DNA from: Edaphobacter lichenicola
GTDB lineage: Bacteria > Acidobacteriota > Terriglobia > Terriglobales > Acidobacteriaceae
NCBI RefSeq assembly: GCF_014201315.1
Contig: NZ_JACHDY010000001.1
Coordinates: forward strand, 992,001-1,056,000
Length of the DNA stretch: 64,000 bases
Direction of reading: 5' to 3'
Shown here: positions 1 through 64,000 of the stretch, in pieces
Position numbering within the stretch: the first letter of the stretch is position 1
How the letters are laid out: every line of letters starts with the position of its first letter
Notes under the pieces: model-generated
Seen by the model: only the letters and a program-made list of their open reading frames with translations
Database searches by the model: none
What the model was told of the DNA's origin: nothing
Program-made: the position numbers and the translations under genes

Positions 1-120
1 CAGGTCGCCATTTTGCGGTTGATCGAACCGATCTCAGGCGAGGTATCGATCCAGCGGTACGAACCCGTTCGCGACGCACAGGGTAAGATCATCGCCTACA
101 ACGCCTGGGTTCTCCGTTAA
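1..120 (+). CDS. C-terminal end of an unidentified protein (5' truncated)
   Basis: Frame 1 is open from the first base and ends at TAA (118-120), giving the last 39 residues of a protein that starts upstream of the window. It ends in the motif AYNAWVLR. I cannot assign a family from this tail. It lies 42 bp upstream of the LolA-like gene on the same strand, so the two may be cotranscribed. Confidence 0.6.
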   Translation, partial: QVAILRLIEPISGEVSIQRYEPVRDAQGKIIAYNAWVLR

Positions 121-162
121 CTTCTGGCGCAGAAGCATCCAACCTTCGGGAGTACCTGACTT

Positions 163-867
163 ATGACCACATTTCGTCGTATTGTTGCATCACTTTTCCT
201 GTCATCCGTGGTTTCCGTCATCGCTACAGTTTCTGCGGTTGCGCAGCCGAAGCCTGGGCACCTGGATGAAGTTCTTCGGCAGATGGATGCGGCGAGCTTG
301 AAGTTCCAGTCGGCCGAAGCCACTTTTCAGTGGGACCTTTACGAGAAGGTTGTGCAACAGACGACGACGCAGAAGGGCACCATCTACTTCAAAAAAGATG
401 GAACTAAGACCGTGATGGGGGCGAAGGTCACGTCCCCCTCCATCAAGATTCTGGAGTATCGGAACGGCATTTTGACTCTGTTTGACCCTGGCACGGATCA
501 TGAGACGATCGTCACTCCCAAGGGCAACCAAGCTCAGATGGAGAGCTTTCTGACGCTTGGGTTTGGCGGCAGCGGCAGGGAGATGGCCAAGGCGTGGACG
601 ATCTCAGATCTTGGTGATGAGGTGGTGAACGGGGTGCAAACGGCGAAGCTGGATCTGGTGCCGAAGGACCCTGCTGTCCGCAACAACTGCACGCATATGA
701 CGATCTGGGTAGATTCTGTCCGCGGCATTACTCTGAAACAAAGCTTCTACATGCCGTCAGATGATTATCGAACGGCTGTCTACTCCAACATCAAGTACAA
801 CCAGGGCGTCGATACTAAGCCTTATCAGATCAAGACGGATAGCAAGACGACGACTGATTCCCACTAA
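163..867 (+). CDS. LolA-like outer-membrane lipoprotein-sorting protein
   Basis: A 234-residue secreted protein. Residues 1-28 form a signal peptide (basic MTTFRR, a hydrophobic stretch, then SAVAQ). The mature part has the alternating pattern expected of the LolA/LolB fold: an N-terminal helix (HLDEVLRQMDAASLKFQSAE), then beta strands such as GTIYFKKDG and a C-terminal strand around YRTAVYSNIKYN. LolA-family proteins carry lipoproteins through the periplasm to the outer membrane. The family call rests on overall pattern, not on a diagnostic motif. Known LolA chaperones are about 200 residues, so the length is compatible. The start ATG at 163 directly precedes the signal peptide. Confidence 0.65.
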   Translation: MTTFRRIVASLFLSSVVSVIATVSAVAQPKPGHLDEVLRQMDAASLKFQSAEATFQWDLYEKVVQQTTTQKGTIYFKKDGTKTVMGAKVTSPSIKILEYRNGILTLFDPGTDHETIVTPKGNQAQMESFLTLGFGGSGREMAKAWTISDLGDEVVNGVQTAKLDLVPKDPAVRNNCTHMTIWVDSVRGITLKQSFYMPSDDYRTAVYSNIKYNQGVDTKPYQIKTDSKTTTDSH

Positions 868-935
868 GGGCTGTCACTGACGCATTCGTCGAAGGATCAG
901 GCTATCGGTCTGTCTGGCTATCGGTTCTGTTTGGC

Positions 936-1994
936 TTAGGCGTCGAGTAGAAACTGGCCGTCGCGCATGATCTGCTCTTCGCCGTGGGCGTCGCCCAGCC
1001 AGATGCTGAACTCGAGGCCGACTACGTCGATGTGGGTGGAGGACTTCCAGGGGGCTCCGGTGTGGGCGCCATAGGGGTCTCCGAAGGCGATGTGGATGCC
1101 GGGGAATTTTTCATCTTGCAGGATGTTGCCGATGACGCGGTCGACGCCGATGTTGGTGCCGATGGCGAACTCCCCTACACGGTCGGAGTTTTCGTCGGTG
1201 TGGGTGTAGGCCCAGAAGTCGCGCTCGAGGGCTTTGTTTTCGCTGGAGACGCGGGTGATGCGGTTGCCTTCGATGTTGATGGTGAGGGGGTGGGCGCGGA
1301 GGATGCCGTAGCGGGCGCAGAGGAAGTCGCCTACGACGCCGTCGACTACGAAGACGCCGTTGACCTCGCCGGGTGCGGTGAAGCACTCGCCGCCGGGGAG
1401 ATTGCCCCACTTCTCGGTGCTGATGATGCCGGAGGTTTTGAACCAGCGATAGTCGGGGTTGAGTTGAGCGTGGATGTCGGTGCCGGCAGGGGTGGTAGCG
1501 CGGACGTAGGTGGCGGCGCGGACCTTGTCGAGGACAGCTTGCGAGAGGCGGTCGATTGCGAGGAAGTCGGCACGCATGCCCTGAGTCATGATCTCGGGGG
1601 TGATGTTGACCATGTGGGCGTGGCGCATGCGGCGGCGATTGACGACGTCAGTCATCTGCATGCGGCTGTGGAGTTCGTTGGGCTGGACTTCGACGGCGAA
1701 GATGCTGACCTGCGAGGACTCCATGTCTTCGAGGATAGTGGCGGGCAGATCGATTAGCGGGCGGGGCGCGAGGGCTTCGAGGACGAAGGCGTTCCAGGTG
1801 CAGCCGATCTGGTCTAGCTCCGCGACGAGGGAGGCGGCGATGGTGAGGCAGCGCTCGTCGGTGATGAGGGTGACCTTCTCGCTGGGCTGGATGCGGAGGC
1901 AAGTAGTGACGGCGTTACGGGCACCTGGGGTGAACTCAGGGGGGAAGGCGGTGGTGCGGAGGTCTGGTGCTGCCTGCGTTGCTTGATCAACCAT
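936..1994 (-). CDS. M29-family (thermophilic) metallo-aminopeptidase
   Basis: A 352-residue protein resembling aminopeptidase T/AmpS (MEROPS M29), which removes N-terminal residues from peptides with a dinuclear metal centre. Supporting segments are EFTPGARNAVTTCLRIQPSE at the N-terminus, GGECFTAPGEVNGVFVVDG in the middle (the acidic metal-binding region) and HIAFGDPYG followed by STHIDVVGLEF near the C-terminus. There is no signal peptide, so it is probably cytoplasmic. The gene stands alone on the minus strand. Its 5' flank contains a copy of the long repeat family described at 2089-2375. Family assignment is fairly secure; the substrate is unknown. Confidence 0.8.
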   Translation of the reverse strand: MVDQATQAAPDLRTTAFPPEFTPGARNAVTTCLRIQPSEKVTLITDERCLTIAASLVAELDQIGCTWNAFVLEALAPRPLIDLPATILEDMESSQVSIFAVEVQPNELHSRMQMTDVVNRRRMRHAHMVNITPEIMTQGMRADFLAIDRLSQAVLDKVRAATYVRATTPAGTDIHAQLNPDYRWFKTSGIISTEKWGNLPGGECFTAPGEVNGVFVVDGVVGDFLCARYGILRAHPLTINIEGNRITRVSSENKALERDFWAYTHTDENSDRVGEFAIGTNIGVDRVIGNILQDEKFPGIHIAFGDPYGAHTGAPWKSSTHIDVVGLEFSIWLGDAHGEEQIMRDGQFLLDA

Positions 1995-2088
1995 GGGTGC
2001 GGCCTTCCGGATAAAACTTCTTTCTAAGATAGCTTGTTACTGATGAGTTACAGGAGAAAAAGGAGTTTGAGAGGGGTATCTACGGCTC

Positions 2089-2375
2089 CCCCTCCCCGGC
2101 ACTTTTGCGCTAAAGTCTTCCATCTTTGAGGCTTAGGTTTGGACTTTCCTTTTGGCTTAGATTGACTTAGAGGCAAAGTCTTGAAAAGACAGATGCTTCT
2201 TTCGATCACTCCCTGTAAAGTCTTCATTCCAATTGCCTATGAAAACGAAAACCCCGACGCGAGGTCGGGGCACTCTTTGGTACTGCTTTAATTATATCGG
2301 GTTTGGCGGGGTATTGTGCCATGCGAATCTGCTTGTCTGGCGCGGCGATTTGCGATTTTGGGGCTTGACAGGTTT
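2089..2375 (+). repeat. Long intergenic repeat, family II, copy A
   Basis: It shares ordered blocks with 16043-16293: a CCCCCTCCCC run followed by CTAAAGTCTT (2111-2120), a central region with a hairpin, then GCGAATCTGC, TGGCGCGG, GATTTTGGGGC and TTGACA. The octamer AAAGTCTT occurs three times in this copy. The order and orientation of the blocks match in both copies, while the middle is poorly conserved. No coding function is seen. Confidence 0.6.
2241..2270 (-). terminator. Rho-independent terminator (minus strand)
   Basis: A perfect 7-bp stem CCCCGAC/GTCGGGG (2252-2258 with 2264-2270) closes a 5-nt loop. Read on the minus strand it is followed by TTTTCGTTTTC. It lies about 260 nt past the stop of the carboxylate-amine ligase and could end that transcript. 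The stem sits inside the long repeat copy, so it may be part of the repeat. Confidence 0.55.
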
Positions 2376-2458
2376 TTCGGGATTTTGGATTGGGACACGC
2401 AACGGCTGGTGTGTTGGGCTGGAAGGTTCGAACGGTTTGGGTGGGTGAAAGGGTGTCG

Positions 2459-2486
2459 GGATCCTTCACTCGCTCAGGATGACACA
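2459..2486. repeat. Short REP-like hairpin, family III copy 1
   Basis: ATCCT and AGGAT flank a 10-nt loop, followed by GACACA. It is similar to the hairpin at 17482-17511 (ATTCCTTCGCTGCG...GGAATGACA). Confidence 0.4.
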
Positions 2487-2533
2487 TCTGTGGTGGGTTG
2501 AGTGGTTGGTGGGGTAAGGGCGGTTCGCAATAT

Positions 2534-3637
2534 TTAGAGGCCGGCGCGGGTTTCGGCGGCCATGTAGTCGACTACGGATTTCAGGCTGTTGGTTTCGCGA
2601 AAGACTTTTAGCTGGCGGTCGGCTCCGGAGCCTTCGCGGAGCATGGTGTGGATGTAGTTGATCTCGGTGCGGCTGCCTAGCTCGTCGAGGACGTCGTCGA
2701 CGAAGGCGAGGTATTCGAGGATGAGTTCGCGGACGGGAACCTCAGCCTGTTTGCCGAAGTCGATCATCTTGCCGTCGAGGCCATAGCGGACGGCGCGGAA
2801 TTTATTTTCCATCAGCAGGGCGCGGGAGTACTGACGGTAGTCGATGTTCTTCGAGTGGAGGTGCCAGAGCTTGCAGGCGGTGGCCTGGATGAGCGCGGCG
2901 ATGGCGATGGACTCGTGCGCGCGGAGGGGGATGTCGCAGATGCGGACCTCGACGGTGTCGAAGAAGGGATGAGGGCGGACGTCCCACCAGATTTTTTTCG
3001 CATTGTCGATGGACTTGGTCTTGATGAGGAGGTTGACGTAGCTCTCGAACTCGGAGTAGCTGGCGAAGCTGTCGGGGAGGTTGGTGCGGGGGAAGTTTTC
3101 GAAGACCTTGGCGCGGTAGCTCTTGTAACCGGTCTCCATGCCGAGCCAGAAGGGGGAGTTGGTGGAGAGCGCGAGGATGTGGGGGAGGAAGTAGCGGAGG
3201 GAGTTCATGATGCGGATGGCGGCTTCGCGGTCTTCGATGCCGACGTGGACGTGGAGGCCGAAGATGAGGTTGGCGCGGGCTACGAGTTGGAGATCTTCGA
3301 CGACCTGGGCGTAGCGGGGATCGGGATAGATCTCCTGAACGCGCCAGTCGGCGAAGGGGTGAGTGGCGCCGGCGATGAGGAGGAGATCGTGCTCTTCGGC
3401 GAGGGCGATCATGTTGCGGCGGAGGTCGAAGAGATCCTCTTGCGCGGCCTGGATGTTGCTGCAGATGCGCGTGCCAACCTCGATGACGGATTGATGCATC
3501 TCGGCCTTGACTCGCTCTTCGAGACGGAGCTTGCCTTTGGCGAGCATCTCGGTCGCGATGTGGGAGCGCAGGTCGCGGGTTTCAGGGTCAACTGTCTGGT
3601 ACTCCTCTTCGATGCCTAGCGTAAAGGATGGCCGCAT
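2534..3637 (-). CDS. GCS2-type carboxylate-amine ligase (YbdK family)
   Basis: A 367-residue member of the glutamate-cysteine ligase 2 family, which uses ATP to join a carboxylate to an amine. Seen: the N-terminal FTLGIEEEYQTVDPETRDL block with the acidic metal ligands, LHVHVGIED in the middle, and WWDVRPHPFFDTVEVRICD towards the C-terminus. E. coli YbdK (about 370 residues) has weak glutamate-cysteine ligase activity; the physiological substrate of the family is mostly unknown. A longer frame exists to 3727, but it reads into intergenic sequence, and MRPSFTLGIEEE at 3637 matches family starts. Its neighbours, an ATP-grasp ligase and two esterases, suggest a small peptide or amide product (inference). 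Confidence 0.85.
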   Translation of the reverse strand: MRPSFTLGIEEEYQTVDPETRDLRSHIATEMLAKGKLRLEERVKAEMHQSVIEVGTRICSNIQAAQEDLFDLRRNMIALAEEHDLLLIAGATHPFADWRVQEIYPDPRYAQVVEDLQLVARANLIFGLHVHVGIEDREAAIRIMNSLRYFLPHILALSTNSPFWLGMETGYKSYRAKVFENFPRTNLPDSFASYSEFESYVNLLIKTKSIDNAKKIWWDVRPHPFFDTVEVRICDIPLRAHESIAIAALIQATACKLWHLHSKNIDYRQYSRALLMENKFRAVRYGLDGKMIDFGKQAEVPVRELILEYLAFVDDVLDELGSRTEINYIHTMLREGSGADRQLKVFRETNSLKSVVDYMAAETRAGL

Positions 3638-3682
3638 ACACTCTCCGCATTCCGTTGTGAAACAGAAGCGTATCACCCATCG

Positions 3683-3861
3683 TGTCCTGCCGGACGGGCC
3701 TCCTGCGCGGAGGGCGGGCGTTCGCACGCCTTTTTAGAGCTTCGCGTGGTCCTCCCGATGGTCGGAGTCATCTTCATCGCGACCAACGGGAGCGCCAACC
3801 GAAGGGGTATACAAGTCGCGAAGTGACCGCCCCACGCGTAGTGGTCCCGTCCGGCAGGACA
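3683..3861. repeat. Stop-adjacent hairpin repeat, family I, locus 1 (inverted pair)
   Basis: Two units point towards each other. The left unit starts TGTCCTGCCGGACGGGC and the right unit ends with its reverse complement at 3861. Second-hairpin stems are CCTCC/GGAGG (left) and CCAC/GTGG (right), with loops TGCGC and TACGC. The left unit has a degenerate third hairpin. The right end is 8 bp from the stop of the ATP-grasp gene. Confidence 0.85.
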
Positions 3862-3869
3862 GCAGTTCT

Positions 3870-4883
3870 TCAGCTTTTTTCTTTCTTTGCTGCACTCTTT
3901 CCCGCAGGTTTTTTAGCGATCGTTTTTTTCTCTGCAGATTTCTCCCTCGGATTCAGGAACGCTGTCCAGCGGAGTTCGGACTTGACCGGCCTCTGGGCCT
4001 TCTTTACAGCGAGCTTTGATACTTTGTCGACGATCCAGTCGAAGCTCTCTTTGCCGACGGCGTGGAGGTCGGCGTCGGGCGCGGGATTCATGAAGTCGAT
4101 GGCGTAGGGGATGCCGTCTTCAACGGCGAACTCTACGGTGTTGAGATCGTAGCCGAGGGCTTTGCAGAGGGTGATGGCGTCTTTTTCTACGCGCTTGAGA
4201 AGCTTCTTGTCGTACTCGGGCGGGTCGAGAACGTAGCGGTGTTCGTGCGGGCGGCGCGGATCGTAGGGCATGATGCGAACGTCGGTTTGGCCTACGACAT
4301 AGCAGCGGAAGTACTCCTTGAAGTTGACGGCGGCCTGAAGGGTCATGCAGAGGTCGCGAGTCTGGTCGTAGGCGTGGAAGAACTCTTGCGGCGAGTGGAC
4401 GTGGAAGACGTCGCGCCAGCCGCCGCCGTCGTGAGGTTTGAGGAAGGCCGGGAAGCCTACGTAGTCGAAGACACCGTCCCAGTCGAGGGGAAACTGGAGG
4501 TTGCGGAGGGAACGCTCGGTGATCTGCGGGGGATATTTTTTGTGGGGGAGGAGGACGGTTTTGGGGACGGCTACGCCTAGTTTTTCGGCGAGGGCGTAGT
4601 TGAAGAACTTGTCGTCGGCGGACCACCAGAAGGGATTGTTGATGATCTGCGTGCCGGTGAGGGCAGCGTTTTTGAGGAAGGCACGGTAGAAGGGCATGTC
4701 GTGCGAGATGCGGTCGACGATGACGGCGTAGCCTGAGGGCGCGGCCATTTGCACGCCGCCTACGCAGACGAACTCGGCCTGAATGCCTTCGATCTCCATC
4801 GCGTTGATGCGATCAACCAAGGCTCCGGGAAAGGTATTTTCCATTCCGAATAGAACACCGATCTTCTTCACTGAATCCTCCAT
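3870..4883 (-). CDS. ATP-grasp ligase-like protein with lysine-rich tail
   Basis: A 337-residue protein with ATP-grasp features. Residues 1-110 form an N-terminal substrate domain (KKIGVLFGMENTFPGALVDR). The nucleotide-binding lysine is in GFPAFLKPHDGGG. The C-terminal metal-binding segment is NTVEFAVEDGIPYAIDFMNP, with the usual Glu, Asp and Asn. The family forms amide bonds through acyl-phosphate intermediates. The last 25 or so residues are almost all Lys and Ala with Ser and Pro, an unusual low-complexity tail that may be disordered or bind nucleic acid or anions. It lies upstream of the carboxylate-amine ligase on the same strand, with a repeat between them. The substrate is unknown. Confidence 0.8.
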   Translation of the reverse strand: MEDSVKKIGVLFGMENTFPGALVDRINAMEIEGIQAEFVCVGGVQMAAPSGYAVIVDRISHDMPFYRAFLKNAALTGTQIINNPFWWSADDKFFNYALAEKLGVAVPKTVLLPHKKYPPQITERSLRNLQFPLDWDGVFDYVGFPAFLKPHDGGGWRDVFHVHSPQEFFHAYDQTRDLCMTLQAAVNFKEYFRCYVVGQTDVRIMPYDPRRPHEHRYVLDPPEYDKKLLKRVEKDAITLCKALGYDLNTVEFAVEDGIPYAIDFMNPAPDADLHAVGKESFDWIVDKVSKLAVKKAQRPVKSELRWTAFLNPREKSAEKKTIAKKPAGKSAAKKEKS

Positions 4884-4928
4884 GCGGGTTGGTATGGTTT
4901 GGGGCGGCTAGAGTTGTTTATCCTGCAG

Positions 4929-5041
4929 TGTCCTGCCGGACGGGCCCACTGCGCGTGGGACGGTCACTTCGTGACTTGTATACCGGTCCTGGTTGGGGAT
5001 GTGCTTGGGTCCTCCCGTTGGTCGGGTCGTTGGTCGGGTCA
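4929..5041 (+). repeat. Stop-adjacent hairpin repeat, family I, locus 2 (single unit)
   Basis: Begins TGTCCTGCCGGACGGGC. The second hairpin is CCCAC(TGCGC)GTGGG, the third GTCAC(TTC)GTGAC, followed by TTGTATACC and CCTCCCGTTGGTCGG. The last part, GTTGGTCGGGTC, is duplicated. It ends about 10 bp from the stop of the esterase gene at 5052. Confidence 0.85.
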
Positions 5042-5051
5042 AGGCCTGGCT

Positions 5052-5762
5052 TTAGAGATAAGTTTGCAGCATTCTCTGCCACCAGGGCCAGTCGTGGCCC
5101 GTGTTGTCGCCCCAGACGTCGAGGCGGCAGGGGATGTTTTTTGCGCGGAAGATTTGCGCCATGCGTTCGTTGTCGTTCCAGCACTGATCGTGGACGCCGG
5201 TGGCGAGGACGTAGGTGTTACGGCGGTAACGGTCGAGATACCACGAGTCACTGATGTTGGGGAGGTAGTGCATGGGGATGTTGAAGTAACAGTCGTCGTC
5301 GTAGTAACCGCGAAGGAAGTGGGACGGGTCGTAGGCTCCGCTCATGGAGAGCATGCCGGTGAAGACGTCGGGGTGGCGGAGGGCCATGTTCATGGCGTGG
5401 TAGCCGCCGAAGCTGGTGCCGATGGTACCGATGCCGGAGTACTGGTTGAGCTGGCGGATGAGGGCGACGACCTCGTTGATGATGTAGTTGCCGTACTGCA
5501 CCTGGCGGGCAATGCGCCAACGGGGAGGGACGTCGCGGTTGTACCAGCTTTCGCCGTCTACCGAGTCGACGCAGTAGAGCTGGAGGTGGCCGTGTTCGAG
5601 CTTGTCCTGCACGGTGCTGACCATCTGGCGATCTTCAAACTCGTAGAAACGGCCTTGGGAGGTGGGGAAGACGACGGCGGGATAGCCTGCGTGTCCGAAG
5701 ACGAGCAACTCCATATCGCGCCCGAGGGAGGGTGAGAACCATTTGTGGTATTCGCGTTTCAT
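5052..5762 (-). CDS. Alpha/beta-hydrolase esterase (esterase D-like)
   Basis: A 236-residue alpha/beta hydrolase of the putative-esterase family (PF00756-like). The nucleophile elbow is GTSFGGYHA, with Ser as nucleophile. Candidate acid and base are GVHDQCW and the C-terminal NTGHDWPWW. There is no signal peptide. The ATG at 5762 (MKREYHKW) has AGGGAG just upstream, which favours it over an in-frame codon at 5789. It is divergent from a second esterase at 5821, only 58 bp away, and heads the ATP-grasp/GCS2 gene row. A role in releasing or processing the ligase product is inference only. Confidence 0.75.
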   Translation of the reverse strand: MKREYHKWFSPSLGRDMELLVFGHAGYPAVVFPTSQGRFYEFEDRQMVSTVQDKLEHGHLQLYCVDSVDGESWYNRDVPPRWRIARQVQYGNYIINEVVALIRQLNQYSGIGTIGTSFGGYHAMNMALRHPDVFTGMLSMSGAYDPSHFLRGYYDDDCYFNIPMHYLPNISDSWYLDRYRRNTYVLATGVHDQCWNDNERMAQIFRAKNIPCRLDVWGDNTGHDWPWWQRMLQTYL

Positions 5763-5820
5763 CGGGCTCCCTCTGCTAGTCTGATGCAATCGTAGTTTAT
5801 TTGGAGCAGCTTCTTTCGCA

Positions 5821-6723
5821 TTGAAACAATCATCGCCATCTCATTCCATTCCTGCGCTTACGCCTCTCGAGGGCGAGACTGCGCTCGTCCATTTGCCCGA
5901 AGCCGTCAATTTGCCCGAAGAGGCGATTAGAGAGCATACCCCAAACGACCTGGATTCTAATCCGAGATACAGCGTCAGCGAGTTTCACTCGGAGATTCTG
6001 CCGGATGACCGGGTTGTTTCGGTCTATCTGCCGCCGCAGTATCTGGAGGATGAGGAGCGGCGCTTCCCTGTCTTCTACTTGCACGATGGGCAGAATCTGT
6101 TCGACGGGAGAACGTCGTATCTTGCAGAGCGAACGTGGAAGGCGCATACGACGGCTGACGAGCTGACCCTGAACGGCGAGATTGAGCCGGTAATCCTGGT
6201 CGGCGTGGCGAATACGGGGCTTCGGCGGATGGCAGAGTACACGCCGACGCGCGACTTCAAGCTTGGCGGCGGGGAGGGACCGAGTTACGGGCGGTTGCTG
6301 GTTGAGGAGCTGAAGCCGCTGATTGACGGCTCGTACCGCACCTTGACCGATGCAAAGAATACCGGGCTGGGCGGGTCGTCACTGGGCGGATTGATCTCTC
6401 TGTATCTGGGGTTTTCGTGCCCGGAGGTGTTCGGCAAGCTGGCGGTGATGTCGCCTTCGCTATGGTGGGATCAGCGCAGCATCCTGCGGGTGGTCGAACG
6501 GACGGAGCCGAAGCCTGAAGGGCGTATCTGGCTGGATATCGGGACCGCGGAGGGGGTTCGTCATGTTCGAGACACGGAGATGCTGGAGCGTGTGCTGCTG
6601 AAACGGGGCTGGCAGACGGGAAAAGACCTTATTTATGAGAAGGTTGATGGGGCAGTTCATGATGAAAACGCGTGGTCGGAGCGCTTTGGGGATGTATTGC
6701 GGTTTCTTTTTCCGCCGGAGTGA
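5821..6723 (+). CDS. Enterochelin-esterase-like alpha/beta hydrolase
   Basis: A 300-residue esterase of the same superfamily as its divergent neighbour but a different branch. FPVFYLHDGQNLFDGRTSY is typical of enterochelin-esterase-like proteins (IroE/Fes). The nucleophile motif is LGGSSLGGLISLY, and a late His lies in GAVHDENAWSERF. The start is TTG at 5821; no ATG is available before the conserved core and the Shine-Dalgarno match is weak, so the exact start is uncertain. There is no clear signal peptide. The substrate is unknown; its position next to the ligase genes is suggestive. Confidence 0.75.
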   Translation: MKQSSPSHSIPALTPLEGETALVHLPEAVNLPEEAIREHTPNDLDSNPRYSVSEFHSEILPDDRVVSVYLPPQYLEDEERRFPVFYLHDGQNLFDGRTSYLAERTWKAHTTADELTLNGEIEPVILVGVANTGLRRMAEYTPTRDFKLGGGEGPSYGRLLVEELKPLIDGSYRTLTDAKNTGLGGSSLGGLISLYLGFSCPEVFGKLAVMSPSLWWDQRSILRVVERTEPKPEGRIWLDIGTAEGVRHVRDTEMLERVLLKRGWQTGKDLIYEKVDGAVHDENAWSERFGDVLRFLFPPE

Positions 6724-6870
6724 GGGAGTTTGCGCTTCTTTGCGCTTCTTCGTTGCGAAAAGGCGCATTTTCGGCCATACTTAGATGTTGGGTAATGTAT
6801 CTCAAGTCCCTGTCCGATCGACAGCGCGGCTATGTCACCCAAACCAATAATGTTCTGAAAGGCATTGCCC

Positions 6871-7125
6871 GTGTTGATGATTCGTTTGGCGCGTGTTGGA
6901 GCGCGTAAGCAGCCACATTACCGCATCGTTGTTATTGAGAAGGACCGCGCCCGGAACGGCCGTTCGGTCGAAGTAGTGGGAACGTACAATCCGCGCACCA
7001 ACCCTGCAACGGTTGATCTGAAGCGCGACCGCATCGACTACTGGACTGGGAATGGGGCACAGTTGTCGGAGCGTGTGGGGAAGCTGATGGCGCAGAAGCC
7101 TGCAGAGGCAGTCGCGGCCGCCTAG
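6871..7125 (+). CDS. rpsP: 30S ribosomal protein S16
   Basis: About 84 residues with the S16 signature IRLARVGARKQPHYRIVV near the N-terminus and TYNPRTNPATVDL in the middle; it ends in an alanine-rich tail. S16 binds 16S rRNA and is needed for 30S assembly. GTG at 6871 lies 8 nt after AAAGG and is chosen; ATG at 6877 is an equally short alternative. It heads the usual rpsP, KH-protein, rimM, trmD, rplS order, although a 289-bp gap with a perfect hairpin separates it from the KH gene. Confidence 0.95.
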   Translation: MLMIRLARVGARKQPHYRIVVIEKDRARNGRSVEVVGTYNPRTNPATVDLKRDRIDYWTGNGAQLSERVGKLMAQKPAEAVAAA

Positions 7126-7140
7126 GAGTTACTAGTCAAT

Positions 7141-7179
7141 GCTATCTTTGGGCATGCGGTAATGGTTCCCAAAGATAGC
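7141..7179. promoter_or_regulatory. Perfect 12-bp inverted repeat downstream of rpsP
   Basis: GCTATCTTTGGG (7141-7152) and CCCAAAGATAGC (7168-7179) are exact complements around a 15-nt loop. No T tract follows, so it is not a textbook terminator. It could be an mRNA 3'-end stabiliser, processing site or attenuator between rpsP and khpA. Confidence 0.55.
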
Positions 7180-7261
7180 TGACACAATAGGTTCTCTGAA
7201 GCATCTCCTGGCACCGTTTCACGTAGACTCCTTGGTATTGCACAGTCGAACTGCAGTGGCC

Positions 7262-7291
7262 TTGCAAAGCAGAGGGCCCGGGGTTTATAAC
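7262..7291 (+). promoter_or_regulatory. Candidate promoter for khpA-rimM
   Basis: TTGCAA (7262-7267), an 18-nt spacer and TATAAC (7286-7291) fit a sigma-70 promoter about 120 nt upstream of the khpA start. The gap after rpsP makes a separate promoter reasonable. Motif-only call. Confidence 0.35.
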
Positions 7292-7414
7292 CCTGGACTT
7301 CCTGCGACCGGTGTCTCGCTCGTTGTAGCACCTCCTGGAAGATCTCGCAGTAGACGAGACAAAGGGAAAGGGCTTGAGCGTTACACCGTGACTCCCAGAC
7401 CCAGAAGGTGTGTG

Positions 7415-7714
7415 ATGAACCAGGCAACCCAGTTTCCTGCAGGGGACAACCCTGTAAAGAACATGACAGACCTTGTAGCAGAGATAGCGCGTGCCTTGGT
7501 AGACGACCAGGACAGTGTCTCGGTTGAGGCCATCGAAGATGGTGAATGTACGGCCATTCGTTTACGGGTCGCTGCCAGCGACGTTGGTAAAGTGATCGGG
7601 AAGCAGGGCCGCACAGCGCGTTCCATGCGTACGATTCTCAGCGCAGCCAGCATGAAGCTGAAGCACCGCTTTTCGCTCGACATCGTGGAAGAGGACCATC
7701 CCCCTGCACCATAA
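7415..7714 (+). CDS. khpA: KH-domain RNA-binding protein (KhpA/YlqC type)
   Basis: A 99-residue protein that is essentially one KH domain: LVAEIARALVDDQDSVSVEA, then the RNA-binding loop VGKVIGKQGRTARSMRTIL (the GxxG is GKQG). KhpA proteins bind RNA and, in some bacteria, pair with KhpB to affect division and envelope genes. The ATG at 7415 has AGAAGG six bases upstream; longer in-frame codons reach into structured intergenic DNA and are rejected. The place between rpsP and rimM is the conserved one for this gene. Confidence 0.9.
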   Translation: MNQATQFPAGDNPVKNMTDLVAEIARALVDDQDSVSVEAIEDGECTAIRLRVAASDVGKVIGKQGRTARSMRTILSAASMKLKHRFSLDIVEEDHPPAP

Positions 7715-7768
7715 AGTTCAGAGCAGCTTGCAGGATCCGGGCCTTTGCTTCTGCTCAGATTTTGCTCT

Positions 7769-8374
7769 ATGACGCAAATCGCTCCAGCCTGGATTGTGTT
7801 GGCACATCTGCTTCGCCCGCAAGGTCGCAAGGGTGAGGTGCTTGCAGAGTTGTTGACCGACTTCCCTGAGCGGTTCGAGGAGCAGACGAGAGTCTTTCTT
7901 GCTGCCTCGGGCTTTGAGGGGAAGGAGTCGGAGGCGCGTGCTGCGGAGGTGGTTGCGTTCTGGCTGCCTGTCGGTAAGAACGAGGGACGTATCGTGCTGC
8001 AGTTTGCGGGCATCGAGACGATTTCGGATGCTGAGGCGGTCGCAGGATTGGACGTGATCGTCCCGCGAGAGGAACGGCGCGTGCTGGATGACGATTCGGT
8101 TTACATCAGTGAATTGATCGGCTGCACGGTGTATGACGGAGCGGCGGCGGTGGGTGTGGTCGAAGATGTTCAGTTTGCTACGACGGCGGATGGGGCGCGC
8201 AGGCTTACCGACGCAGCGCCGCTGCTGGAGATCACTTCGCTTGCCGGGGATGAGATTCTTATCCCGTTTGTGAAGGCGTTTTTGGTGGCAGTGGATACAG
8301 AGGCGAAACGCATCGAGATGAAGCTGCCTGAAGGTTTGATTGAGGTCAATCGAAGCTCGAGCGACAAGAGCTAG
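7769..8374 (+). CDS. rimM: Ribosome maturation factor RimM
   Basis: A 201-residue protein with the N-terminal RimM domain (WIVLAHLLRPQGRKGEVLAE) and a C-terminal PRC barrel (VYISELIGCTVYDGAAAVG ... LIPFVKAFLVAVD). RimM helps 30S head maturation and binds S19. ATG at 7769 (MTQIAPAW) is preferred to the TTG at 7745 because it starts just before the conserved domain. Its stop shares the palindrome CTAG with the stop of the convergent beta-barrel gene, a 4-bp 3' overlap. Confidence 0.93.
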   Translation: MTQIAPAWIVLAHLLRPQGRKGEVLAELLTDFPERFEEQTRVFLAASGFEGKESEARAAEVVAFWLPVGKNEGRIVLQFAGIETISDAEAVAGLDVIVPREERRVLDDDSVYISELIGCTVYDGAAAVGVVEDVQFATTADGARRLTDAAPLLEITSLAGDEILIPFVKAFLVAVDTEAKRIEMKLPEGLIEVNRSSSDKS

Positions 8375-9261
8375 AAGTGGTAGGCCACTCCTAACGAGAG
8401 GATCGGGTAGACGGGGACCCTCTTCAGGTCTTCGTTTATTTTTTTAATCTCCTGCGTGAGACTGGCCTGGGCCTCGGAGTTACTGGCGAAGCTGGTGCAT
8501 CCCTGGTTGGTACAGGCGGTACCGGTGAGGTTGACGTTGATGGTGGCCGCGCCGGTGTAGGCCACCCCGAACTCCATGGGGATGGAGAGGCGGCGGCTGG
8601 TGCGGGGAAGAATGTTGCCGAAGCCAAGGAGAAGCAGAGGGGATAGATTGCGTGGGTAGGCGAGCGACATGTTGCCGTGAACCGGGTCGCCGACGCTGTT
8701 GATGAAGGACTGGTCGCCGAGGGTGAAGCTCTGGCCGGCAGGCACGGTCGCTGTCGATGAGACTGTGTTTTTGGAGAAGAGAATCCCGGGGCTGATGTGG
8801 AAGGCGTGACCACCGGGGAACCAGTCGAGGGTGCTCTGCGAAGACCTGAAGTGAAGATTTGCGTCGTAGTTGACGCCGTCAATGCCAAATGGGTAGGCAA
8901 ACGCTAAGAAGTTGACGCCAGAGCGGAGATTGAAGCGGCGAAAGAGCGGCGTCGCCAGCTCCGCGCCGGCTCCTAACGTATTGGCCTTAATGCCAAAGGC
9001 TGCCGTGCGGAACGGCCTTTGGGACGGCAGCTTTTTGGCCACCTGGGTTGCCGGGGCGATACGGATGACTCCTTCGGCGCTGTAGGATTCGGCGGCTGAC
9101 TTATGCGATTCTTCGGTCGATAGGCTCGCTGTTGCCGGCAGGGCCAGCGCGAGTTGCGAGGGTGCAACAAGATTCGAAGGCGTCTGCTGCTGTGCTGTGA
9201 TCGTGACGCTGAGAGATGCCGACAGGAACACTGGAAGAACAGCGAGTTTTGGACGAAGCAT
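8371..9261 (-). CDS. Predicted outer-membrane beta-barrel protein
   Basis: A 296-residue protein of unknown function. Residues 1-23 look like a signal peptide (MLRPKLAVLPVFLSASLSV). The last residues LSLGVAYHF end in Phe after alternating hydrophobics, the usual outer-membrane beta-barrel C-terminal signature. The middle holds amphipathic strand-like segments (NLRSGVNFLAFAYPFG, LSPLLLLGFGNILP). The ATG at 9261 follows AAAGAG at normal spacing and is preferred to the GTG at 9285. It sits inside the rimM-trmD interval on the opposite strand, interrupting a normally compact operon. Confidence 0.6.
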   Translation of the reverse strand: MLRPKLAVLPVFLSASLSVTITAQQQTPSNLVAPSQLALALPATASLSTEESHKSAAESYSAEGVIRIAPATQVAKKLPSQRPFRTAAFGIKANTLGAGAELATPLFRRFNLRSGVNFLAFAYPFGIDGVNYDANLHFRSSQSTLDWFPGGHAFHISPGILFSKNTVSSTATVPAGQSFTLGDQSFINSVGDPVHGNMSLAYPRNLSPLLLLGFGNILPRTSRRLSIPMEFGVAYTGAATINVNLTGTACTNQGCTSFASNSEAQASLTQEIKKINEDLKRVPVYPILSLGVAYHF

Positions 9262-9427
9262 CGGGATGCTCTTTCGTCTCGCCACAATGACCTGAAGGAC
9301 CGAAGTCGAGCGCAGGTCATCATAATGAGATCCTGGAATGAGATCAGTCGCGGGGTTTCACAACTTCCGAGTGATATGGTGCAATCTGGGAGTCAGAAAA
9401 CGAGCGGCTGTAACGCACTCATCGACC

Positions 9428-10237
9428 ATGCGCTTTGACATCATTACGATCTTTCCCGATTTCTTTGCCGGGCCCTTCGACTACGGGATTCTGAAGCGTG
9501 CTCGCACGACGGGTCTGGTAGAGATTGCGACGCATGATCTGCGCAGCTTCACGCATGATCGCCATCGAACGGTGGACGACCGGCCGTTTGGTGGGGGCGA
9601 AGGGATGGTGCTGAAGGCGCAGCCAATCTATGACGCGGTGCAGTCGTTGAATCTCTCTCCGAAGGGGGAACGGGATCGAGGCAGAGAGACGGTGATTCTG
9701 CTGTCGGCGCAGGGGCAGCCGTTCACTCAGTCGCTGGCGCAGGAGCTTTCGACGACGGAGCGGGTGGTTATTCTGTGCGGGAGATATGAGGGCGTGGACG
9801 AGCGCGTCAACGAACTGCTCTGCGACCGGGAGATTTCAATTGGCGATTATGTTTTGTCGGGCGGAGAGCTGGCGGCCGCGGTGATCGTCGATGCTGTGGT
9901 ACGGCTGCTGCCGGGGGCTCTGGGGAATCCTGACTCGTCGCGATTTGAGAGCTTCGGTGCGGATGAGGTTGCGGATCTTCCTGATTCGGCGGATGGGCCT
10001 CCGCGGTCTACTTATGGGTCGGGTGGGTTGCTGGACTATCCACACTACACTCGGCCCGCGGATTTTATGGGGATGACGATCCCCGAAGCGCTGTCGGGGG
10101 GTAATCATGAGGTGATCCGGCGATGGCGGAGGAGGATGGCGCTGAAGAAGACGCTGGAGAATCGTCCGGATTTGTTGGAGAGGATCGAGATCACAGACGA
10201 GGATCGGGAGATTCTGGCGGAGCTTCGCGGTGACTAA
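9428..10237 (+). CDS. trmD: tRNA (guanine-37-N1)-methyltransferase
   Basis: A 269-residue SPOUT methyltransferase that makes m1G37 and prevents frameshifting. It opens [13 protein letters not shown], the classic TrmD start; the knot region contains [15 protein letters not shown] and [16 protein letters not shown]. The C-terminal domain ends in a helical segment ([19 protein letters not shown]). The ATG at 9428 lacks a strong Shine-Dalgarno but fits the family start exactly. An insert [19 protein letters not shown] before the YPHYTRP motif makes it slightly longer than average. A family I repeat begins 5 bp after its stop. Confidence 0.95.
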
Positions 10238-10242
10238 AGATG

Positions 10243-10345
10243 TGTCCTGCCGGACGGGCCTCCTGCGCGGAGGACGGTCACTTCGTGACTTGTATACCTT
10301 GTTGGTGAGGGGTGAAGAGGATCGGTCCTCCCGTTGGTCGGAGGA
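10243..10345 (+). repeat. Stop-adjacent hairpin repeat, family I, locus 3 (single unit)
   Basis: A unit between trmD and rplS. The second hairpin is CCTCC(TGCGC)GGAGG and the third GTCAC(TTC)GTGAC, followed by TTGTATACC and CCTCCCGTTGGTCGG. It starts 5 bp after the trmD stop, in the transcript of a ribosomal-protein operon. Confidence 0.85.
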
Positions 10346-10418
10346 AGATGATTCCAGAGGCATTTTGCGCAGATTTCGTGTACACTAAAGGTCGAGTCCA
10401 ACATAGGAAAGTTGTGTC

Positions 10419-10778
10419 ATGTCCATTCATCCGATTATGCAGAAACTGGCCGCGAAGTTCGAGCGGACCGATTTACCCGCGTTCGCCCCCGGCGACACAG
10501 TTCGAGTTCAAGTAAAGATTCGTGAAGGCGAGAAAGAGCGTCTGCAGGCGTTTGAGGGCATGGTGATTGCCTGCCGTAAGGGCGCGCAGGGATCCTTTAC
10601 CGTTCGCAAGATGAGCTTCGGCCAGGGCGTCGAGCGCATCTTCCCGTACAACTCCAAGGTCGTCGACAAGGTGGAGAAGGTTCGCTCCTACGAGGTTCGC
10701 CGCTCGAAGCTGTTCTACCTGCGGGGTCTGCGTGGCAAGGCTGCTCGTCTGCGCGAGGTTGAGCGCGCCGCCAAGTAA
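10419..10778 (+). CDS. rplS: 50S ribosomal protein L19
   Basis: A 119-residue protein with [20 protein letters not shown] and the L19 signature [18 protein letters not shown], then [21 protein letters not shown]19 lies at the 30S-50S interface. The ATG at 10419 follows AGGAAAG. It is downstream of trmD with a family I repeat between, and a strong terminator follows. Confidence 0.96.
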
Positions 10779-10815
10779 CGATTCGGTTCCCTGATTTCCA
10801 CTGAGCTTTTCACTG

Positions 10816-10844
10816 AGCCACGACTTCGGTCGTGGCTTCGTTTT
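10816..10844 (+). terminator. Rho-independent terminator after rplS
   Basis: The 9-bp stem AGCCACGAC/GTCGTGGCT closes a TTCG tetraloop and is followed by TCGTTTT on the plus strand. It lies about 40 nt after the rplS stop and probably ends the ribosomal transcript before rnhB. Confidence 0.75.
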
Positions 10845-10876
10845 GCGTGGTGGCTATACACTCGAACGTGAAGAAC

Positions 10877-11653
10877 ATGGCCTCGATTCCCTCCACTCGC
10901 ACACTCCGAAAGGTGACGGCAGCCACTGCCAAACAGCGCATGCTGAAGCAGCTGGTGTGCAGCGATGCACCGGAGCAGGCTCTGCGGTATTACGGATTTC
11001 AGCGAATCGCCGGTGTCGATGAGGTGGGGCGTGGGGCGCTGTTTGGCCCGGTGGTGGCTGCGGCGGTGATTTTGCCGGAGGGCCTCGACGAGTTGGCGAA
11101 TGCGGGGCTGAAAGACTCCAAGCAGATGACGCGGGAGGAGCGCGAGGCGCTGGATCAGCAGATACGTGGGATGGCGCTTGCGGTTTGTGTGGCGGAGGTC
11201 GATGCGGAGACGATCGATCGGGTGAATATCTACCAGGCTACGCGGCTGGCGATGCTGGCTGCGGTTCAAGGGCTGGCGATGGTTCCCGATCATCTGCTGA
11301 TCGATGCTATGCGGCTCGATCATCCTTGCCGGCAGACGAAGCTGATCTACGGAGATGCGCTGAGCCTTTCGATTGCTGCGGCTTCGGTGATCGCGAAGGT
11401 GCATCGCGATGCGCTGATGCGTGAACTGGACGCGGTGCATCCGGGATATGGGTTGGCTTCGCACAAGGGGTATGGGACACCGGAGCATCGGCGGGCGTTG
11501 GCTGAGATTGGGCCTTGTGCTTTACACAGGAGAAGCTTCGCGCCGGTACGGGGGGTTGATCCTGATGCGGAGCTGGAGGAAGCGATGTCAGCAGAACTTC
11601 TCTTTGAGGACGCTGATCTGGATGCGGGCCTGGAGGGCGCTGAGTGGGCTTGA
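10877..11653 (+). CDS. rnhB: Ribonuclease HII
   Basis: A 258-residue protein that cleaves RNA in RNA-DNA hybrids and removes misincorporated ribonucleotides. The catalytic Asp-Glu are in RIAGVDEVGRGALFGPVV; later motifs are HLLIDAMRLDHP, AAASVIAKVHRDALM and YGLASHKGYGTPEHRRAL. The first 45 residues before the RNase H fold are a basic extension. ATG at 10877 is chosen; GTG at 10868 is possible. It overlaps the next gene by 10 bp, implying coupled translation. Confidence 0.92.
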   Translation: MASIPSTRTLRKVTAATAKQRMLKQLVCSDAPEQALRYYGFQRIAGVDEVGRGALFGPVVAAAVILPEGLDELANAGLKDSKQMTREEREALDQQIRGMALAVCVAEVDAETIDRVNIYQATRLAMLAAVQGLAMVPDHLLIDAMRLDHPCRQTKLIYGDALSLSIAAASVIAKVHRDALMRELDAVHPGYGLASHKGYGTPEHRRALAEIGPCALHRRSFAPVRGVDPDAELEEAMSAELLFEDADLDAGLEGAEWA

Positions 11654-12372
11654 AGTTGATGTGCGTGACGGCGCATCCTGACGATGAGTGCTACGCCTTT
11701 GGTGGGGCGCTGGCGTTGGCGGCGGATCGAGGAGTCGAGACGTACGTGGTTTGCCTGACGGATGGTCAGGCAGCTACGAACCGAGGCGACGCTGCGGATG
11801 GAGAGGCGCTGGGGAGTATGCGACGGGAGGAGTTTCGCGTCTCGTGTGAGGTGCTGGGCGTTACGCACTACGAGTTGATGAACTACCAGGACGCGCAGTT
11901 GGAGTTTGTCGATCTGTCGCGAGCCTCCGAAGAGCTGGTGGTGAGGATGCGAAGATTCAAGCCGGACGTTGTGATTACCTTCGGCGGCGACGGCGGACAG
12001 AACACTCACCCGGACCATATGATCGCTTCTATGGTGACAACCGCGGCGTTTCACTGGTCGGGACAGCCGAAGCGATATCCGGGGGCGGGCGATCCACATA
12101 AGGTGCAACGGCTTTACTATGTGACGGCGAACTTTGTGATGCGTGACCGACAACCGGCGATGATGATGCCGTGGAGTGTGGCTCTGGATATTCGGTCCGT
12201 GCGAGAGCGGAAGAACGAGGCGTTTCGGAGGCACGTGTCGCAGGCACCGTTGATGGAGAAGACGAAGGAGATCTTCGAGCGATATGGAGCTGAGGAGTTC
12301 TATGCACTCGCGGCTGCCACTGAGCCTCAGGTCTGCAGGTTGCAAACGGATCTGTTCGAGGGTCTGAGCTAG
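11644..12372 (+). CDS. PIG-L/LmbE-family N-deacetylase
   Basis: A 242-residue zinc-dependent deacetylase. The metal motif TAHPDDECYAFGG is near the N-terminus and the second ligand motif is NTHPDH around residue 122. The family includes GlcNAc-PI, mycothiol (MshB) and bacillithiol (BshB) deacetylases. The start is GTG at 11644, inside the end of rnhB. Whether it is a BshB cannot be decided here, since no other bacillithiol gene is visible. It is cytoplasmic (no signal), unlike the large secreted relative at 20454. Confidence 0.8.
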   Translation: MGLKLMCVTAHPDDECYAFGGALALAADRGVETYVVCLTDGQAATNRGDAADGEALGSMRREEFRVSCEVLGVTHYELMNYQDAQLEFVDLSRASEELVVRMRRFKPDVVITFGGDGGQNTHPDHMIASMVTTAAFHWSGQPKRYPGAGDPHKVQRLYYVTANFVMRDRQPAMMMPWSVALDIRSVRERKNEAFRRHVSQAPLMEKTKEIFERYGAEEFYALAAATEPQVCRLQTDLFEGLS

Positions 12373-12472
12373 TTCGGTTTCTGCACATTCGAAGACTCCA
12401 CCAGGAAGGCTCTTGCAGTTCGATGGACTGACGGGTTGAGCTTTGTTTTTTTGTGTTCCAGCGAGGTTTTTG

Positions 12473-13081
12473 ATGAGTGAGATCGATGTGGAACGTGCGG
12501 TGGACCCCATTGCGTTATTCGGCTTGTGGATGAGTGATGCAGAGGCTGCCGAGTTGAACGATCCGAATGCGGTGGCGCTGGCTACGGCTACGCGGGAGGG
12601 GGTGCCCAGTGTGCGGATGGTGTTGTTGAAACGGGTGGATGAGCTGGGGTTCTGCTTCTACACGAATGCGGAGAGTCAGAAGGGTTCGGAGCTGGCAGAG
12701 AATCCGCGGGCGTCGATGTGCTTCCACTGGAAATCGCTGCGGCGCCAGGTGCGTGTCTCGGGATCGGTGGCCGAGCTGCCGGGTGAGGATGCGGACGAGT
12801 ACTTTCATAGCCGGTCGCGGCTGAGTCAGCTTGGTGCGGCGGCTTCCGAACAGAGTCGCGTGCTGGCTTCGCGGGAGGCGCTGGTGGAGCGGGTGAAGGA
12901 GTTAGAGCGGGAGTTTCCGGGGGAGATTCCGCGACCGGATTACTGGCGAGGGTACGTGCTGTGGCCGGAGAAGATTGAGTTCTGGAAGGACGGAGAGGGA
13001 CGGCTGCACGACCGGTTTCTGTTTACGCGAAGCGGCGGAGTTTGTGGCGGAGTTTGGAATAAGGAACGATTATTTCCTTAG
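12473..13081 (+). CDS. pdxH: Pyridoxamine 5'-phosphate oxidase
   Basis: A 202-residue FMN enzyme that oxidises PNP and PMP to pyridoxal phosphate. Seen: AVALATATREGVPSVRMVLL, the FMN-binding GFCFYTNAESQKGSELAENP, then RRQVRVSGSVAEL, and the C-terminal RPDYWRGYVLWPEKIEFW. It ends VWNKERLFP, matching the WxxxRLxP end of the family. The ATG at 12473 has GAGG six bases upstream. Confidence 0.93.
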   Translation: MSEIDVERAVDPIALFGLWMSDAEAAELNDPNAVALATATREGVPSVRMVLLKRVDELGFCFYTNAESQKGSELAENPRASMCFHWKSLRRQVRVSGSVAELPGEDADEYFHSRSRLSQLGAAASEQSRVLASREALVERVKELEREFPGEIPRPDYWRGYVLWPEKIEFWKDGEGRLHDRFLFTRSGGVCGGVWNKERLFP

Positions 13082-13226
13082 AGCTGCGCGGCTCGTGAAT
13101 GATTTCAGAAGACGAAATACCGAAGGCGAGATGCGGGGGTCTCTCCACTACGTCGTGCGATGAGACTGCACGTCTCCGGTCAAGATGACGCATCTTTAGA
13201 GTTCGAAGAGGCTGAGTTTGTCTAGT

Positions 13227-13817
13227 TCAGATCCAGAGTTTTGGGAGGGCACCGGAGGGGCCGGTCAGTGGGTCGGAGTGGGGAAAGCGGACCTTGCGCA
13301 TGCTTGCGAGTGTTTCGGGGCTGGGGGCGGTGCGGCAGATGTCCCAGTGTTCGTTCTCCGGGTAGGCGCCGATCACGAGGAAGTCGTTGGAGGCCGAGAT
13401 GCGACAGTGGCCGGTACCGGTGGGGAGAACGAGGACGTCGCCGGAGTGTACGCTGAGTGATTCGCCGCCTTCGCCGCCAAGGACGAGGTCGGCGTGGCCG
13501 GCTGCAAAGCCGAGGACCTCGTGTGCGGTGGAGTGGTAGTGGTGGAAGGTGTAGACGCCGTTGCGCCACTGTGGCGGCCATCCATTGGCGGTGAAGATAC
13601 GTTCCATGGCAGAGGCGAGGTCTGCTGTTGATGAGAGAGCGTTGCGGTAGAGCAGAACGGGCAATGGGCTGTTCGGCATCCAGCCGTTGGGCTTGAGGTG
13701 AAGCTGTTCAGGCGTTGCAGTGAGCGGGCTTTCGCTTGCAGACGCTAAGGTTTTGGTGGTTGCCAGGCCGGCAGCTACGAAGCCGGTCGCGAATTGCCTG
13801 CGGTCGATTGGTGTCAT
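13227..13817 (-). CDS. Exported cupin-domain protein (YjlB-like)
   Basis: A 196-residue protein. MTPIDRRQFATGFVAAGLAT looks like a Tat-type signal. The cupin core has metal-ligand histidines in YTFHHYHSTAHEVLGFAAGH and a second motif GDVLVLPTGTGHCRIS. YjlB-type cupins are small and of unknown function; most lack a signal peptide, so this exported form is unusual. It lies 22 bp downstream of the DUF1800 gene on the same strand and is probably cotranscribed with it. Confidence 0.7.
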   Translation of the reverse strand: MTPIDRRQFATGFVAAGLATTKTLASASESPLTATPEQLHLKPNGWMPNSPLPVLLYRNALSSTADLASAMERIFTANGWPPQWRNGVYTFHHYHSTAHEVLGFAAGHADLVLGGEGGESLSVHSGDVLVLPTGTGHCRISASNDFLVIGAYPENEHWDICRTAPSPETLASMRKVRFPHSDPLTGPSGALPKLWI

Positions 13818-13839
13818 GTGGAGTTAGATGGCCTGGAGG

Positions 13840-15966
13840 TTAGCGGAGTTGGAACTCGGGGCTGCCCATGACTAGGGCGGTCAGCAGATTGAGGGTGTCG
13901 GTGGAGTTGGTGGTGGGAATTTCGGTTATTTGTTTATGGATGAGTTGATTGGTCTGGGTGGAGACGTCGTTGCCGATGAGAGTGTCTTCGAGGACGTGGA
14001 GGGCTATATCCTGGCCGGCTGCATCTGGTGGGGGTTGGTTCGTGGTGCCGTTGTGGATCTCGGCGGTGAGGAGGGCTTCGGAGAACTTGGCTCGATTGGA
14101 GCGCTCTGTGGTGGACATCTCGGGAGCGGGTGAGCTGGCGGGTTGGGACATGAGGCCGAGTGCGAGGACGTGGGCTGAGTCGAACTTTTGATTTGCGAAC
14201 TTGTTGCCGGCGAGGGAGTAGGCGAAGTTGAGGCGATCGACGAGAGCGGTGGAGTTCATCCACTGGTCGGCGGTGATGTAGTAGCCGGTGGGGGGAAGCG
14301 CGTAGTAGAGGGGCATGCCCATCGTCTTGAGGGTGTTGACCAGTGCGCCGGGGTTCACCGGGTCGGTGGCGGTGGTGCGGAAGGCGGAGGCGACGAACTC
14401 CATCGGAGTCTTGACCTTGTTGCGGAAGTACTTCCTGGAGTTGAACTCGGGCGATTGGACGAGGGTGCGGAGGATGGCTTTGATGTCTCCGTCGGTGGCG
14501 AGGTAGGTGGCAGCCATGCGATCGACGAGGGCGGGTGGCGGGTCGTCGGCTACGAAGCGCTGGGCTAATTTGTAACTGATGAAGTGCGCGGTGTGCGGGT
14601 CAGCGGCAAGGATGGTGAGAGCTTCGATTCCCTCTTTCATGCCGGTTTGCGTCGCTGCTGGAGAGGCGTTGGGTAAGACAGGCTCTGAGGAGATGGTGCG
14701 GCGCAGCCACTGTTTTGGGCCGGGCTCGTGCTTCTTGTAGTCGTATTGGAAGGGGCCACCCTGGTTGGGGCGATCGACGGTCCAGCCGGTGAGGATGGCG
14801 GAGAGTGCAGTGACGTCGGCCTGGGTGTAGCCGCCGTTGACGCCTACGGTGTGGAGCTCCATGACTTCCCTGCCGTAGTTCTCGTTGAGGCCGTGGTTGC
14901 CCTTCTTGGAGTTGGGGTTGGCGGGGTTGACTCCGTTGGCCTGGGAGTCGGGGCCTATCGATAACCAATTGTCGAGGTAGATCATCATCGCCGGGGTTTG
15001 GGCGGTGGCGAGGAGGAGGTCGCGGAACTTGCCGAGGGCGTGTTTGCGGATGGCGTCGCGCTCGAAGCTGGTGGTGTACCAGGTGTCGGAGTCTTTGCCG
15101 ATGAAGATGTTGAAGTGGTTGAACCAGAAGTCGGACATGACCTCCTGCAGCTGGCGTTCGCTGAGGATGGCTCGGAGGATCTTGGCTTGTGAGAGCTCGT
15201 CGATGAGGTAGTGGGGCGCGCCGATGTTGGCGGCCATGCCGTTGAAGATCTCGCGCTCGCGGGGGTTGAAATCGGCCAGGAGGAGATTTTTCTGGGCTTC
15301 AAGAGGACCCCCGGCTGCGACGTAGGTGGTGAAGGCGATGCGGTCGGGGACGGGGAGCTTGATGAGCATCGCCATTCGCTGATTTTTGGGGAGGGCGAAG
15401 AGCTCTCCGGCGATGCGGGCGGCGGTCTCCTGGTCGGTTTTCTTCTGGGCGGCGGCTTCGGCGTCGGTGGGTGGGGGCGTGATGAGTTGGCCGTTGGCGT
15501 TGGTCTTTTTGCTGTCGATGTCTTTGTTGAGCTTGTAGACCTGTACCTGGTACATGGCGAGGAGGAGGGGGTCGGTGGGGTAGGGGCGCTTGCCTTCGGC
15601 GGTGATGGCGATGGTGAAGTGGTCGGGAAAGAGCTGGAGGGCCTGGTCGGGCTGGAGGTTGAGGGTGGTGTAGTCGGCGAGGCGGTGGTCGAGGGCGGCG
15701 TCGGGGATGGCGGCGGGGTTGAGTTGCTGCTCGAACCACTTTTCGGGGGTGAGGGCGATTACTTTTTCGAGGTCGCCGGGGCGGGGGCCGAAGGTGAAGC
15801 GGCTGAGGAGTTGCTGGGCCCGTTCCTGCTGGGTGAGGGAGATGAGAGGGGCGGATTTGGGCGGGTTGGCCGGCTTGGACTTTGCGGGTTTGGGCGTGGG
15901 TTTGGCTTGGGGGTGCGCGGGTGCGGCGACGGCTAGAGCAAGGAGAATCGGTAAGAACCTTCGCAT
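13840..15966 (-). CDS. DUF1800-domain secreted protein
   Basis: A 708-residue protein. Residues 1-20 are a signal peptide (MRRFLPILLALAVAAPAHPQ), followed by a Pro/Lys/Ala-rich linker (to about residue 42). The DUF1800 domain follows: RAQQLLSRFTFGPRPGDLEK, VMSDFWFNHFNIFIGKD, NENYGREVMELHTVGVNGGY and DVTALSAILTGWTVDRP are all typical. The function is unknown; these proteins usually sit next to a DUF1501 partner, which is absent here. The downstream neighbour is a cupin protein. Confidence 0.85.
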   Translation of the reverse strand: MRRFLPILLALAVAAPAHPQAKPTPKPAKSKPANPPKSAPLISLTQQERAQQLLSRFTFGPRPGDLEKVIALTPEKWFEQQLNPAAIPDAALDHRLADYTTLNLQPDQALQLFPDHFTIAITAEGKRPYPTDPLLLAMYQVQVYKLNKDIDSKKTNANGQLITPPPTDAEAAAQKKTDQETAARIAGELFALPKNQRMAMLIKLPVPDRIAFTTYVAAGGPLEAQKNLLLADFNPREREIFNGMAANIGAPHYLIDELSQAKILRAILSERQLQEVMSDFWFNHFNIFIGKDSDTWYTTSFERDAIRKHALGKFRDLLLATAQTPAMMIYLDNWLSIGPDSQANGVNPANPNSKKGNHGLNENYGREVMELHTVGVNGGYTQADVTALSAILTGWTVDRPNQGGPFQYDYKKHEPGPKQWLRRTISSEPVLPNASPAATQTGMKEGIEALTILAADPHTAHFISYKLAQRFVADDPPPALVDRMAATYLATDGDIKAILRTLVQSPEFNSRKYFRNKVKTPMEFVASAFRTTATDPVNPGALVNTLKTMGMPLYYALPPTGYYITADQWMNSTALVDRLNFAYSLAGNKFANQKFDSAHVLALGLMSQPASSPAPEMSTTERSNRAKFSEALLTAEIHNGTTNQPPPDAAGQDIALHVLEDTLIGNDVSTQTNQLIHKQITEIPTTNSTDTLNLLTALVMGSPEFQLR

Positions 15967-16042
15967 AGACGCCTCTGGCTGATTAGACCTGACATCGAGT
16001 TCGAAGTTGCGTTTTGGGCTGTTTGAGAGCGGAGACGGTACC

Positions 16043-16293
16043 CCCTCCCCCCTCTGGGGTATTTTAGGCGTAAAGTCTTTTGATTCTTACACCTGCAGGC
16101 AGTGGTTGCCTCTAAGCTATTGCAAATAAATTAGTTATTCGCAAAATACTTGTTATCAAGGAGTTAGCTGAGTGATTTGGTCGGGCTTATCGGCTTTTTT
16201 GTTTCTTTACTAAGTATAGCTGGAAGAGGGTAACTGGTACGCCACGCGAATCTGCAGGATTGGCGCGGGTTTTGGTGAGTTTTGGGCTTGACA
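16043..16293 (+). repeat. Long intergenic repeat, family II, copy B
   Basis: It has the same block order as 2089-2375: CCCCCTCCCC, a GGGG arm that can pair with the preceding C run, CGTAAAGTCTT (16070s), an AT-rich middle, then GCGAATCTGC, TTGGCGCGGG, GTTTTGGGC and TTGACA. It lies in the same orientation as copy A, and both flank the 5' end of a minus-strand gene. Confidence 0.6.
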
Positions 16294-16315
16294 CGTAGAA
16301 GACCGCGTCTAGCAA
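16288..16315 (+). promoter_or_regulatory. Candidate promoter for the GNAT gene
   Basis: TTGACA (16288-16293), a 16-nt spacer and TAGCAA (16310-16315), with the ATG 31 nt further. The -35 element is the conserved end of the long repeat, so the repeat may donate promoter elements. Confidence 0.35.
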
Positions 16316-16346
16316 CGGGGTAAGAGTCGGATGGTATGGTGGGCGC

Positions 16347-16874
16347 ATGGTGGAGATTCGAGCGGCGGCGGGTAAAGATGCGGGTGCGATCGCCCAAGTG
16401 CATGTGGCGAGCTGGAGGACGACGTACGCGGGGATTGTGCCGGAGGCTTACCTTGCGAGTTTGAAGGAGGCCGAGCGCGAGGTCTCGTGGCGGGAGTGGT
16501 TGACGCTCGATGTTGACGTGTTCGTTGCGGAGTTGGAGGGGGAGGTGGTGGGGTTCGTCAGCGGAGGGGCGATACGGGAGCCTGTGGAGGGGTTCGATGC
16601 GGAGTTGTTTGCGATCTATCTGCTGCGGGAGGCGCAGAGGCGGGGGATTGGGACGGCTCTTTTGGGGAGGCTGGCTGGGTCGTTGAAGGCTAGAGGGTTC
16701 AGGAGCATGATGGCCTGGGTGCTTGAGGACAATTCTTCGGGTGGGTTCTACTCGCGGTCGGGTGGGGTGCGAGTGGCTTCAAAGGAGATGGACGTGGGTG
16801 GGGTGATGCTGCCTGTGGTGGCTTATGGGTGGAAAGATCTCGAGGCGATTTGGAAAGGTGTTGGTGCAGTTTAG
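16347..16874 (+). CDS. GNAT-family N-acetyltransferase
   Basis: A 175-residue acetyltransferase. It opens MVEIRAAAGKDAGAIAQVHV, followed by the common SWRTTYAGIVPEAYL segment. The acetyl-CoA loop is REAQRRGIGTALLGRLA (RxxGxG/A type), then ARGFRSMMAWVLEDNSSGGF. The substrate cannot be predicted. It is a single gene on the plus strand. Confidence 0.8.
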   Translation: MVEIRAAAGKDAGAIAQVHVASWRTTYAGIVPEAYLASLKEAEREVSWREWLTLDVDVFVAELEGEVVGFVSGGAIREPVEGFDAELFAIYLLREAQRRGIGTALLGRLAGSLKARGFRSMMAWVLEDNSSGGFYSRSGGVRVASKEMDVGGVMLPVVAYGWKDLEAIWKGVGAV

Positions 16875-16958
16875 ACTCAAGGCAACCAAAGTTTCCCATA
16901 ACCCCGTTTTCGAGACTCCGTTTCGACTGGAGGAGAACACCTGTCCTATTAGCCGACT

Positions 16959-17360
16959 TTACGGACAAGTGATGGTGAGAGTCTGATCGATCGAGCAAGT
17001 CTTGGCCCCTGTCTTACCAATTACAGTCGGGGTGGACTGTGCTTTGAAGGCTGTATGCGAGGAAGAAAGGATCGAGAAATTGTGCCCGTCCGCCTGACCG
17101 CTTGCGATAGTTGCAGGTAGGCCTGGGAGAGCACTCAAAGAGTCAATGTATGTGCCACTCGTAGCGTGATACGTAATCTCCGCTTTGCCGATTAGAGTGA
17201 GGTCGTTTTCCGCAGCAGCGTCTCGCGCCGCATTCCGTACCTTTTGGACGGCCGGAAGCAAAAGCGCAATCAGCACAGCTATGATCGCGATCACTACAAG
17301 CAGTTCAATCAAAGTAAATCCCGAGCTCATATCTCGACCAGTGATTTTCGCGGTATCCAT
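16959..17360 (-). CDS. Type IV pilin-like/pseudopilin protein
   Basis: A 133-residue prepilin. The processing site is [22 protein letters not shown], with the conserved Glu at position 5 of the mature protein. [20 protein letters not shown] continues the N-terminal helix. The C-terminal domain is short and has two cysteines near the end. The ATG at 17360 follows AAAGGAG. No pilus or type II secretion gene is nearby, so it is an orphan. Its base composition looks less GC-rich than its neighbours, which may indicate separate acquisition. Confidence 0.8.
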
Positions 17361-17481
17361 TTTGCTCTCCTTTCGCGTGAAACGGTCGACCTGTAGCGCA
17401 TCCGGGCCCATCTTCCTCGCTGGGTTTGTAATTCATTACATTACTTCATTCGAGCGTAGCCATGTGGCGAACGACAACAGC

Positions 17482-17511
17482 AGATTCCTTCGCTGCGCTG
17501 CGGAATGACAA
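17482..17511. repeat. Short REP-like hairpin, family III copy 2
   Basis: ATTCC (17484-17488) and GGAAT (17502-17506) flank a CG-rich loop, followed by GACAACAAA. Similar to 2459-2486. It lies between the msrQ stop and the pseudopilin start. Confidence 0.4.
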
Positions 17512-17540
17512 CAAAAGAACGGGCAACGGCAATGCAGAGG

Positions 17541-18251
17541 CTAGACGGAGCTGGGGCGGGCGGGGATGGGGATGGGCTTTTTTAGGCGCTTCATTGCTGT
17601 GTAGGCTACTCGGGCCAGGAGGAGGAGGGTCAGGATTGCGGTGACCTTCCAGGGGGCGTTGTTGCCTTTTTTAACAAGCCACCAATAGTGGACGACTCCG
17701 GCGATGGCTGCGAGGTAGACGAGGCGGTGGAGACGCTGCCAGTTTTTGCCGCCCATGGCTCGCATGATGAAGGCTGGCGAGGTGCATGCGAGGGCGAGGA
17801 GGAGGAGCCAGGCGAAGAGGCCTACCTGGATGAAGCGGCGCTTGAGGACGTCTTCGACCATGCCGGGCCAGATGAGCTTCCACTGGGTGACTAAGGCGCT
17901 GGGATGTCCGGCGTGGAGGCCCGTGAGGGCGGTGGTGATGTCGTATCCGGAGAAGAGGAAGATGTAGGTGGCGAGATGGAGGGTGGCGTAGAAGAAGGCG
18001 TAGAGGCCGATGAGGCGGCGGAAGCGAATGAGGAAGCCGAGGCTGGTGGCGAGGCGGCGGATGGGCGTGATGGCGAGGGAGGCGAAGAGGGTGTAGAGGG
18101 TCCAGTCGCCGGTGAAGTGGGTGATGTAGTTGACGGGATCGGCGTTGAGGGCGAGGGCGCCGGAGGTGTAGAAGTGCAGGAGCCAGGCGAGGGGGGCGAG
18201 GCAGAGGAGGTGGACTAGGACTTTGAGGAGGATGATGGCGCGCTTGGACAT
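17541..18251 (-). CDS. msrQ: MsrQ, haem-binding membrane subunit of methionine-sulfoxide reductase
   Basis: A 236-residue integral membrane protein with about six transmembrane helices. Haem-ligand histidines are in FFYATLHLATYIF and in QRLHRLVYLAAIAGVVHYWW. MsrQ passes electrons from quinones or flavin to periplasmic MsrP, which repairs oxidised methionines in envelope proteins. In most genomes msrP and msrQ are adjacent in one operon; here a DUF1275 gene on the other strand lies between msrQ and msrP (19293-20282). Confidence 0.88.
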   Translation of the reverse strand: MSKRAIILLKVLVHLLCLAPLAWLLHFYTSGALALNADPVNYITHFTGDWTLYTLFASLAITPIRRLATSLGFLIRFRRLIGLYAFFYATLHLATYIFLFSGYDITTALTGLHAGHPSALVTQWKLIWPGMVEDVLKRRFIQVGLFAWLLLLALACTSPAFIMRAMGGKNWQRLHRLVYLAAIAGVVHYWWLVKKGNNAPWKVTAILTLLLLARVAYTAMKRLKKPIPIPARPSSV

Positions 18252-18383
18252 TGGGCTGGGGTTAGTTTAGCTCGGGTTATTGGAGTTGCCGGGCATGTTG
18301 ATGCCCCCGGGCGAGGATGACCGGGAGATGCGAGGAACGCTGTAGTGAGGGAGAAGCTGCGATGATGGAAGAAGGCGGTGGCG

Positions 18384-19142
18384 ATGCCAGTTCTTTATCT
18401 TCGCAAGTTGACGGGAAGCGAACGCAGCCAGAAGGCCAACCGGCAGCTTGCGCACTTCCTCGCTTTTATCGCGGGAGCGGCAAATGCCGGGGGATATGTG
18501 GCGGTGAAGCAGTATACGTCGCACATGTCCGGGATTGTGTCGGCGATGGCAGATGCTACTGCGGCACAGGATCTCGGGTGGCTGGCGGCGGGAGTAAGTG
18601 CGTTGCTGGCGTTTCTGGCGGGTGCGGCGTGTACTGCAATTCTGGTGAATTGGGGACGGAGACGTTCTTTGAATAGCGAGTATGCGTTGCCGATGATGCT
18701 TGAGGCTGCACTGCTGCTGTGCTTCGGGCTGATGGGCGGGCATCTGGCGAATAGTGGGTGGTTTGCGGTGCCGGCTACGGTGGCGCTGCTCTGTTTCACG
18801 ATGGGGCTGCAGAATGCGATTATCACGAAGATCTCTCAGGCGGAGATACGAACGACGCATGTGACCGGCATGGTGACAGACATTGGGATTGAATTGGGCA
18901 AGGCTTTGTATTGGAATCGGCGAGGCGAGAGTGAGGGGCTTACCGTAGTACGGGCAGATCTCGAGAAGCTGTGGCTGCTGGTGTCGCTGGTCGGATTGTT
19001 CTTTGTCGGCGGCGTGGTGGGGGCGGTTGGATTCCGGCTCGCTGGGTTTGTTGCGACTCTGCCGCTGGCGGTGGTGTTGCTGATGCTGGCGGTGGTTCCG
19101 ATTATGGATGATGTGCGGGAGTGGGGTGCTCGTGCTTCTTAA
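18384..19142 (+). CDS. DUF1275 (YoaK-family) membrane protein
   Basis: A 252-residue polytopic protein. AHFLAFIAGAANAGGYVAVK and TSHMSGIVSAMADAT are the typical N-terminal half, and MGLQNAIITKISQAEIRTTH plus TGMVTDIGIELG the second half. About six to seven membrane segments. Function unknown; some relatives are annotated as possible transporters. The ATG at 18384 has AAGAAGG eight bases upstream; a GTG at 18378 is too close to it. It is inserted on the plus strand between msrQ and msrP. Confidence 0.8.
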   Translation: MPVLYLRKLTGSERSQKANRQLAHFLAFIAGAANAGGYVAVKQYTSHMSGIVSAMADATAAQDLGWLAAGVSALLAFLAGAACTAILVNWGRRRSLNSEYALPMMLEAALLLCFGLMGGHLANSGWFAVPATVALLCFTMGLQNAIITKISQAEIRTTHVTGMVTDIGIELGKALYWNRRGESEGLTVVRADLEKLWLLVSLVGLFFVGGVVGAVGFRLAGFVATLPLAVVLLMLAVVPIMDDVREWGARAS

Positions 19143-19174
19143 CACTCTGTCTTCAGGAATAAGGACTGAGGATG

Positions 19175-19280
19175 TGTCCTGCCGGACGGGCGCCCTGCGC
19201 GGGCGGCGGTCACTTCGTGACTTGTATACCGCTTCGCTTGGTGCTCCCGTTGGTCGCAGGCTAAAGTTCGTGCCGATCCA
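19175..19280 (+). repeat. Stop-adjacent hairpin repeat, family I, locus 4 (single unit)
   Basis: The unit lies between the convergent stops of the DUF1275 gene (19142) and msrP (19293). The second hairpin is CGCCC(TGCGC)GGGCG, a 5-bp stem different from loci 2 and 3 but fully complementary; the third is GTCAC(TTC)GTGAC. It then reads TTGTATACCGCTTCGCTTGG. Confidence 0.85.
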
Positions 19281-19292
19281 CTTCTACGTTGC

Positions 19293-20282
19293 TCAGTAGA
19301 ACTTCTTCAGGTCCATGCCGGCGTAGAGGCTGGCTACCTGGTCGCCGTAGCCGTTGAACATCTGTGTGGGGATGTTGCGGGGGAAGGTGCTGGAGTCGAG
19401 GCGGCGCTCGTGGGCCTGGGACCAGCGGGCGTTGTCGTAGTTGGGATTGACGTTGGAGTAGAAGCCGTACTCGCGGCCGTCGGCTACGTTCCAGGTGGTC
19501 GCAGGCTCTTTGTCGGTGAAGTGGAAGCGGACGATGGCCTTGGCGGATTTGTAGCCGTACTTCCAGGGGACGATGACGCGGACGGGAGCGCCGTTCTGGT
19601 TGGGCAGCACCTGGCCGTAGCAACCGAAGGTGAGCAGGGTGAGGGGGTTCATGGCCTCGTCCATGCGGAGGCCTTCGCGATAGGGCCAGTCGTAGCCGGA
19701 GGGCTCGTCGGGCATGACCTTCTTATTGTTGTAGGAGAAGAACTGAACGTACTTGGCGCTGGGGAGGGGCTGGCAGAAGTTGATGAACTCGGAGAGGGAG
19801 TAGCCGTCCCAGGGGATGATCATGGACCAGGCTTCAACGCAGCGGTGGCGATAGACGCGCGACTCGAGAGGGCGGTAGTGGATGAGGTCGTCGATGTTGA
19901 TGGTCTGGGGCTTTTTGACCATGCCGGTGATCTGGATGGGCCAGGGGCGGGTTTGGAGGCGGTAGGCTTCGTGGGAGGGGTCGGACTTGTCGGTGCCGTA
20001 CTCGTAGAAATTGTTGTAGGTGGAGGCCTTGGCGAGGGGGGTTTGGGGGTCGTCGAGGGTGTACTTGCTGGGGATGGTTTTGAGTTGCTCGGCTGCGAAC
20101 ACAGAGGTTGGCGGATCGATGAGAGAGGGGATAGTGCGGGCGGCGAGGGCGGCGGCGCCGAGGGTGGCGGCGGAGGTGAGGAAGCGGCGGCGGGTTTGTT
20201 GATGCTGCTCGAAGACGGGCTGCGGGGTGATCTCGGAGGAGCGGATGGTGGCTTCGAGGCTGGGCGATTTGCGGATAAGCAT
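19293..20282 (-). CDS. msrP: MsrP, periplasmic molybdenum methionine-sulfoxide reductase
   Basis: A 329-residue sulfite-oxidase-fold enzyme. The Tat signal is QQTRRRFLTSAATLGAAALA (about residues 28-50). The molybdenum ligand Cys is in YRHRCVEAWSMIIPWDGYSL. GAPVRVIVPWKYGYKSAKAI and the C-terminal RWSQAHERRLD, NIPTQMFNGYGDQVA are typical. It reduces Met-sulfoxide in exported proteins with electrons from MsrQ. Its upstream region is shared with the divergent large PIG-L gene. msrQ lies 1 kb downstream beyond an opposing gene. Confidence 0.92.
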   Translation of the reverse strand: MLIRKSPSLEATIRSSEITPQPVFEQHQQTRRRFLTSAATLGAAALAARTIPSLIDPPTSVFAAEQLKTIPSKYTLDDPQTPLAKASTYNNFYEYGTDKSDPSHEAYRLQTRPWPIQITGMVKKPQTINIDDLIHYRPLESRVYRHRCVEAWSMIIPWDGYSLSEFINFCQPLPSAKYVQFFSYNNKKVMPDEPSGYDWPYREGLRMDEAMNPLTLLTFGCYGQVLPNQNGAPVRVIVPWKYGYKSAKAIVRFHFTDKEPATTWNVADGREYGFYSNVNPNYDNARWSQAHERRLDSSTFPRNIPTQMFNGYGDQVASLYAGMDLKKFY

Positions 20283-20453
20283 GGTGTTGATTGCCTCGGT
20301 TACAGATTACTGCCACTAGATTGGACTCGGAATGGGGCTGGCGGTTACAGGCGCTGGTGATAGTACGGTTGGGGTGGGGCGGTGGATGGTGGGTTTTCTG
20401 GCGTGAGCTTCTGGCGTGATTTGGGGTGGGTGGGTGTGAGAGATTAGAAAGCA

Positions 20454-23312
20454 ATGACTTCCATGCGGGTTGTTGCGGGTCTGGCTGCGGTTTCGGTGAT
20501 GGCGCTGGTGGTGGCGGGCGGGGTTTTGAGCTGCCAGGAGCTGCGGGATGCGGCGCGGCAGGATAAAGCGAATCTGGCCGCGGAGCAGGTACGGTCGGCG
20601 GTTGGAGTGCGGGGGATCGCGGCCAATGAGGGGTCGACGGCGCTGTGGCAGAGTTTGGTGAAGCTGCGGACGCGGGCGAGTCTGATGATGATTGTGGCGC
20701 ATCCGGATGATGAGGATGGCGGGATGCTGACGTATGAGGCGCGGGGGCAGGGCGCGCATGTGGCGATGCTGACGCTGACTCGGGGGGAGGGTGGGCAGAA
20801 CTTGATGTCGGCGGACTTCGATGATGCGCTGGGGTTGGTGCGGACACAGGAGCTGCTGGCGGCGGGGCGATATATGGGGATCGACCAGATGTGGGGGACG
20901 CAGGTGGACTTCGGGTTTTCGAAGACGAAGGAGGAGGCGTTCGAGAACTGGGGGCATGATCGCGTGCTGTATGACGCGGTGCGGGCGGTGAGGCTGTATC
21001 GGCCGCTGGTGGTGACGGCGGTGTTTCTTGGCGGGATCACGGATGGACATGGGCAGCACCAGGTGTCGGGCGAGATGGCGCAGGAGGTGTTCGATGCGGC
21101 GGGTGATCCGAAGGTGTTTCCGGATCAGATTGCGGCAGGGTTGATGCCGTGGAGTCCGCTGAAGGTCTATGGGAGGGTACCGTTTTTTTCGGTGACGTCG
21201 AAGGGGATGTATGACTATGCGACGGGAAAGTATGCTCCTGCACGGTTCTATAACTATGTGACGAAGGAGTGGACGACGGAGTCTCCGAAGGCGAATGTGA
21301 CGGTGCCGGAGGGAGACTATAGCCCGGTGCTGGGGATGACTTACTTGCAGTTTGCCCGGATGGGGCTGGGGCTCCAGAAGTCGCAGAATGGCGGGATGGG
21401 TATACCGGCGGCGGGGCGGTTCGATGTGGGGTATCACCGGTATGGGGCTCGGCTGCAGGATGGCGCGCAGCCTGGTGAGGAGGAGAAGGGATTCTTTGAT
21501 GGGGTGGATACTTCGCTGGTGGGGATGAGTTCGCTTGCTCCTGGGGAGACTAGTTTTTTGAAGCAGGATCTGGCTAAGATCGATGGGTTGGTGGGGCAGG
21601 CTGTGGGGGTTTATAAGATCGCTGCGCCGGAGAAGACGGCTCCGTTTTTGCGGGATGGGTTGCGCGCGACTGATGAGCTGATTGCGAAGGTGGAGGCTAG
21701 CGGGCTGACGGCTCGGGAGAAGTACGATCTGCTGCATGAGCTGCGGGTGAAACGGATGCAGTTCAACGATGCGATTGTGCAGGCGCTGGGGATTAGTCTG
21801 CGGGCGCAGGTTACGGGGAAGGCGGAGACGGGGCCGTTCGCGCGGTTTAGCGATGGCGCGGAGACGTTTGTGACGGCGGTGCCGGGGCAGAGCTTTGGCG
21901 TGAAGACGCTGGTGGCGAATGGAAGCAAGGTGAAGCTCGTCGAGAAAGATGTGACGCTTGTCTCGAGCTCCGGACAGACATATCAGATGACCCCGATAGC
22001 AACCGACGGAAAAGATGCGCCTGACGTAACAATTCAAAATGATGCCCATGAGAATTTGTTTCAGGTGAAGCTGCCGGAGGATGCGAAGGTGACGCGGCCT
22101 CCGTTTACTCGGCCGGGGATTGAACAGGCTTACTACGATGTGGCGGATCCGGCGATGCGGAATGCTTCGCTTCCCTTGCCTGCTCTGACGGCGTGGGTGA
22201 CGTTGGACTACGACGGCGTGGAGGTGAAGCTGGGGCAGGAGGTGCAGACGCTGCATCGGGTGACGGGGCTGGGGACGGTGTATGAGCCGCTGGTGGTGGC
22301 TCCGGCTATTTCGGTGGCGGTATCGCCTTCGGCGGGTGTGGTGCCGCTGACGGAGAAGACGCTGATGGTGACGGCGAAGGTGAAGAGCAATGTGAAGGGT
22401 GCGGCGACGGGGACGGTGAAGCTGGAGTTGCCTGCTGGGTGGACGGCTGCGCCGGAGACGGCGGAGTTTTCGCTGGGGAAGGATGGGGATTCGGTGGATG
22501 TGCCGTTTGTGGTGACTCCGGGAAAGATGGCGGAGACGGCTTATACGATGACGGCGGTTGCGAGTTATGAGGGCAAAGAGTATCGCGAGGGGTACAAGAC
22601 GGTTGGGTATGCGGGTTTGCTGCCGGCGAATCTTTATCGGCCGGCGACGTATCGGGCGCGCGGGGCGGATGTCAAAGTGGCTCCGGGGTTGAAGGTGGGG
22701 TATCTGCCGGGGACCGGGGATGAGGTGCAGGCTTCGCTTGAGAATCTTGGCGTGCACTCTACGACTCTGACGATGGGAGATATTGCCGGCGGGAGGTTGA
22801 GTGGTTACGACGTGGTGGTGTTGGGGGTGAGGGCTTATGCGGCGCATCCTGGGCTGGCCGCGGCGAATGGACAGCTGCTGCAGTATGCGAAGAACGGCGG
22901 CGTGGTGATTGTGCAGTATAACCTGGGGAACTTTGACTATGGTCCGTACTCATACTCGCTGGGGAGCGCGGAGAAGGTGGTGGACGAGAAGGCGCCGGTG
23001 CGGCTGCTCGTGCCGGAGAGCCCGGTGCTGAGCTGGCCGAACAGGATTACGGAGCGGGACTTCGATGGATGGGTGGAGGAGCGCGGGCACGGCTTTATGG
23101 AGACGTGGGACTTGCAGTATGTCGCTCCGCTGGAGACGCATGATCCGGGACAGGATCCGCAGAGGGGTGGGCTGCTGGTGGCAAAGACGGGTAAGGGCGC
23201 TTATGTGTATGTGGCGCTGGCGCTGTATCGCGAGCTGCCGGAGGGAGTGCCGGGAGCGTATCGGCTGTTTGCGAATCTGTTGAGTTTGGGGAAGGATGCG
23301 GTGGCAAAGTAG
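20454..23312 (+). CDS. Large exported PIG-L-family deacetylase-like protein
   Basis: A 952-residue protein. The N-terminus has a signal or lipoprotein-like segment ending AGGVLSC (residue 27). The PIG-L domain follows: MMIVAHPDDEDGGMLTYEA (residues 78-96), LTRGEGGQN, and the second zinc motif in DGHGQHQVSGEM. The rest is beta-rich, with NEW2/Ig-like segments such as VKLELPAGWTAAPETAEFSL, and a C-terminal alpha/beta part (YDVVVLGVRAYAAHP, KNGGVVIVQYNLGNF) resembling a glutamine-amidotransferase-like fold. Short PIG-L enzymes are about 240 residues; this long architecture is common in Acidobacteria and Bacteroidetes but uncharacterised. It is divergent from msrP. Confidence 0.8.
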   Translation: MTSMRVVAGLAAVSVMALVVAGGVLSCQELRDAARQDKANLAAEQVRSAVGVRGIAANEGSTALWQSLVKLRTRASLMMIVAHPDDEDGGMLTYEARGQGAHVAMLTLTRGEGGQNLMSADFDDALGLVRTQELLAAGRYMGIDQMWGTQVDFGFSKTKEEAFENWGHDRVLYDAVRAVRLYRPLVVTAVFLGGITDGHGQHQVSGEMAQEVFDAAGDPKVFPDQIAAGLMPWSPLKVYGRVPFFSVTSKGMYDYATGKYAPARFYNYVTKEWTTESPKANVTVPEGDYSPVLGMTYLQFARMGLGLQKSQNGGMGIPAAGRFDVGYHRYGARLQDGAQPGEEEKGFFDGVDTSLVGMSSLAPGETSFLKQDLAKIDGLVGQAVGVYKIAAPEKTAPFLRDGLRATDELIAKVEASGLTAREKYDLLHELRVKRMQFNDAIVQALGISLRAQVTGKAETGPFARFSDGAETFVTAVPGQSFGVKTLVANGSKVKLVEKDVTLVSSSGQTYQMTPIATDGKDAPDVTIQNDAHENLFQVKLPEDAKVTRPPFTRPGIEQAYYDVADPAMRNASLPLPALTAWVTLDYDGVEVKLGQEVQTLHRVTGLGTVYEPLVVAPAISVAVSPSAGVVPLTEKTLMVTAKVKSNVKGAATGTVKLELPAGWTAAPETAEFSLGKDGDSVDVPFVVTPGKMAETAYTMTAVASYEGKEYREGYKTVGYAGLLPANLYRPATYRARGADVKVAPGLKVGYLPGTGDEVQASLENLGVHSTTLTMGDIAGGRLSGYDVVVLGVRAYAAHPGLAAANGQLLQYAKNGGVVIVQYNLGNFDYGPYSYSLGSAEKVVDEKAPVRLLVPESPVLSWPNRITERDFDGWVEERGHGFMETWDLQYVAPLETHDPGQDPQRGGLLVAKTGKGAYVYVALALYRELPEGVPGAYRLFANLLSLGKDAVAK

Positions 23313-23362
23313 GTCAGTTGGCCACGAGACAGAAGCGGGCTGGTTGGGAGACACTGGACGAC

Positions 23363-24130
23363 ATGATGACTGGAGAGAGAGAAAGCCAACTGATTGAGGC
23401 TGCGGATCTGCTGCTGGATGCGCGTAGGACGGGTGTGCCGATCGAGGATCTGCCGGAGGCTTTGCAGCCGAAGGATATGACTGAGGCTTATGCGCTGCAG
23501 GATCATATCGCAGAGGCGTATGGCGCGATTGGCGGGTGGAAGATCGGGGCTCCGAGTGCGGAGGCCGAACCGTTGTTTGCGCCGATGCCGCGGGCGTGGA
23601 TGGCGGGGGATGGCGCGGTGGTTGGCGAGGTGCGGAGATATCGCGGACTGGAGTCGGAGATTGCTTTTTTGATGGGCGAGGATCTGCCGGGGCGGGCTAC
23701 GCCGTACTCACGGGAGGAGGTCGTCGCTGCTATTGCGAGCTGCCATCCGGCTATCGAGGTGATTGAGAGTGGCCTGCTGGATCCGTTGAAGGCGGCGCGG
23801 ATGTCGATGCTCGGCGATCTGCAGATGCATGGTGGGTTTGTGTATGGGCCGGCCGTGGCGGAGTGGAAGAAGATCGACTTCAAGACCGAGCATGTGGTGA
23901 TCGCGGTCGATGGTGCGGTGAGGGTGGAGCGGACGGGATCGAATACTTCGGGAGACTTGATGCGGCTGCTGCCGTGGCTGGCGAACGAGGGCGCTGCGAG
24001 GACTGGTGGATTGAAGGCTGGACAGTGGGTGACGACGGGGAGTTGGACCGGGGTGACTGCGGCTAATTCGGGGTCTGTTGCAGATGTGAAGTTTTCTTCC
24101 GCGGGTGAGGTTCATCTGCGGTTTGAGTAG
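23363..24130 (+). CDS. FAH/2-keto-4-pentenoate-hydratase-fold protein
   Basis: About 255 residues of the MhpD/FAH-like fold. Seen: YALQDHIAEAYGAIGGWKIG, ESEIAFLMGEDLPGR (acidic metal ligands), AIEVIESGLLD, and the C-terminal LKAGQWVTTGSWTG. Family members hydrate 2-hydroxypentadienoates or decarboxylate related acids in aromatic meta-cleavage pathways. No other meta-cleavage genes are near, so the substrate is open. ATG at 23363 is used; a TTG at 23318 would add 15 residues. A family I repeat begins on the base after its stop codon. Confidence 0.75.
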   Translation: MMTGERESQLIEAADLLLDARRTGVPIEDLPEALQPKDMTEAYALQDHIAEAYGAIGGWKIGAPSAEAEPLFAPMPRAWMAGDGAVVGEVRRYRGLESEIAFLMGEDLPGRATPYSREEVVAAIASCHPAIEVIESGLLDPLKAARMSMLGDLQMHGGFVYGPAVAEWKKIDFKTEHVVIAVDGAVRVERTGSNTSGDLMRLLPWLANEGAARTGGLKAGQWVTTGSWTGVTAANSGSVADVKFSSAGEVHLRFE

Positions 24131-24325
24131 GTCCTGCCGGACGGGCGCCCTGCGCGGGCAGCGGTCACTTCGTGACTTGTATACCGCTTCGCGTGGTGCT
24201 CCCGTTGGTCGCAGGCTGAAGTTCGTGCCGACCAACGGGAGGACTGTGGGTGTTCGTCCTGCCGAGACCGGTATACGCGTCACGAAGTGACCGCTCTCCG
24301 CGCAGGGCGCCCGTCCGGCAGGACC
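24131..24325. repeat. Stop-adjacent hairpin repeat, family I, locus 5 (near-perfect inverted pair)
   Basis: A 195-bp pair of head-to-head units between two convergent genes. The outer 47 bp of each arm match with two mismatches, starting GGTCCTGCCGGACGGGC. The left edge touches the stop codon of the hydratase-like gene; the right edge is 7 bp from the stop of the amidinotransferase-fold gene. Both units keep GTCAC(TTC)GTGAC. Confidence 0.9.
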
Positions 24326-24332
24326 TATCAGC

Positions 24333-25208
24333 CTAAAGTGCGGCGTGGCTCAACTTCATGACCAGGCATTTTGCGGCGCCACCAGCTTTGAGGAACTCGG
24401 TGAGCGTGACTTCGATGACGTCGAAGCCGCGGGACTCGAGTTGGCTGCGTAGATCACTGCTGATGTTGTTCAGGATGATCGTGCGATCGACGTTGATGGC
24501 GTTGCAGGCGAAGCAGACGGCATCCGACTCGGCGACGATGATTCTTTTTTCGAGTGGGTAGAAGGCTTCGATCTTGTCGAGAGAGGCTCGGTCGAAGGCC
24601 TCCGGGAAGTACATGACGTAGCCGCCTTCGAGGGGAGCGAAGCAGGTGTCGAGGTGGTAGAAGCGCGGGTCGATGAGGTGGAGTGAGGTGACCTCGATGC
24701 CCCAGATCTTGCGGAGCGCTTGATGGCTGGAGGGGACGGTGCGTGGGCCGTAACCGACAAAGAGACGGGTGCCGTCGGTGGAGAAGAGGGCGTCGCCTTC
24801 GCCTTCAAAGGGCGTGGCGCGGGGGGTGTCCATGACCTTGTAACCGGCTTGTTCGAACCAGCGGCGGAAGTGTGGCTCTTCGCCCTGGCGCTCGGGATGG
24901 AAGAAGCTGCTGATGGCGACGGTGCCGTTGCGCTCGAGGCCGGCGTTGGCGGTGAAGACCATGTCGGGGGAGCCGGGTTGGGGTTCGACGAGCTGGACGT
25001 CGGCGATGGTGCTGACGGCTTCGTAGAGACGCTGCCACTGTTCGGCTGCGCGGGTGCGCGAGGAGGCGTGGACGTTGCCGGCCATCCAGGGGTTTATGAC
25101 GTAGTTGACGTCGTAGAGCCTGGGGGGACACATGAGGAAGGTCGCTGAGGTGGAAGGAATCGTGGCCAGGATTGCCGGGTTGGTGATATCGATGGGCTGC
25201 GTACTCAT
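24333..25208 (-). CDS. Arginine-deiminase-fold hydrolase (DDAH/amidinotransferase family)
   Basis: A 291-residue pentein-fold protein. Substrate-guanidinium residues are in GSPDMVFTANAGLE, then FEGEGDALF, the catalytic His in FYHLDTCFAPLEGG, and the nucleophilic Cys in KAGGAAKCLVMKL near the C-terminus. Members include dimethylargininase, arginine deiminase-like hydrolases and glycine amidinotransferase. The size and FEGEGDAL motif favour a DDAH or arginine-dihydrolase-type enzyme over ADI of the arc operon. It stands alone; both ends are bounded by family I repeats. Confidence 0.8.
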   Translation of the reverse strand: MSTQPIDITNPAILATIPSTSATFLMCPPRLYDVNYVINPWMAGNVHASSRTRAAEQWQRLYEAVSTIADVQLVEPQPGSPDMVFTANAGLERNGTVAISSFFHPERQGEEPHFRRWFEQAGYKVMDTPRATPFEGEGDALFSTDGTRLFVGYGPRTVPSSHQALRKIWGIEVTSLHLIDPRFYHLDTCFAPLEGGYVMYFPEAFDRASLDKIEAFYPLEKRIIVAESDAVCFACNAINVDRTIILNNISSDLRSQLESRGFDVIEVTLTEFLKAGGAAKCLVMKLSHAAL

Positions 25209-25289
25209 GGTTCAAGCATGGAGGAGCGCGAAAGGCGCGTCAATGCTAATGATTATGCATTTGTAACGGATATTTATACATAAAGGATT

Positions 25290-25389
25290 TGTCCTGCCGG
25301 ACGGGCCCACTGCGCGTGGAGCGCCCACTTCGTGACTTGTATACCGCTTCGCTTGGCGCTCCCGCGAGGATGATGATTCCGACCAACGG
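25290..25389 (+). repeat. Stop-adjacent hairpin repeat, family I, locus 6 (single unit plus linker)
   Basis: The second hairpin is CCAC(TGCGC)GTGG. The third has CCCAC on the left but GTGAC on the right, so only part of the stem pairs, an intermediate between the two paired versions at other loci. The right end is GATGATTCCGACCAACGG and abuts the GH43 stop at 25391. Confidence 0.8.
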
Positions 25390-25390
25390 T

Positions 25391-26401
25391 CTAATACTTT
25401 GTTTCGCCGGTTTGGATGTCGATCGACCATGGTCTGGGCTCGGGGAGCACGAGTTGACCTTCGCCGATCCGGAGGGGCATCCAGAGATAGCGCGAGTCCC
25501 ATAGATCGTCTGGCTTCCACTGGTCGGCCATGAAGACGACTGCAGTTGTTTTGGTGCCGGGGATCGTCAGGAGTGTGGAGGATTGCGAGTGGAAGGTTTT
25601 GGCTGCCGGGGGGGCGATGTCTTTGAACTGGGTCCAAGGGCCTTCGAGGCTGGTGGCTGTGGCGTAGACGTTGGGGTTGGGGCTCCATCCGCTCATATGG
25701 GAGCCAATGACGTAGTAGAGGCCTTGGTAGTGAACCAGGGCGCCGCCTTCGAGGCGGGCGGGAACGAAGCTCATCTGCTTTTCGACGTCGAGATAGTCGG
25801 GAGAGAGCCGTGCGATCAGGAAGCCTCTGGTGGGACGGCTCTCGAAGATGAGGTAGGCTGTGCCGTCGTCATCAATGAACTGGCCGATGTCACGGCTTTC
25901 AAGGCCGAGGGGGCGAAAGCTTTTGAGGTAGCGATAGTCTCCGTCGACTGTGTCGCTGATGGCGATGGCTACGCGGGCGACTTTGTAGGTGCCGTCGTCG
26001 ATGTGGGCGTAGAGGACGTACTTCTTTGTCGTGGCGTTGTAGAAGACCTTGGGACGTTCGATGAGCCAGCCTGCACCGAAGTTTTCAGGATCGGAGAGTT
26101 TGAGAACCTGATTGCGGAAGGTCCAGTGCACGAGATCCTTCGACGCGTAACAGCTCACGTATCGCTTATTCGGATCGAGCCCTTGGGAGCGGTCTTCTCC
26201 AAACCAGAAGAAGGTGTCGCCGACCTTGAGGATGCCGCCGCCGTGAGCCTGAATCTGCTGGCCGCGATTGTCGAACCAGACGCCTCCGGGGGTGATGGCG
26301 CCGGAGGCGTTTCCTCCGCGCAGGAAGATAAGACAGGCGATAGCACAAAAGGCAGCGAGACGCGGCAATGCTGAATGTGATTTGCCTGCCAGCAGAGCCA
26401 T
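25391..26401 (-). CDS. Glycoside hydrolase family 43-like enzyme
   Basis: A 336-residue secreted protein with a signal peptide (ALPRLAAFCAIACLIFLRGGNAS). The five-bladed propeller fold is suggested by repeated blocks: QIQAHGGGILKVGDTFFWFG, ERPKVFYNATTKKYVLYAH, SRDIGQFIDDDGTAYLIFES, EGGALVHYQGLYYVIGSHMSG. The general-base Asp usual near the start of GH43 is replaced by QAHGGG, as in the galactan beta-1,3-galactosidase-like subgroup, with RPKV and SRDIG supplying other catalytic residues. Probably periplasmic or extracellular polysaccharide degradation. ATG at 26401 follows AAAGG. The subfamily call is tentative. Confidence 0.75.
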   Translation of the reverse strand: MALLAGKSHSALPRLAAFCAIACLIFLRGGNASGAITPGGVWFDNRGQQIQAHGGGILKVGDTFFWFGEDRSQGLDPNKRYVSCYASKDLVHWTFRNQVLKLSDPENFGAGWLIERPKVFYNATTKKYVLYAHIDDGTYKVARVAIAISDTVDGDYRYLKSFRPLGLESRDIGQFIDDDGTAYLIFESRPTRGFLIARLSPDYLDVEKQMSFVPARLEGGALVHYQGLYYVIGSHMSGWSPNPNVYATATSLEGPWTQFKDIAPPAAKTFHSQSSTLLTIPGTKTTAVVFMADQWKPDDLWDSRYLWMPLRIGEGQLVLPEPRPWSIDIQTGETKY

Positions 26402-26467
26402 CAAGTCTACCTTTCGTTCGACTGCCCGCGATCAAGTTGGCGTGAGGCGCGCCCTGGTTAGAGATTC

Positions 26468-26645
26468 TGTCCTGCCGGACGGGCCCACTACGCTTGCCAC
26501 CCCACGAACGAAGACCTGTTCGCGGGGACCCCGATTCGAGCGCCCACTTCGTGGGGTGTATACCGCTTCGCTTGACGCTCCCGTTGGTCGCGATGGAGAA
26601 GATGATTCCGACCGCGGGAAGCGTATACGCGTTACGAAGTGATCC
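26468..26645. repeat. Stop-adjacent hairpin repeat, family I, locus 7 (pair with insertion)
   Basis: The left unit starts TGTCCTGCCGGACGGGC, but about 45 extra bases (about 26499-26543) break its second hairpin. The third hairpin reads CCCAC(TTC)GTGGG, a compensated change on both arms relative to GTCAC/GTGAC. The right unit is degenerate (GTATACGCGTTACGAAGTGA). It ends 15 bp from the hppD stop. Confidence 0.8.
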
Positions 26646-26660
26646 TACAGCTCTTGTTCT

Positions 26661-27797
26661 CTAAAGATTACCGCGCAGTTCCTGTTCTCTTTCTATGGCC
26701 TCGAAGAGGGCTTTGAAGTTGCCCTTGCCGAAGCTGCGGCTGCCCTTGCGCTGGATGATCTCGTAGAAGACGGTGGGGCGGTCTTCTACTGGTTTGGTGA
26801 AGATCTGGAGCATGTAGCCTTCGTTGTCGCGATCGACGAGGATGCCTAGTTTTTCGAGTTCGTCGATGGGCTCATCGATCTTGCCGATGCGGGTTTGCAG
26901 CTCGGTGTAGTAGGAGTGGGGGACGGTGAGGAAGTCGACGCCCTGCTGCTTCATGGCGGCTACGGTGGCGAGGATGTCGCTGGTGGCGAGGGCCATGTGC
27001 TGGACGCCGGGGCCCTGGTAGAAGTCGAGGTACTCCTCGATCTGGGACTTGCGGCGGCCTTCGGCTGGCTCGTTGATGGGGAACTTGACGTAGCCGTTGC
27101 CGTTGGCCATGACCTTGGACATGAGAGCGGAGTATTCGGTGGAGATGTCGTTGTCGTCGAAGTGCTGGTAGAGGCCGAAGCCCATGACGTCGCGGTAGAA
27201 GTCGACCCACTGGTTCATGGAGTTCCAGCCGACGTTGCCGACGATGTGGTCGATGTGGAGGAGGCCGACGGGGCGGGCGATGTGGTCGTGCTTGACGGCG
27301 TGGTAGCCGGGGAGGAAGGGGCCGGCGTAGTGGGTCCGGTCGACGAAGGTGTGGATGGTGTCACCGTAGGCGGCGATGCTGGAGGTGGTGACGCTGCCGT
27401 TGGCGTCGCTTGCGTCGGTGGGGGGCTGGATGCTGCGGGCGCCGCGGCTGGTGGTCTCGAGCCAGGACTGGCGGGCGTCGTCGACCCAGAGGGCGATGGA
27501 GTGGACGCCGTCGCCGTGCTTGTCGACGTGGCGGGCGATGTCGGAGTCGGTGCGGAGGGCGGTGGTGAGGACGAAGCGGACTTTACCCTGCTGGAGGACG
27601 TAGCTGGCGCGGTCGCGCTGACCGGTCTCGGGGCCGGAGTAGGCGACCAGCGACATGCCGAAGGCTGCACGGTAGAAGTAGGCGGCCTGGCGGGCGTTGC
27701 CGACGTAGAACTCGACGTGGTCGGTGCCTTTGAGGGGGAGGAAGTCGGGGGTGGATTCTGATGTTGTCTGGGGCTTTGTTGGGGCGTGTGTTGCCAT
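26661..27797 (-). CDS. hppD: 4-hydroxyphenylpyruvate dioxygenase
   Basis: A 378-residue Fe(II) enzyme that converts 4-hydroxyphenylpyruvate to homogentisate in tyrosine degradation. Two VOC domains are visible: TDHVEFYVGNARQAAYFYRA (start) and LHIDHIVGNVGWNSMNQWVD (about residue 180). Iron ligands are the His of LHIDHIVGNV, the His of GPGVQHMALAT and the Glu of TVFYEIIQRKG. The C-terminal GSRSFGKGNFKALFEAIE is typical. It lies in the same orientation as fahA, with a small membrane protein between. Homogentisate dioxygenase (hmgA) and maleylacetoacetate isomerase are not in the window. Confidence 0.95.
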   Translation of the reverse strand: MATHAPTKPQTTSESTPDFLPLKGTDHVEFYVGNARQAAYFYRAAFGMSLVAYSGPETGQRDRASYVLQQGKVRFVLTTALRTDSDIARHVDKHGDGVHSIALWVDDARQSWLETTSRGARSIQPPTDASDANGSVTTSSIAAYGDTIHTFVDRTHYAGPFLPGYHAVKHDHIARPVGLLHIDHIVGNVGWNSMNQWVDFYRDVMGFGLYQHFDDNDISTEYSALMSKVMANGNGYVKFPINEPAEGRRKSQIEEYLDFYQGPGVQHMALATSDILATVAAMKQQGVDFLTVPHSYYTELQTRIGKIDEPIDELEKLGILVDRDNEGYMLQIFTKPVEDRPTVFYEIIQRKGSRSFGKGNFKALFEAIEREQELRGNL

Positions 27798-27897
27798 GAG
27801 CGTATCTCCGGTTCGGCGAGCGTGGCGGCCCGCGGTGCAGGATGAGGATAGTTCAAGCGGGAGGGGGTTGGCTAGGCGGGTAGGTGGTGGGCGATGG

Positions 27898-28146
27898 CTA
27901 ATTAGAATTTGGCAATGAATCGGAAGGAGTTGCCTTTAGGACTCGGGCAATCCTCACAACATCCTTAAAGCAAAGAATGCCAATCAAAATGACCACAACG
28001 ACACCGAACAGCTCGCCGAGTGCCAGCGCGACGTGATCCCTGTCCTTCCATATTCCAGGAAGCAACAGCAGATCAACCAGACATATAGTTCCGAAAATGG
28101 CTTCGACAGTCAGACGTACGGCTAGAAGGAATCGCTTCACGCGCAT
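27898..28146 (-). CDS. Small membrane protein of unknown function
   Basis: 82 residues with two predicted membrane helices (VRLTVEAIFGTICLVDLLLL and GELFGVVVVILIGILCF) joined by a charged loop WKDRDH. No family is recognised. It lies between fahA and hppD on the same strand, and its DNA is clearly less GC-rich than either neighbour, so it may be a recent insertion. Confidence 0.55.
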   Translation of the reverse strand: MRVKRFLLAVRLTVEAIFGTICLVDLLLLPGIWKDRDHVALALGELFGVVVVILIGILCFKDVVRIARVLKATPSDSLPNSN

Positions 28147-28203
28147 GATTTTCTCAAGCCACTAACGAAGCGGCAAGGAAAAGTGGAGAGTGAGTAATGC
28201 TTG

Positions 28204-29505
28204 TCAGACACGGGCGGGGAGGATGGTGGCGCGGCACTCGCCAAGGCCGATGCGGGGGTGGCCGGGGGATTTGCAAGAGCCGCGGAGGATGATCTCGTCG
28301 CCGTCCTCGAGGAAGGTGCGGGTTTCGCCGGTGGGGAGGAGGAGGGGTTGGGCTCCGTTGTGGGTGAGCTCGAGGAGGCAGCCGGCGGAGGCCTGGGCGG
28401 GGCCGGAGATGGTGCCGGTGGCGAGGATGTCGCCGACCTGGAGGTTGCAGCCGTTGCTGGTGTGGTGGGCGATGAGCTGCGCTGGGGTCCAGTAGAGGTC
28501 TTGCGGGTTGGATTCGCTGAGGAGGAACGGCTGGAGTTTATTGGCTTTCATTCTTTTCGTCAGGATGAATACTTCAAGTAATACATTCACGCTTCCGCTC
28601 TTTTGATCGGCGGTTGAGTGAAGATAAGGGAGGGGCTTTGGGTCGGTGGCGGGACGGGGGGCGGCGGGGACTCGGAAGGGTTCGAGCGCGGGTATGGGGG
28701 TGACCCAGGGGGAGATGCTAGTGGCAAAGTTTTTTGCAACGAAGGGGCCGAGGGGTTGGTACTCCCAGGACTGGATGTCGCGGGCGGACCAGTCGTTGAG
28801 GAGGCTGATGCCGAAGATGTGGTCGGCGGCGCTGGAGATGGGGATGGGGACGCCCTGGGTGTTGGGCTGGCCGATGTAAAGTGCCAGTTCCAGTTCGTAG
28901 TCCAGCTTGCTGGTGGGAAGGAAGTTAGGTTGGACTTCTTCGGCGGACGGGCGGGTTTGGCCGATGGGCCGGACGATGGGTTCGCCGCTTACGAGGAAGG
29001 AGGAAGCTCGGCCGTGATAGCCGATGGGGATGTGCTTGTAGTTGGGGAGGAGAGGCTGGTCGGGGCGAAAGAGCTGGCCGGCTCGGGTGGCGTGGTGGAT
29101 GGAGGCGTAGAAGTCGGTGTAGTTGGGGATGTGGACTGGTTTTTGGAAGGTCGATCCGGCGATGGAGTGGAGGGCGGCTTCGGCTTTTTCCTTGTGCTCA
29201 GGCTTTGCGTCGGCGTGGAGGAGGGTGGTGAGGGTTTTGCGGAGGAGAGCCCAGGATCGAGGGCCCTGGGACATGAGCAGGTTGAGGGTTGGGGACTGGC
29301 AGGCCTCGGTGAGGGTGGGGGGGAGCAGGCCGGAGGAGGCGCAGGCGTGGAGGTCGAGGAGGTGGGAGCCGATGGCTACGCAGAGGTGTTGCTGGCCTTC
29401 GCGGGTGAAGGCGGCGTAGGGGAGATGGGTGAGGGGGAAGTCGGTGGTGGCGTGGTTGGCGTCGGGGAGCCAGCTCTTGTGGGCTGCGATGCTTTGTTTT
29501 GCCAT
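28204..29505 (-). CDS. fahA: Fumarylacetoacetase
   Basis: 433 residues. It splits fumarylacetoacetate into fumarate and acetoacetate, the last step of tyrosine degradation. Typical segments are YTDFYASIHHATRAGQLFRP, the N-terminal of the catalytic domain GYHGRASSFLVSG, ELALYIGQPN, and LLNDWSARDIQSWEYQPLGP followed by KNFATSISPWV. ATG at 29505 (MAKQSIAAHKSW) is chosen over ATG 29514 and an extension into the repeat; none has a strong Shine-Dalgarno. It pairs functionally with hppD downstream. Confidence 0.94.
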   Translation of the reverse strand: MAKQSIAAHKSWLPDANHATTDFPLTHLPYAAFTREGQQHLCVAIGSHLLDLHACASSGLLPPTLTEACQSPTLNLLMSQGPRSWALLRKTLTTLLHADAKPEHKEKAEAALHSIAGSTFQKPVHIPNYTDFYASIHHATRAGQLFRPDQPLLPNYKHIPIGYHGRASSFLVSGEPIVRPIGQTRPSAEEVQPNFLPTSKLDYELELALYIGQPNTQGVPIPISSAADHIFGISLLNDWSARDIQSWEYQPLGPFVAKNFATSISPWVTPIPALEPFRVPAAPRPATDPKPLPYLHSTADQKSGSVNVLLEVFILTKRMKANKLQPFLLSESNPQDLYWTPAQLIAHHTSNGCNLQVGDILATGTISGPAQASAGCLLELTHNGAQPLLLPTGETRTFLEDGDEIILRGSCKSPGHPRIGLGECRATILPARV

Positions 29506-29523
29506 GGAGCACATGATAGCTCG

Positions 29524-29719
29524 TGTCCTGCCGGACGGGCACCCTACGCGGGCAGCGCCCACTTCGTGGGGGGTATACCGCTTCGCTTGGTGCTCCCGTT
29601 GGTCGCAGAATGAAGTTCGTGCTGACCAACGGGAGGACCGTGAGTGTTATGTGCTGCCTCGACCGGTATACGCGTCACGAAGTGACCGCCCCACGCGCAG
29701 TGGGCCCGTCCGGCAGGAC
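29524..29719. repeat. Stop-adjacent hairpin repeat, family I, locus 8 (inverted pair)
   Basis: Two head-to-head units between fahA and the RND permease. The left unit has CCC(TACGC)GGG and a third hairpin CCCAC(TTC)GTGGG. The right unit has CCCAC(TGCGC)GTGGG and GTCAC(TTC)GTGAC. Both changes within the pair preserve pairing. The right end is about 9 bp from the permease stop. Confidence 0.9.
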
Positions 29720-29728
29720 GAGAGTCTC

Positions 29729-32700
29729 TTAGTGGCTGGGCAGTTCCCTGCTTGGGGCTACGGTTTTCTTGCCTGAGAACTTGCCGAGGATGGTCTTCAA
29801 GATGACATAGAGGACCGGGATGAAGAAGAGGTTGAGGATGGTGGAGAGCACCATGCCTCCGACGATGGCTGTGCCGACCGAGTGACGGCCGTAGGCTCCG
29901 GCGCCCGTGGCGAAGTAGAGAGGACCTACGCCCAGGATGAAGGCGATGGAGGTCATCAGGATGGGACGGAGGCGGAGTTCGGCAGCTTCGATGGCGGCTT
30001 CGGTGATGGTGCGGCCCTGCGCGAGGAGCTGCTCGGCGAACTCGACTATGAGGATCGAGTTTTTTGCGGAGAGACCGATGAGCATGACGAGGCCGATCTG
30101 GACGTAGACGTCATCGACCAGGCCGCGGAGGGAGACGAGGGAGAGCGCGCCGAGGATGGCCATGGGGACGGCGAGGAGGATGATGAACGGCAGCGCGAAG
30201 GACTCGTACTGGGCCGAGAGGGTGAGGTAGACGACGAGCAGGCCGAGGCCGAAGATGATGATGGCCTTGCCTTCGGACTCAACTTCTTCGAGGGCGAGGC
30301 CGGTCCAGGAGTAGGTCATGCCCTGGAGTTTGTTCTTCTCGAAGAGCTTGACCATGGTGGCATTGCCCTGACCTGAGCTGAGGCCGGGGGCGGGTGAGCC
30401 GTCGATCTCGGCGGAGCGGAAGAGGTTGTAGTGGTTGATGACCTGGGGGCCGGAGATCTGCTGGACGGTGGCGAGGTTGTCGAGCGGGATGAGCTGGCCG
30501 GTGTTGGAGCGGACGTAGTACTGGCGGAGATCGCCCGCGTTGCGGCGGAACTGCTGGTCGGCTTGGACGTAGACGCGGTAGGAGCGGTTGTTGAAGTTGA
30601 AGTCGTTGATGTAGCTGGAGCCCATGAAGGTGCCGAGGGCGGCGGTGATCTGCGTAAAGGGCACGCCGATGGTCTCGGCCTTCTGGCGGTCGATGGTGAC
30701 CTGAAGCTGCGGGTCGTTGGAGGTGAACTGCGTGTTCATGGCGATGAGGCCGGAGCCTGGGGTGTTGCCTTGGGCGACGAGGGTGTGGGCGACGCGGGCG
30801 ATGTCGTCGAAGGTGTTGCGGCCTGCGTCCTGCAGGATGAACTGGAAGCCTCCGACGGTGCCGAGGCCGGCGATGGCGGGGGGTTCTGCGGCGAAGGCGA
30901 CACCGCCGGGAACGCCGAAGAGCTTGGGTCCGACGTCGCGGACGATGTTTCTTGCGGTGAACTTGTCGCCCATTTTTGTGCGGTCATTGATGGGCTTGAG
31001 TGGCGCGAAGATGAGGCCGGAGTTTGGTGAGCTGCCGCCGGCGAGGGAGAAGCCCATAACGGAGAAGGTGCCGAAGACGCCGTCGTTCTTGCGAACTACA
31101 TCGGAGACGCGGTCGGCAAACTCGGTGGTGTAGCTGAGCGAGGCTCCGGGAGGCGTCTGCACGATGATGAGGAAGTAGGACTGGTCTTCCTGCGGGATGA
31201 AGGCGGTGGGGACGTAGTTGTACATGAACGCCGTGGCCGCGAGGGCTCCGACGAAGAACAAGAGCATGACGTAGCGGATGCGGACGACGAAGGTGACGAC
31301 CTTCGCGTAGGTGCGGATGACCCACTGGATGATGGCTTCGATGGGGTTGAGGAGAAGCCCCATGATGCCGGTCTTCTTCTGTTCGGGACGCAGGAGAATG
31401 GCAGCCAGCGCAGGCGAGAGAGTGAGGGCGTTGAAGGCCGAGATGGCGATGGAGAAGGCGATGGTAAGCGAGAACTGTTTGTAGAGAATGCCGGTGGTTC
31501 CGGGGAAGAAGCTGACCGGGATGAAGACCGAGATGAGGACGAGCGAGGTCGCGATGACGGCGCTGGTGACCTCGGCCATGGCGATGCTGGTGGCCTTGTG
31601 GGGATCGGAGGAGGTCTGAGCCATTCCGGAGCCGTGCTTCTCTTCGGCGAGGGTGTCGGGGGCGTAGGGGTCGGGTTCGCTGAGCTCGTGCCGCTCTGGG
31701 ATGACGGCGTGGCCGGAGAGGTGGCGCTGCACGTTTTCGATGACGACGATGGCGTCGTCGACGACTAGACCTGTGGCGAGGGTGATGCCGAAGAGGGTGA
31801 GCGAGTTGATGCTGAAGCCGAAGATCTTGATGAAGGCGAAGGTGCCGATGAGCGAGACGGGGATGGTGACGGCGGGGATGATGGTGGCGCGCCAGTCCTG
31901 CAGGAAGAGGAAAATGACGATGACGACGATGATGATGGCTTCGCCGATGGTGGTGACGACTTCGTGGACGGACTCGCCGATGACGAGGGTGGTGTCGACG
32001 GCGATGATGCCCTTCATGCCGGGGGGGAAGTTTTTCTGGAGCTCTTCGAGGACGGCGCGGCACTTCTTGTCTACGTCGAGGGCGTTGGCGTTGGAGAGCT
32101 GCTGGACACCGACGCCGATGGCGTCTCCGCCGGAGTATTTGAGAGCGGTGCTGTAGGTTTCAGCGCCTAGCTCCGCTCGGCCGATGTCTTTGAAGAGGAC
32201 GACGCCGCCTGCAGTGGGATTGTTTTTGATGACGATGTTGTCAAACTGCTTGGGATCGTCGAAGCGGCCTAAGACTCGGACTGCCATCTGAAACTGCTGT
32301 TTAGGATCAGCCGGAGGTTGGCCGAGCTGGCCGGCGGGGACTTCTACGTTCTGCTGGGCAAGGGCATTGGTGACGTCGAGTGCGGTGAGGCCGCGGGCGG
32401 CGAGGCGGGTCGGGTCGATCCAGAGACGCATGGCGTACTTGCGCTCGCCGAAGATGAGGACCGCGCCGACGCCGGGGACGCGCTTGAGGGCATCGCTGAC
32501 GTAGACGTCGAGGTAGTTGGAGATGAAGGCCTGAGAGAGGGAGTGATCGGGCGAGATGAAGCCGGCGGCGAAGATGAAGTTCGAGCTTGCCTTAGTGATG
32601 CTGATACCGGTGTTGTTGACTGTGGCGGGTAGACGGCCTTGAACGGTTGCGACGCGATTCTGCACGTCGACGGCTGCGATGTCGAGGTTGTACCCGGTCT

Positions 32701-32986
32701 GGAAGGTGATGATGATGGACGAGGTGCCGTCATTGGAGCTGGTGGAGCTCATGTACCGCATGCCTTCGACACCGTTGATGGCCTGCTCGAGGATGATGGT
32801 GACGGCGGATTCGACGTCCTTGGAGTTGGCGCCGATGTAGTTGCTGCTGACGACGACCTGGGGGGGCGCGAGATCCGGATAGAGCGAGATCGGAAGGCTC
32901 GGGATGCAGACCGCGCCCGCGAGCACGATGAGAAGCGCACAGACCGTGGCGAAGATCGGACGACGAATAAAAAAGTCTACGAACAA
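29729..32986 (-). CDS. RND multidrug efflux permease (HAE1/AcrB family)
   Basis: 1085 residues. It opens MFVDFFIRRPIFATVCALLI (TM1), with two large periplasmic porter regions and about 12 membrane helices. Proton-relay residues are present: the Asp pair in GLVVDDAIVVIENVQ and the Lys in LSAKNSILIVEF. It exports hydrophobic compounds by proton antiport. Residues of about 422-465 between VQRHLS and KATSIAMAEV are an insertion absent from AcrB. TTG at 32986 follows GAGG. The adaptor gene lies upstream in the same operon; no outer-membrane factor is nearby. Confidence 0.92.
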   Translation of the reverse strand: MFVDFFIRRPIFATVCALLIVLAGAVCIPSLPISLYPDLAPPQVVVSSNYIGANSKDVESAVTIILEQAINGVEGMRYMSSTSSNDGTSSIIITFQTGYNLDIAAVDVQNRVATVQGRLPATVNNTGISITKASSNFIFAAGFISPDHSLSQAFISNYLDVYVSDALKRVPGVGAVLIFGERKYAMRLWIDPTRLAARGLTALDVTNALAQQNVEVPAGQLGQPPADPKQQFQMAVRVLGRFDDPKQFDNIVIKNNPTAGGVVLFKDIGRAELGAETYSTALKYSGGDAIGVGVQQLSNANALDVDKKCRAVLEELQKNFPPGMKGIIAVDTTLVIGESVHEVVTTIGEAIIIVVIVIFLFLQDWRATIIPAVTIPVSLIGTFAFIKIFGFSINSLTLFGITLATGLVVDDAIVVIENVQRHLSGHAVIPERHELSEPDPYAPDTLAEEKHGSGMAQTSSDPHKATSIAMAEVTSAVIATSLVLISVFIPVSFFPGTTGILYKQFSLTIAFSIAISAFNALTLSPALAAILLRPEQKKTGIMGLLLNPIEAIIQWVIRTYAKVVTFVVRIRYVMLLFFVGALAATAFMYNYVPTAFIPQEDQSYFLIIVQTPPGASLSYTTEFADRVSDVVRKNDGVFGTFSVMGFSLAGGSSPNSGLIFAPLKPINDRTKMGDKFTARNIVRDVGPKLFGVPGGVAFAAEPPAIAGLGTVGGFQFILQDAGRNTFDDIARVAHTLVAQGNTPGSGLIAMNTQFTSNDPQLQVTIDRQKAETIGVPFTQITAALGTFMGSSYINDFNFNNRSYRVYVQADQQFRRNAGDLRQYYVRSNTGQLIPLDNLATVQQISGPQVINHYNLFRSAEIDGSPAPGLSSGQGNATMVKLFEKNKLQGMTYSWTGLALEEVESEGKAIIIFGLGLLVVYLTLSAQYESFALPFIILLAVPMAILGALSLVSLRGLVDDVYVQIGLVMLIGLSAKNSILIVEFAEQLLAQGRTITEAAIEAAELRLRPILMTSIAFILGVGPLYFATGAGAYGRHSVGTAIVGGMVLSTILNLFFIPVLYVILKTILGKFSGKKTVAPSRELPSH

Positions 32987-33080
32987 GGCTGACCTCTAAC
33001 CGGAACGGCTGGCCCCGGGGTGGAGCGTGAAACTGTGCGGAGCCCAGACGGACTCCGCAGGATGGGAAGAATCCCGTTGC

Positions 33081-34172
33081 TTAACCGAGAGGCTTGACCG
33101 GCGCACCTTCCTGCAGAAACTGCAGGCCGGAGGTGATGACTTTTTCTCCCGTCTTGAGACCACCAAGAATGGGATAGGTGTTACCGAGGGTTTCGCCAAC
33201 CGTAACCGGGACTTGATGGGCGATGTATCCGTCCCCTTTCGGGGTTGCGACGTAAACGAAGGTCTGGCCGCCGATGAGACTGACGGCGAGGACCGGGACT
33301 GTGGGGGCAGGCGCGCTGCTCCAGGTGATGCGGGCCTTGACCAGCTGCTGGTTGCGAAGGATGTCCGCAGTGCGTGGGACGCTTGCCTTGGCGAGGATGC
33401 TTTGCAGGCCGTTGTCGACCTGTGGCGAGATGAAGTCGACGACGGTTTTGACCAGGACGTTGCCGGCGCTGTCGAGGATCTCTACCGGAAGGCCTTTGCG
33501 AATGCTGCTGGCGCGTTCGGTGGGAATGTAGATGTACGCTTCGAGGTCGGCGATCTCATCTACGGTGGTGAGCAGCGTGGTTTGGGAGACGTAGTCGCCG
33601 AGGTGAACGGGGATGTCGCCGACGACACCGTTGAAGGGGGCGCGGATGTCGTAGTAGGCGAGCTGCTGCTTCTGGGTGTCGGTGAGGGCCTGGTTGGACT
33701 CGTAGTCGGCCTTGGAGTTTTCATAGGCCTGATTGGCCTGGTCGTAGGTGTCGCGCGAGACGACTCCCGCCTCGAAGAGCTTGCGCTGGCGCTCGACTTC
33801 GATCTTGTTGTAGTCGTAGAGGGCCTTCTTCTGCGCCTGAGTTCCCTGCTGGGACTGGACGCTGGCCATCTGCTTGAGGGGATCGATGCGCATGAGCACC
33901 TGACCGGCTTTGACGGTCTGGCCGGACTTGACGAAGATCTTGACCAGGTTGCCGTCGACCTGCGGCTGCATGGTGGAGGAGCGGCGGCTCTTGATGGTGG
34001 AGACGTAGGTGTCGGAGGTGGGCACAGACGACAACGATACCGGCGCAACCTTTACGGGCATGGCCTGCGGAGGCGGCTGAGGGGGCGGGGCAGACTTGCA
34101 ACCTGCGACCAGGCATGCGGCCGCAACGACAAGCACCGGGAGGACGCGGGGGGTACTCAAAATCAGGGGCAC
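33081..34172 (-). CDS. RND efflux periplasmic adaptor (AcrA/MexA family) lipoprotein
   Basis: 363 residues. The lipobox is AAACLVAGC after a GTG start that follows GGAG. A proline-rich linker is followed by a lipoyl-like half (QVDGNLVKIFVKSGQTVKAG), an alpha hairpin (QGTQAQKKALYDYNKIEVER), the second lipoyl half (IRAPFNGVVGDIPVHLGDYV) and the beta barrel. It links the inner-membrane pump to an outer-membrane channel. It lies 94 bp upstream of the permease and is surely in the same operon. Confidence 0.9.
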   Translation of the reverse strand: MPLILSTPRVLPVLVVAAACLVAGCKSAPPPQPPPQAMPVKVAPVSLSSVPTSDTYVSTIKSRRSSTMQPQVDGNLVKIFVKSGQTVKAGQVLMRIDPLKQMASVQSQQGTQAQKKALYDYNKIEVERQRKLFEAGVVSRDTYDQANQAYENSKADYESNQALTDTQKQQLAYYDIRAPFNGVVGDIPVHLGDYVSQTTLLTTVDEIADLEAYIYIPTERASSIRKGLPVEILDSAGNVLVKTVVDFISPQVDNGLQSILAKASVPRTADILRNQQLVKARITWSSAPAPTVPVLAVSLIGGQTFVYVATPKGDGYIAHQVPVTVGETLGNTYPILGGLKTGEKVITSGLQFLQEGAPVKPLG

Positions 34173-34391
34173 AGAACTTCTCCTTCACAAGCGACGACTT
34201 CGAAGACAAGCCACCAGACGAGTTGCAATAAGCGGTGGGCAGGAAGAATTACGACGCAAGATTCTGCGGATCAACATCTTACTGGCTACGACTCAGGATT
34301 TCCATTTTAGATGACTACGTCCCCGTGAAGGGTTCGGAATATGCATCGAAAAGAGTTTCTAATGCGTCCTAATCCGTTCCAGGAGAGCGTG

Positions 34392-35159
34392 TCAGGCGTC
34401 CAAACTGCTCTTTTGCGCAAAGGAAAAGGGGTTGAAGCTTTGATGACGATCGAACGCATCGGCGTGTTCGGCTCGTTTGAGCCAGTTTATGACAAGATAC
34501 GTGATCGGGGTAGCGAGGACCTCGTATCCGACCTTGAGGGCGTAGCCGGTAACCATAATGTTGAGGAGGATGCGGACGGGATAGATTCCGCCGAAGGTGA
34601 GGGTGATGACGAGGACTGTGTCGACGGCCTGGCCGACGATGGTGGAGCCGATGGTGCGGGTCCAGAGTTTGCGTCCGTTGGTGAAGAGCTTGAGGCGCGC
34701 CATGGTGTAGGAGTTGGCGAACTCGCCGGCCCAGAAGGCGATGAGGCTGGCGGCCAGGATGCGCGGGATGAAGCCGAAGACCGTTGAGAAGGCCTGCTGG
34801 TTGCGCCATCCGGGGGCGGAGGGCAGCGCGATGACGATGGCTCCGATGAGATAGAGGAGGGCGGTGCCGAAGAAGCCCAGCCAGATGGCCCGGCGGGAGG
34901 CGGCAAAGCCGTAGACCTCGGTGAAGACGTCTCCAAAGATGTAGGTGATGGGGAAGAGGAGAACGGCTCCGCTGACCGCGAAGGGGCCGATGGACCAGCT
35001 GCCGATCGCGACTGGCCCGAGGAGGCAGACCTTTTGCGCGATGAGGTTCGAGACGAGCAGGATGACGACGAAGGCGGTGGTGAGGGCGTCAAGATATTTG
35101 AAGCTGCGGGGAGTCGATGGCGTGGCACTCGGTTGGATCGTTTGGAGTTGCGTGGGCAT
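34392..35159 (-). CDS. YhhQ/VUT-family queuosine-precursor transporter
   Basis: A 255-residue inner-membrane protein with about six helices. VVILLVSNLIAQKVC, LLFPITYIFGDVFTEVYGF and SASLIAFWAGEFANSY-like segments are characteristic of the VUT family; E. coli YhhQ imports queuosine precursors such as preQ0. The conserved acidic residues in GDVFTEVYG are present. It is separated from the RND genes and divergent from tRNA-Glu. Substrate by family only. Confidence 0.82.
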   Translation of the reverse strand: MPTQLQTIQPSATPSTPRSFKYLDALTTAFVVILLVSNLIAQKVCLLGPVAIGSWSIGPFAVSGAVLLFPITYIFGDVFTEVYGFAASRRAIWLGFFGTALLYLIGAIVIALPSAPGWRNQQAFSTVFGFIPRILAASLIAFWAGEFANSYTMARLKLFTNGRKLWTRTIGSTIVGQAVDTVLVITLTFGGIYPVRILLNIMVTGYALKVGYEVLATPITYLVINWLKRAEHADAFDRHQSFNPFSFAQKSSLDA

Positions 35160-35269
35160 CGTTACCAGTATGCCGTGTGGGAGCGAGGCGCGCCAGTTTT
35201 TGACAGAGCATGGCCTGCTTGTTAGCGTTAGAGGTGGTGAGGGTGCTGGGTACGCCCTCTGCCTGGTGC

Positions 35270-35347
35270 GTCCCCGTCGTCTAGCCCGGCCCAGGACACC
35301 GCCCTTTCACGGCGATAACATGGGTTCGAATCCCATCGGGGACACCA
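35270..35347 (+). tRNA. tRNA-Glu (anticodon TTC)
   Basis: The acceptor arms GTCCCCG and CGGGGAC pair perfectly; the 3' ACCA is encoded. The anticodon loop CTTTCAC carries TTC, and the T arm is GGGTTCGAATCCC. The anticodon stem has a C-A mismatch at its outer pair (usually C-G), a small oddity. Confidence 0.95.
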
Positions 35348-35545
35348 ATCAACACAAGGATTTTGAGCGAAAAGCACTCGTGCTTTTGCAACCTGTCGAG
35401 TTACGTGTCGAATAAGCGCGTCGTGAGGCGTCGTCATTAGCTTGTAAGGCCGTGTCGATGCGAGCGTAGAGATATACCCCCCCAATTCCAGGAATCTATG
35501 CAGTGGACAAACGCAGGGAGCAGGTTTCTGCGCTCGCGCTTATTT

Positions 35546-38500
35546 TTAGAACGAGAACTTGGCGGCTAGCTGGACGAGACACGGGGCTGCGGCACTGACG
35601 ATCTTGCCGAAGTTCTGCGTGTCTTCTACTTGTCCATCGACGGAGGCGGGGCCGTAGAACTGGGTGTGGTTGAAGGTGTTGAAGGATTCGAGGCGGAACT
35701 CCAGGGACTTTGACTCGGCGAAGCGGAGATTCTTCTGGAGGGCCATGTCGAAGTTGTTGATGCCGGGGCCGTAGAAGATGCGGCGCCTGGCGTCTCCGAG
35801 TTGGCCGAGGTTTTCTTCCGGGAAGAGAGCGGTGTTAAAGGCTGGGCGGCCGTTGCGTCCGTTGGTGTTGATCTTGAGCGCGCCCGGGAGGTACTGCGGG
35901 GTGTCGAGGAGATAGTTGTTGGCTCCGTTGCCTAGAGTGCCGAGGAGAGAGTTGTCGGAGTTGTCGAATAAGGTGACGGGGAAGCCGGTAGCGAAGCGAA
36001 TGGTGCCGGAGAGGCTCCACTCTTCGGTGAGGCGATTGCTCTTGTGGAGGAGAGAGGCGATGGGAAGGGCCCAGGTGTAACTGCCGACGAAGTTGTGCTT
36101 GAGGTCCCAGGCGGAGATGGTGCGGCTTTGGCGTGGGTCGATTGGGTTGAGTTGTTCGCCGAGGCTTGAGCCCTGGTCGATGGATTTGGCGTAGGTGTAG
36201 CTGAGGAGGAACTGCGAGCCGTGATGCTGGTAGCGGAGGGTGGTTTCGAGGGCGTTGTAGTTGGAGCTGGCTGCGGATTTGTCGGCTGTGTTTTCGCCAT
36301 AGTTGGGGCCCTGACATACGCGAGTTCCCTGCACTGTTTGACCGGCACTGTTGGTGTAGGTGGAGTCTTCGCCGAAGGGGCCGCAGCCGTTGAGGCTGAG
36401 ACAGAGCGCGGGGTTGCCGGGGTTGGCGGAGACGAGGGTGAGGATGCGGTGGCCTTGATTGCCGACGTAGCTGACGGTGAGTAGCGTGTGGCCCGTGATC
36501 TGACGCTGGAGGGAGAGCATGTAGCTGCTGGTGTAGGGAGCGCGGTTGCGGTAGTAGAAGAAGGGGTCTGCCGCGATGGGTGTGAAGTTGACCCAGTTGA
36601 CCGAGGTGTCGGGGTTGGTGCGGGAGACTGAGTGCGAGGGGAACGGGAAGGGAAAACGTTGGCCGTTGTTGACGCCGGTGGCGGCGGTGATGAAGGGCGT
36701 TGCGAGTAATGGTGGAGCGGGGCTGAGGTAGTTGAAGCCGAAGGGCGGGACGGAGTACATGATTCCTGCGGAGAGGCCGGGGAAGGCGGTGTAGAAGAGG
36801 CCGTAGCTGGCGTGGATGCTGGACTGGCCGCTGGCTCCGAAGATCTTGCTCCAAAAGCCGTCGCTGAACTTTGGGGAGTAGGCGAAGCCAATGCGCGGGG
36901 CGAAGTTTTTGTAGCCTGTGGGAGCGATGGTTTTGGGAACGCCTGGATCGCCGGCGACGACGAAGCCTTCGGGGGCTCCGGGATAGAGGGTTGATTGTTC
37001 TCCGGGGATGTAGGTCTGGAGTTGATTGTATTTTTCGGACCAGGGTGCGATGAGGTCCCAACGGAGGCCGGCGTTGATGGTGAGGTCTCGGCGGGCGCGC
37101 CAGCTGTCTTGCACGTAGAGGCCGAGGTAGTGATTGCGCAGATAGAAGGGCTGGCCGGAGGATTGGGTGAAGTTGCTTGGCGTACCGAGGAGGAAGTCGG
37201 CGTAGGGGTCTCCGGTCTCGGTGCCGTTGATGTTGAAGGTGCCGTTGAAGGTGGCGTTGGGATGCTCGTTGACCTGGTCAATGTGGAACTGGACGCCGAG
37301 CTTGAGGGTGTGTGCGCCGATGGATCGCGAGACGCCATCGCTCAGGTAGAAGGTGTTGTTGACCTGGGTGATGTTCGTGATGGGGACACCCATGACGAAG
37401 GTGGGGAAGGTGATGTTTTCGACGCCTTCGAACTGCGGAGCCTGGACGACGATGCCTGGAGTATTCGCGCCGGTGGTGAAGCCCTGAGATGCGAGGCTGA
37501 CGCCGAGGCCTCCCTTCGGCTGGCCGACGATGTTGGCGTTGCGCAGATAGCCTGCGTGAAATTCGTTGACGGTGTTCGTGCCGATGGCTTTTGTATCTCC
37601 TACGGAGAAGAGTTGCGCTCTGCCGATGAAGAGGGCGTCGAAGCCGGGGATGCTTGCTCCAGCGACGGAGCCAGGGTAGGGGTTGTCGAGGTTGTAGTCG
37701 TCGAGGAAGTAGTAGGCGGAGAGCTGACCGATGCGGGTGTTGGCGTCGATGCGTGCGGAGCCTTTGTCGTCGCGGACGGTTTGCGAGAAGGCAGAGGTGG
37801 AGAACTGGTTCTGGCCTACGTTCGGGGAGGGGATGTAGGGGAGGAGATTTCTTGCAGGAGCGGACCATGCGCTTTCGGGGATGTTTCCATCGGGAAAGAC
37901 GCTAGTGTAGGGTTCGCCGGCGGTGATGGTGCGGCCTAGCTGCTGGCTGAGCAGGGATGCGAGGTAGGGGCCGCTGACGGATCCGGCGAGGTCGTTGAAG
38001 GTGCCGGTGCGTTGGGCGAGTGAGGGGACGGAGATGTTTCCGGTGGAGACGCCTTGGGTGGTTCGGGTTCCCTGGTAGTCGGCGAAGAAGAAGATCTGGT
38101 CGCGCTTGATGGGGCCGCCGATGGTGCCGCCGAACTGATTTTGGTTGTAGGCGGCGCGGGTTTGATCGAAGTAGCCCCTGGCGTCGAGGTTGGTGTTGCG
38201 GAAGAACTCGAAGGCTTTGCCGTGAAGGTGGTTGGCTCCGGATTTGCTGACTACGGTGATGATGCCGCCGTTGTAGTTGCCATATTCGGGATCGAAGTTG
38301 GCGGTGAGGACGCGGAACTCTTCGATGGAATCCAGATTTGGGATGACGGCGGTGCCGCCGTTCATGGGCTCCTCGACGTCGATTCCGTTGACCAGGAAGC
38401 CGTTGGAGGATTCGCGCTGGCCGTTGATGGAGAGGTTGCCGGGGTTTGCGTCGCCGGAGGGGTCGATGCCACCGGTGACGCCGGCCATGATGACAGAGCT

Positions 38501-39040
38501 TGGCAGGAGGGTGGAGACGGGGGCGACGCCGGGCTGGATGGCGAGCAGGTCGGTGTAGCTGCGGCCGTTGAGGGGGATGGTGGTCATCTGTTCGCTGGAG
38601 ACGACTTCGCCGAGGTGGGTTGCGGTGGTGTCAACCTGAACGCCGACCTCGCTGGTGACGGTGACGACGTCGGAGCGTGTGCCGATTTCGAGGGAGGCGT
38701 TGACGCGGAGGGCGGAGTCGGCGTCTACGGACAGGTTGGCTTTTCGCTGTGTGTTGAAGCCTGCGGCGGCGATGTCGAGGTCGTAGTGGCCTACGGGTAG
38801 ATTTGGGAAGGTGTAGAAGCCCTGCTTGTCGGAGACTGCGTTGTAGGTCGTCTGCTGGGCGGTGTTGACCAGCTTGAGGGCTGCTCCTATGACTACGGCG
38901 CCGCTCTGGTCGGTGATGGCGCCGGAGATGCTGCCGCCGGTTGCTGCGTGAAGAAGCGATGCGATGAGTAAGAGGAATGCGAGTGCCAGTTTCGCTAGAA
39001 GCACTCTGGCTGCGGGAGAGATTGACTTCAATAAGAGCAC
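35546..39040 (-). CDS. Oar-like TonB-dependent receptor under cobalamin riboswitch control
   Basis: 1164 residues. A signal peptide (LALAFLLLIASLLHAA), then a carboxypeptidase-regulatory-like beta sandwich (GGSISGAITDQSGAVVIGAA), a plug domain (TIPLNGRSYTDLLAIQPG, NGQRESSNGFLVNGIDVEEP) and a long barrel ending in LVQLAAKFSF with a terminal Phe. Such receptors are expanded in Acidobacteria and mostly of unknown substrate. A cobalamin riboswitch at 39133-39298 on the same strand lies about 90 nt before the GTG start (39040, GAGG nearby). I infer corrinoid or vitamin B12 import. BtuB proteins are about half this length, so this would be a structurally different B12 receptor. Confidence 0.85.
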   Translation of the reverse strand: MLLLKSISPAARVLLAKLALAFLLLIASLLHAATGGSISGAITDQSGAVVIGAALKLVNTAQQTTYNAVSDKQGFYTFPNLPVGHYDLDIAAAGFNTQRKANLSVDADSALRVNASLEIGTRSDVVTVTSEVGVQVDTTATHLGEVVSSEQMTTIPLNGRSYTDLLAIQPGVAPVSTLLPSSVIMAGVTGGIDPSGDANPGNLSINGQRESSNGFLVNGIDVEEPMNGGTAVIPNLDSIEEFRVLTANFDPEYGNYNGGIITVVSKSGANHLHGKAFEFFRNTNLDARGYFDQTRAAYNQNQFGGTIGGPIKRDQIFFFADYQGTRTTQGVSTGNISVPSLAQRTGTFNDLAGSVSGPYLASLLSQQLGRTITAGEPYTSVFPDGNIPESAWSAPARNLLPYIPSPNVGQNQFSTSAFSQTVRDDKGSARIDANTRIGQLSAYYFLDDYNLDNPYPGSVAGASIPGFDALFIGRAQLFSVGDTKAIGTNTVNEFHAGYLRNANIVGQPKGGLGVSLASQGFTTGANTPGIVVQAPQFEGVENITFPTFVMGVPITNITQVNNTFYLSDGVSRSIGAHTLKLGVQFHIDQVNEHPNATFNGTFNINGTETGDPYADFLLGTPSNFTQSSGQPFYLRNHYLGLYVQDSWRARRDLTINAGLRWDLIAPWSEKYNQLQTYIPGEQSTLYPGAPEGFVVAGDPGVPKTIAPTGYKNFAPRIGFAYSPKFSDGFWSKIFGASGQSSIHASYGLFYTAFPGLSAGIMYSVPPFGFNYLSPAPPLLATPFITAATGVNNGQRFPFPFPSHSVSRTNPDTSVNWVNFTPIAADPFFYYRNRAPYTSSYMLSLQRQITGHTLLTVSYVGNQGHRILTLVSANPGNPALCLSLNGCGPFGEDSTYTNSAGQTVQGTRVCQGPNYGENTADKSAASSNYNALETTLRYQHHGSQFLLSYTYAKSIDQGSSLGEQLNPIDPRQSRTISAWDLKHNFVGSYTWALPIASLLHKSNRLTEEWSLSGTIRFATGFPVTLFDNSDNSLLGTLGNGANNYLLDTPQYLPGALKINTNGRNGRPAFNTALFPEENLGQLGDARRRIFYGPGINNFDMALQKNLRFAESKSLEFRLESFNTFNHTQFYGPASVDGQVEDTQNFGKIVSAAAPCLVQLAAKFSF

Positions 39041-39132
39041 GTTCGCCTCGAGAAAGGCGTGGTAATCAGGCTAGGCTCAGGATGAGTGAGCGATCGCCCC
39101 CGTTTCCACGCGGGGTAGAATCACGACTTCTC

Positions 39133-39298
39133 CTGGGTAGGTCTCCTGACTTACAGGCGAAGCTGCTGTTGAGCGGCTCCTGACTCTTCGCCTTCCCCGA
39201 TGGACTGAGTGGCTCGTGAAGAGTCTTTTCCTGATTACAGTGGCGGGACCATGCCGGACTTACACCGGCTTCCCTTTTATGCCCTCGCGGGCACCCAG
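39133..39298 (-). promoter_or_regulatory. Cobalamin (B12) riboswitch
   Basis: On the minus strand it reads GGTGCCC, a hairpin, GGGAAGCCGGTGTAAGTCCG, then GGTCCCGCCACTGTAA, and further down AAGTCAGGAGACC, the conserved B12 elements in order. The closing stem pairs CTGGG (about 39294-39298) with CCCAG (39133-39137). Adenosylcobalamin binding normally blocks translation or transcription of the following gene, here the TonB receptor. Confidence 0.93.
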
Positions 39299-39370
39299 AA
39301 TGTTTCTCTTACAAACTAGCATAAAAGGAAAAATTTGCGGTATCCAAACATAGAAACTACTTGTCGGCGG

Positions 39371-39885
39371 CTATGGGGTGTCGGGAGATTGTTTATCTTC
39401 GCGGGTGAGAGACTTTCCCTCGGAGAGCTTCTTCATGTTGCGCAGCATCTTGCTGAAGAGTTTTAGGTATCGATCCTCCTGACTTTGTCGTGCAGCGTCG
39501 TCCGGCTCCGTGGAGTTGTCCCAGACGAGCGTGTAGTACAAGGTGGTTTTGCCGTCTTCCGTTTTGCCGTCTTCGATGGATCGCGCCTCGAGCGCACGCT
39601 GCCTGGAGCACCACTACCTTGCAGGTATCGGCAATCCTCCCACTCGGGGGAGTTCATCCACTCCGTGATGTTGCAAAAACCGCCGACCCTTGCCCAGACG
39701 CGATCGACAGGCGCGTCGACAACGACGGATCGAGTGGCGGTGATGTAGTGGGGATTCGCAACCGCGAGCGCAGCCTGAGGCTCCTACGAGGATGATTGTG
39801 ACGGTACGGTAAACATTATGCCTGTAAAAATTGCAGCGCTGAGGAAGCTGATGAAACTCCCTTTGAGGGGAACCTGGTCAGTCAT
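39371..39885 (-). pseudogene. Degraded SRPBCC (START-like) family gene
   Basis: An ATG at 39885 with a perfect AAGGAGG upstream opens a signal peptide (MTDQVPLKGSFISFLSAAIF), but an in-frame TAG follows SQSSS. The same frame resumes with a typical SRPBCC start (ITATRSVVVDAPVDRVWARV, then ITEWM, CRYLQGSGAPGSVRS). A frameshift near 39600 moves the rest to another frame (YYTLVWDNSTEPDD, LFSKMLRNMKKLSEGK) ending at TAG 39371. A 15-bp tandem duplication (TTTTGCCGTCTTCCG type) lies just after the shift. So at least one nonsense and one frameshift lesion are seen. The family includes polyketide cyclase/lipid-binding proteins. Confidence 0.75.
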
Positions 39886-40260
39886 CTAAGCCCTCCTTCT
39901 GGTTACAAATCCTGAGACGGCAGCACGTATATTGCAATTGTGAGCCCAATCAAATTGCTCTGACTTCCTGGTAAGAGGATTTTAGGTGCGCTGAACGAGC
40001 GTCTCTGCTCTTTCTTGATTCCGGCTGTTGATTGATTTCGCCAATGATTACGCTGTAGCAACTTCATGGCCGGGTCGTGGGTGGGAGTAGCACGGAAGGT
40101 GTAGAGAACTTGCGCGGGTTTGCGGGTATCTTTGCTGGAGATTCACCTTTTGCTGATCGTTGGGCCTGGAACGCTTGTTTCTTTTTCTGCATGCATCGAG
40201 CTGTCTGCGAGGGTGATGGGCCCGCGCTGACAAAAATTTGCGATCCGCCCAGGAGCCCCG
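39886..40260. other. Gene-free divergent region
   Basis: 375 bp between the SRPBCC pseudogene and the Ig-like gene. It holds a promoter-like pair on the minus strand (39926-39953) and AGGAG just before 40261. No gene or further repeat is seen. Confidence 0.55.
39926..39953 (-). promoter_or_regulatory. Candidate promoter of the SRPBCC pseudogene
   Basis: On the minus strand: TTGATT (39948-39953), a 16-nt spacer, TATACG (39926-39931), about 40 nt before the ATG. Together with the intact Shine-Dalgarno it suggests the decay is recent. Confidence 0.35.
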
Positions 40261-43227
40261 ATGGTTAACGTAGCCGCATTCCTTAATTCGCTTGTCGCCT
40301 CGCCACTGTTCCAGTCGCGCCTTACTGTTTTGGCGGACGATCGACGATCAGGCAGCTGGATCAGGCGCCGGTCGGGAGGCATACGGCTTCTGACTGCGAC
40401 GCTTGCACTGCTGGTGATGACTGCTTGCGGTGGAGGATGGAATGGCTACTATGGTCAAGCTCCGACCATTACGAAACAGCCGGTAAGCGTGACCGTGAAT
40501 GTGGGACAGACCGCGACGTTCAGCGTTACCGCGACGGGAACCGGGCCCCTTACGTATCAGTGGTTCGACAACGGAACGGCGATCCCCGGAGCGACTTCGA
40601 GCACCTACACGACGCCGGCGGCTGCGAGCACCGATAGTGGTTCAGTGTTTACCGTGACGGTTACAAATGCAGCGGGCAGCGTGACTAGTACACCGGCCAC
40701 TCTGACGGTGGCTGTCGGTTCAACGACCGTGCCGCCGAACGCTCCGCTTGTGATCAGCCAGCCGGCAAACCAGACCGTACAGGTGGGCCAGACCGCGACC
40801 TTCAGCGTTACGGCTTCTGGGACCGCTCCGCTTACCTACCAGTGGTCCAAGAACGGGACTTTGATCCCCGGCGCGACTTCGAGCAGCTACACCACGCCTG
40901 CGACGGTGATCGGCGATAACAACTCGCTGTTTACGGTGACTGTAACCAATGCGGCTGGGGCAGCCACGAGTAATCCGGCTACTCTGACGGTCATACCTTT
41001 GGCTGCCAGTCTGGCTTGTGGCTCGTCCACTCCGCCGTACAACTCCTCTGCGACTCTGACTCCTACCTTCTCGGGCGGCGCGGCAGTCCTCGGATCGACT
41101 GGCGTGGGGAGTAGCGATATCACGTCGTCGGCAGTCAGCGGCAGCTCCTATTCGACTCCGCTGCTGACCTCGGCTAAGACGTACACGCTGTCGGTCACGG
41201 GCACGGGAGGTGCGGTTGTTTCGGCCACGTGCACGGTTACACCGACGAGTGTGACGATCTCGCCGATCTCACCAGCGAATGCGACGATTGCTCCCGGGAC
41301 TCAGACCTTTACCGCGACTGCCTCCGGGGGCGCTACGAATGGCTTGATATGGACGGCCAGCGCAGGAAGCTTTGCCGGTAATGTATGGACCTCTCCAAAC
41401 ACAGTCGGGACCTACACGATTACAGCTACCAGTGTCGATGAGCCTTCTGTTTCGACGACCACGAGCGTAACCGTTAGTGTGCCGGTGATCACGACGCAAC
41501 CCTCCGGCGTGAATCTCTGCAACAATGCCTCGACCACTCTTTCTGTCGTCGCGATGTATGCAACGACGTATCAGTGGTTCTTCAACGGGTCGCCGATTGC
41601 CGGGGCTACCAGCTCGAGCTACTTTATCCCCAGCGCAGTGGCGATGGATGTCGGCAGCTATTCGGTCACGGTTACAAATGCCGCGGGCAGTGTCACCTCG
41701 AATGTCATCAAGGTGGTGGTCGGAACTACGATTACCTCGAATCCGGTGAGCCTGACGATCGTCGCGGGGCAGACGGCCTCGGGGGGGCAGACCGCCACGT
41801 TCTCGGTTGCGGCTGAGGGAGACGCTCCGTTCAGCTACCAGTGGTACGTGATTGCTCCAGGCAGCTCGACAGGAGTTGCGATCGCCGGAGCTACCTCTAG
41901 CACGTATACGACGCCCGTAGCAGCGAACACGAATCCTAGCGGCACGAAGTACTACGCCACGGTCACAGACAGCTGCGGAAGCGTGCTTACAAGCGCTTCG
42001 GCGACGTTGACCATCGTCTCCGGCAATGACCCGCCCACGATCATTACGCAACCTGTAAGCCAGACGGTGGCGATTGGCAGCACGCCCACGTTCACTGTGG
42101 TTGCGGCTGGATCGCCTACGCTCACGTATCAGTGGTACCAGATACCTGCGGGCAGCGTGAACGGTATTGCGGTCTCGGGCGCAACCTCCGCCTCGTACAC
42201 TCTGCCGACGACTGCGACCAACATCAGCAATGATCAGGACGGCTACTATGTCATCGTCAGTAACGCCTATGGGACGGCGCTGTCTCAGACTGCCACGCTG
42301 TCGGTTGGGACTGGGATCCAGATTACGAAGCAGCCGGTAAATGATTACGTCAACGTGGGAGATCCGGGTACCTTCTCAGTGACGGCTACTTCGACGCTTC
42401 CTTTGACCTACCAGTGGTTTGAGGCAGCACCGGGCAGCGCTACTTTCTCTGCGATTCCGGGAGCAACGAGTGCGACCTATACGCAGCCTTCGACGGTTGC
42501 TTCCGACTCCGGTTCGGTCTTCTATGTGGTGGTGAGCAACGGAAGTTCTCCCGCGGTTACGAGCAACTCGGCTTCCCTGTTCGTCGGAACTCTAACTGGT
42601 ATCGGCAATCTGTGCTCTGGTTGGAAGTTGATTGGCAATGCCCTTCCGCCTACGCCAGACTGTTCGATTCAACTGGTCGCTGCGACTACGGGTCAACGCG
42701 GGGAGATCGTCTGGCCGAACCTCATCTCCACCGGCAACATTCAACTTAGTTTCACGATAACCACTAGTGACTCAAGCAGTCCGCCGGCGGATGGCTTTGC
42801 GATGGTGTTGGGCGATCCATCGCTGGGAGCGACAACCAACAGTATTGGAACGACTGGAGGGGGATTAGGTGCGGAGGGAATTCCGGGGATCGTGCTTGCC
42901 TTCGACGATTACCACGATCCGGGCGATCCACCTGTTCCCTACATCGGTATAGGGAGGGGAGAGACTGCTCTGTGGGAGAATCCTTACTTCAACCTTAATA
43001 GGAATATCGCGCCGCTCGCGGCCGCTGGTGTCACGGTATCGCATAGCTATGTGGTCTCGCTTGTGCAGGGCATGATGACGGTGACGATGGATGGGGTTCA
43101 GGTTTTCTCAGGCAGCGTAACGGCTCCTCCTGTGGCCTACCTTTACTTCACCGCTTCTACCGGTGCTCTCGACGAGCAAACGGTCATCAGCAACCTCTCA
43201 GCCACGATTACTGCACCGTCCAACTGA
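40261..43227 (+). CDS. Multi-Ig-domain surface lipoprotein with lectin-like C-terminus
   Basis: 988 residues. After a 40-residue basic leader comes a lipobox-like end (LLVMTACGGG, residue about 58). Ig-like repeats follow, each marked by a TFSVTA strand, a YQW tryptophan, GATSSTYTTP and VTVTNAAGSVTS. At least five clear copies lie at about residues 70-150, 160-245, 400-485, 490-585, 590-680 and 685-775, with a degenerate region between 250 and 400. The last 190 residues (IQLSFTITTSD, ADGFAMVLGD, IPGIVLAFDDYHDPG, HSYVVSLVQGMMTVTMDG) resemble legume-lectin-fold sugar-binding domains. The start has AGGAG 5 nt upstream. A surface adhesion or glycan-binding role is inferred. Confidence 0.75.
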   Translation: MVNVAAFLNSLVASPLFQSRLTVLADDRRSGSWIRRRSGGIRLLTATLALLVMTACGGGWNGYYGQAPTITKQPVSVTVNVGQTATFSVTATGTGPLTYQWFDNGTAIPGATSSTYTTPAAASTDSGSVFTVTVTNAAGSVTSTPATLTVAVGSTTVPPNAPLVISQPANQTVQVGQTATFSVTASGTAPLTYQWSKNGTLIPGATSSSYTTPATVIGDNNSLFTVTVTNAAGAATSNPATLTVIPLAASLACGSSTPPYNSSATLTPTFSGGAAVLGSTGVGSSDITSSAVSGSSYSTPLLTSAKTYTLSVTGTGGAVVSATCTVTPTSVTISPISPANATIAPGTQTFTATASGGATNGLIWTASAGSFAGNVWTSPNTVGTYTITATSVDEPSVSTTTSVTVSVPVITTQPSGVNLCNNASTTLSVVAMYATTYQWFFNGSPIAGATSSSYFIPSAVAMDVGSYSVTVTNAAGSVTSNVIKVVVGTTITSNPVSLTIVAGQTASGGQTATFSVAAEGDAPFSYQWYVIAPGSSTGVAIAGATSSTYTTPVAANTNPSGTKYYATVTDSCGSVLTSASATLTIVSGNDPPTIITQPVSQTVAIGSTPTFTVVAAGSPTLTYQWYQIPAGSVNGIAVSGATSASYTLPTTATNISNDQDGYYVIVSNAYGTALSQTATLSVGTGIQITKQPVNDYVNVGDPGTFSVTATSTLPLTYQWFEAAPGSATFSAIPGATSATYTQPSTVASDSGSVFYVVVSNGSSPAVTSNSASLFVGTLTGIGNLCSGWKLIGNALPPTPDCSIQLVAATTGQRGEIVWPNLISTGNIQLSFTITTSDSSSPPADGFAMVLGDPSLGATTNSIGTTGGGLGAEGIPGIVLAFDDYHDPGDPPVPYIGIGRGETALWENPYFNLNRNIAPLAAAGVTVSHSYVVSLVQGMMTVTMDGVQVFSGSVTAPPVAYLYFTASTGALDEQTVISNLSATITAPSN

Positions 43228-43250
43228 CGGCGGACGAGGAGAAACCAGAG

Positions 43251-43838
43251 ATGCGATCGCTTTTATTAGTCTGTATTTGGATCATCGGGATGGCAGGTAC
43301 GGCTTTGGCCCAGGCGATCTCCGGGGGACCGACCCATAGCGGAGATGCCGCGTTGACCTATCATTGGGTTCATACGAACGCCCCTCCGAATGGAGGATGC
43401 GGATGCTTTCCGTTGAATGGCGGCGGCATCTCCGGCTCTTGGAACTTTGGAGGACGATTGGCCGCGGTTGCCGAGTTCAGCGTTGATCACACCAGCAATG
43501 CGCTCTCTTCCAGCAGATCGCTGACGCTGACTTCCTATCTTGGTGGCGCCCGTTATCGCCTTCCTCGATTCTGGAGGCATGGGGATCGCGCCCTTGAGCC
43601 GTTCGCCCAAGTGCTCGTTGGAGGGGCGCATGCAGGCGGTGGAATGGCCGGTGTGGCCGATGGCACCTCTGCTTTTGCCGGTCGCCTCGGTGGCGGAGTC
43701 GACCTGCCGTTGACCATGGGAATCTCTGTTCGCCTTATCCAGGCGGACTACTATATGACCAGTTTTAATAACTCCGCAGACAATCGCCAGAACAATATTC
43801 TATTGGGCGCTGGAGTTGTGCTTCACTGGCTTCACTGA
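43251..43838 (+). CDS. Small outer-membrane beta-barrel protein
   Basis: 195 residues. A signal peptide (MRSLLLVCIWIIGMAGTALAQ) and about eight amphipathic strands (GRLAAVAEFSVDHTS, LTSYLGGARYRLP, EPFAQVLVGGAHAGGG, FAGRLGGGVDLPL, NNILLGAGVVLHW) suggest an OmpA/OmpX-type barrel. It lies 23 bp after the Ig/lectin gene and is probably in the same operon, perhaps helping to anchor or present it (inference). Its stop overlaps the convergent galT stop by 7 bp. Confidence 0.65.
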   Translation: MRSLLLVCIWIIGMAGTALAQAISGGPTHSGDAALTYHWVHTNAPPNGGCGCFPLNGGGISGSWNFGGRLAAVAEFSVDHTSNALSSSRSLTLTSYLGGARYRLPRFWRHGDRALEPFAQVLVGGAHAGGGMAGVADGTSAFAGRLGGGVDLPLTMGISVRLIQADYYMTSFNNSADNRQNNILLGAGVVLHWLH

Positions 43839-44878
43839 GTGGAAGCTCGCAGACTCGCTTGACGAAGGGTCTCGGCGGCGGATTCGGGTGTGATGTCCCG
43901 CTGCGGAGAGCCTAGTAGTTCGTAGCCAACCATAAACTTTCGGATGGTGGCCGATCGAAGCAGAGGCGGGTAAAAGTGGGCGTGAAACTGCCACTCCGGA
44001 TGCTCCTCCCCGTCGCATGGAGCGGGATGCAGGCCCATGGAGTACGGGAACGGAGTGTCGAAGACCTGATCGTAGGTTGCGGTGACCGCGTGCAGGATGG
44101 CTGCGAAGTCTGATCGCTCTTTCTCTGCGAATGCCTGCAGAGTGGCGACGTGGCGGCGCGGCAGGACCATCACTTCGAAGGGCCACACAGCCCAGAAGGG
44201 AACGACCGCGAGGAAGCTCTCGTTCTGCGACACAACGCGTTCGCCCCGCGACTCTTCCAGCTTTTGGTACTCGCACAGGAGAACAGCATGATTTTTTTCG
44301 AGGTATTCGCGCTGGCCGGCGAGCTCTGAGATGACCTCGTCGGGAATCGAACGGCTGGCCCAGAGCTGTCCGTGGGGATGGGGATTACTGGCCCCCATCA
44401 TGGCCCCACGATTTTCAAAGATCTGAACGTAGTTGATGTCGTCGCGTGCGCCGAGCTCTGCATACTGTTCGCTCCAGACATCGACGACGGCGCGAATCTC
44501 GGGTACGGACATCTTCGCCAGTGTGAGGTCGTGGCGCGGGGAAAAACAGATGACGCGGCATACTCCGCTCTCTCCCTCGGCAAGGAGCAGGCCTTTGCTG
44601 CCTTCATCGCTCGAGAACTGCGGGGCGTCCGGCTTCAATGCGGCGAAGTCGTTTTCGAAGACGTAGGTGCTGGCGTATTTGTCGGTTCGCACTCCGCCTG
44701 CGCGTACGTTTCCCGGACAGAGATAGCAGGTTGGATCGTAGGTCAGTGCGACCTCTGTGGTCTTTGTCTCGGTTTGCCCTTGCCAGGGGCGCTGTGTGCG
44801 ATGGGGAGAGACCAGAACCCACTCGCGCTTGAGGGGATTGAATCGCCGGTGAGGATTCTGCTGCGCTAAAGGAATCAC
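43832..44878 (-). CDS. galT: Galactose-1-phosphate uridylyltransferase
   Basis: 348 residues of the Leloir pathway: UDP-glucose plus Gal-1-P to UDP-galactose plus Glc-1-P. HRRFNPLKREWVLVSPHR and the zinc Cys pair in YDPTCYLCPGN are near the N-terminus. The active site is GASNPHPHGQLWA, with the HPH nucleophile, and the C-terminal region has GLHPAPCDGEEH and FHAHFYPPLLRS. The start GTG at 44878 overlaps the galK stop by 4 bp (GTGA), which fits the family start; longer upstream frame is antisense-like to galK. Confidence 0.94.
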   Translation of the reverse strand: MIPLAQQNPHRRFNPLKREWVLVSPHRTQRPWQGQTETKTTEVALTYDPTCYLCPGNVRAGGVRTDKYASTYVFENDFAALKPDAPQFSSDEGSKGLLLAEGESGVCRVICFSPRHDLTLAKMSVPEIRAVVDVWSEQYAELGARDDINYVQIFENRGAMMGASNPHPHGQLWASRSIPDEVISELAGQREYLEKNHAVLLCEYQKLEESRGERVVSQNESFLAVVPFWAVWPFEVMVLPRRHVATLQAFAEKERSDFAAILHAVTATYDQVFDTPFPYSMGLHPAPCDGEEHPEWQFHAHFYPPLLRSATIRKFMVGYELLGSPQRDITPESAAETLRQASLRASTQ

Positions 44879-46050
44879 TCGACACCGCCGTTTGCCGCCA
44901 TGGCGAGCGCTCCGTCGGAGGGAGCACTGATGAAGCACTGCGCGGAGATTCCGGTCTTTGCTGCATACTCGTCTTTCAATGTTGCGACGAATTGTTCCGC
45001 CGCCTCTGCGCGAACGACATTCACGGTACATCCTCCGAATCCGCCCCCGGTGATGCGAGCGCCGAAGCACCCTGGCTGCTGCATGGCGATCTCAACCAGC
45101 GTATCGACCTCTTTACAGCTTGCGGCAAAGTCATCGCGCATACTTTTGTGAGCCTCAACCATGATGCTTCCAAACTGCCTCATATCTTCGTGCAACAGCG
45201 CCTCCCGAGCATCTAAAACGCGTTGATTTTCTGTGATGATGTGTTTGCATCGCGCGAAGCTGGCGGCGGACATCTTGCTTTTGCAGGCTTCGAGATCTTT
45301 CAGTGTTGCGTCACGAAGCAGTTTTACGTGTGGCCGCTCGTGTTGCAGGACGGCCTGGCCAGACTCGACCTCGTCGCGCCGGTCTCCATATTCGCCGGTT
45401 GCCACAGCGTGTTTCACCATCGAGTTGCAGATGACCACACGCACCTGGTCCGGCAAGGGGAGAAGCTCGAAGGTGAGGGAGCGGCAGTCGAGCAGCATCG
45501 CGCGATGCGCTACGGCACCCGCGACGACGAACTGATCCATGATGCCGCTCTTTGCGCCGACGTACTCGTTTTCGGCGCGACGGCAGAGGTTTGCGAGTTT
45601 TTCGAGGGGCAAGTTCGCTCCTGCATGGGCCAGGAGTGCCAACGCCGTCGCCACTTCGACGGAGGCAGAAGAGCTTAGTCCGGCTCCCAGAGGGACGTCT
45701 CCTGCGAGAGTCATATTGAAGCCACTTACTGCGATGCCCTGCTGTTGGAGAGACCACACAACGCCTGCGGGATAGTCAGACCAATGCCCCTTCGGAGTGC
45801 GCTCCAGGGAGGCAACTTCGTACGAGGCTTCTTCGTCGTAGTTTGCCGAGTAGAAAACGGCGCGTTGGTCTTCTCTCTTACTGAGGACGGCGGCGGTTCG
45901 AAAGTCTATCGCCATGGGCATGACCAGGCCGCCGGTGTAGTCGGTGTGCTCGCCGATCAGATTGACCCGAGCCGGAGCTGCGAAGAGCTTACCCTCGAGA
46001 CCGAATCGCAGCTGATGAAGGCGCAGCGCCTGTTCGTTGTATGTCATCAT
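44875..46050 (-). CDS. galK: Galactokinase
   Basis: 391 residues of the GHMP kinase family; phosphorylates galactose at C1. Signatures are ARVNLIGEHTDYTGGLVMPM (galactokinase motif), GDVPLGAGLSSSASVEVA (ATP loop) and ARITGGGFGGCTVNVV. The start ATG at 46050 follows AGG by 8 bases. It is translationally coupled to galT. Confidence 0.95.
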   Translation of the reverse strand: MMTYNEQALRLHQLRFGLEGKLFAAPARVNLIGEHTDYTGGLVMPMAIDFRTAAVLSKREDQRAVFYSANYDEEASYEVASLERTPKGHWSDYPAGVVWSLQQQGIAVSGFNMTLAGDVPLGAGLSSSASVEVATALALLAHAGANLPLEKLANLCRRAENEYVGAKSGIMDQFVVAGAVAHRAMLLDCRSLTFELLPLPDQVRVVICNSMVKHAVATGEYGDRRDEVESGQAVLQHERPHVKLLRDATLKDLEACKSKMSAASFARCKHIITENQRVLDAREALLHEDMRQFGSIMVEAHKSMRDDFAASCKEVDTLVEIAMQQPGCFGARITGGGFGGCTVNVVRAEAAEQFVATLKDEYAAKTGISAQCFISAPSDGALAMAANGGVE

Positions 46051-46123
46051 TCACAGTACCTGCATCCCTAACGTTATTGACAAGATCATCTCACATACGT
46101 GTACGTGCACGGAAGGCTTTTAA

Positions 46124-48706
46124 TCACTCTTCGCGAAGGACTTCCAACGGTTTTTTTCCCAGAATGCGGTGACTCGCAACCCAGCCGGTTGCGACGGTGA
46201 GGGCAGCTGTTCCGAGAAGTGCGCCCAGCGTCCAGAACCACTGGAAGTGATAGCTGACTGTGAGTCTTGTGAGCAGCACTCGTGCGATGATGTTCGCGAA
46301 GAGTATGCCGACGATGCCGGCGACGAGCCCCAGGACGGCGAATTCGATGGAGAATACGGTGGCGATGCGCGCTCGAGTGGCACCCAGAGTCTTGAGGACG
46401 ACGACCTCGCGGATGCGGCGATAGCGGGTTCCGGCGATCGAGCTGGCGAGGATGACGATGCCGGCGAAGATGGAGAACGCTGCGAGAAACTGGATCACGT
46501 AGGTAATCTGGAGGACGACTGCTCTTACGGTCTCTAGCGCCTGGGCTACGTTGATGACGGTGACTGTGGGGTAAGAGTTGTAGAGTGCCCGCTGCAGCTC
46601 ACCTACGCGGTTGGGGTCGGCATGGACGCCGCCATACCAGACGACCGGCAGCCCGGCGAGGGCAGGTTGCGGAAGGATAAACTCCGCTCGCGAGTAGGCA
46701 TGTTGGCCGTCCGATTTGGTGAGAGCGACAACCGTTGCGACGAACTGGGTGTCTTGTGCGGCGAAGGTGATGTGCGAGCCGACATGAACGCCTAGCCTGT
46801 CCGCCTGACGTTTTTCTACGGCGACGACCGGGCGCTTTTCGTCTGCGGACCACCAGTTTCCTTCTACCGTCTTGGTTCCGGGAGGCGAGGCGGCAGACCA
46901 GGTCAGGCTGATCGATCGCAACATTCGCTTTGGGAAGTTCTTCAGCTTCGCCTCGTTTGCGGGGACACCGTCGATGTCGACGATGCGGGATGAGACGACG
47001 GGAAGGAGCTCCGGCGGTGCAGTGACGCTGGGCTGTGACTTTAGCAGCGTGCGAATTCCGTTGATCTCTTCGTTAGTGATATCGATCAGGAAGACGTTGG
47101 GAAGGTTGGGCGCGGCGGATACGTGGAGCTCCGTGACAACGGCCTGCTGGACGAGATAGACCGTCATGATCTGCATCACACCCAGCCCGAGTGCGGCCAG
47201 CAACGCAGCAGAGGGATTGCCTGGACGATAGAGGTTTGCGAGTCCATGACGAAGCGAGGACGGTAGATGGAGGCGGGTTTTGGTGAGGAAGAAGCGGAGT
47301 CCGGCGAGCACAGCTACCGAAGCGAGTAACAGCACCGCGAGGACGGCTACCAGGCCAAACGAGAAGACCTCGCCAACTACGAGCGAATCGCTCAGTGTGG
47401 TTGCTATGGCGGCGAGTCCTGCGAGGATGAGTATGGCAGCCGCGACTTGTGCGAGATTTTTTGTGATCTTGCGCCACGCTGCAGTCACAAATGGGTCATC
47501 GTTGTCTTCGACTGCCCGGCGAAGAATCAGGATGGGACGGACTCCGCGGATATCGAGCAACGGAGGCAGGGTGAAGAGAAGAGTCGTGAGCAGGCCGGCT
47601 GCGAGTCCTGTGATGACGGTGCGAAGCTGGAGGTGAAGCTCGGTGTCGACGTGAATGAGCCGGGCCAGCAGGTGGGGAAAGCTGAGCTGCACCGCGACGC
47701 CGAAGGCTACACCCAGCAGGCCTCCAGCCAGCCCCAGCAAGAGCGTCTGCAGGAGGTAGATTTTGATGATCTGGCCTGAACGTGCGCCGAGCGACTTCAT
47801 GATTGCGATGGTGTCCAATCGCTGCTGCAGGTGAGCTCGCATCGCCATGGCGACACCAATCGCGCCGAGCACCAGGGCCACGAGGCTCATCAGCGACAGG
47901 AGACTTGTGGCGCGGTCGAGACCTTGCGTGAGCGCCGGGTTGGTCTCGCGGTAGTCAATAATTTGTGCCTCTGGAAGGAGCTTTTCTAAACGCACTTTCA
48001 GGTCGGCTACGGCTTTGTCGGAGATGGGTGCACCGTTAGTCGGCGGAGGAACCTTGAAGAGATAGCGCTGTCCGGCGTGGCTTCCGGGTGCGAGAAGACC
48101 GCTTGCGTCCAGGCCCTCCCGTGAGATGAGCACGCGTGGACCAGCTGCGAAGTTGCCTGAGAGACGATCCGGTTCATTGACGACGACCGACCCGATGCGA
48201 AAGAGCTGCTTGCCGATCTTGAGTTGATCTCCTATTTTGACGTTCAAGCGAACGAGGAGATCGTCAGCCACTGCAACGGTGTTGGCGTCGAGTACGGTCT
48301 TCAGTTGGGCGGACGGGGCGAGTTCGACCTGTCCGTAGAACGGGTACTTTGCGGGATCGACCGACTTGAGCGAGACCAGTAGCGGATCGAGAGTCTTCGC
48401 GGAGGACGCCATCGAGAGCAGTTCGGTGACGGGGGTGATCTCGACGCCGGTTGCTGCGATCTCGTCCAGAGCCTTTTGCTGGTCCGGCGTTGGCTGCTGG
48501 AACATTCTCGCGGAGAGATCGGCGGCCATGATGCTGCGAGCTCGATTGAGCAGAGTGCTGCGGAAGGACGAGGAGAAGCCGCGTACTCCGGTGAGTGCGG
48601 CGACGCCGATGGCGACGGAGAGGATGACGAAGAAGAACTTTCCGCGGGAGGAGTGCATCTCGCGGGCGGCGATCTTCGCGGCGGAGCGATAGGAGAGGGT
48701 CGCCAT
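46124..48706 (-). CDS. ybbP: FtsX/MacB-like ABC transporter permease (YbbP type)
   Basis: 860 residues. TM1 is near the start (FFFVILSVAIGVAALTGVRG), followed by a periplasmic domain (about residues 50-240) and two FtsX domains (ATSLLSLMSLVALVLGAIGV and ITYVIQFLAAFSIFAGIVIL). It ends with LGKKPLEVLREE, typical of YbbP. Its ATG overlaps the upstream ATPase stop by one base (TGATG). YbbAP complexes are thought to extract or move hydrophobic substrates together with TesA. Confidence 0.88.
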   Translation of the reverse strand: MATLSYRSAAKIAAREMHSSRGKFFFVILSVAIGVAALTGVRGFSSSFRSTLLNRARSIMAADLSARMFQQPTPDQQKALDEIAATGVEITPVTELLSMASSAKTLDPLLVSLKSVDPAKYPFYGQVELAPSAQLKTVLDANTVAVADDLLVRLNVKIGDQLKIGKQLFRIGSVVVNEPDRLSGNFAAGPRVLISREGLDASGLLAPGSHAGQRYLFKVPPPTNGAPISDKAVADLKVRLEKLLPEAQIIDYRETNPALTQGLDRATSLLSLMSLVALVLGAIGVAMAMRAHLQQRLDTIAIMKSLGARSGQIIKIYLLQTLLLGLAGGLLGVAFGVAVQLSFPHLLARLIHVDTELHLQLRTVITGLAAGLLTTLLFTLPPLLDIRGVRPILILRRAVEDNDDPFVTAAWRKITKNLAQVAAAILILAGLAAIATTLSDSLVVGEVFSFGLVAVLAVLLLASVAVLAGLRFFLTKTRLHLPSSLRHGLANLYRPGNPSAALLAALGLGVMQIMTVYLVQQAVVTELHVSAAPNLPNVFLIDITNEEINGIRTLLKSQPSVTAPPELLPVVSSRIVDIDGVPANEAKLKNFPKRMLRSISLTWSAASPPGTKTVEGNWWSADEKRPVVAVEKRQADRLGVHVGSHITFAAQDTQFVATVVALTKSDGQHAYSRAEFILPQPALAGLPVVWYGGVHADPNRVGELQRALYNSYPTVTVINVAQALETVRAVVLQITYVIQFLAAFSIFAGIVILASSIAGTRYRRIREVVVLKTLGATRARIATVFSIEFAVLGLVAGIVGILFANIIARVLLTRLTVSYHFQWFWTLGALLGTAALTVATGWVASHRILGKKPLEVLREE

Positions 48707-49446
48707 CAGCCCTCGGTCAGGGCGGCTTCGCGGGAGGTCTCGGCCGGGGTGGGATTGATCTCGTCGGCAATGATCAGGCCATCACGCAGAGTGATTCGCC
48801 GATTCGCGTAGGAGGCGAGCACTGGATCGTGCGTGACGAGGACGAGGGTTGTGCCTTCGGTGCGATTCAGGTTGAGGAGAAGTTCGAGCACGTGGGCGCC
48901 GTTGGTGGTGTCGAGGTTTCCAGTGGGCTCGTCGGCGAGGACGATGGGCGGGCGGAGGATGAAGGCGCGGGCGAGGGCTACTCGCTGCTGTTCACCGCCG
49001 GAGAGCTGGACGGGGTAGTGGTCCATGCGGTCGCCGAGGCCAACGCTGGCGAGTAGGTCACGCGCGCGGGTGAGGCCACTTTCTTTGGTGTCGTGGTTGA
49101 GCTCGTGCGGCAGGAGGACGTTTTCGAGTGCTGTCAGCGTTGGGATCAATTGATACGACTGGAAGACGAAGCCGATGGTCTTGCCGCGGACCTGGGCGAG
49201 CTTGTCCTCTGGGAGATAGCTGATTGCGGTGCCGTTCAGGTGGACGTTCCCGGCGCTGGGGGTATCGAGCCCTGCCAAGAGGCCGAGGAGCGTGGACTTT
49301 CCGCTGCCGCTCGAACCCATGATGGCGGCGAACTGCCCGCGTGGAATGGTGAAGTCAAGTCCTTTGAGGATGTCTACCGTGCGGGGACCATTGCGGATCG
49401 ACTTGCGAAGACCTTCGACGGCGATCATGGGAGTTGGTGATGTCAA
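48706..49446 (-). CDS. ybbA: ABC transporter ATPase (YbbA/LolD type)
   Basis: 246 residues. Walker A GSSGSGKSTLLGLLAGLD, signature VQLSGGEQQRVALARAFI, Walker B PIVLADEPTGNLD, and the switch His in LVTHDP. It is the energy unit for the YbbP permease. It is divergent from tesA with 47 bp between coding starts, the same arrangement as E. coli tesA-ybbA-ybbP. Confidence 0.93.
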   Translation of the reverse strand: MTSPTPMIAVEGLRKSIRNGPRTVDILKGLDFTIPRGQFAAIMGSSGSGKSTLLGLLAGLDTPSAGNVHLNGTAISYLPEDKLAQVRGKTIGFVFQSYQLIPTLTALENVLLPHELNHDTKESGLTRARDLLASVGLGDRMDHYPVQLSGGEQQRVALARAFILRPPIVLADEPTGNLDTTNGAHVLELLLNLNRTEGTTLVLVTHDPVLASYANRRITLRDGLIIADEINPTPAETSREAALTEG

Positions 49447-49493
49447 CTTCGGGGACTCTCCTTCTTCGGCAACAGTTTTGTTACTTTGTAGAG

Positions 49494-50231
49494 ATGCGGA
49501 GAACAGTATCTGTAGCTATTCTAGCGGTCTTGTCTCTCTTGGTAGTGGCGCTTTCGCAGAGTGGCTGTCGCCCGGATAAAACGACGAAACCGTCTGAGGT
49601 GGCGGATTCGAGTCAGCCAGCTGCCGAAAGCGCGGCTCCGGATGCAGCTTCCCTGCCCTCACCGGCAGCCACGAACGATAAGCGGCCGGTCATCGTCTGC
49701 TTCGGCGATAGCCTGACTGCCGGATATGGAACTGACCTCGGGCAGAGCTATCCTGACTATCTTCAGACGGATCTGACCGCCGAAGGATATAACTACCGCG
49801 TCGTTAACGAGGGGATTAGCGGCAATACCACCAAGGACGGTGTCGATCGTCTCGACCGGGTGCTTGCGCTGAAGCCGGTGGTGGTGGTGGTTGAGTTTGG
49901 CGGGAATGATGGGTTGCGCGGCCTTCGCATTGAAGACTCACGCACAAACCTGGATAGGATTGTTGGCACCCTGAAGGCCAGTGGCACGAAGGTCGTTCTC
50001 GCGGGAATTACTCTGCCGCCTGACTACGGCCCCGATTACATTAAGCAGTTCAACGACACCTACGCGATGCTCGCAACGAAGTACCACGTGCCAATACTGC
50101 CGTTTCTGCTGAAGGGCGTCTTCGGCGTGGAGGGGATGATGCAGGCTGATAGAACTCATGCGACGAGTGCGGGGAATCAGATCGTGGCGAAGAATGTGCT
50201 GCCTCTTGTGACTCCTCTGCTGAAAAAGTAG
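49494..50231 (+). CDS. tesA: GDSL/SGNH esterase, TesA-like lipoprotein
   Basis: 245 residues. A lipoprotein signal (VAILAVLSLLVVALSQSGC), then a Ser/Ala/Pro-rich linker to about residue 60. The SGNH blocks are VCFGDSLTAGYGTDLGQSYP (Ser), EGISGNTTKDG (Gly), VEFGGNDGLRG (Asn) and the C-terminal ADRTHATSAGNQIVAKNV (Asp-His). TesA hydrolyses acyl-CoA, esters and lysophospholipids. ATG at 49494 is preferred to one at 49434, which would overlap ybbA. Confidence 0.9.
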   Translation: MRRTVSVAILAVLSLLVVALSQSGCRPDKTTKPSEVADSSQPAAESAAPDAASLPSPAATNDKRPVIVCFGDSLTAGYGTDLGQSYPDYLQTDLTAEGYNYRVVNEGISGNTTKDGVDRLDRVLALKPVVVVVEFGGNDGLRGLRIEDSRTNLDRIVGTLKASGTKVVLAGITLPPDYGPDYIKQFNDTYAMLATKYHVPILPFLLKGVFGVEGMMQADRTHATSAGNQIVAKNVLPLVTPLLKK

Positions 50232-50234
50232 GGC

Positions 50235-51107
50235 CTAGCCGAGGACGACGATGGGTTGCATCAGCGTGCCGGCGATGCGGCGGGCGATTGCGAGCAAGTC
50301 TGTCGGAGTGGTGAATACCTTGATCAGTGGAGCCTGCGAGAAGTCGGGGAGATTGACCTGCATTCCGTTTCGCAGGCGACCGGCGAGCTGATCGTCCACG
50401 GTGACAGAGGGCATCTCGGGGAGCAGCGTGCGCGGGTGCGGCAAGAGCGCCTCAAGTTCGGCTAGCGAGGCAGTCTTCAATTGGTCGATGGTGATTGCGT
50501 GCTCGAGAGAGAATGCTCCGGCACGCGTCCTTCGCAGGGTGGAGAGATGCGCTCCGCAGTCCGCCAACTGGCCGAGTTCGTGGGCTACGGAACGGACGTA
50601 CCCGCCGGCAGAGACAGACATGACAAAGGATGCAGTGTCGCCTTCGAGAGAGGTTAGCTCGAAGTTGTGGATCGTGATGCGGGCCGGCTTCACCGCGACC
50701 TCCACACCGGCTCTTGCCAGCTTGTGGGCGGCGACGCCGTTGATCTTCTTCGCGGAGAAGATTGGGGGAACCTGGTCTAACTCTCCGTGAAATTTTTTGC
50801 TTAGTGTTTGCAGCTCTTCCAGCGTCTGGCGCAGGGGAAGCACCTCGCCCACTGGTGTTCCGTCTGCGTCGAAGCTGTCGGTTGCGAAGCCGAAGCGGAT
50901 GTGGCCTGTGTAGTGTTTGTCGGCCTGCCCGAAGAACTGCGCCAGGCGTGTGTATTTGCCGAGAAGCAGCGGCAGGACACCGGTGGCCATGGGATCGAGA
51001 GTGCCCAGATGGCCGATGGACTTTTCGCCAGTGGCCCGGCGGACGATGGCGACGACGTCGTGCGAGGTGATGCCGGAGGGTTTATCGAGAACAAGGAGAC
51101 CATTCAT
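50235..51107 (-). CDS. truB: tRNA pseudouridine-55 synthase
   Basis: 290 residues. MNGLLVLDKPSGITSHDVVA opens the protein; the catalytic Asp is in IGHLGTLDPMATGVLPLLLG. FHGELDQVPPIFSAKKINGV and VSAGGYVRSVAHELG are further motifs, and a short PUA-like C-terminus follows. It makes pseudouridine 55 in tRNA. It starts 19 bp after folE ends on the same strand, probably the last gene of the pterin operon. Confidence 0.94.
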   Translation of the reverse strand: MNGLLVLDKPSGITSHDVVAIVRRATGEKSIGHLGTLDPMATGVLPLLLGKYTRLAQFFGQADKHYTGHIRFGFATDSFDADGTPVGEVLPLRQTLEELQTLSKKFHGELDQVPPIFSAKKINGVAAHKLARAGVEVAVKPARITIHNFELTSLEGDTASFVMSVSAGGYVRSVAHELGQLADCGAHLSTLRRTRAGAFSLEHAITIDQLKTASLAELEALLPHPRTLLPEMPSVTVDDQLAGRLRNGMQVNLPDFSQAPLIKVFTTPTDLLAIARRIAGTLMQPIVVLG

Positions 51108-51126
51108 GCAGTCTCCAGTTTAGCTG

Positions 51127-51735
51127 CTAGAAGCCGCTTCCCTGCCGGCGAACGAGAGAAAGGAATTCGTTGCGCGTCTGGAGCTGCGTCTTGAAGACGC
51201 CGAGCATGGCGGAGGTGACGGTGGAGGAGTGTTGCTTTTCGACTCCGCGCATCATCATGCAGAGATGTTGCGCCTCGAGAATCACGGCTACGCCCTGCGG
51301 GTGAATTGCATCGGTGATGGCTTCGCCTATCTGACGGGTCAGTCGCTCCTGAACCTGCAACCTTCGGGCGAAGACATCGACGAGACGCGGGATTTTGCTC
51401 AGTCCGATGACCTTCCCGTTTGGGACGTACGCAATGTGTGCCTTGCCGAAGAAGGGTAGAAGGTGATGCTCGCACTGCGAGAAGAACTCGATGTCTTTTA
51501 CGATGACCATCTCGTCGTAGTCGACATCGAAGAGAGCCTCGTGAAGGACGTCGGTGATGTTCATCGTGTAGCCGCGCGTGAGAAATGCCATGGACTTCTC
51601 CATGCGCTCGGGGGTACGTAGCAGGCCATCCCGGGTGGGATCTTCTCCGATACGGAGAAGCAATTCGCGGTAGAGATCCTGGGTTGAAACGGTGTCGAGC
51701 AATGCTGGCTCAATTGTGGCCAAGGTGCGTGCCAT
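51127..51735 (-). CDS. folE: GTP cyclohydrolase I
   Basis: 202 residues. It converts GTP to 7,8-dihydroneopterin triphosphate, the first step of folate and tetrahydrobiopterin synthesis. Zinc and active-site motifs: [40 protein letters not shown], and the second Cys in [19 protein letters not shown]. It lies 14 bp downstream of two 6-pyruvoyltetrahydropterin-synthase homologues. Confidence 0.95.
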
Positions 51736-51749
51736 AGGACGGGCCTTTC

Positions 51750-52178
51750 TTAGATCGTGCCTGGCGTTGGTGTCGCGTCGCCGGCGTAGTCGAACGAGTT
51801 GTTACTCGTCTCCTCAACGTGAACCCGCTCCAGGTGGGCGGCGGGAAAGCGTTGAAAGATGCGGTAGATCTCGATACTTAGATTCTCCGTCGTGGAGACC
51901 ATATTCGCAAAGCAATTCAGGGTGTTCAGGTTCATGTGGTCGAATCGGGCGAGAAGATTTGTTTGTGCAAAGGCGTCAAGCTCCGCAAGATTGCAGACCA
52001 TTCCGGTGGACGGATCGACCGGACCGCTCATGGTTACCTGCACGGTGTAGTTGTGGCCGTGGCCGTGGGGATTGTTGCACTTCCCAAAGACTGCACGGTT
52101 TTTCGCGGCGTCATACGCCTCGGTATGGAGGCGATGGGACGCGCTGAAGTGGTAGCGGCGATTGAGATGCGCGTTCAT
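51750..52178 (-). CDS. 6-pyruvoyltetrahydropterin synthase homologue (second copy)
   Basis: 142 residues. [13 protein letters not shown] gives the first zinc His, and [20 protein letters not shown] the catalytic Cys and the HGH pair. The Cys is six residues before the first His of HGH, as in animal PTPS (FGKCNNPNGHGHNY), not four as in E. coli QueD (CxxxHGH). This favours a biopterin-type enzyme. The start overlaps the upstream paralogue stop by 4 bp (ATGA). Confidence 0.85.
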
Positions 52179-52585
52179 GGTTCTCCATAATAGTCCGCAA
52201 AGAGATCGGGCATCTCGTAGACGCGGACGCGGTGCAGCCTGGCGTGGGGAATCTTGTTGTCGAGACGCTGCCAAATAGCGATGGCAATGTTCTCGGTCGT
52301 GGGGATGGTGGTTTTGAACTCGGGGACTTCTAGGTTGAGATGGCGATGGTCGTAGACGCTGACGACCTCGCGCTCGAGGATGTCCTTCAACTCTTTTAGA
52401 TCGACGACGAAGCCGGAGGTGGCATCTACCGAGCCTGCGACTGTGACTTCGAGCGTGTAATTGTGACCGTGACCGTTGCGATTGGCACATTTACCGAAGA
52501 TGCGTTGATTCTCTTCAGGCGACCACGCTTCGTTCCAGTAGAAGTGGGCGGAGGAGAACTCGGCTTTGCGGGTAAGAAAGATCAT
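52175..52585 (-). CDS. 6-pyruvoyltetrahydropterin synthase homologue (first copy)
   Basis: 136 residues. The first zinc His is in EFSSAHFYWNEAW, and FGKCANRNGHGHNYTLEVTV carries the Cys and HGH. It also has VVDLKELKDILEREVVSVYD and PTTENIAIAIWQRLD, both PTPS-like. It is clearly divergent from its tandem neighbour, so the two may form a heteromer or do different steps. It is translationally coupled to the second copy and, by spacing, to folE. Confidence 0.85.
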   Translation of the reverse strand: MIFLTRKAEFSSAHFYWNEAWSPEENQRIFGKCANRNGHGHNYTLEVTVAGSVDATSGFVVDLKELKDILEREVVSVYDHRHLNLEVPEFKTTIPTTENIAIAIWQRLDNKIPHARLHRVRVYEMPDLFADYYGEP

Positions 52586-52641
52586 CGTTATTCCTGTGGT
52601 TAGACGTGTTTATGGGATTCGCGGATGCAAACCCATGGTAA

Positions 52642-53733
52642 CTAGGGGGCCGTGTTGTAGTTACGTCCCTTCCAGAAGACGTTTTTCTTGAAGCGATGAC
52701 GGCTGACGCTGCGTAGAAGAAGATAGATGAAAAACGGAGCTCCGAGGATCGAGATTGCGATGTCCAGTGCCGGGAAGTTGGAGCGCGCAACGCGGGAGTA
52801 GAAGCGCCAGAGCGTCCTGACCCAGATGAGAAGGATAACGTTTCTCTGCCAGGACTGCAGCCAGTAGAGGCCAAACGCCGCAACGGGCAGGCCGAAGAAG
52901 AGAAGAACGTCGAGGATGCGCCACAGGGCGAGGGCGACGGGCTTTGGGAAGAGGAGGGCGAGGTTTTTTGTCCAGCCTTCGATCATCTCGGAGGTGGTCC
53001 AGTACATCCGCGTGGCGAGTGCCTCGGGGGCGTAACGGAAGCGGATGGAGCGGGAGCCGCGCTTGATGTTCTCGGCCAGGGCGACATCCTCGAGAATGTT
53101 CTTGCCGACGGCACGATGTCCGCCGATGGAGAAGTATGCGTCGCGTTCGACGAGGAGAAACTGGCCGTTGGCTGCGGCGAGGCGGCTGGCGGGATCGTTG
53201 ATCTGCTTGGAAGGATAGACGGAGGCTAGTTCAGAGAAGACTAGCGGCATAACCGCGTGCTGCCAGAAGCCGGTGACGACCTGGCGGGGCGAGTAGGAGA
53301 GCAGAGCTGCGTCATGGCGGTCGGCTTCGCGGAGGGAGCGGGAGATGTCGTTGGTCTCGTGGATGGTATCTGCGTCGGTGAAGAGGAGGTATCTGCCGCG
53401 TGCGGCCTGTGCGCCGGTCCAACAGGCGTTGGTCTTGCCGGTGAATCCCCCATTGCTGCCGAGGTCTAGTGGTGGCGCGTCGAGGACGAGGACGCCTGCG
53501 TGGGTGGCGGCGGCTTCGACGGCGAGGGCGCGGGTGTTGTCGGTTGAGTCATCGTTGACGACGATCAACTCCCACTGTTGGCCGAGGAGGAAGCCGGGCT
53601 CAGACTGGCTCAGGATAGAAGCAAGACAGGCGGGCAGCGAGCGCTGCTCGTTGCGGGCGGGAATGATGACCGAGAGTTCGAGGTCGGGTGCTTCGGTAGA
53701 ATTCGGATGCTGCGCGGGGTCGGTGTCGGTCAC
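52642..53733 (-). CDS. Family 2 glycosyltransferase, membrane-bound
   Basis: 363 residues. The GT-A core is LELSVIIPARNEQRSLPACL, VVNDDSTDNT, YLLFTDADTIHE (DxD-like) and ILEDVALAENIKRG (ED). The C-terminus has three membrane helices (ILDVLLFFGLPVAAFGLYW and others). It resembles CrtQ/HpnB-type carotenoid or hopanoid glycosyltransferases. It starts at GTG; TATAAT on the minus strand at 53742-53747 lies only 8 bases upstream, so the mRNA may be nearly leaderless. It precedes the pterin genes by 56 bp. Confidence 0.75.
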   Translation of the reverse strand: MTDTDPAQHPNSTEAPDLELSVIIPARNEQRSLPACLASILSQSEPGFLLGQQWELIVVNDDSTDNTRALAVEAAATHAGVLVLDAPPLDLGSNGGFTGKTNACWTGAQAARGRYLLFTDADTIHETNDISRSLREADRHDAALLSYSPRQVVTGFWQHAVMPLVFSELASVYPSKQINDPASRLAAANGQFLLVERDAYFSIGGHRAVGKNILEDVALAENIKRGSRSIRFRYAPEALATRMYWTTSEMIEGWTKNLALLFPKPVALALWRILDVLLFFGLPVAAFGLYWLQSWQRNVILLIWVRTLWRFYSRVARSNFPALDIAISILGAPFFIYLLLRSVSRHRFKKNVFWKGRNYNTAP

Positions 53734-53763
53734 GACTTCGTATTATAGGAAGTGGAGTGACTT

Positions 53764-54246
53764 GTGCGTAGATTGTTGATGAGTGCGGTGTTGGGATCGC
53801 TACTGGTGGCGGGGTGCGACCGGGGCAGCCATCCCGGGAATATTGATAAGCCCGCGCCGCAGTTTGTGATGGGGGACGGCATCCGGACGGTCGATTTGAG
53901 CAAGCTGCGCGGGCGGGTGGTGGTGCTGAATCTATGGGCCACCTGGTGCGCGCCGTGCATCGAGGAGCTGCCGAGCCTGCTGGCGCTGCAGAGGCAGATG
54001 CCTGAGCTGGCGATCGTCGCGGTGAGTATGGACCAGGACCCGGATGTGTACAAGCGATTTCTGGTGGACCATCACGTCGACCTGTTGACTGTTCGCGACG
54101 AAGATCAAAAGGTGAATGCGCTGTATGGGACGGTGCAGATTCCTGAGACCTACATCATCGATAAGCAGGGCGTGTTGCGGCGGAAGTTCATCGGCGCGCA
54201 GGTGTGGACCAGCTCCGAGATCACCAGCTATCTCTCGAAGATGTGA
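53764..54246 (+). CDS. TlpA-like thioredoxin-fold lipoprotein
   Basis: 160 residues. The lipobox is LGSLLVAGC at the N-terminus. The redox site is NLWATWCAPCIEELPSLLAL (WCAPC). GTVQIPETYIIDKQGVLRRK carries the cis-Pro loop (IPET). It is a periplasmic thiol-disulfide reductase of the TlpA/ResA type. The start is GTG at 53764, divergent from the glycosyltransferase with only 30 bp between. Confidence 0.85.
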   Translation: MRRLLMSAVLGSLLVAGCDRGSHPGNIDKPAPQFVMGDGIRTVDLSKLRGRVVVLNLWATWCAPCIEELPSLLALQRQMPELAIVAVSMDQDPDVYKRFLVDHHVDLLTVRDEDQKVNALYGTVQIPETYIIDKQGVLRRKFIGAQVWTSSEITSYLSKM

Positions 54247-54393
54247 GAGCGAATGTCGGCCCGTTGCAGCTGAAAATCTTCCATTTTCGTAAAATTAACG
54301 CCTAACCTCTGAATCCGTATCCTTTCGAGCCGCAAAGGAAAATTTGGCGGAGAGAACGGAGCGGGTGACGCCGTCACTGATATCATCGAAGCC

Positions 54394-54654
54394 ATGACAC
54401 AGCTTGATGTTCTTTACCGCTATGGAGTTCCGCCGACCGAAGCCTCCGTCGTGGCGATGGCCAAGATGCGCGAGGTGTACGGTGTTCGCCACATGGCGCT
54501 GGACGAGGGGAAGAAGACGGTGCGAATCGAATACGACGCGACCCGTTTGACCGAGCCTGTGATCTATGAACTGCTGCGCCGTGCCGGATTGGATATTGTC
54601 GAGACGGTGCCTATGTTCACAGTACCCCCGCCACCTGAGCCTGCGGCGGCCTAG
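54394..54654 (+). CDS. Small conserved-looking protein with HMA-like fold
   Basis: 86 residues. The beta-alpha-beta pattern (LDVLYRYG, EASVVAMAKMREVYGVRHMA, KTVRIEYDA, TEPVIYELLRRAGLDIVET) resembles heavy-metal-associated/ferredoxin-like domains, but the metal CxxC is absent. The tail is Pro/Ala-rich. Start ATG at 54394. Function unknown. It follows the TlpA-like gene by 147 bp. Confidence 0.6.
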   Translation: MTQLDVLYRYGVPPTEASVVAMAKMREVYGVRHMALDEGKKTVRIEYDATRLTEPVIYELLRRAGLDIVETVPMFTVPPPPEPAAA

Positions 54655-54718
54655 TTGCTTTGAGGACAGTTTCTCCGGTATTTTTAGGATGCTCTTGTAA
54701 GTCACTTCCCTGTTTTGC

Positions 54719-54795
54719 GCGCCCGTAGCTCAGCTGGATAGAGCATTTGGCTTCGAACCAAAGGGTCGGGAGTTCGAATCTCTCCGGGCGCACCA
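54719..54795 (+). tRNA. tRNA-Arg (anticodon TCG)
   Basis: The acceptor GCGCCCG pairs with CGGGCGC; CCA is encoded. The anticodon loop CTTCGAA carries TCG between TTTGG and CCAAA. The T arm is GGGAG TTCGAAT CTCTC. It differs from the tRNA-Arg at 60463 at only a few positions. Confidence 0.96.
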
Positions 54796-54806
54796 TACCT
54801 GTCAAT

Positions 54807-54844
54807 TGATTAGGCATCCATCTGCTGATTAGGCATCCATCTGC
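54807..54844 (+). repeat. 19-bp perfect tandem duplication
   Basis: TGATTAGGCATCCATCTGC occurs twice with no gap, 11 bp after the tRNA-Arg end. Probably a slippage product; no function is apparent. Confidence 0.8.
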
Positions 54845-55044
54845 CGCTGCATTCGTATCCGTGCCTGGCGGCATTGAGACGGCGATCGTCGCAGCGCGCT
54901 GTGGGGTCATATCGCGTCGTCAAAGGGCCTTGAGATCTGCAGCCGTTTGACTTGCTCTCGGTTATGAGAATCTAGATCGTCGGCTCCTGCTTTCTGCGTG
55001 GGGGTCTGTATAGGTTTCCCAACCTCGAATGGAGCGTGTCTTAA

Positions 55045-56286
55045 ATGTCGACCCAAAGCCGCAGGACGTTTATGAAGAGTATGGCGTCAAACGCAATAGC
55101 GCTTTCCGTTGCGAAGAGCGGGATGGCGCAGTCTCGAAGTCATCGCGAAAACGAGAAGTACGTAGTTGCCGCTTACTACTTCGGCAACTATCACCAGGAC
55201 TCACGCAACGATGTTGCCCACGGCAAGGGATGGACCGAGTGGCAGCTTGTGAAGGACGCTCGGCCGCGCTTTGCCGGACACAAACAACCCAAGGTTCCGC
55301 TCTGGGGCTATGGGGATGAGTCTGATCCAAAGGTCTTTGAACAGAAGATCCGTGCAGCTGCTCATGCGTCGATCTCCGCCTTCATCTTCGATTGGTATTG
55401 GTATAACGACGGCCCATTTTTGCAGGGGGCTCTCGAAGGGGGTTATCTACGCGCGACCAACCGCGCAGAGGTTGAGTTTGCCATCATGTGGGCGAATCAT
55501 GACTGGTTCGATTTGCATCCTGCGAAGTTGACGGCTCCGCCACACCTTCAATATCCAGGGGAGGTCACGGCTGCCACGTTCGACAAGATGACAACCCATA
55601 TCGTCGATGCCTACTTCAGCCAGGACAGTTATCTCAAAGTCGATGGGTGTCCCTACTTTTCCATCTACGAGCTGTATCGATTTGTTCTCGGAATGGGTGG
55701 AGTTGAGAAAGCTGCGGCAGCGCTGCAACAGTTTCGCGAGAAGGTGAAGGCAGCAGGATTCCGAGACCTGCATCTCAATGCGGTTACATGGGGTGTTCAG
55801 CTCTTACCGGGTCAGACGGAGGTGACAGACCTGAAGGATCTGCTCGCGCGTTTGAACGTCGATAGCACAACCTCGTATGTATGGATCCATCACGCACAGC
55901 TGGCAAAATTCCCCAGCACGGACTATCAGGATCTGGCTTCTGCTTACGAAGTCTATCGAGCTACGGCGTCCGCCAAGCTGGGAAGACCCTACTACCCGAA
56001 CGTTTCGATGGGGTGGGACTCCTCGCCCAGGGCATGTCAATCTGACATCTATACCCAATCGTCGTATCCCTTCATGCCAGTAGTGCAGGGGAACACACCG
56101 CAACGATTTGGCGATGCCCTTCGCTCTGCGAAGCAGTTTCTTGACAACTCCCATGACCTTAAAACAAAGCTGCTCACTGTGAACTCATGGAACGAATGGA
56201 CCGAGGGGAGCTATCTGGAGCCCGATACGGAACACGGGTATGCCTACCTCGAACAGATCCACGCGGTCTTCGGCAAGAAGGCTTGA
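55045..56286 (+). CDS. GH99-like/WbsX-family secreted protein
   Basis: 413 residues. A Tat-type signal (SRRTFMKSMASNAIALSVA). The WbsX/GH99-like domain is shown by VVAAYYFGNYHQD, GWTEWQLVKDARPRFAGHKQ, FIFDWYWYNDGPF, EFAIMWANHDWFD and the C-terminal VNSWNEWTEGSYLEPD. Such domains occur with polysaccharide synthesis and in endo-mannosidase-like enzymes. It stands alone after tRNA-Arg. Start ATG at 55045; an upstream ATG at 55029 is in another frame. Confidence 0.8.
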   Translation: MSTQSRRTFMKSMASNAIALSVAKSGMAQSRSHRENEKYVVAAYYFGNYHQDSRNDVAHGKGWTEWQLVKDARPRFAGHKQPKVPLWGYGDESDPKVFEQKIRAAAHASISAFIFDWYWYNDGPFLQGALEGGYLRATNRAEVEFAIMWANHDWFDLHPAKLTAPPHLQYPGEVTAATFDKMTTHIVDAYFSQDSYLKVDGCPYFSIYELYRFVLGMGGVEKAAAALQQFREKVKAAGFRDLHLNAVTWGVQLLPGQTEVTDLKDLLARLNVDSTTSYVWIHHAQLAKFPSTDYQDLASAYEVYRATASAKLGRPYYPNVSMGWDSSPRACQSDIYTQSSYPFMPVVQGNTPQRFGDALRSAKQFLDNSHDLKTKLLTVNSWNEWTEGSYLEPDTEHGYAYLEQIHAVFGKKA

Positions 56287-56343
56287 ATCTCGCTTGCGCG
56301 GTGCGGATTCGGTGTTCGTCTACGCCGCTGCGAGGACGACGGA

Positions 56344-58596
56344 TCAGGCGAGATGCGTGGTTTTGCTCGCCGGAACGAGTAAGTCCTCGATACGCACCGG
56401 GAGATCACGCACGCGAATACCTGTCGCGTGATACACCGCATTGGTAATCGCAGAGGCGATCCCGGCCAGCCCGATCTCTCCGACACCTCGAGCGCCGAGG
56501 GCGTTGAGCTGATAGTCCGGATAGTCGAGGAAGGTGACATCGATCTCCGGCGTGTCCGCGTTCACGGCAACGACATAGTCGGCGAGGTTGTTGTTGATCG
56601 GAGCACCCGAGCGGGCGTCGTACATCGTCTCTTCGAACAACGCCATGCCAACACCCATCACCACTGCGCCTTCGATCTGATTGCGGGCGGGCCGCGGATT
56701 CAAGATGCGGCCGGCGTCGATGACCGTAACGACACGGCTGACGCGAAGGCGCGCGATTTCTGGTTGCCAGGTCACTTCGGCAAACTGCGCACCGTAGGAG
56801 TGGAAGGAGACCTTGGGCTTTGCGGCTCCAAAGGTACTGTCAGACTTGCCTGTGCCAGAGACTGAGTTGACTTTGGCGATCCTCAGAATCTCCGCCATCG
56901 GCACTGCGCCTTGTTGTTGTCCCTTCAGGCGAACCGTTCCATCGATGAGTTCGAGTTCCTCCTGCTTCTTGCCTTTGAAGGGCGATCCGTCAGACTTGAT
57001 CGCTGCGAGCAAGAGCGCTTTGCCCGCGTTCTGCGACGCCGCAAGGACTGCCGGTGTCATGGACGCCGTGACCCACGAGCCGCCCGAGATTGGCCCCGGT
57101 GGAAGCGAGGAGTCGCCGAGTACAACATCAATCCGGTTAACCGGAATGCCGGTCTCGTGGCTGACGACCTGAGCCATGACGGTATAGGTTCCTCCGCCGA
57201 TGTCCTGCGTGCCACAGGCGACACGCGCTGAGCCGTCCTGGAGAAGTTCGACTGTCGCCTCCGTCTCGATTCGCGCCGCCAGCCACGAGCACGCGGCCAT
57301 ACCCCAGCCCAGCGTCAGACCGTCACGCTTCATCGAGCCGCTCTCGGGAGTACGCCGCGCCCAGCCGAACTTCTCGGCCCCAACCGTCAGACACTCCTTC
57401 ATGTGGCGGGAAGAAAATGGAATATTCAGGCTCTCGTCCAGCGCCGGCTCGTTCTTCAAGCGCAGTTGCACGGGATCCATCTTCAGCGCGATCGCCAGCT
57501 CATCCATCGCCGACTCCAACGCGAACAATCCCGGCACTGCGCCTGGTCCGCGCATCGCCGTTGGGTTGCCGACGTTACGGCGAACCAGGCCTCCGGTGAC
57601 AAGCAAGTTCGGGGTGCTGTAGAGGAATGGCGTGATCTCTCCGCAACCTTCGTCGTAGTCATCGAGCATTGACGTGTGGTTGACGTAATCCTGTTGCACC
57701 GCGGTCAGCTTGCCATCGGCGTCGGCTGCGAGCTGGATTCTCTGGTCTATCGCGGGCCTGTGGCCGACGCTCTCGAACATCATCTGGCGGCTTACCACCA
57801 GCTTGACTGGACGCCCGAGGTTGCGTGCACACGCGGCGGCCAGCAATCCATGGGGCCACGGCCACAGCTTGCCCCCGAAACCCGATCCCAGGAACCGGGT
57901 AATCACCTGCACCTGCTCTGTAGGAACGCCCAGCATCTGCGCCATCACATCGCGATGGTTCACCACCGCCTGTGAGGTCTCGTACAACGTATATTTCTTA
58001 CCGTCAAAGACCGCAACGGAGGCGTGCAACTCGATGGGGTTGTGGGTCTCGACGGGAATCTTGTAGACCGCATCAACCTTTACTTTCGCCGCTTTCAATG
58101 CCGCAGCTGTATCTCCACGCTTGCTCTTTTCGTCAGGCTTGTCGGTCGTGAGCGGCGTTCCGAGCAGCTTCTCGCCGGTGTCCGGCTTCTCTTTGTTGTA
58201 GGTCACCTTCACACTCTCCGCCGCGGCCCGCGCCTGTTCGACGGTCTGCGCTACGACTACAGCGACATACTGGCCGTAGTAACGAATCGTATCGTCCTCA
58301 AGCGGAGGGCGCTTCTCATCCAGGATGAGCGAGAAGCCGGTTGACGGGGGCACGCGGTAGAGCTTCCCGATGTTCTCCCGATGGTAGACAGCGACAACGC
58401 CGGGCATCTTCTCCGCTCCGGTCGTGTCCATGTGTGCGATCCTTCCGTTCGAGATCGTTGCGCAGACCGGCCATGCGTAGAGCAGGCCCGGAAAATTATG
58501 ATCTGAGGCGTACATTGCCGAGCCGCTCACCTTGAGCGGGCCATCGATCCGCGGCGTTGCGACGCCAATCACCTTCGACTCGGTTACCTGATCCAT
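56344..58596 (-). CDS. paoC: Molybdopterin subunit of periplasmic aldehyde oxidoreductase
   Basis: 750 residues of the xanthine-dehydrogenase superfamily large subunit. RIDGPLKVSGSAMYASDHNF opens it; QVITRFLGSGFGGKLWPWPH and GGLVRRNVGNPTAMRGPGAV bind the cofactor; the catalytic Glu is in GARGVGEIGLAGIASAITNA near the C-terminus. Its organisation matches E. coli PaoABC (YagTSR), which oxidises aromatic aldehydes in the periplasm. No signal peptide, expected because it is carried by the Tat signal of the small subunit. It starts 10 bp after paoB ends. Confidence 0.9.
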   Translation of the reverse strand: MDQVTESKVIGVATPRIDGPLKVSGSAMYASDHNFPGLLYAWPVCATISNGRIAHMDTTGAEKMPGVVAVYHRENIGKLYRVPPSTGFSLILDEKRPPLEDDTIRYYGQYVAVVVAQTVEQARAAAESVKVTYNKEKPDTGEKLLGTPLTTDKPDEKSKRGDTAAALKAAKVKVDAVYKIPVETHNPIELHASVAVFDGKKYTLYETSQAVVNHRDVMAQMLGVPTEQVQVITRFLGSGFGGKLWPWPHGLLAAACARNLGRPVKLVVSRQMMFESVGHRPAIDQRIQLAADADGKLTAVQQDYVNHTSMLDDYDEGCGEITPFLYSTPNLLVTGGLVRRNVGNPTAMRGPGAVPGLFALESAMDELAIALKMDPVQLRLKNEPALDESLNIPFSSRHMKECLTVGAEKFGWARRTPESGSMKRDGLTLGWGMAACSWLAARIETEATVELLQDGSARVACGTQDIGGGTYTVMAQVVSHETGIPVNRIDVVLGDSSLPPGPISGGSWVTASMTPAVLAASQNAGKALLLAAIKSDGSPFKGKKQEELELIDGTVRLKGQQQGAVPMAEILRIAKVNSVSGTGKSDSTFGAAKPKVSFHSYGAQFAEVTWQPEIARLRVSRVVTVIDAGRILNPRPARNQIEGAVVMGVGMALFEETMYDARSGAPINNNLADYVVAVNADTPEIDVTFLDYPDYQLNALGARGVGEIGLAGIASAITNAVYHATGIRVRDLPVRIEDLLVPASKTTHLA

Positions 58597-58606
58597 CGTC
58601 GTCTCC

Positions 58607-59614
58607 TTAGGCGCTTTGACTCGCCTGTCCCATCGCGTGCGTCAGGCAGCGTTTTGCCAGCTCTACTTTGAATCCGTTCTGGCTCTGAGGTTTTGCGCCA
58701 CGAAGCGCAGCCTCTGCTGCGGTCAGGAAGTTGGCGGAGCTTGCAGCCCTTCCAAGAAGTGCTTTCTCAGCTTCTGTAGAGCGCCACGGCTTCGTTCCAA
58801 CCCCACCCATCGCGACGCGAATGAATTCGATCTTGCCGCTTGCATCCTGCTTGATCACAATCGCCGCCGAGGCCAGCGCGAACTCATAGGAGGCACGATC
58901 GCGCAGCTTCAAGTACACGCTCTTTGCGCCAACAGGCATCTTGGGAAGCGTGATATGGGTCACCAGATCGCCCGGCTCCAACACAGTCTCCCGCTGCGGG
59001 GTAGATCCCGGAACGACGTAGAACTCCGCAATCGGCACGGCCCGCTGGCCTTTCACTCCCTCGATATGAACCACAGCATCGAGCGCCATCAGCGCGACGT
59101 TCTGGTCGGAGGGATTAGTCGCAATGCAGTGTTCGCTCGTCCCCAGGATCGCAAGCATACGGTTGTAGCCACCGATCGCGGAGCAGCCAGAGCCCGGCTC
59201 CCGCTTGTTACATCCAGTCGCCGTATCCCTGTAGTAGACGCAGCGTGTCTTCTGAAGCAGGTTGCCTCCAGTCGTCGCCATGTTGCGCAACTGCGGCGAG
59301 GCACCAGCCAGCAGCGCCTGCGATAGAACCGCATACTGCTCCTTCACGGTCGCATCCTGAGCCACGTCCGCGTTCCGTGCAAGAGCTCCAATCTTCAGTC
59401 CGCCGTCGGCAGTCTTTTCGATCCGATCCAGCGGCAGACCGTTGATGTCGACCAGCCGATTCGGCCGCTCGACGTTCAGCTTCATGTAGTCAATCAGGTT
59501 GGTGCCGCCCGCGATGAATCGCACCTCTGCACCATTCTGCGCGGTGGAGGACTTCGCCTGAGCCTTCACTGCGTCCGGGATCGTCTGTGCCGTCACCAGT
59601 TCGAAGAGTTCCAT
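58607..59614 (-). CDS. paoB: FAD and [4Fe-4S] subunit of periplasmic aldehyde oxidoreductase
   Basis: 335 residues. FAD-binding motifs are RFIAGGTNLIDYMKL and SPQLRNMATTGGNLLQKTRC. Four cysteines in KTRCVYYRDTATGCNKREPG, SGC and SEHC match the extra [4Fe-4S] site of E. coli PaoB, which typical xanthine dehydrogenases lack. ATG at 59614 has AGGAGGAG 7 bases upstream, overriding the longer frame to 59662. Confidence 0.9.
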   Translation of the reverse strand: MELFELVTAQTIPDAVKAQAKSSTAQNGAEVRFIAGGTNLIDYMKLNVERPNRLVDINGLPLDRIEKTADGGLKIGALARNADVAQDATVKEQYAVLSQALLAGASPQLRNMATTGGNLLQKTRCVYYRDTATGCNKREPGSGCSAIGGYNRMLAILGTSEHCIATNPSDQNVALMALDAVVHIEGVKGQRAVPIAEFYVVPGSTPQRETVLEPGDLVTHITLPKMPVGAKSVYLKLRDRASYEFALASAAIVIKQDASGKIEFIRVAMGGVGTKPWRSTEAEKALLGRAASSANFLTAAEAALRGAKPQSQNGFKVELAKRCLTHAMGQASQSA

Positions 59615-59627
59615 CGCCGATCTCCTC

Positions 59628-60296
59628 CTATGCCATTCGTCGAACTGCCTGGACGGCTGCAACGATGTTGGGGTACGCTCCGCAGCGGCAGATGTTGCCG
59701 CTCATTGCCTCCTTCACATCGCTATCCCCTGTACCCCATGGCTCCTTCACCATGGCGACGGCGGACATGATCTGTCCGGAGGTGCAATATCCGCACTGAA
59801 AACCGTCGTGCTCCACAAAAGCAGCCTGCATGGGGTGCAGGTGGCCGGGTTGGCCGAGGCCTTCGATGGTGGTGATCTCGACGTTTTGCTGCATGCCCGC
59901 AAAGGTAAGGCAGCTGTTCACGCGCCGGCCATTGATATGCACGGTGCATGCGCCGCATTGCCCGTGGTCGCAACCTTTTTTAGTGCCGGTCAGATGCAGC
60001 GTCTCGCGCAAGGTGTCCAGCAGCGTCGCACGTGGATCAATCTGAACCGAATGCGTCTGGCCGTTCACCTTGAGAGTCACCGGCATGGTTCCGGGAATCG
60101 CCTGAGTTTGAGGAGCTGTTCGCTCCTGCGTCTCGGCTATCGCAGCGGAGACGGCTAGCGGAGTGACTGCTGTCGCCGCCGTAGCAACACCCGCGGCTCC
60201 CATGTGGGACAGAAAGGATCTGCGGCTCAACTTGCCTAAAGAAGATGCCGGTTCTTTTGCGTCTCTCGCATCTGCGTCTCTCTCATCAATGGCCAA
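59628..60296 (-). CDS. paoA: [2Fe-2S] subunit of periplasmic aldehyde oxidoreductase with Tat signal
   Basis: 222 residues. A Tat signal (KLSRRSFLSHMGAAGVATAA) leads to the plant-type cluster (GCDHGQCGACTVHINGRRVN) and the second cluster domain (FQCGYCTSGQIMSAVAMVK ... GNICRCGAYPNIV). It passes electrons between paoB and paoC and carries the complex across the membrane. TTG at 60296 has GGAGG at 6-base spacing and is preferred; the ATG at 60344 overlaps the promoter palindrome. Confidence 0.88.
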   Translation of the reverse strand: MAIDERDADARDAKEPASSLGKLSRRSFLSHMGAAGVATAATAVTPLAVSAAIAETQERTAPQTQAIPGTMPVTLKVNGQTHSVQIDPRATLLDTLRETLHLTGTKKGCDHGQCGACTVHINGRRVNSCLTFAGMQQNVEITTIEGLGQPGHLHPMQAAFVEHDGFQCGYCTSGQIMSAVAMVKEPWGTGDSDVKEAMSGNICRCGAYPNIVAAVQAVRRMA

Positions 60297-60333
60297 GCTC
60301 CACCTCCGGACACGTGCTCTTCGAACGTACGAA

Positions 60334-60362
60334 ATTATGTTCATAATACGGCGACATCTCAA
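60334..60362 (-). promoter_or_regulatory. paoABC promoter with overlapping inverted repeat
   Basis: On the minus strand: TTGAGA (60357-60362), a 17-bp spacer and CATAAT (60334-60339), 37 nt before the TTG start. The -10 hexamer is half of an inverted repeat ATTATG-TT-CATAAT (60334-60347), a likely repressor or activator site. Confidence 0.5.
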
Positions 60363-60462
60363 CCGCCACCAACTTCTCCCGACATTCTCTTACGGACTGC
60401 GCCCGGCTTGCCGCAGCGAGCGAAATCCTATATCTTTAAAAGGTTGCAACCCCACGCAATGT

Positions 60463-60539
60463 GCGCCCGTAGCTCAGTTGGATAGAGCATTTGGCTACGA
60501 ACCAAAGGGTCGGAGGTTCGAATCCTTCCGGGCGCACCA
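60463..60539 (+). tRNA. tRNA-Arg (anticodon ACG)
   Basis: The acceptor GCGCCCG pairs with CGGGCGC; CCA is encoded. The loop CTACGAA carries ACG (A34 normally deaminated to inosine by TadA). The T arm is GGAGG TTCGAAT CCTTC. It lies divergent from paoA. Confidence 0.96.
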
Positions 60540-60608
60540 TTCAAAATCAAAAATTCAGAGTCGAGCTTTGCCGCAGCCACGGATTCTTCCGCGGAGAGCC
60601 TGCTGTTC

Positions 60609-60989
60609 CTAGTCGAATCGACGGACACGTTTGTATTCGTCGCGGGCGAGCACGAGGATCAGTCCAAAGATGACGCCGAGGGTGTCTATCATGACGTCTG
60701 ACCACTCCAGCGGATTGTTGTAGATTGCGTGCTCCAGAAACTCCAGAAGATATCCGAAGGACACGACCATCGCGGCCAGGGCGAATCGAGACCAGAGCGA
60801 GGTTACGGTGCTGACGAGCAGAAGAGTCAAGGTAAAAAAGGCCAGCACATGGCCCACGCGATGGTAGTGCCCGGTTGTGTGTAGCAGAAGCTTGTCGTGG
60901 TTGGGCAGGAAGGACAGGACGCCAAGCAACACCATCGAGACGCAACCCAGAACAATGACTGCGGAGCGGCGCTTACGTTCTTCCAACAT
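60609..60989 (-). CDS. VanZ-like membrane protein
   Basis: 126 residues with about four helices: VIVLGCVSMVLLGVLSFLP, VGHVLAFFTLTLLLV, FALAAMVVSFGYLLEFLEHA and VMIDTLGVIFGLILVLA. The arrangement FGYLLEFLE...DVMIDTLGVIFG is the VanZ signature (E-x-Q/E and D-x-x-x-N/D-x-x-G). Function in most bacteria unknown. Its start overlaps the upstream GNAT gene by 17 bp. Confidence 0.7.
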   Translation of the reverse strand: MLEERKRRSAVIVLGCVSMVLLGVLSFLPNHDKLLLHTTGHYHRVGHVLAFFTLTLLLVSTVTSLWSRFALAAMVVSFGYLLEFLEHAIYNNPLEWSDVMIDTLGVIFGLILVLARDEYKRVRRFD

Positions 60990-61713
60990 ATTCTGATGGT
61001 CTCATTCCTTTAGCCTTGCACGAAATACGATGGAGCAGGACTCTGCGGGCCTCGACGAATCCCATTCGAAGGTAGAGCTGGATGGCGCGATGGTTGCCGG
61101 CGCTGACATGGAGCCAGGAGACCGCTCCGTCGCGACGGTGCCTTCTTACAAGATGCCAGATGAGATTTTCGGCATAGCGCTTGCCGCGATGATCGGGGTG
61201 TGTGCAGATTCCGCTGATCTCAGGATAGCTCTCCGTCGGGCCGTCGAGTTTGAGTCGCTCGCCCCCCATGGCGATAAGTTGGCCTTCAGACCGGACCCCG
61301 AAGTATGAGCCCATCTCGCAGGTTCTGCTGCGAAAGAAACCCGGAAATGCGAGGTCGGTGAGGGCTACCATCTCGGGCGCCTCCCGGCCCGAAAGCGGGA
61401 CGATCTCGACCCTTGCGGCAGGCGGCTCGATCTTCGCGGGAAGGACCATCTGAAGACACTCGAGCGTCTGTTCGAAGACGAGTTGCGTCGGATGGGGGTA
61501 GCTTTCGGCCGCGATCCAGACCGATTCGCCCGGCACGAGAAGGGAGTGAAGCTGCAGGAGCGCTGCTTCGGTCGGCGAAGCAACGGCGGCAAAGGGCGCG
61601 ACATCGGCAGGATAGCGGCAGGCTTCCCCGGCTGAAATCGCGAAGTGGCGATGCTTCGTGTGGAGGGCGGTCCACACTGGATTTGCGAAGAGACTCTCGG
61701 GCAGATCGAACAT
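60973..61713 (-). CDS. GNAT-family acetyltransferase
   Basis: 246 residues. The C-terminal half carries the fold: ISGICTHPDHRGKRYAENL (acetyl-CoA loop) and HVSAGNHRAIQLYLRMGFVE. The N-terminal half is a degenerate second domain, as in FR47-like proteins. MFDLPESLFANPVW at 61713 is used; the frame runs on to 61860 without a good start context. It overlaps VanZ by 17 bp. Confidence 0.78.
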   Translation of the reverse strand: MFDLPESLFANPVWTALHTKHRHFAISAGEACRYPADVAPFAAVASPTEAALLQLHSLLVPGESVWIAAESYPHPTQLVFEQTLECLQMVLPAKIEPPAARVEIVPLSGREAPEMVALTDLAFPGFFRSRTCEMGSYFGVRSEGQLIAMGGERLKLDGPTESYPEISGICTHPDHRGKRYAENLIWHLVRRHRRDGAVSWLHVSAGNHRAIQLYLRMGFVEARRVLLHRISCKAKGMRPSEYVGRT

Positions 61714-61964
61714 TCTTATAGAGAATACGGCGTTTCCACAGTTTGGCGGTATCTCTCCGAGCCGGCGAGTTCGGGGATCTCTCCCTGCGATTGTTACTGG
61801 CCCAAGAAAATCGCGGCTGATAATCGAGCGCCTTCGATTGACGACCAATTTAGTCCTCATTACACTAGATACTGGAACGAGGAGTTGATCCAGCCTCGTG
61901 GAGATGGGCTCGGGGCCGGTGGTTGCAGGCCTGCCGGAGCGCCGCCAGGGAAGAGAAAGACGTT

Positions 61965-63239
61965 ATGTTGCAGGCATTTATCATCACGCTCCGCGAGGGG
62001 GTCGAAGCATCGCTGATCGTCGGCATCGTCTTCGCCTACCTGTCCAAGATCGGCCGGCCCGAGCTGAAGCGGACGGTCTTCTGGGCTCTCGGTTCGGCCA
62101 TCGCTGCCAGCGTCGCAGGCGCAGTCGTGATCGCCCGGAGCCAGTTCAATACGGACATCTTCGAGGGTTGGGTGATGCTGGGCGCCGCCGCCTTCGTCAT
62201 CAGCATGATCTGGTTCATGCACAAGACAGCCCGCACGATGAAGGGATCGATCGAGGAGAAGATCTCCCAGTACACCCGCCCGGCGGGCGTGTCGAAGGCG
62301 GGGCTGTTCTTCTTTGTGTTTCTTCTGGTCCTGCGCGAGGGCGTCGAGACGGTGTTGATTCTTTCGGCCGTCACCCTGAACTCGACCGAGTTGCTGAGCT
62401 TTACCGGAACGCTGTTGGGGATCGCAGTTGCCGTTGTGTTCGGAGTGCTGTTCATACGCGGCAGCGTGAAGATCAACCTGCAGCGATTCTTCCGCGTCAC
62501 CACCGTCATACTTTACTTCGTGGCGTTCCAGCTGATCGTCAGCGGCCTGCATGAGCTGAGCGAAAATGGCGTGCTGCCGTCGAGCCCGACCGAGATGCGC
62601 TTGATCGGCCCCATCGTACGCAACGATCTCTTCTTCTTCGTCACGATGCTGGCGTTAGCCGGACTGATGATGCTGTTGGAGTACAAGCGCCGCACACCCG
62701 CCGTGCTAAACGCGAACGCGACCCCTGCCGACAAGCGGCGTGCCGAGTGGACCCAGCGCCGCGAGAAGATGTGGATGACCGCGGTCGTTGCGACGAGCTT
62801 CGTCTTCATCTTTCTCTCCACGGCTGAGTTTATCTACGCAAAGAGTTCCACCGCCCTCTCCCCCACGGCGGCGGTGACGCTGGTGGGTTCGCAGGTGACG
62901 CTGCCTACGGCTGATGTCAACGACGACAAGCTGCATCGCTACGGCGTGCACCTGGACGACGGCAAGGGCGGGAATGTAGAGATTCGATTTCTGCTCTTCA
63001 AGAAGCCCGACGGAAACATCGTCTCCGTCGCGGACGCGTGTCAGATCTGCGGGCCGGTTGGCTTCTACATCGGCGACCAGGGGATCACCTGCAAGATGTG
63101 CGCTTCGCCTTTGAACGCGTCTTCGATGGGACAGAAAGGCGGGTGCAATCCCATCCCGCTGAAGTCGACCGTGGGTGGTGGACAGCTGATCATTGAGGCT
63201 GCGGATCTTCGGTCGCTCGCTCCGGTCTTCGAACGATGA
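61965..63239 (+). CDS. FTR1-type iron permease fused to a DUF2318 domain
   Basis: 424 residues. Residues 1-270 form the FTR1/EfeU-type permease of seven helices with two REGVE iron-binding motifs (TLREGVEASLIVG and LVLREGVETVLIL). After one more helix (about 280-300) comes a periplasmic DUF2318 domain with CQICGPVGFYIGDQG and CKMCASPLNASSMGQKGGC, whose cysteines may bind metal or a haem/Fe-S centre. ATG at 61965 is used. The gene precedes an FtsX-like permease by 11 bp, as in the FTR1/ABC iron systems of Campylobacter. Confidence 0.88.
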   Translation: MLQAFIITLREGVEASLIVGIVFAYLSKIGRPELKRTVFWALGSAIAASVAGAVVIARSQFNTDIFEGWVMLGAAAFVISMIWFMHKTARTMKGSIEEKISQYTRPAGVSKAGLFFFVFLLVLREGVETVLILSAVTLNSTELLSFTGTLLGIAVAVVFGVLFIRGSVKINLQRFFRVTTVILYFVAFQLIVSGLHELSENGVLPSSPTEMRLIGPIVRNDLFFFVTMLALAGLMMLLEYKRRTPAVLNANATPADKRRAEWTQRREKMWMTAVVATSFVFIFLSTAEFIYAKSSTALSPTAAVTLVGSQVTLPTADVNDDKLHRYGVHLDDGKGGNVEIRFLLFKKPDGNIVSVADACQICGPVGFYIGDQGITCKMCASPLNASSMGQKGGCNPIPLKSTVGGGQLIIEAADLRSLAPVFER

Positions 63240-63250
63240 GGGAGCACTAA

Positions 63251-64000
63251 ATGTTCTTTCGCCTCCTCATGGAGAGCTTTCGCAGGCAGCGCCGCCGAAA
63301 GATGCTGGCCGGCGTAGCTATCCTGCTTGGGACTACCGCCGTGACGGCGATGCTCGCGCTCGCGACTACGATTGGCGATCGAATCCATAAAGAGCTGGCT
63401 GTCTATGGAGCCAACATCGTTGTCTATCCGAAGGCCGACCTGCTCGATGTGAAGGTGGGTGGGGTGGATCTGAAGCCCGCTTCGGGTGGGGCTTATTTGA
63501 AGGAGAGCGACCTCGCCAAGCTGAAGACCATCTTCTGGGCGAACAACATCACTGGCGTCTCGCCGGAGTTGCCCGTGCAGATGGCGATTGCACCGAAGGC
63601 GGGCGATCCGCTCGTTGCCGTAAATGCGGTCGGATATTGGTTCGATCACGACTTCAATACTTTGAAGACCGGAGCACCGGCCCTGCATCCGTGGTGGCGT
63701 ATCAAAGGATCATGGCCTGCGCCACAGAGCAGTCCGGATAGCAGGAGCGTCGTGGTTGGGACGAATCTTGCGAAGAAGCTTGGCCTCAAGATCGGCGACA
63801 CCTTAGTCATGCAGGGAACGCAGGCTGCGCCCTCTTCGCGATTGACCGCAGACATTGCCGGAATCGTCACGACGGGCGGCGAAGATGACAATGGCCTTCT
63901 GCTTACACTCCACGACGCGCAAGTCCTCGTGGGCGAAAACGATGCCGTACGACGTGTCGAGGTAAGCGCCCGGACCAAGCCCGAGGATGCCTTTGCGCGG
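63251..64000 (+). CDS. FtsX/MacB-like ABC permease, N-terminal part (runs off the window)
   Basis: The frame is open from ATG 63251 to the last base (250 codons). It opens MFFRLLMESFRRQRRRKML, then a helix (AGVAILLGTTAVTAMLALAT) and a periplasmic domain (IGDRIHKELAVYGANIVVYP, SRSVVVGTNLAKKLGLKIGD). This is the start of a MacB-type permease. It follows the FTR1-DUF2318 gene by 11 bp and probably forms part of the same iron-uptake system; further permease and ATPase genes are expected beyond the window. Confidence 0.82.
   Translation, partial: MFFRLLMESFRRQRRRKMLAGVAILLGTTAVTAMLALATTIGDRIHKELAVYGANIVVYPKADLLDVKVGGVDLKPASGGAYLKESDLAKLKTIFWANNITGVSPELPVQMAIAPKAGDPLVAVNAVGYWFDHDFNTLKTGAPALHPWWRIKGSWPAPQSSPDSRSVVVGTNLAKKLGLKIGDTLVMQGTQAAPSSRLTADIAGIVTTGGEDDNGLLLTLHDAQVLVGENDAVRRVEVSARTKPEDAFAR

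Follow-up and report, generated by a model that had tools for sequence, protein, structure and literature searches.

A dispersed family of three-hairpin palindromic repeats close to stop codons in Edaphobacter lichenicola

The window analyzed here is a stretch of 64,000 nt from the genome of Edaphobacter lichenicola (contig NZ_JACHDY010000001.1, positions 992,001 to 1,056,000 of the forward strand), and all positions are counted from its first letter. It contains 11 complete units and one headless unit of a palindromic repeat, located at 8 intergenic loci. Each unit is composed, in this order, of a head (GTCC-TGCC-GGAC), an A hairpin (stem-TGCGC-stem), a B hairpin (stem-TTC-stem), a GTATACC-like box and one half of a central hairpin. 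Two head-to-head units form a dimer which can be folded end to end. Half of the loci are singles; the other four are head-to-head pairs, of which one has a headless arm. Eight heads are found on the plus strand and three on the minus strand, one head showing one mismatch, and the called genes of the window contain none of them. The distances to the nearest stop codon given below were measured between called gene ends and unit ends, the tail ends being nominal.

3683-3861: head-to-head dimer with arms 3683-3739 (plus) and 3806-3861 (minus), 9 nt from a stop; in the left arm the GGGCGTTCGCACGCCTTTTT module replaces the GTCAC-TTC-GTGAC hairpin
4929-5041, plus strand: single unit; a minus-strand gene stops (5052) about 10 nt beyond its tail
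10243-10345, plus strand: single unit, starting 6 nt past the stop of a plus-strand gene which ends at 10237
19175-19280, plus strand: single unit with convergent genes on either side, the stops lying 33 nt from its head side and about 12-17 nt from its tail
24130-24325: head-to-head dimer with convergent genes on either side, arms 24130-24185 (plus) and 24270-24325 (minus), central hairpin at about 24199-24241, stops at 0 and 8 nt
25290-25390, plus strand: single unit; a minus-strand gene stops (25391) right at its nominal tail (0 nt)
26468-26645: dimer with a headless right arm and, in its left arm, the CGAAGACC cassette within the A loop; a minus-strand gene stops (26661) 15 nt away
29524-29720: head-to-head dimer with arms 29524-29579 (plus) and 29665-29720 (minus); a minus-strand gene stops (29729) 9 nt away
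39119-39313, minus strand: cobalamin riboswitch (Rfam RF00174, 95.7 bits); the large ORF 35546-39040 follows it directly on the same strand
40477-40991: two 233-nt copies in tandem, which are 75% alike, and an incomplete third one near 41566; they fall inside the 988-aa ORF 40261-43227 and look like repeated protein domains

The original prediction had counted 12 units in four paired and four single loci. All loci proved to be real and the division into pairs and singles is correct, although the twelfth unit, which is the right arm of 26468-26645, has no head. The predicted anatomy of the unit is correct overall, except that the GTCAC(TTC)GTGAC hairpin, given as constant, is also variable. As proposed together with that prediction, a covariance model of the family was built from 71 distinct units, some of them window units; in the window it recovers the 11 units and shows no match outside the 8 loci.

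The head motif is frequent in the whole 4.88-Mb genome. With up to two mismatches allowed, 314 matches (153 + 161) were obtained, compared to 13 (5 + 8) for the reversed pattern, which excludes chance. For the analysis of gene context, 41 stretches including the window were read, 864 kb in total. As most of them were picked for containing copies, this sample is enriched for the repeat, yet all position comparisons were made within it. It contains 131 heads, which are arranged in 39 head-to-head pairs and 53 singles; at least two of these heads (L136 17766 and L159 1292) resemble chance matches by eye and were retained. The dimers measure 177-196 bp in 30 of the 39 pairs.

Genes were called by our own dicodon model (75.5% coding), which probably misses some genes, so that the intergenic null is inflated. 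None of the 131 heads lies inside a called gene. The proximity to stop codons was analyzed for the 88 elements flanked by called genes, 4 of the 92 elements being dropped for lack of one. A stop is found within 20 nt of 62 and within 35 nt of 70 of these 88 elements. Uniform intergenic positions reach only 7.5% and 11.7% at the two distances, and random re-insertion into the same gap yields 39.9% and 51.8%. The comparison to random intergenic positions suggested with the original prediction reveals an association with stop codons in the 864 kb. A distance of at most about 35 bp, which had been claimed for every locus, holds for all 8 window loci but not for the larger sample (70 of 88). At tandem junctions 78% of the elements are located within 20 nt of a stop, compared to 29% after re-insertion, and at convergent junctions 73% compared to 56%. 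An element is present in 39 of 111 convergent but in only 6 of 107 divergent intergenic regions (Fisher P = 3e-8). Dimer heads which face a 3' end are mostly found within 20 nt of it (36 of 47, median 8 nt), which is rare for heads turned towards a 5' end (3 of 27, median 61 nt). Singles are placed more loosely than dimers, a 3' end being no more than 20 nt away from 21 of 35 heads and 19 of 41 tails. The flanks of the 131 heads are purine-rich at positions -9 to -4 and show T at position -1 in 79% of cases. This base bias is partly the stop codon itself and perhaps a target preference.

The modules of the unit are exchangeable, as seen from swaps of the B module and from an A-loop cassette. 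The B hairpin occurs in the variants CCCAC/GTGGG, GCCAC/GTGGC and ATCAC/GTGAT, and in 14 of the 131 units a terminator-like GGGCGTTCGCACGCCTTTTT-type module stands in its place. The A-loop cassette is likewise present in 14 of 131 units; a stricter cassette pattern detected 13 copies in the 864 kb, every one inside the three-hairpin family. The whole dimer 24130-24325, the one whole dimer that was folded, reaches -160.5 kcal/mol (z -16.4). Six single units fold no better than shuffled sequences (z +0.46 to -1.67).

The stems are held in the paired state and show strong covariation. Among the 71 distinct units, 85 double-change cells with retained pairing were counted, compared to 21 after shuffling, and the covariation score was 0.251 compared to 0.075, with slid controls at 0.066 or below; the alignment includes the L158 row, which is out of register owing to its loop cassette. 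Two of the five covariation measures are not clearly above the shuffles: 6 pairs show a double change compared to 4.6 (a value matched in 25 of 500 shuffles), and 12 further pair types were found in the 71 units compared to 12.2 in the shuffles. A structure-free scan over all column pairs ranked three A-stem and two B-stem pairs at the top. RNAalifold predicted the same three hairpins, A being shorter by one pair and B longer by three. The head stem is nearly invariant in this genome, each of its GTCC/GGAC pairs being intact in 70 or more of the 71 rows. In the relative G073, four of seven copies carry GCGC/GCGC around TGCC instead and one carries GGCC/GGCC around TGTC; of the remaining two heads, one has a single broken pair and one is unrecognisable. 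Of 35 dimers, 9 carry identical A words in both arms, compared to 7.1 after shuffling. As the A words are thus independent between the arms, what is conserved appears to be the local hairpins and not the complementarity of one arm to the other.

The A stem is composed in an unusual way. On the 5' side of its three variable pairs, exactly one base is not C in 69 of 71 fully paired arms of this genome and in 137 of 146 fully paired arms from loci outside this genome, a set which pools genomes and includes orthologues. The word CCC was seen 0 and 1 times, while 19.8 and 39.2 occurrences are expected from independent columns; arms without a fully paired A stem (14 of 85 and 11 of 157) are omitted from these counts. 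Six words are common, namely CCA, CTC, GCC, CCG, TCC and CGC, followed by TCG.

To follow the change of these words at orthologous sites, we used relatives with about 91% DNA identity. Of the elements of this genome (G000) with flanks found, 14 of 16 are present in G041 and 8 of 9 in G057; in the opposite direction, 12 of 14 elements of G041 and 8 of 8 of G057 are retained here. An arm-by-arm comparison over a larger set of stretches found 15 of 18 and 23 of 34 (38 of 52 in total). Since most elements are common to the relatives, the copies are mostly older than these species, although arms do get lost. Within the window, the unit at 19175-19280 has a counterpart at this position in both G041 and G014, and the dimer 26468-26645 is missing at the orthologous site in these two. 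At the 29524 site, G041 and G014 have two heads each, G057, G063, G045 and G002 have one each, and the remaining alignable orthologous stretches have none.

In register are 25 of the 38 arm pairs, which derive from 21 arms, four of them compared twice. Between orthologous arms the A-stem columns differ by 0.41, compared to 0.50 between random copies; four-fold sites differ by 0.171 (G041, 79 genes) and 0.219 (G057, 153 genes). The 75 A-stem pair sites divide into 42 unchanged ones, 28 with changes on both sides that keep the pairing, 2 with a one-sided change that also keeps it, and 3 broken ones. The compensated changes come predominantly in twos: 11 arm pairs have none, 1 has one, 12 have two and 1 has three. 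Under independence 44% single changes are expected (P = 1e-5 for so few), and with one comparison per arm the distribution is 11, 0, 9 and 1 of 21 (P = 4e-6). The best fit to this pattern, supported but not proven by the comparison of orthologues, is a replacement of the A-stem word in one step by that of another copy. Such an exchange would proceed by ectopic gene conversion or template switching and not by stepwise mutation. Selection for words with one non-C could alternatively force two-pair steps; it predicts a change slower than neutral, however, and the A stem is not slower. Differences between orthologues approach saturation in the linker columns 46, 47 and 50 as well (0.35 vs. 0.49) and less so in the B stem (0.09 vs. 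0.24), and exchange may therefore extend beyond A. The unit at 25290 carries a mismatched hybrid B hairpin (CCCAC-TTC-GTGAC) where its G041 orthologue has CCCAC-TTC-GTGGG, which fits an exchange ending within B. A more far-reaching version, in which the copies form an exchanging pool across the genus and each A stem is a slot that holds one of about six words and is rewritten by copying, seems doubtful to us. If it were true, 3'-end hairpins would evolve by word swapping and not by transposition or point mutation, and a spread even without any transposase may be possible.

Within the genus, 25 of 62 genomes contain the exact core of the repeat; G000, G057 and G076 have 190-194 core copies each, and many others have none. 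Across the class it occurs in 15 of 399 genomes, all of them in one genus out of 135. A search of the taxonomic family with the covariance model, carried out with strict filters and at most 47 scored candidates per genome, yielded matches in 5 of 120 genomes, three in the genus and two (G498 and G461) in another. In G498, 260 kb contain 53 units including 17 dimers of 81-146 bp, 11 of which measure 135-146 bp and are built around a central hairpin region. These units have no recognisable head but retain the loops of both A (TGCGC) and B as well as a box resembling GTNTACC. Here, too, 25 of 44 edges facing a 3' end are located within 20 nt of it, compared to 4 of 22 facing a 5' end, and only 1 of 33 scored elements lies inside a called gene. 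The dimer centres of G498 (L259-L269) vary between copies, the longest exact stem being 19 or 21 bp in 2 of 11.

A search of a plasmid collection gave no match to the three-hairpin repeat at E 0.01. The 17-mer head TGTCCTGCCGGACGGGC was also found in Oscillospiraceae, Puteibacter, Streptomyces and others among the matches listed. At 15 of these foreign loci inspected by eye, the sequence beyond the head is different. When 80 of 120 stretches with the 17-mer were scored with the covariance model, other groups reached at most 28.2 bits, except for one Rhodanobacteraceae contig with 34.8 bits. Among the matches listed, TGTCCTGCCGGACGGGC heads other repeats which continue with CTTCTTT- or CTTCATTTTTGG-type A/T-rich hairpins (L018, L036, L038, L039 and L070 in Oscillospiraceae MAGs, L015 and L057 in Puteibacter, L082 in Pedobacter), and the Oscillospiraceae MAGs contain several such stretches per genome.

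Head-to-head dimers placed between genes at 3' ends are reminiscent of REP sequences which are moved as REPINs by a resident RAYT (Y1 HUH transposase), and this genome, in which a search for such a gene had been suggested, contains three Y1_Tnp genes. A search for Y1_Tnp (PF01797) in 20 genomes revealed 28 loci in 14 genomes and none in the other 6. However, no head, core or tail of the family is located in the flanking DNA analyzed, up to 1.5 kb on either side, of any of the 28 loci. Ten of them (7 of 21 and 3 of 7) are accompanied by a different palindrome instead, GGGGCTWWAGCCCC or GCGGCTWWAGCCGC, of the form GGGGCT..AGCCCC or GCGGCT..AGCCGC. Four genomes without a Y1_Tnp match are still rich in core copies (G014 with 137, G002 with 61, G045 with 24 and G044 with 102), and the GTAG/GGAG tag is missing before the head. 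A RAYT was therefore rejected as evident carrier, and we consider it improbable that the units are REPs of this type. In this genome, another palindromic repeat, GGGGCTTTAGCCCC / GCGGCTTTAGCCGC, adjoins two of the three Y1_Tnp genes (L002 1934; L003 1371-1934, in L003 on both sides); it is also found near several Y1 genes of the relatives, and its core has 9 copies in the 864 kb. A RAYT accompanied by a REP family of its own would be expected to look like this. The dimer might otherwise represent a miniature inverted-repeat transposon (MITE) moved by a DDE transposase. Its long terminal inverted repeats and dominant length of 177-196 bp are in agreement with this, but singles outnumber dimers, and the few near-empty sites showed no clean target-site duplication; they were sought in the G041 and G057 stretches and, in the case of five elements of the window, in 15 relatives with 16 orthologous stretches. 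The stretches analyzed contain 92 neighbouring head pairs, none of which is oriented plus-then-minus at 260-4000 bp, an arrangement which would be expected of a longer autonomous copy. We regard a MITE as improbable. Insertions absent from close species are few (2 of 16 and 1 of 9), and as no Y1_Tnp gene could be tied to the family either, its mobility is inferred from its copy number.

Regarding the function, the placement at convergent junctions, together with the terminator-like module of some units, raises the question whether the family consists of canonical bidirectional intrinsic terminators. With a lax criterion used without control, a hairpin followed by a T-tract is present on the two strands in 13 and 16 of 35 dimers, and in the full dimers of G498 in 9 of 11 on the plus and 6 of 11 on the minus strand. 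Gene ends with an element also rarely show a terminator-like hairpin within 230 nt (4 of 84, compared to 69 of 421 without an element), although the element itself occupies most of that stretch. With a stricter criterion, however, only 10 of 92 elements have a hairpin and T-tract, compared to 27 of 207 intergenic controls, which argues that most elements are not canonical intrinsic terminators, and in the window between 18000 and 30500 no terminator-like site falls within the elements. This function thus appears rather unlikely for the family. It is known that template-switch correction of quasi-palindromes can produce covariation without selection. The copies could accordingly be neutral debris whose palindromes are kept perfect by template switching and which survives only at harmless sites behind stop codons, purifying selection against all other sites then yielding the location bias. 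We consider this unlikely, too. The A-stem words shift in two-pair blocks and not singly, almost exclusively words with one non-C are in use, the proximity to stops exceeds that of random re-insertion within the same gap, and another genus shares the loops of A and B together with the GTNTACC box.

The stop-proximal placement, the convergent bias and the conserved hairpins fit a role at mRNA 3' ends, and judged from these features the copies probably act as 3'-end RNA hairpins. Transcripts of the adjoining genes would carry the elements at their 3' ends. Like E. coli REPs, the hairpins could then block 3'-to-5' decay, restrict read-through between facing genes and possibly modulate translation at the stop codon. 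A lowering of translation was reported for E. coli REPs located 15 nt or less from a stop (as cited in the available text of PMC12306157). In the past, the units may have spread as non-autonomous elements with a helper.

The observation of a repeat at stop codons is confirmed, and its interpretation as REP/BIME-like is supported by the palindromic head-to-head pairs and singles, which are intergenic and close to 3' ends. The original prediction knew of no named family with this consensus, and we found none either: in Rfam, the window gave only the cobalamin riboswitch and three tRNAs at gathering score, and the best matches of the element at 24100-24360 (E 0.66) and of one G498 element (E 0.19) are below the gathering threshold. 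Three core strings were not found in the open-access paper texts searched, and no description turned up in searches of the accessible literature for repeats of Acidobacteria, Edaphobacter, Granulicella or Acidobacteriaceae. Palindromes in Granulicella aggregans are counted in the available text of PMC12306157. The best explanation, which we hold to be reasonably probable, is a new REP/BIME-like family of dispersed palindromic repeats that form 3'-end hairpins, were spread by a helper and are reshuffled by exchange between copies. It would add a large multi-hairpin family for the Acidobacteriota, whose diverged cousin occurs in a second genus and for which a Y1 transposase offers no explanation. 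A few hundred copies, mostly located just past stop codons, provide a natural experiment on the effect of 3'-end hairpins on termination, decay and translation, and the six-word stem with its block switching is a testable case of exchange between dispersed repeats in bacteria.

Several known systems resemble the family described here. BOX elements of Streptococcus pneumoniae, which belongs to another phylum, are modular intergenic repeats with stable hairpins and are similar in these respects. GTAG REP/BIME sequences, like the E. coli REPs and the Pseudomonas REPINs, are alike in their high copy number, intergenic location, dimers and singles, variable paired stems and frequent placement within 20 bp of 3' ends at convergent or tandem junctions (available text of PMC3733652). 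According to the same text, most of the GTAG and CGTC REPs at convergent junctions are located less than 20 bp from 3' ends, and the stop-hugging itself is therefore not new. A GTAG REP consists of one palindrome of 20-40 bp as far as described there, whereas the unit found here has about 100 nt and three hairpins. It also differs in an A stem of about six words, the lack of a linked RAYT and the absence of a GTAG-type tag from the base counts before the 131 heads. CGTC REPs share the mostly head-to-head dimers, the 3'-end placement and the absence of a dedicated transposase, and the TGTC which opens the unit is a stated variant of their tag (PMC3733652, available text). Their AT-start stem of 8-9 bp and CCA tail, as given in that text, are both missing here: in the alignment of 71 units TGTC is followed by CTGCCGGAC without such a stem, and the GTC of TGTC is itself paired. 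Class 3 TnpA-Y1 structures of Acidobacteria and Planctomycetes are also high-copy complex secondary structures, but in the available text of PMC6006769 they flank tnpA genes and carry a CnGA foot, an association which was not found for this family. The family is thus set apart from REPs by its size, its three hairpins, its lack of the features of either tag and its word-like A stem. New here is the middle stem with about six words, nearly always with exactly one non-C, and their switching in blocks of two pairs at orthologous sites.
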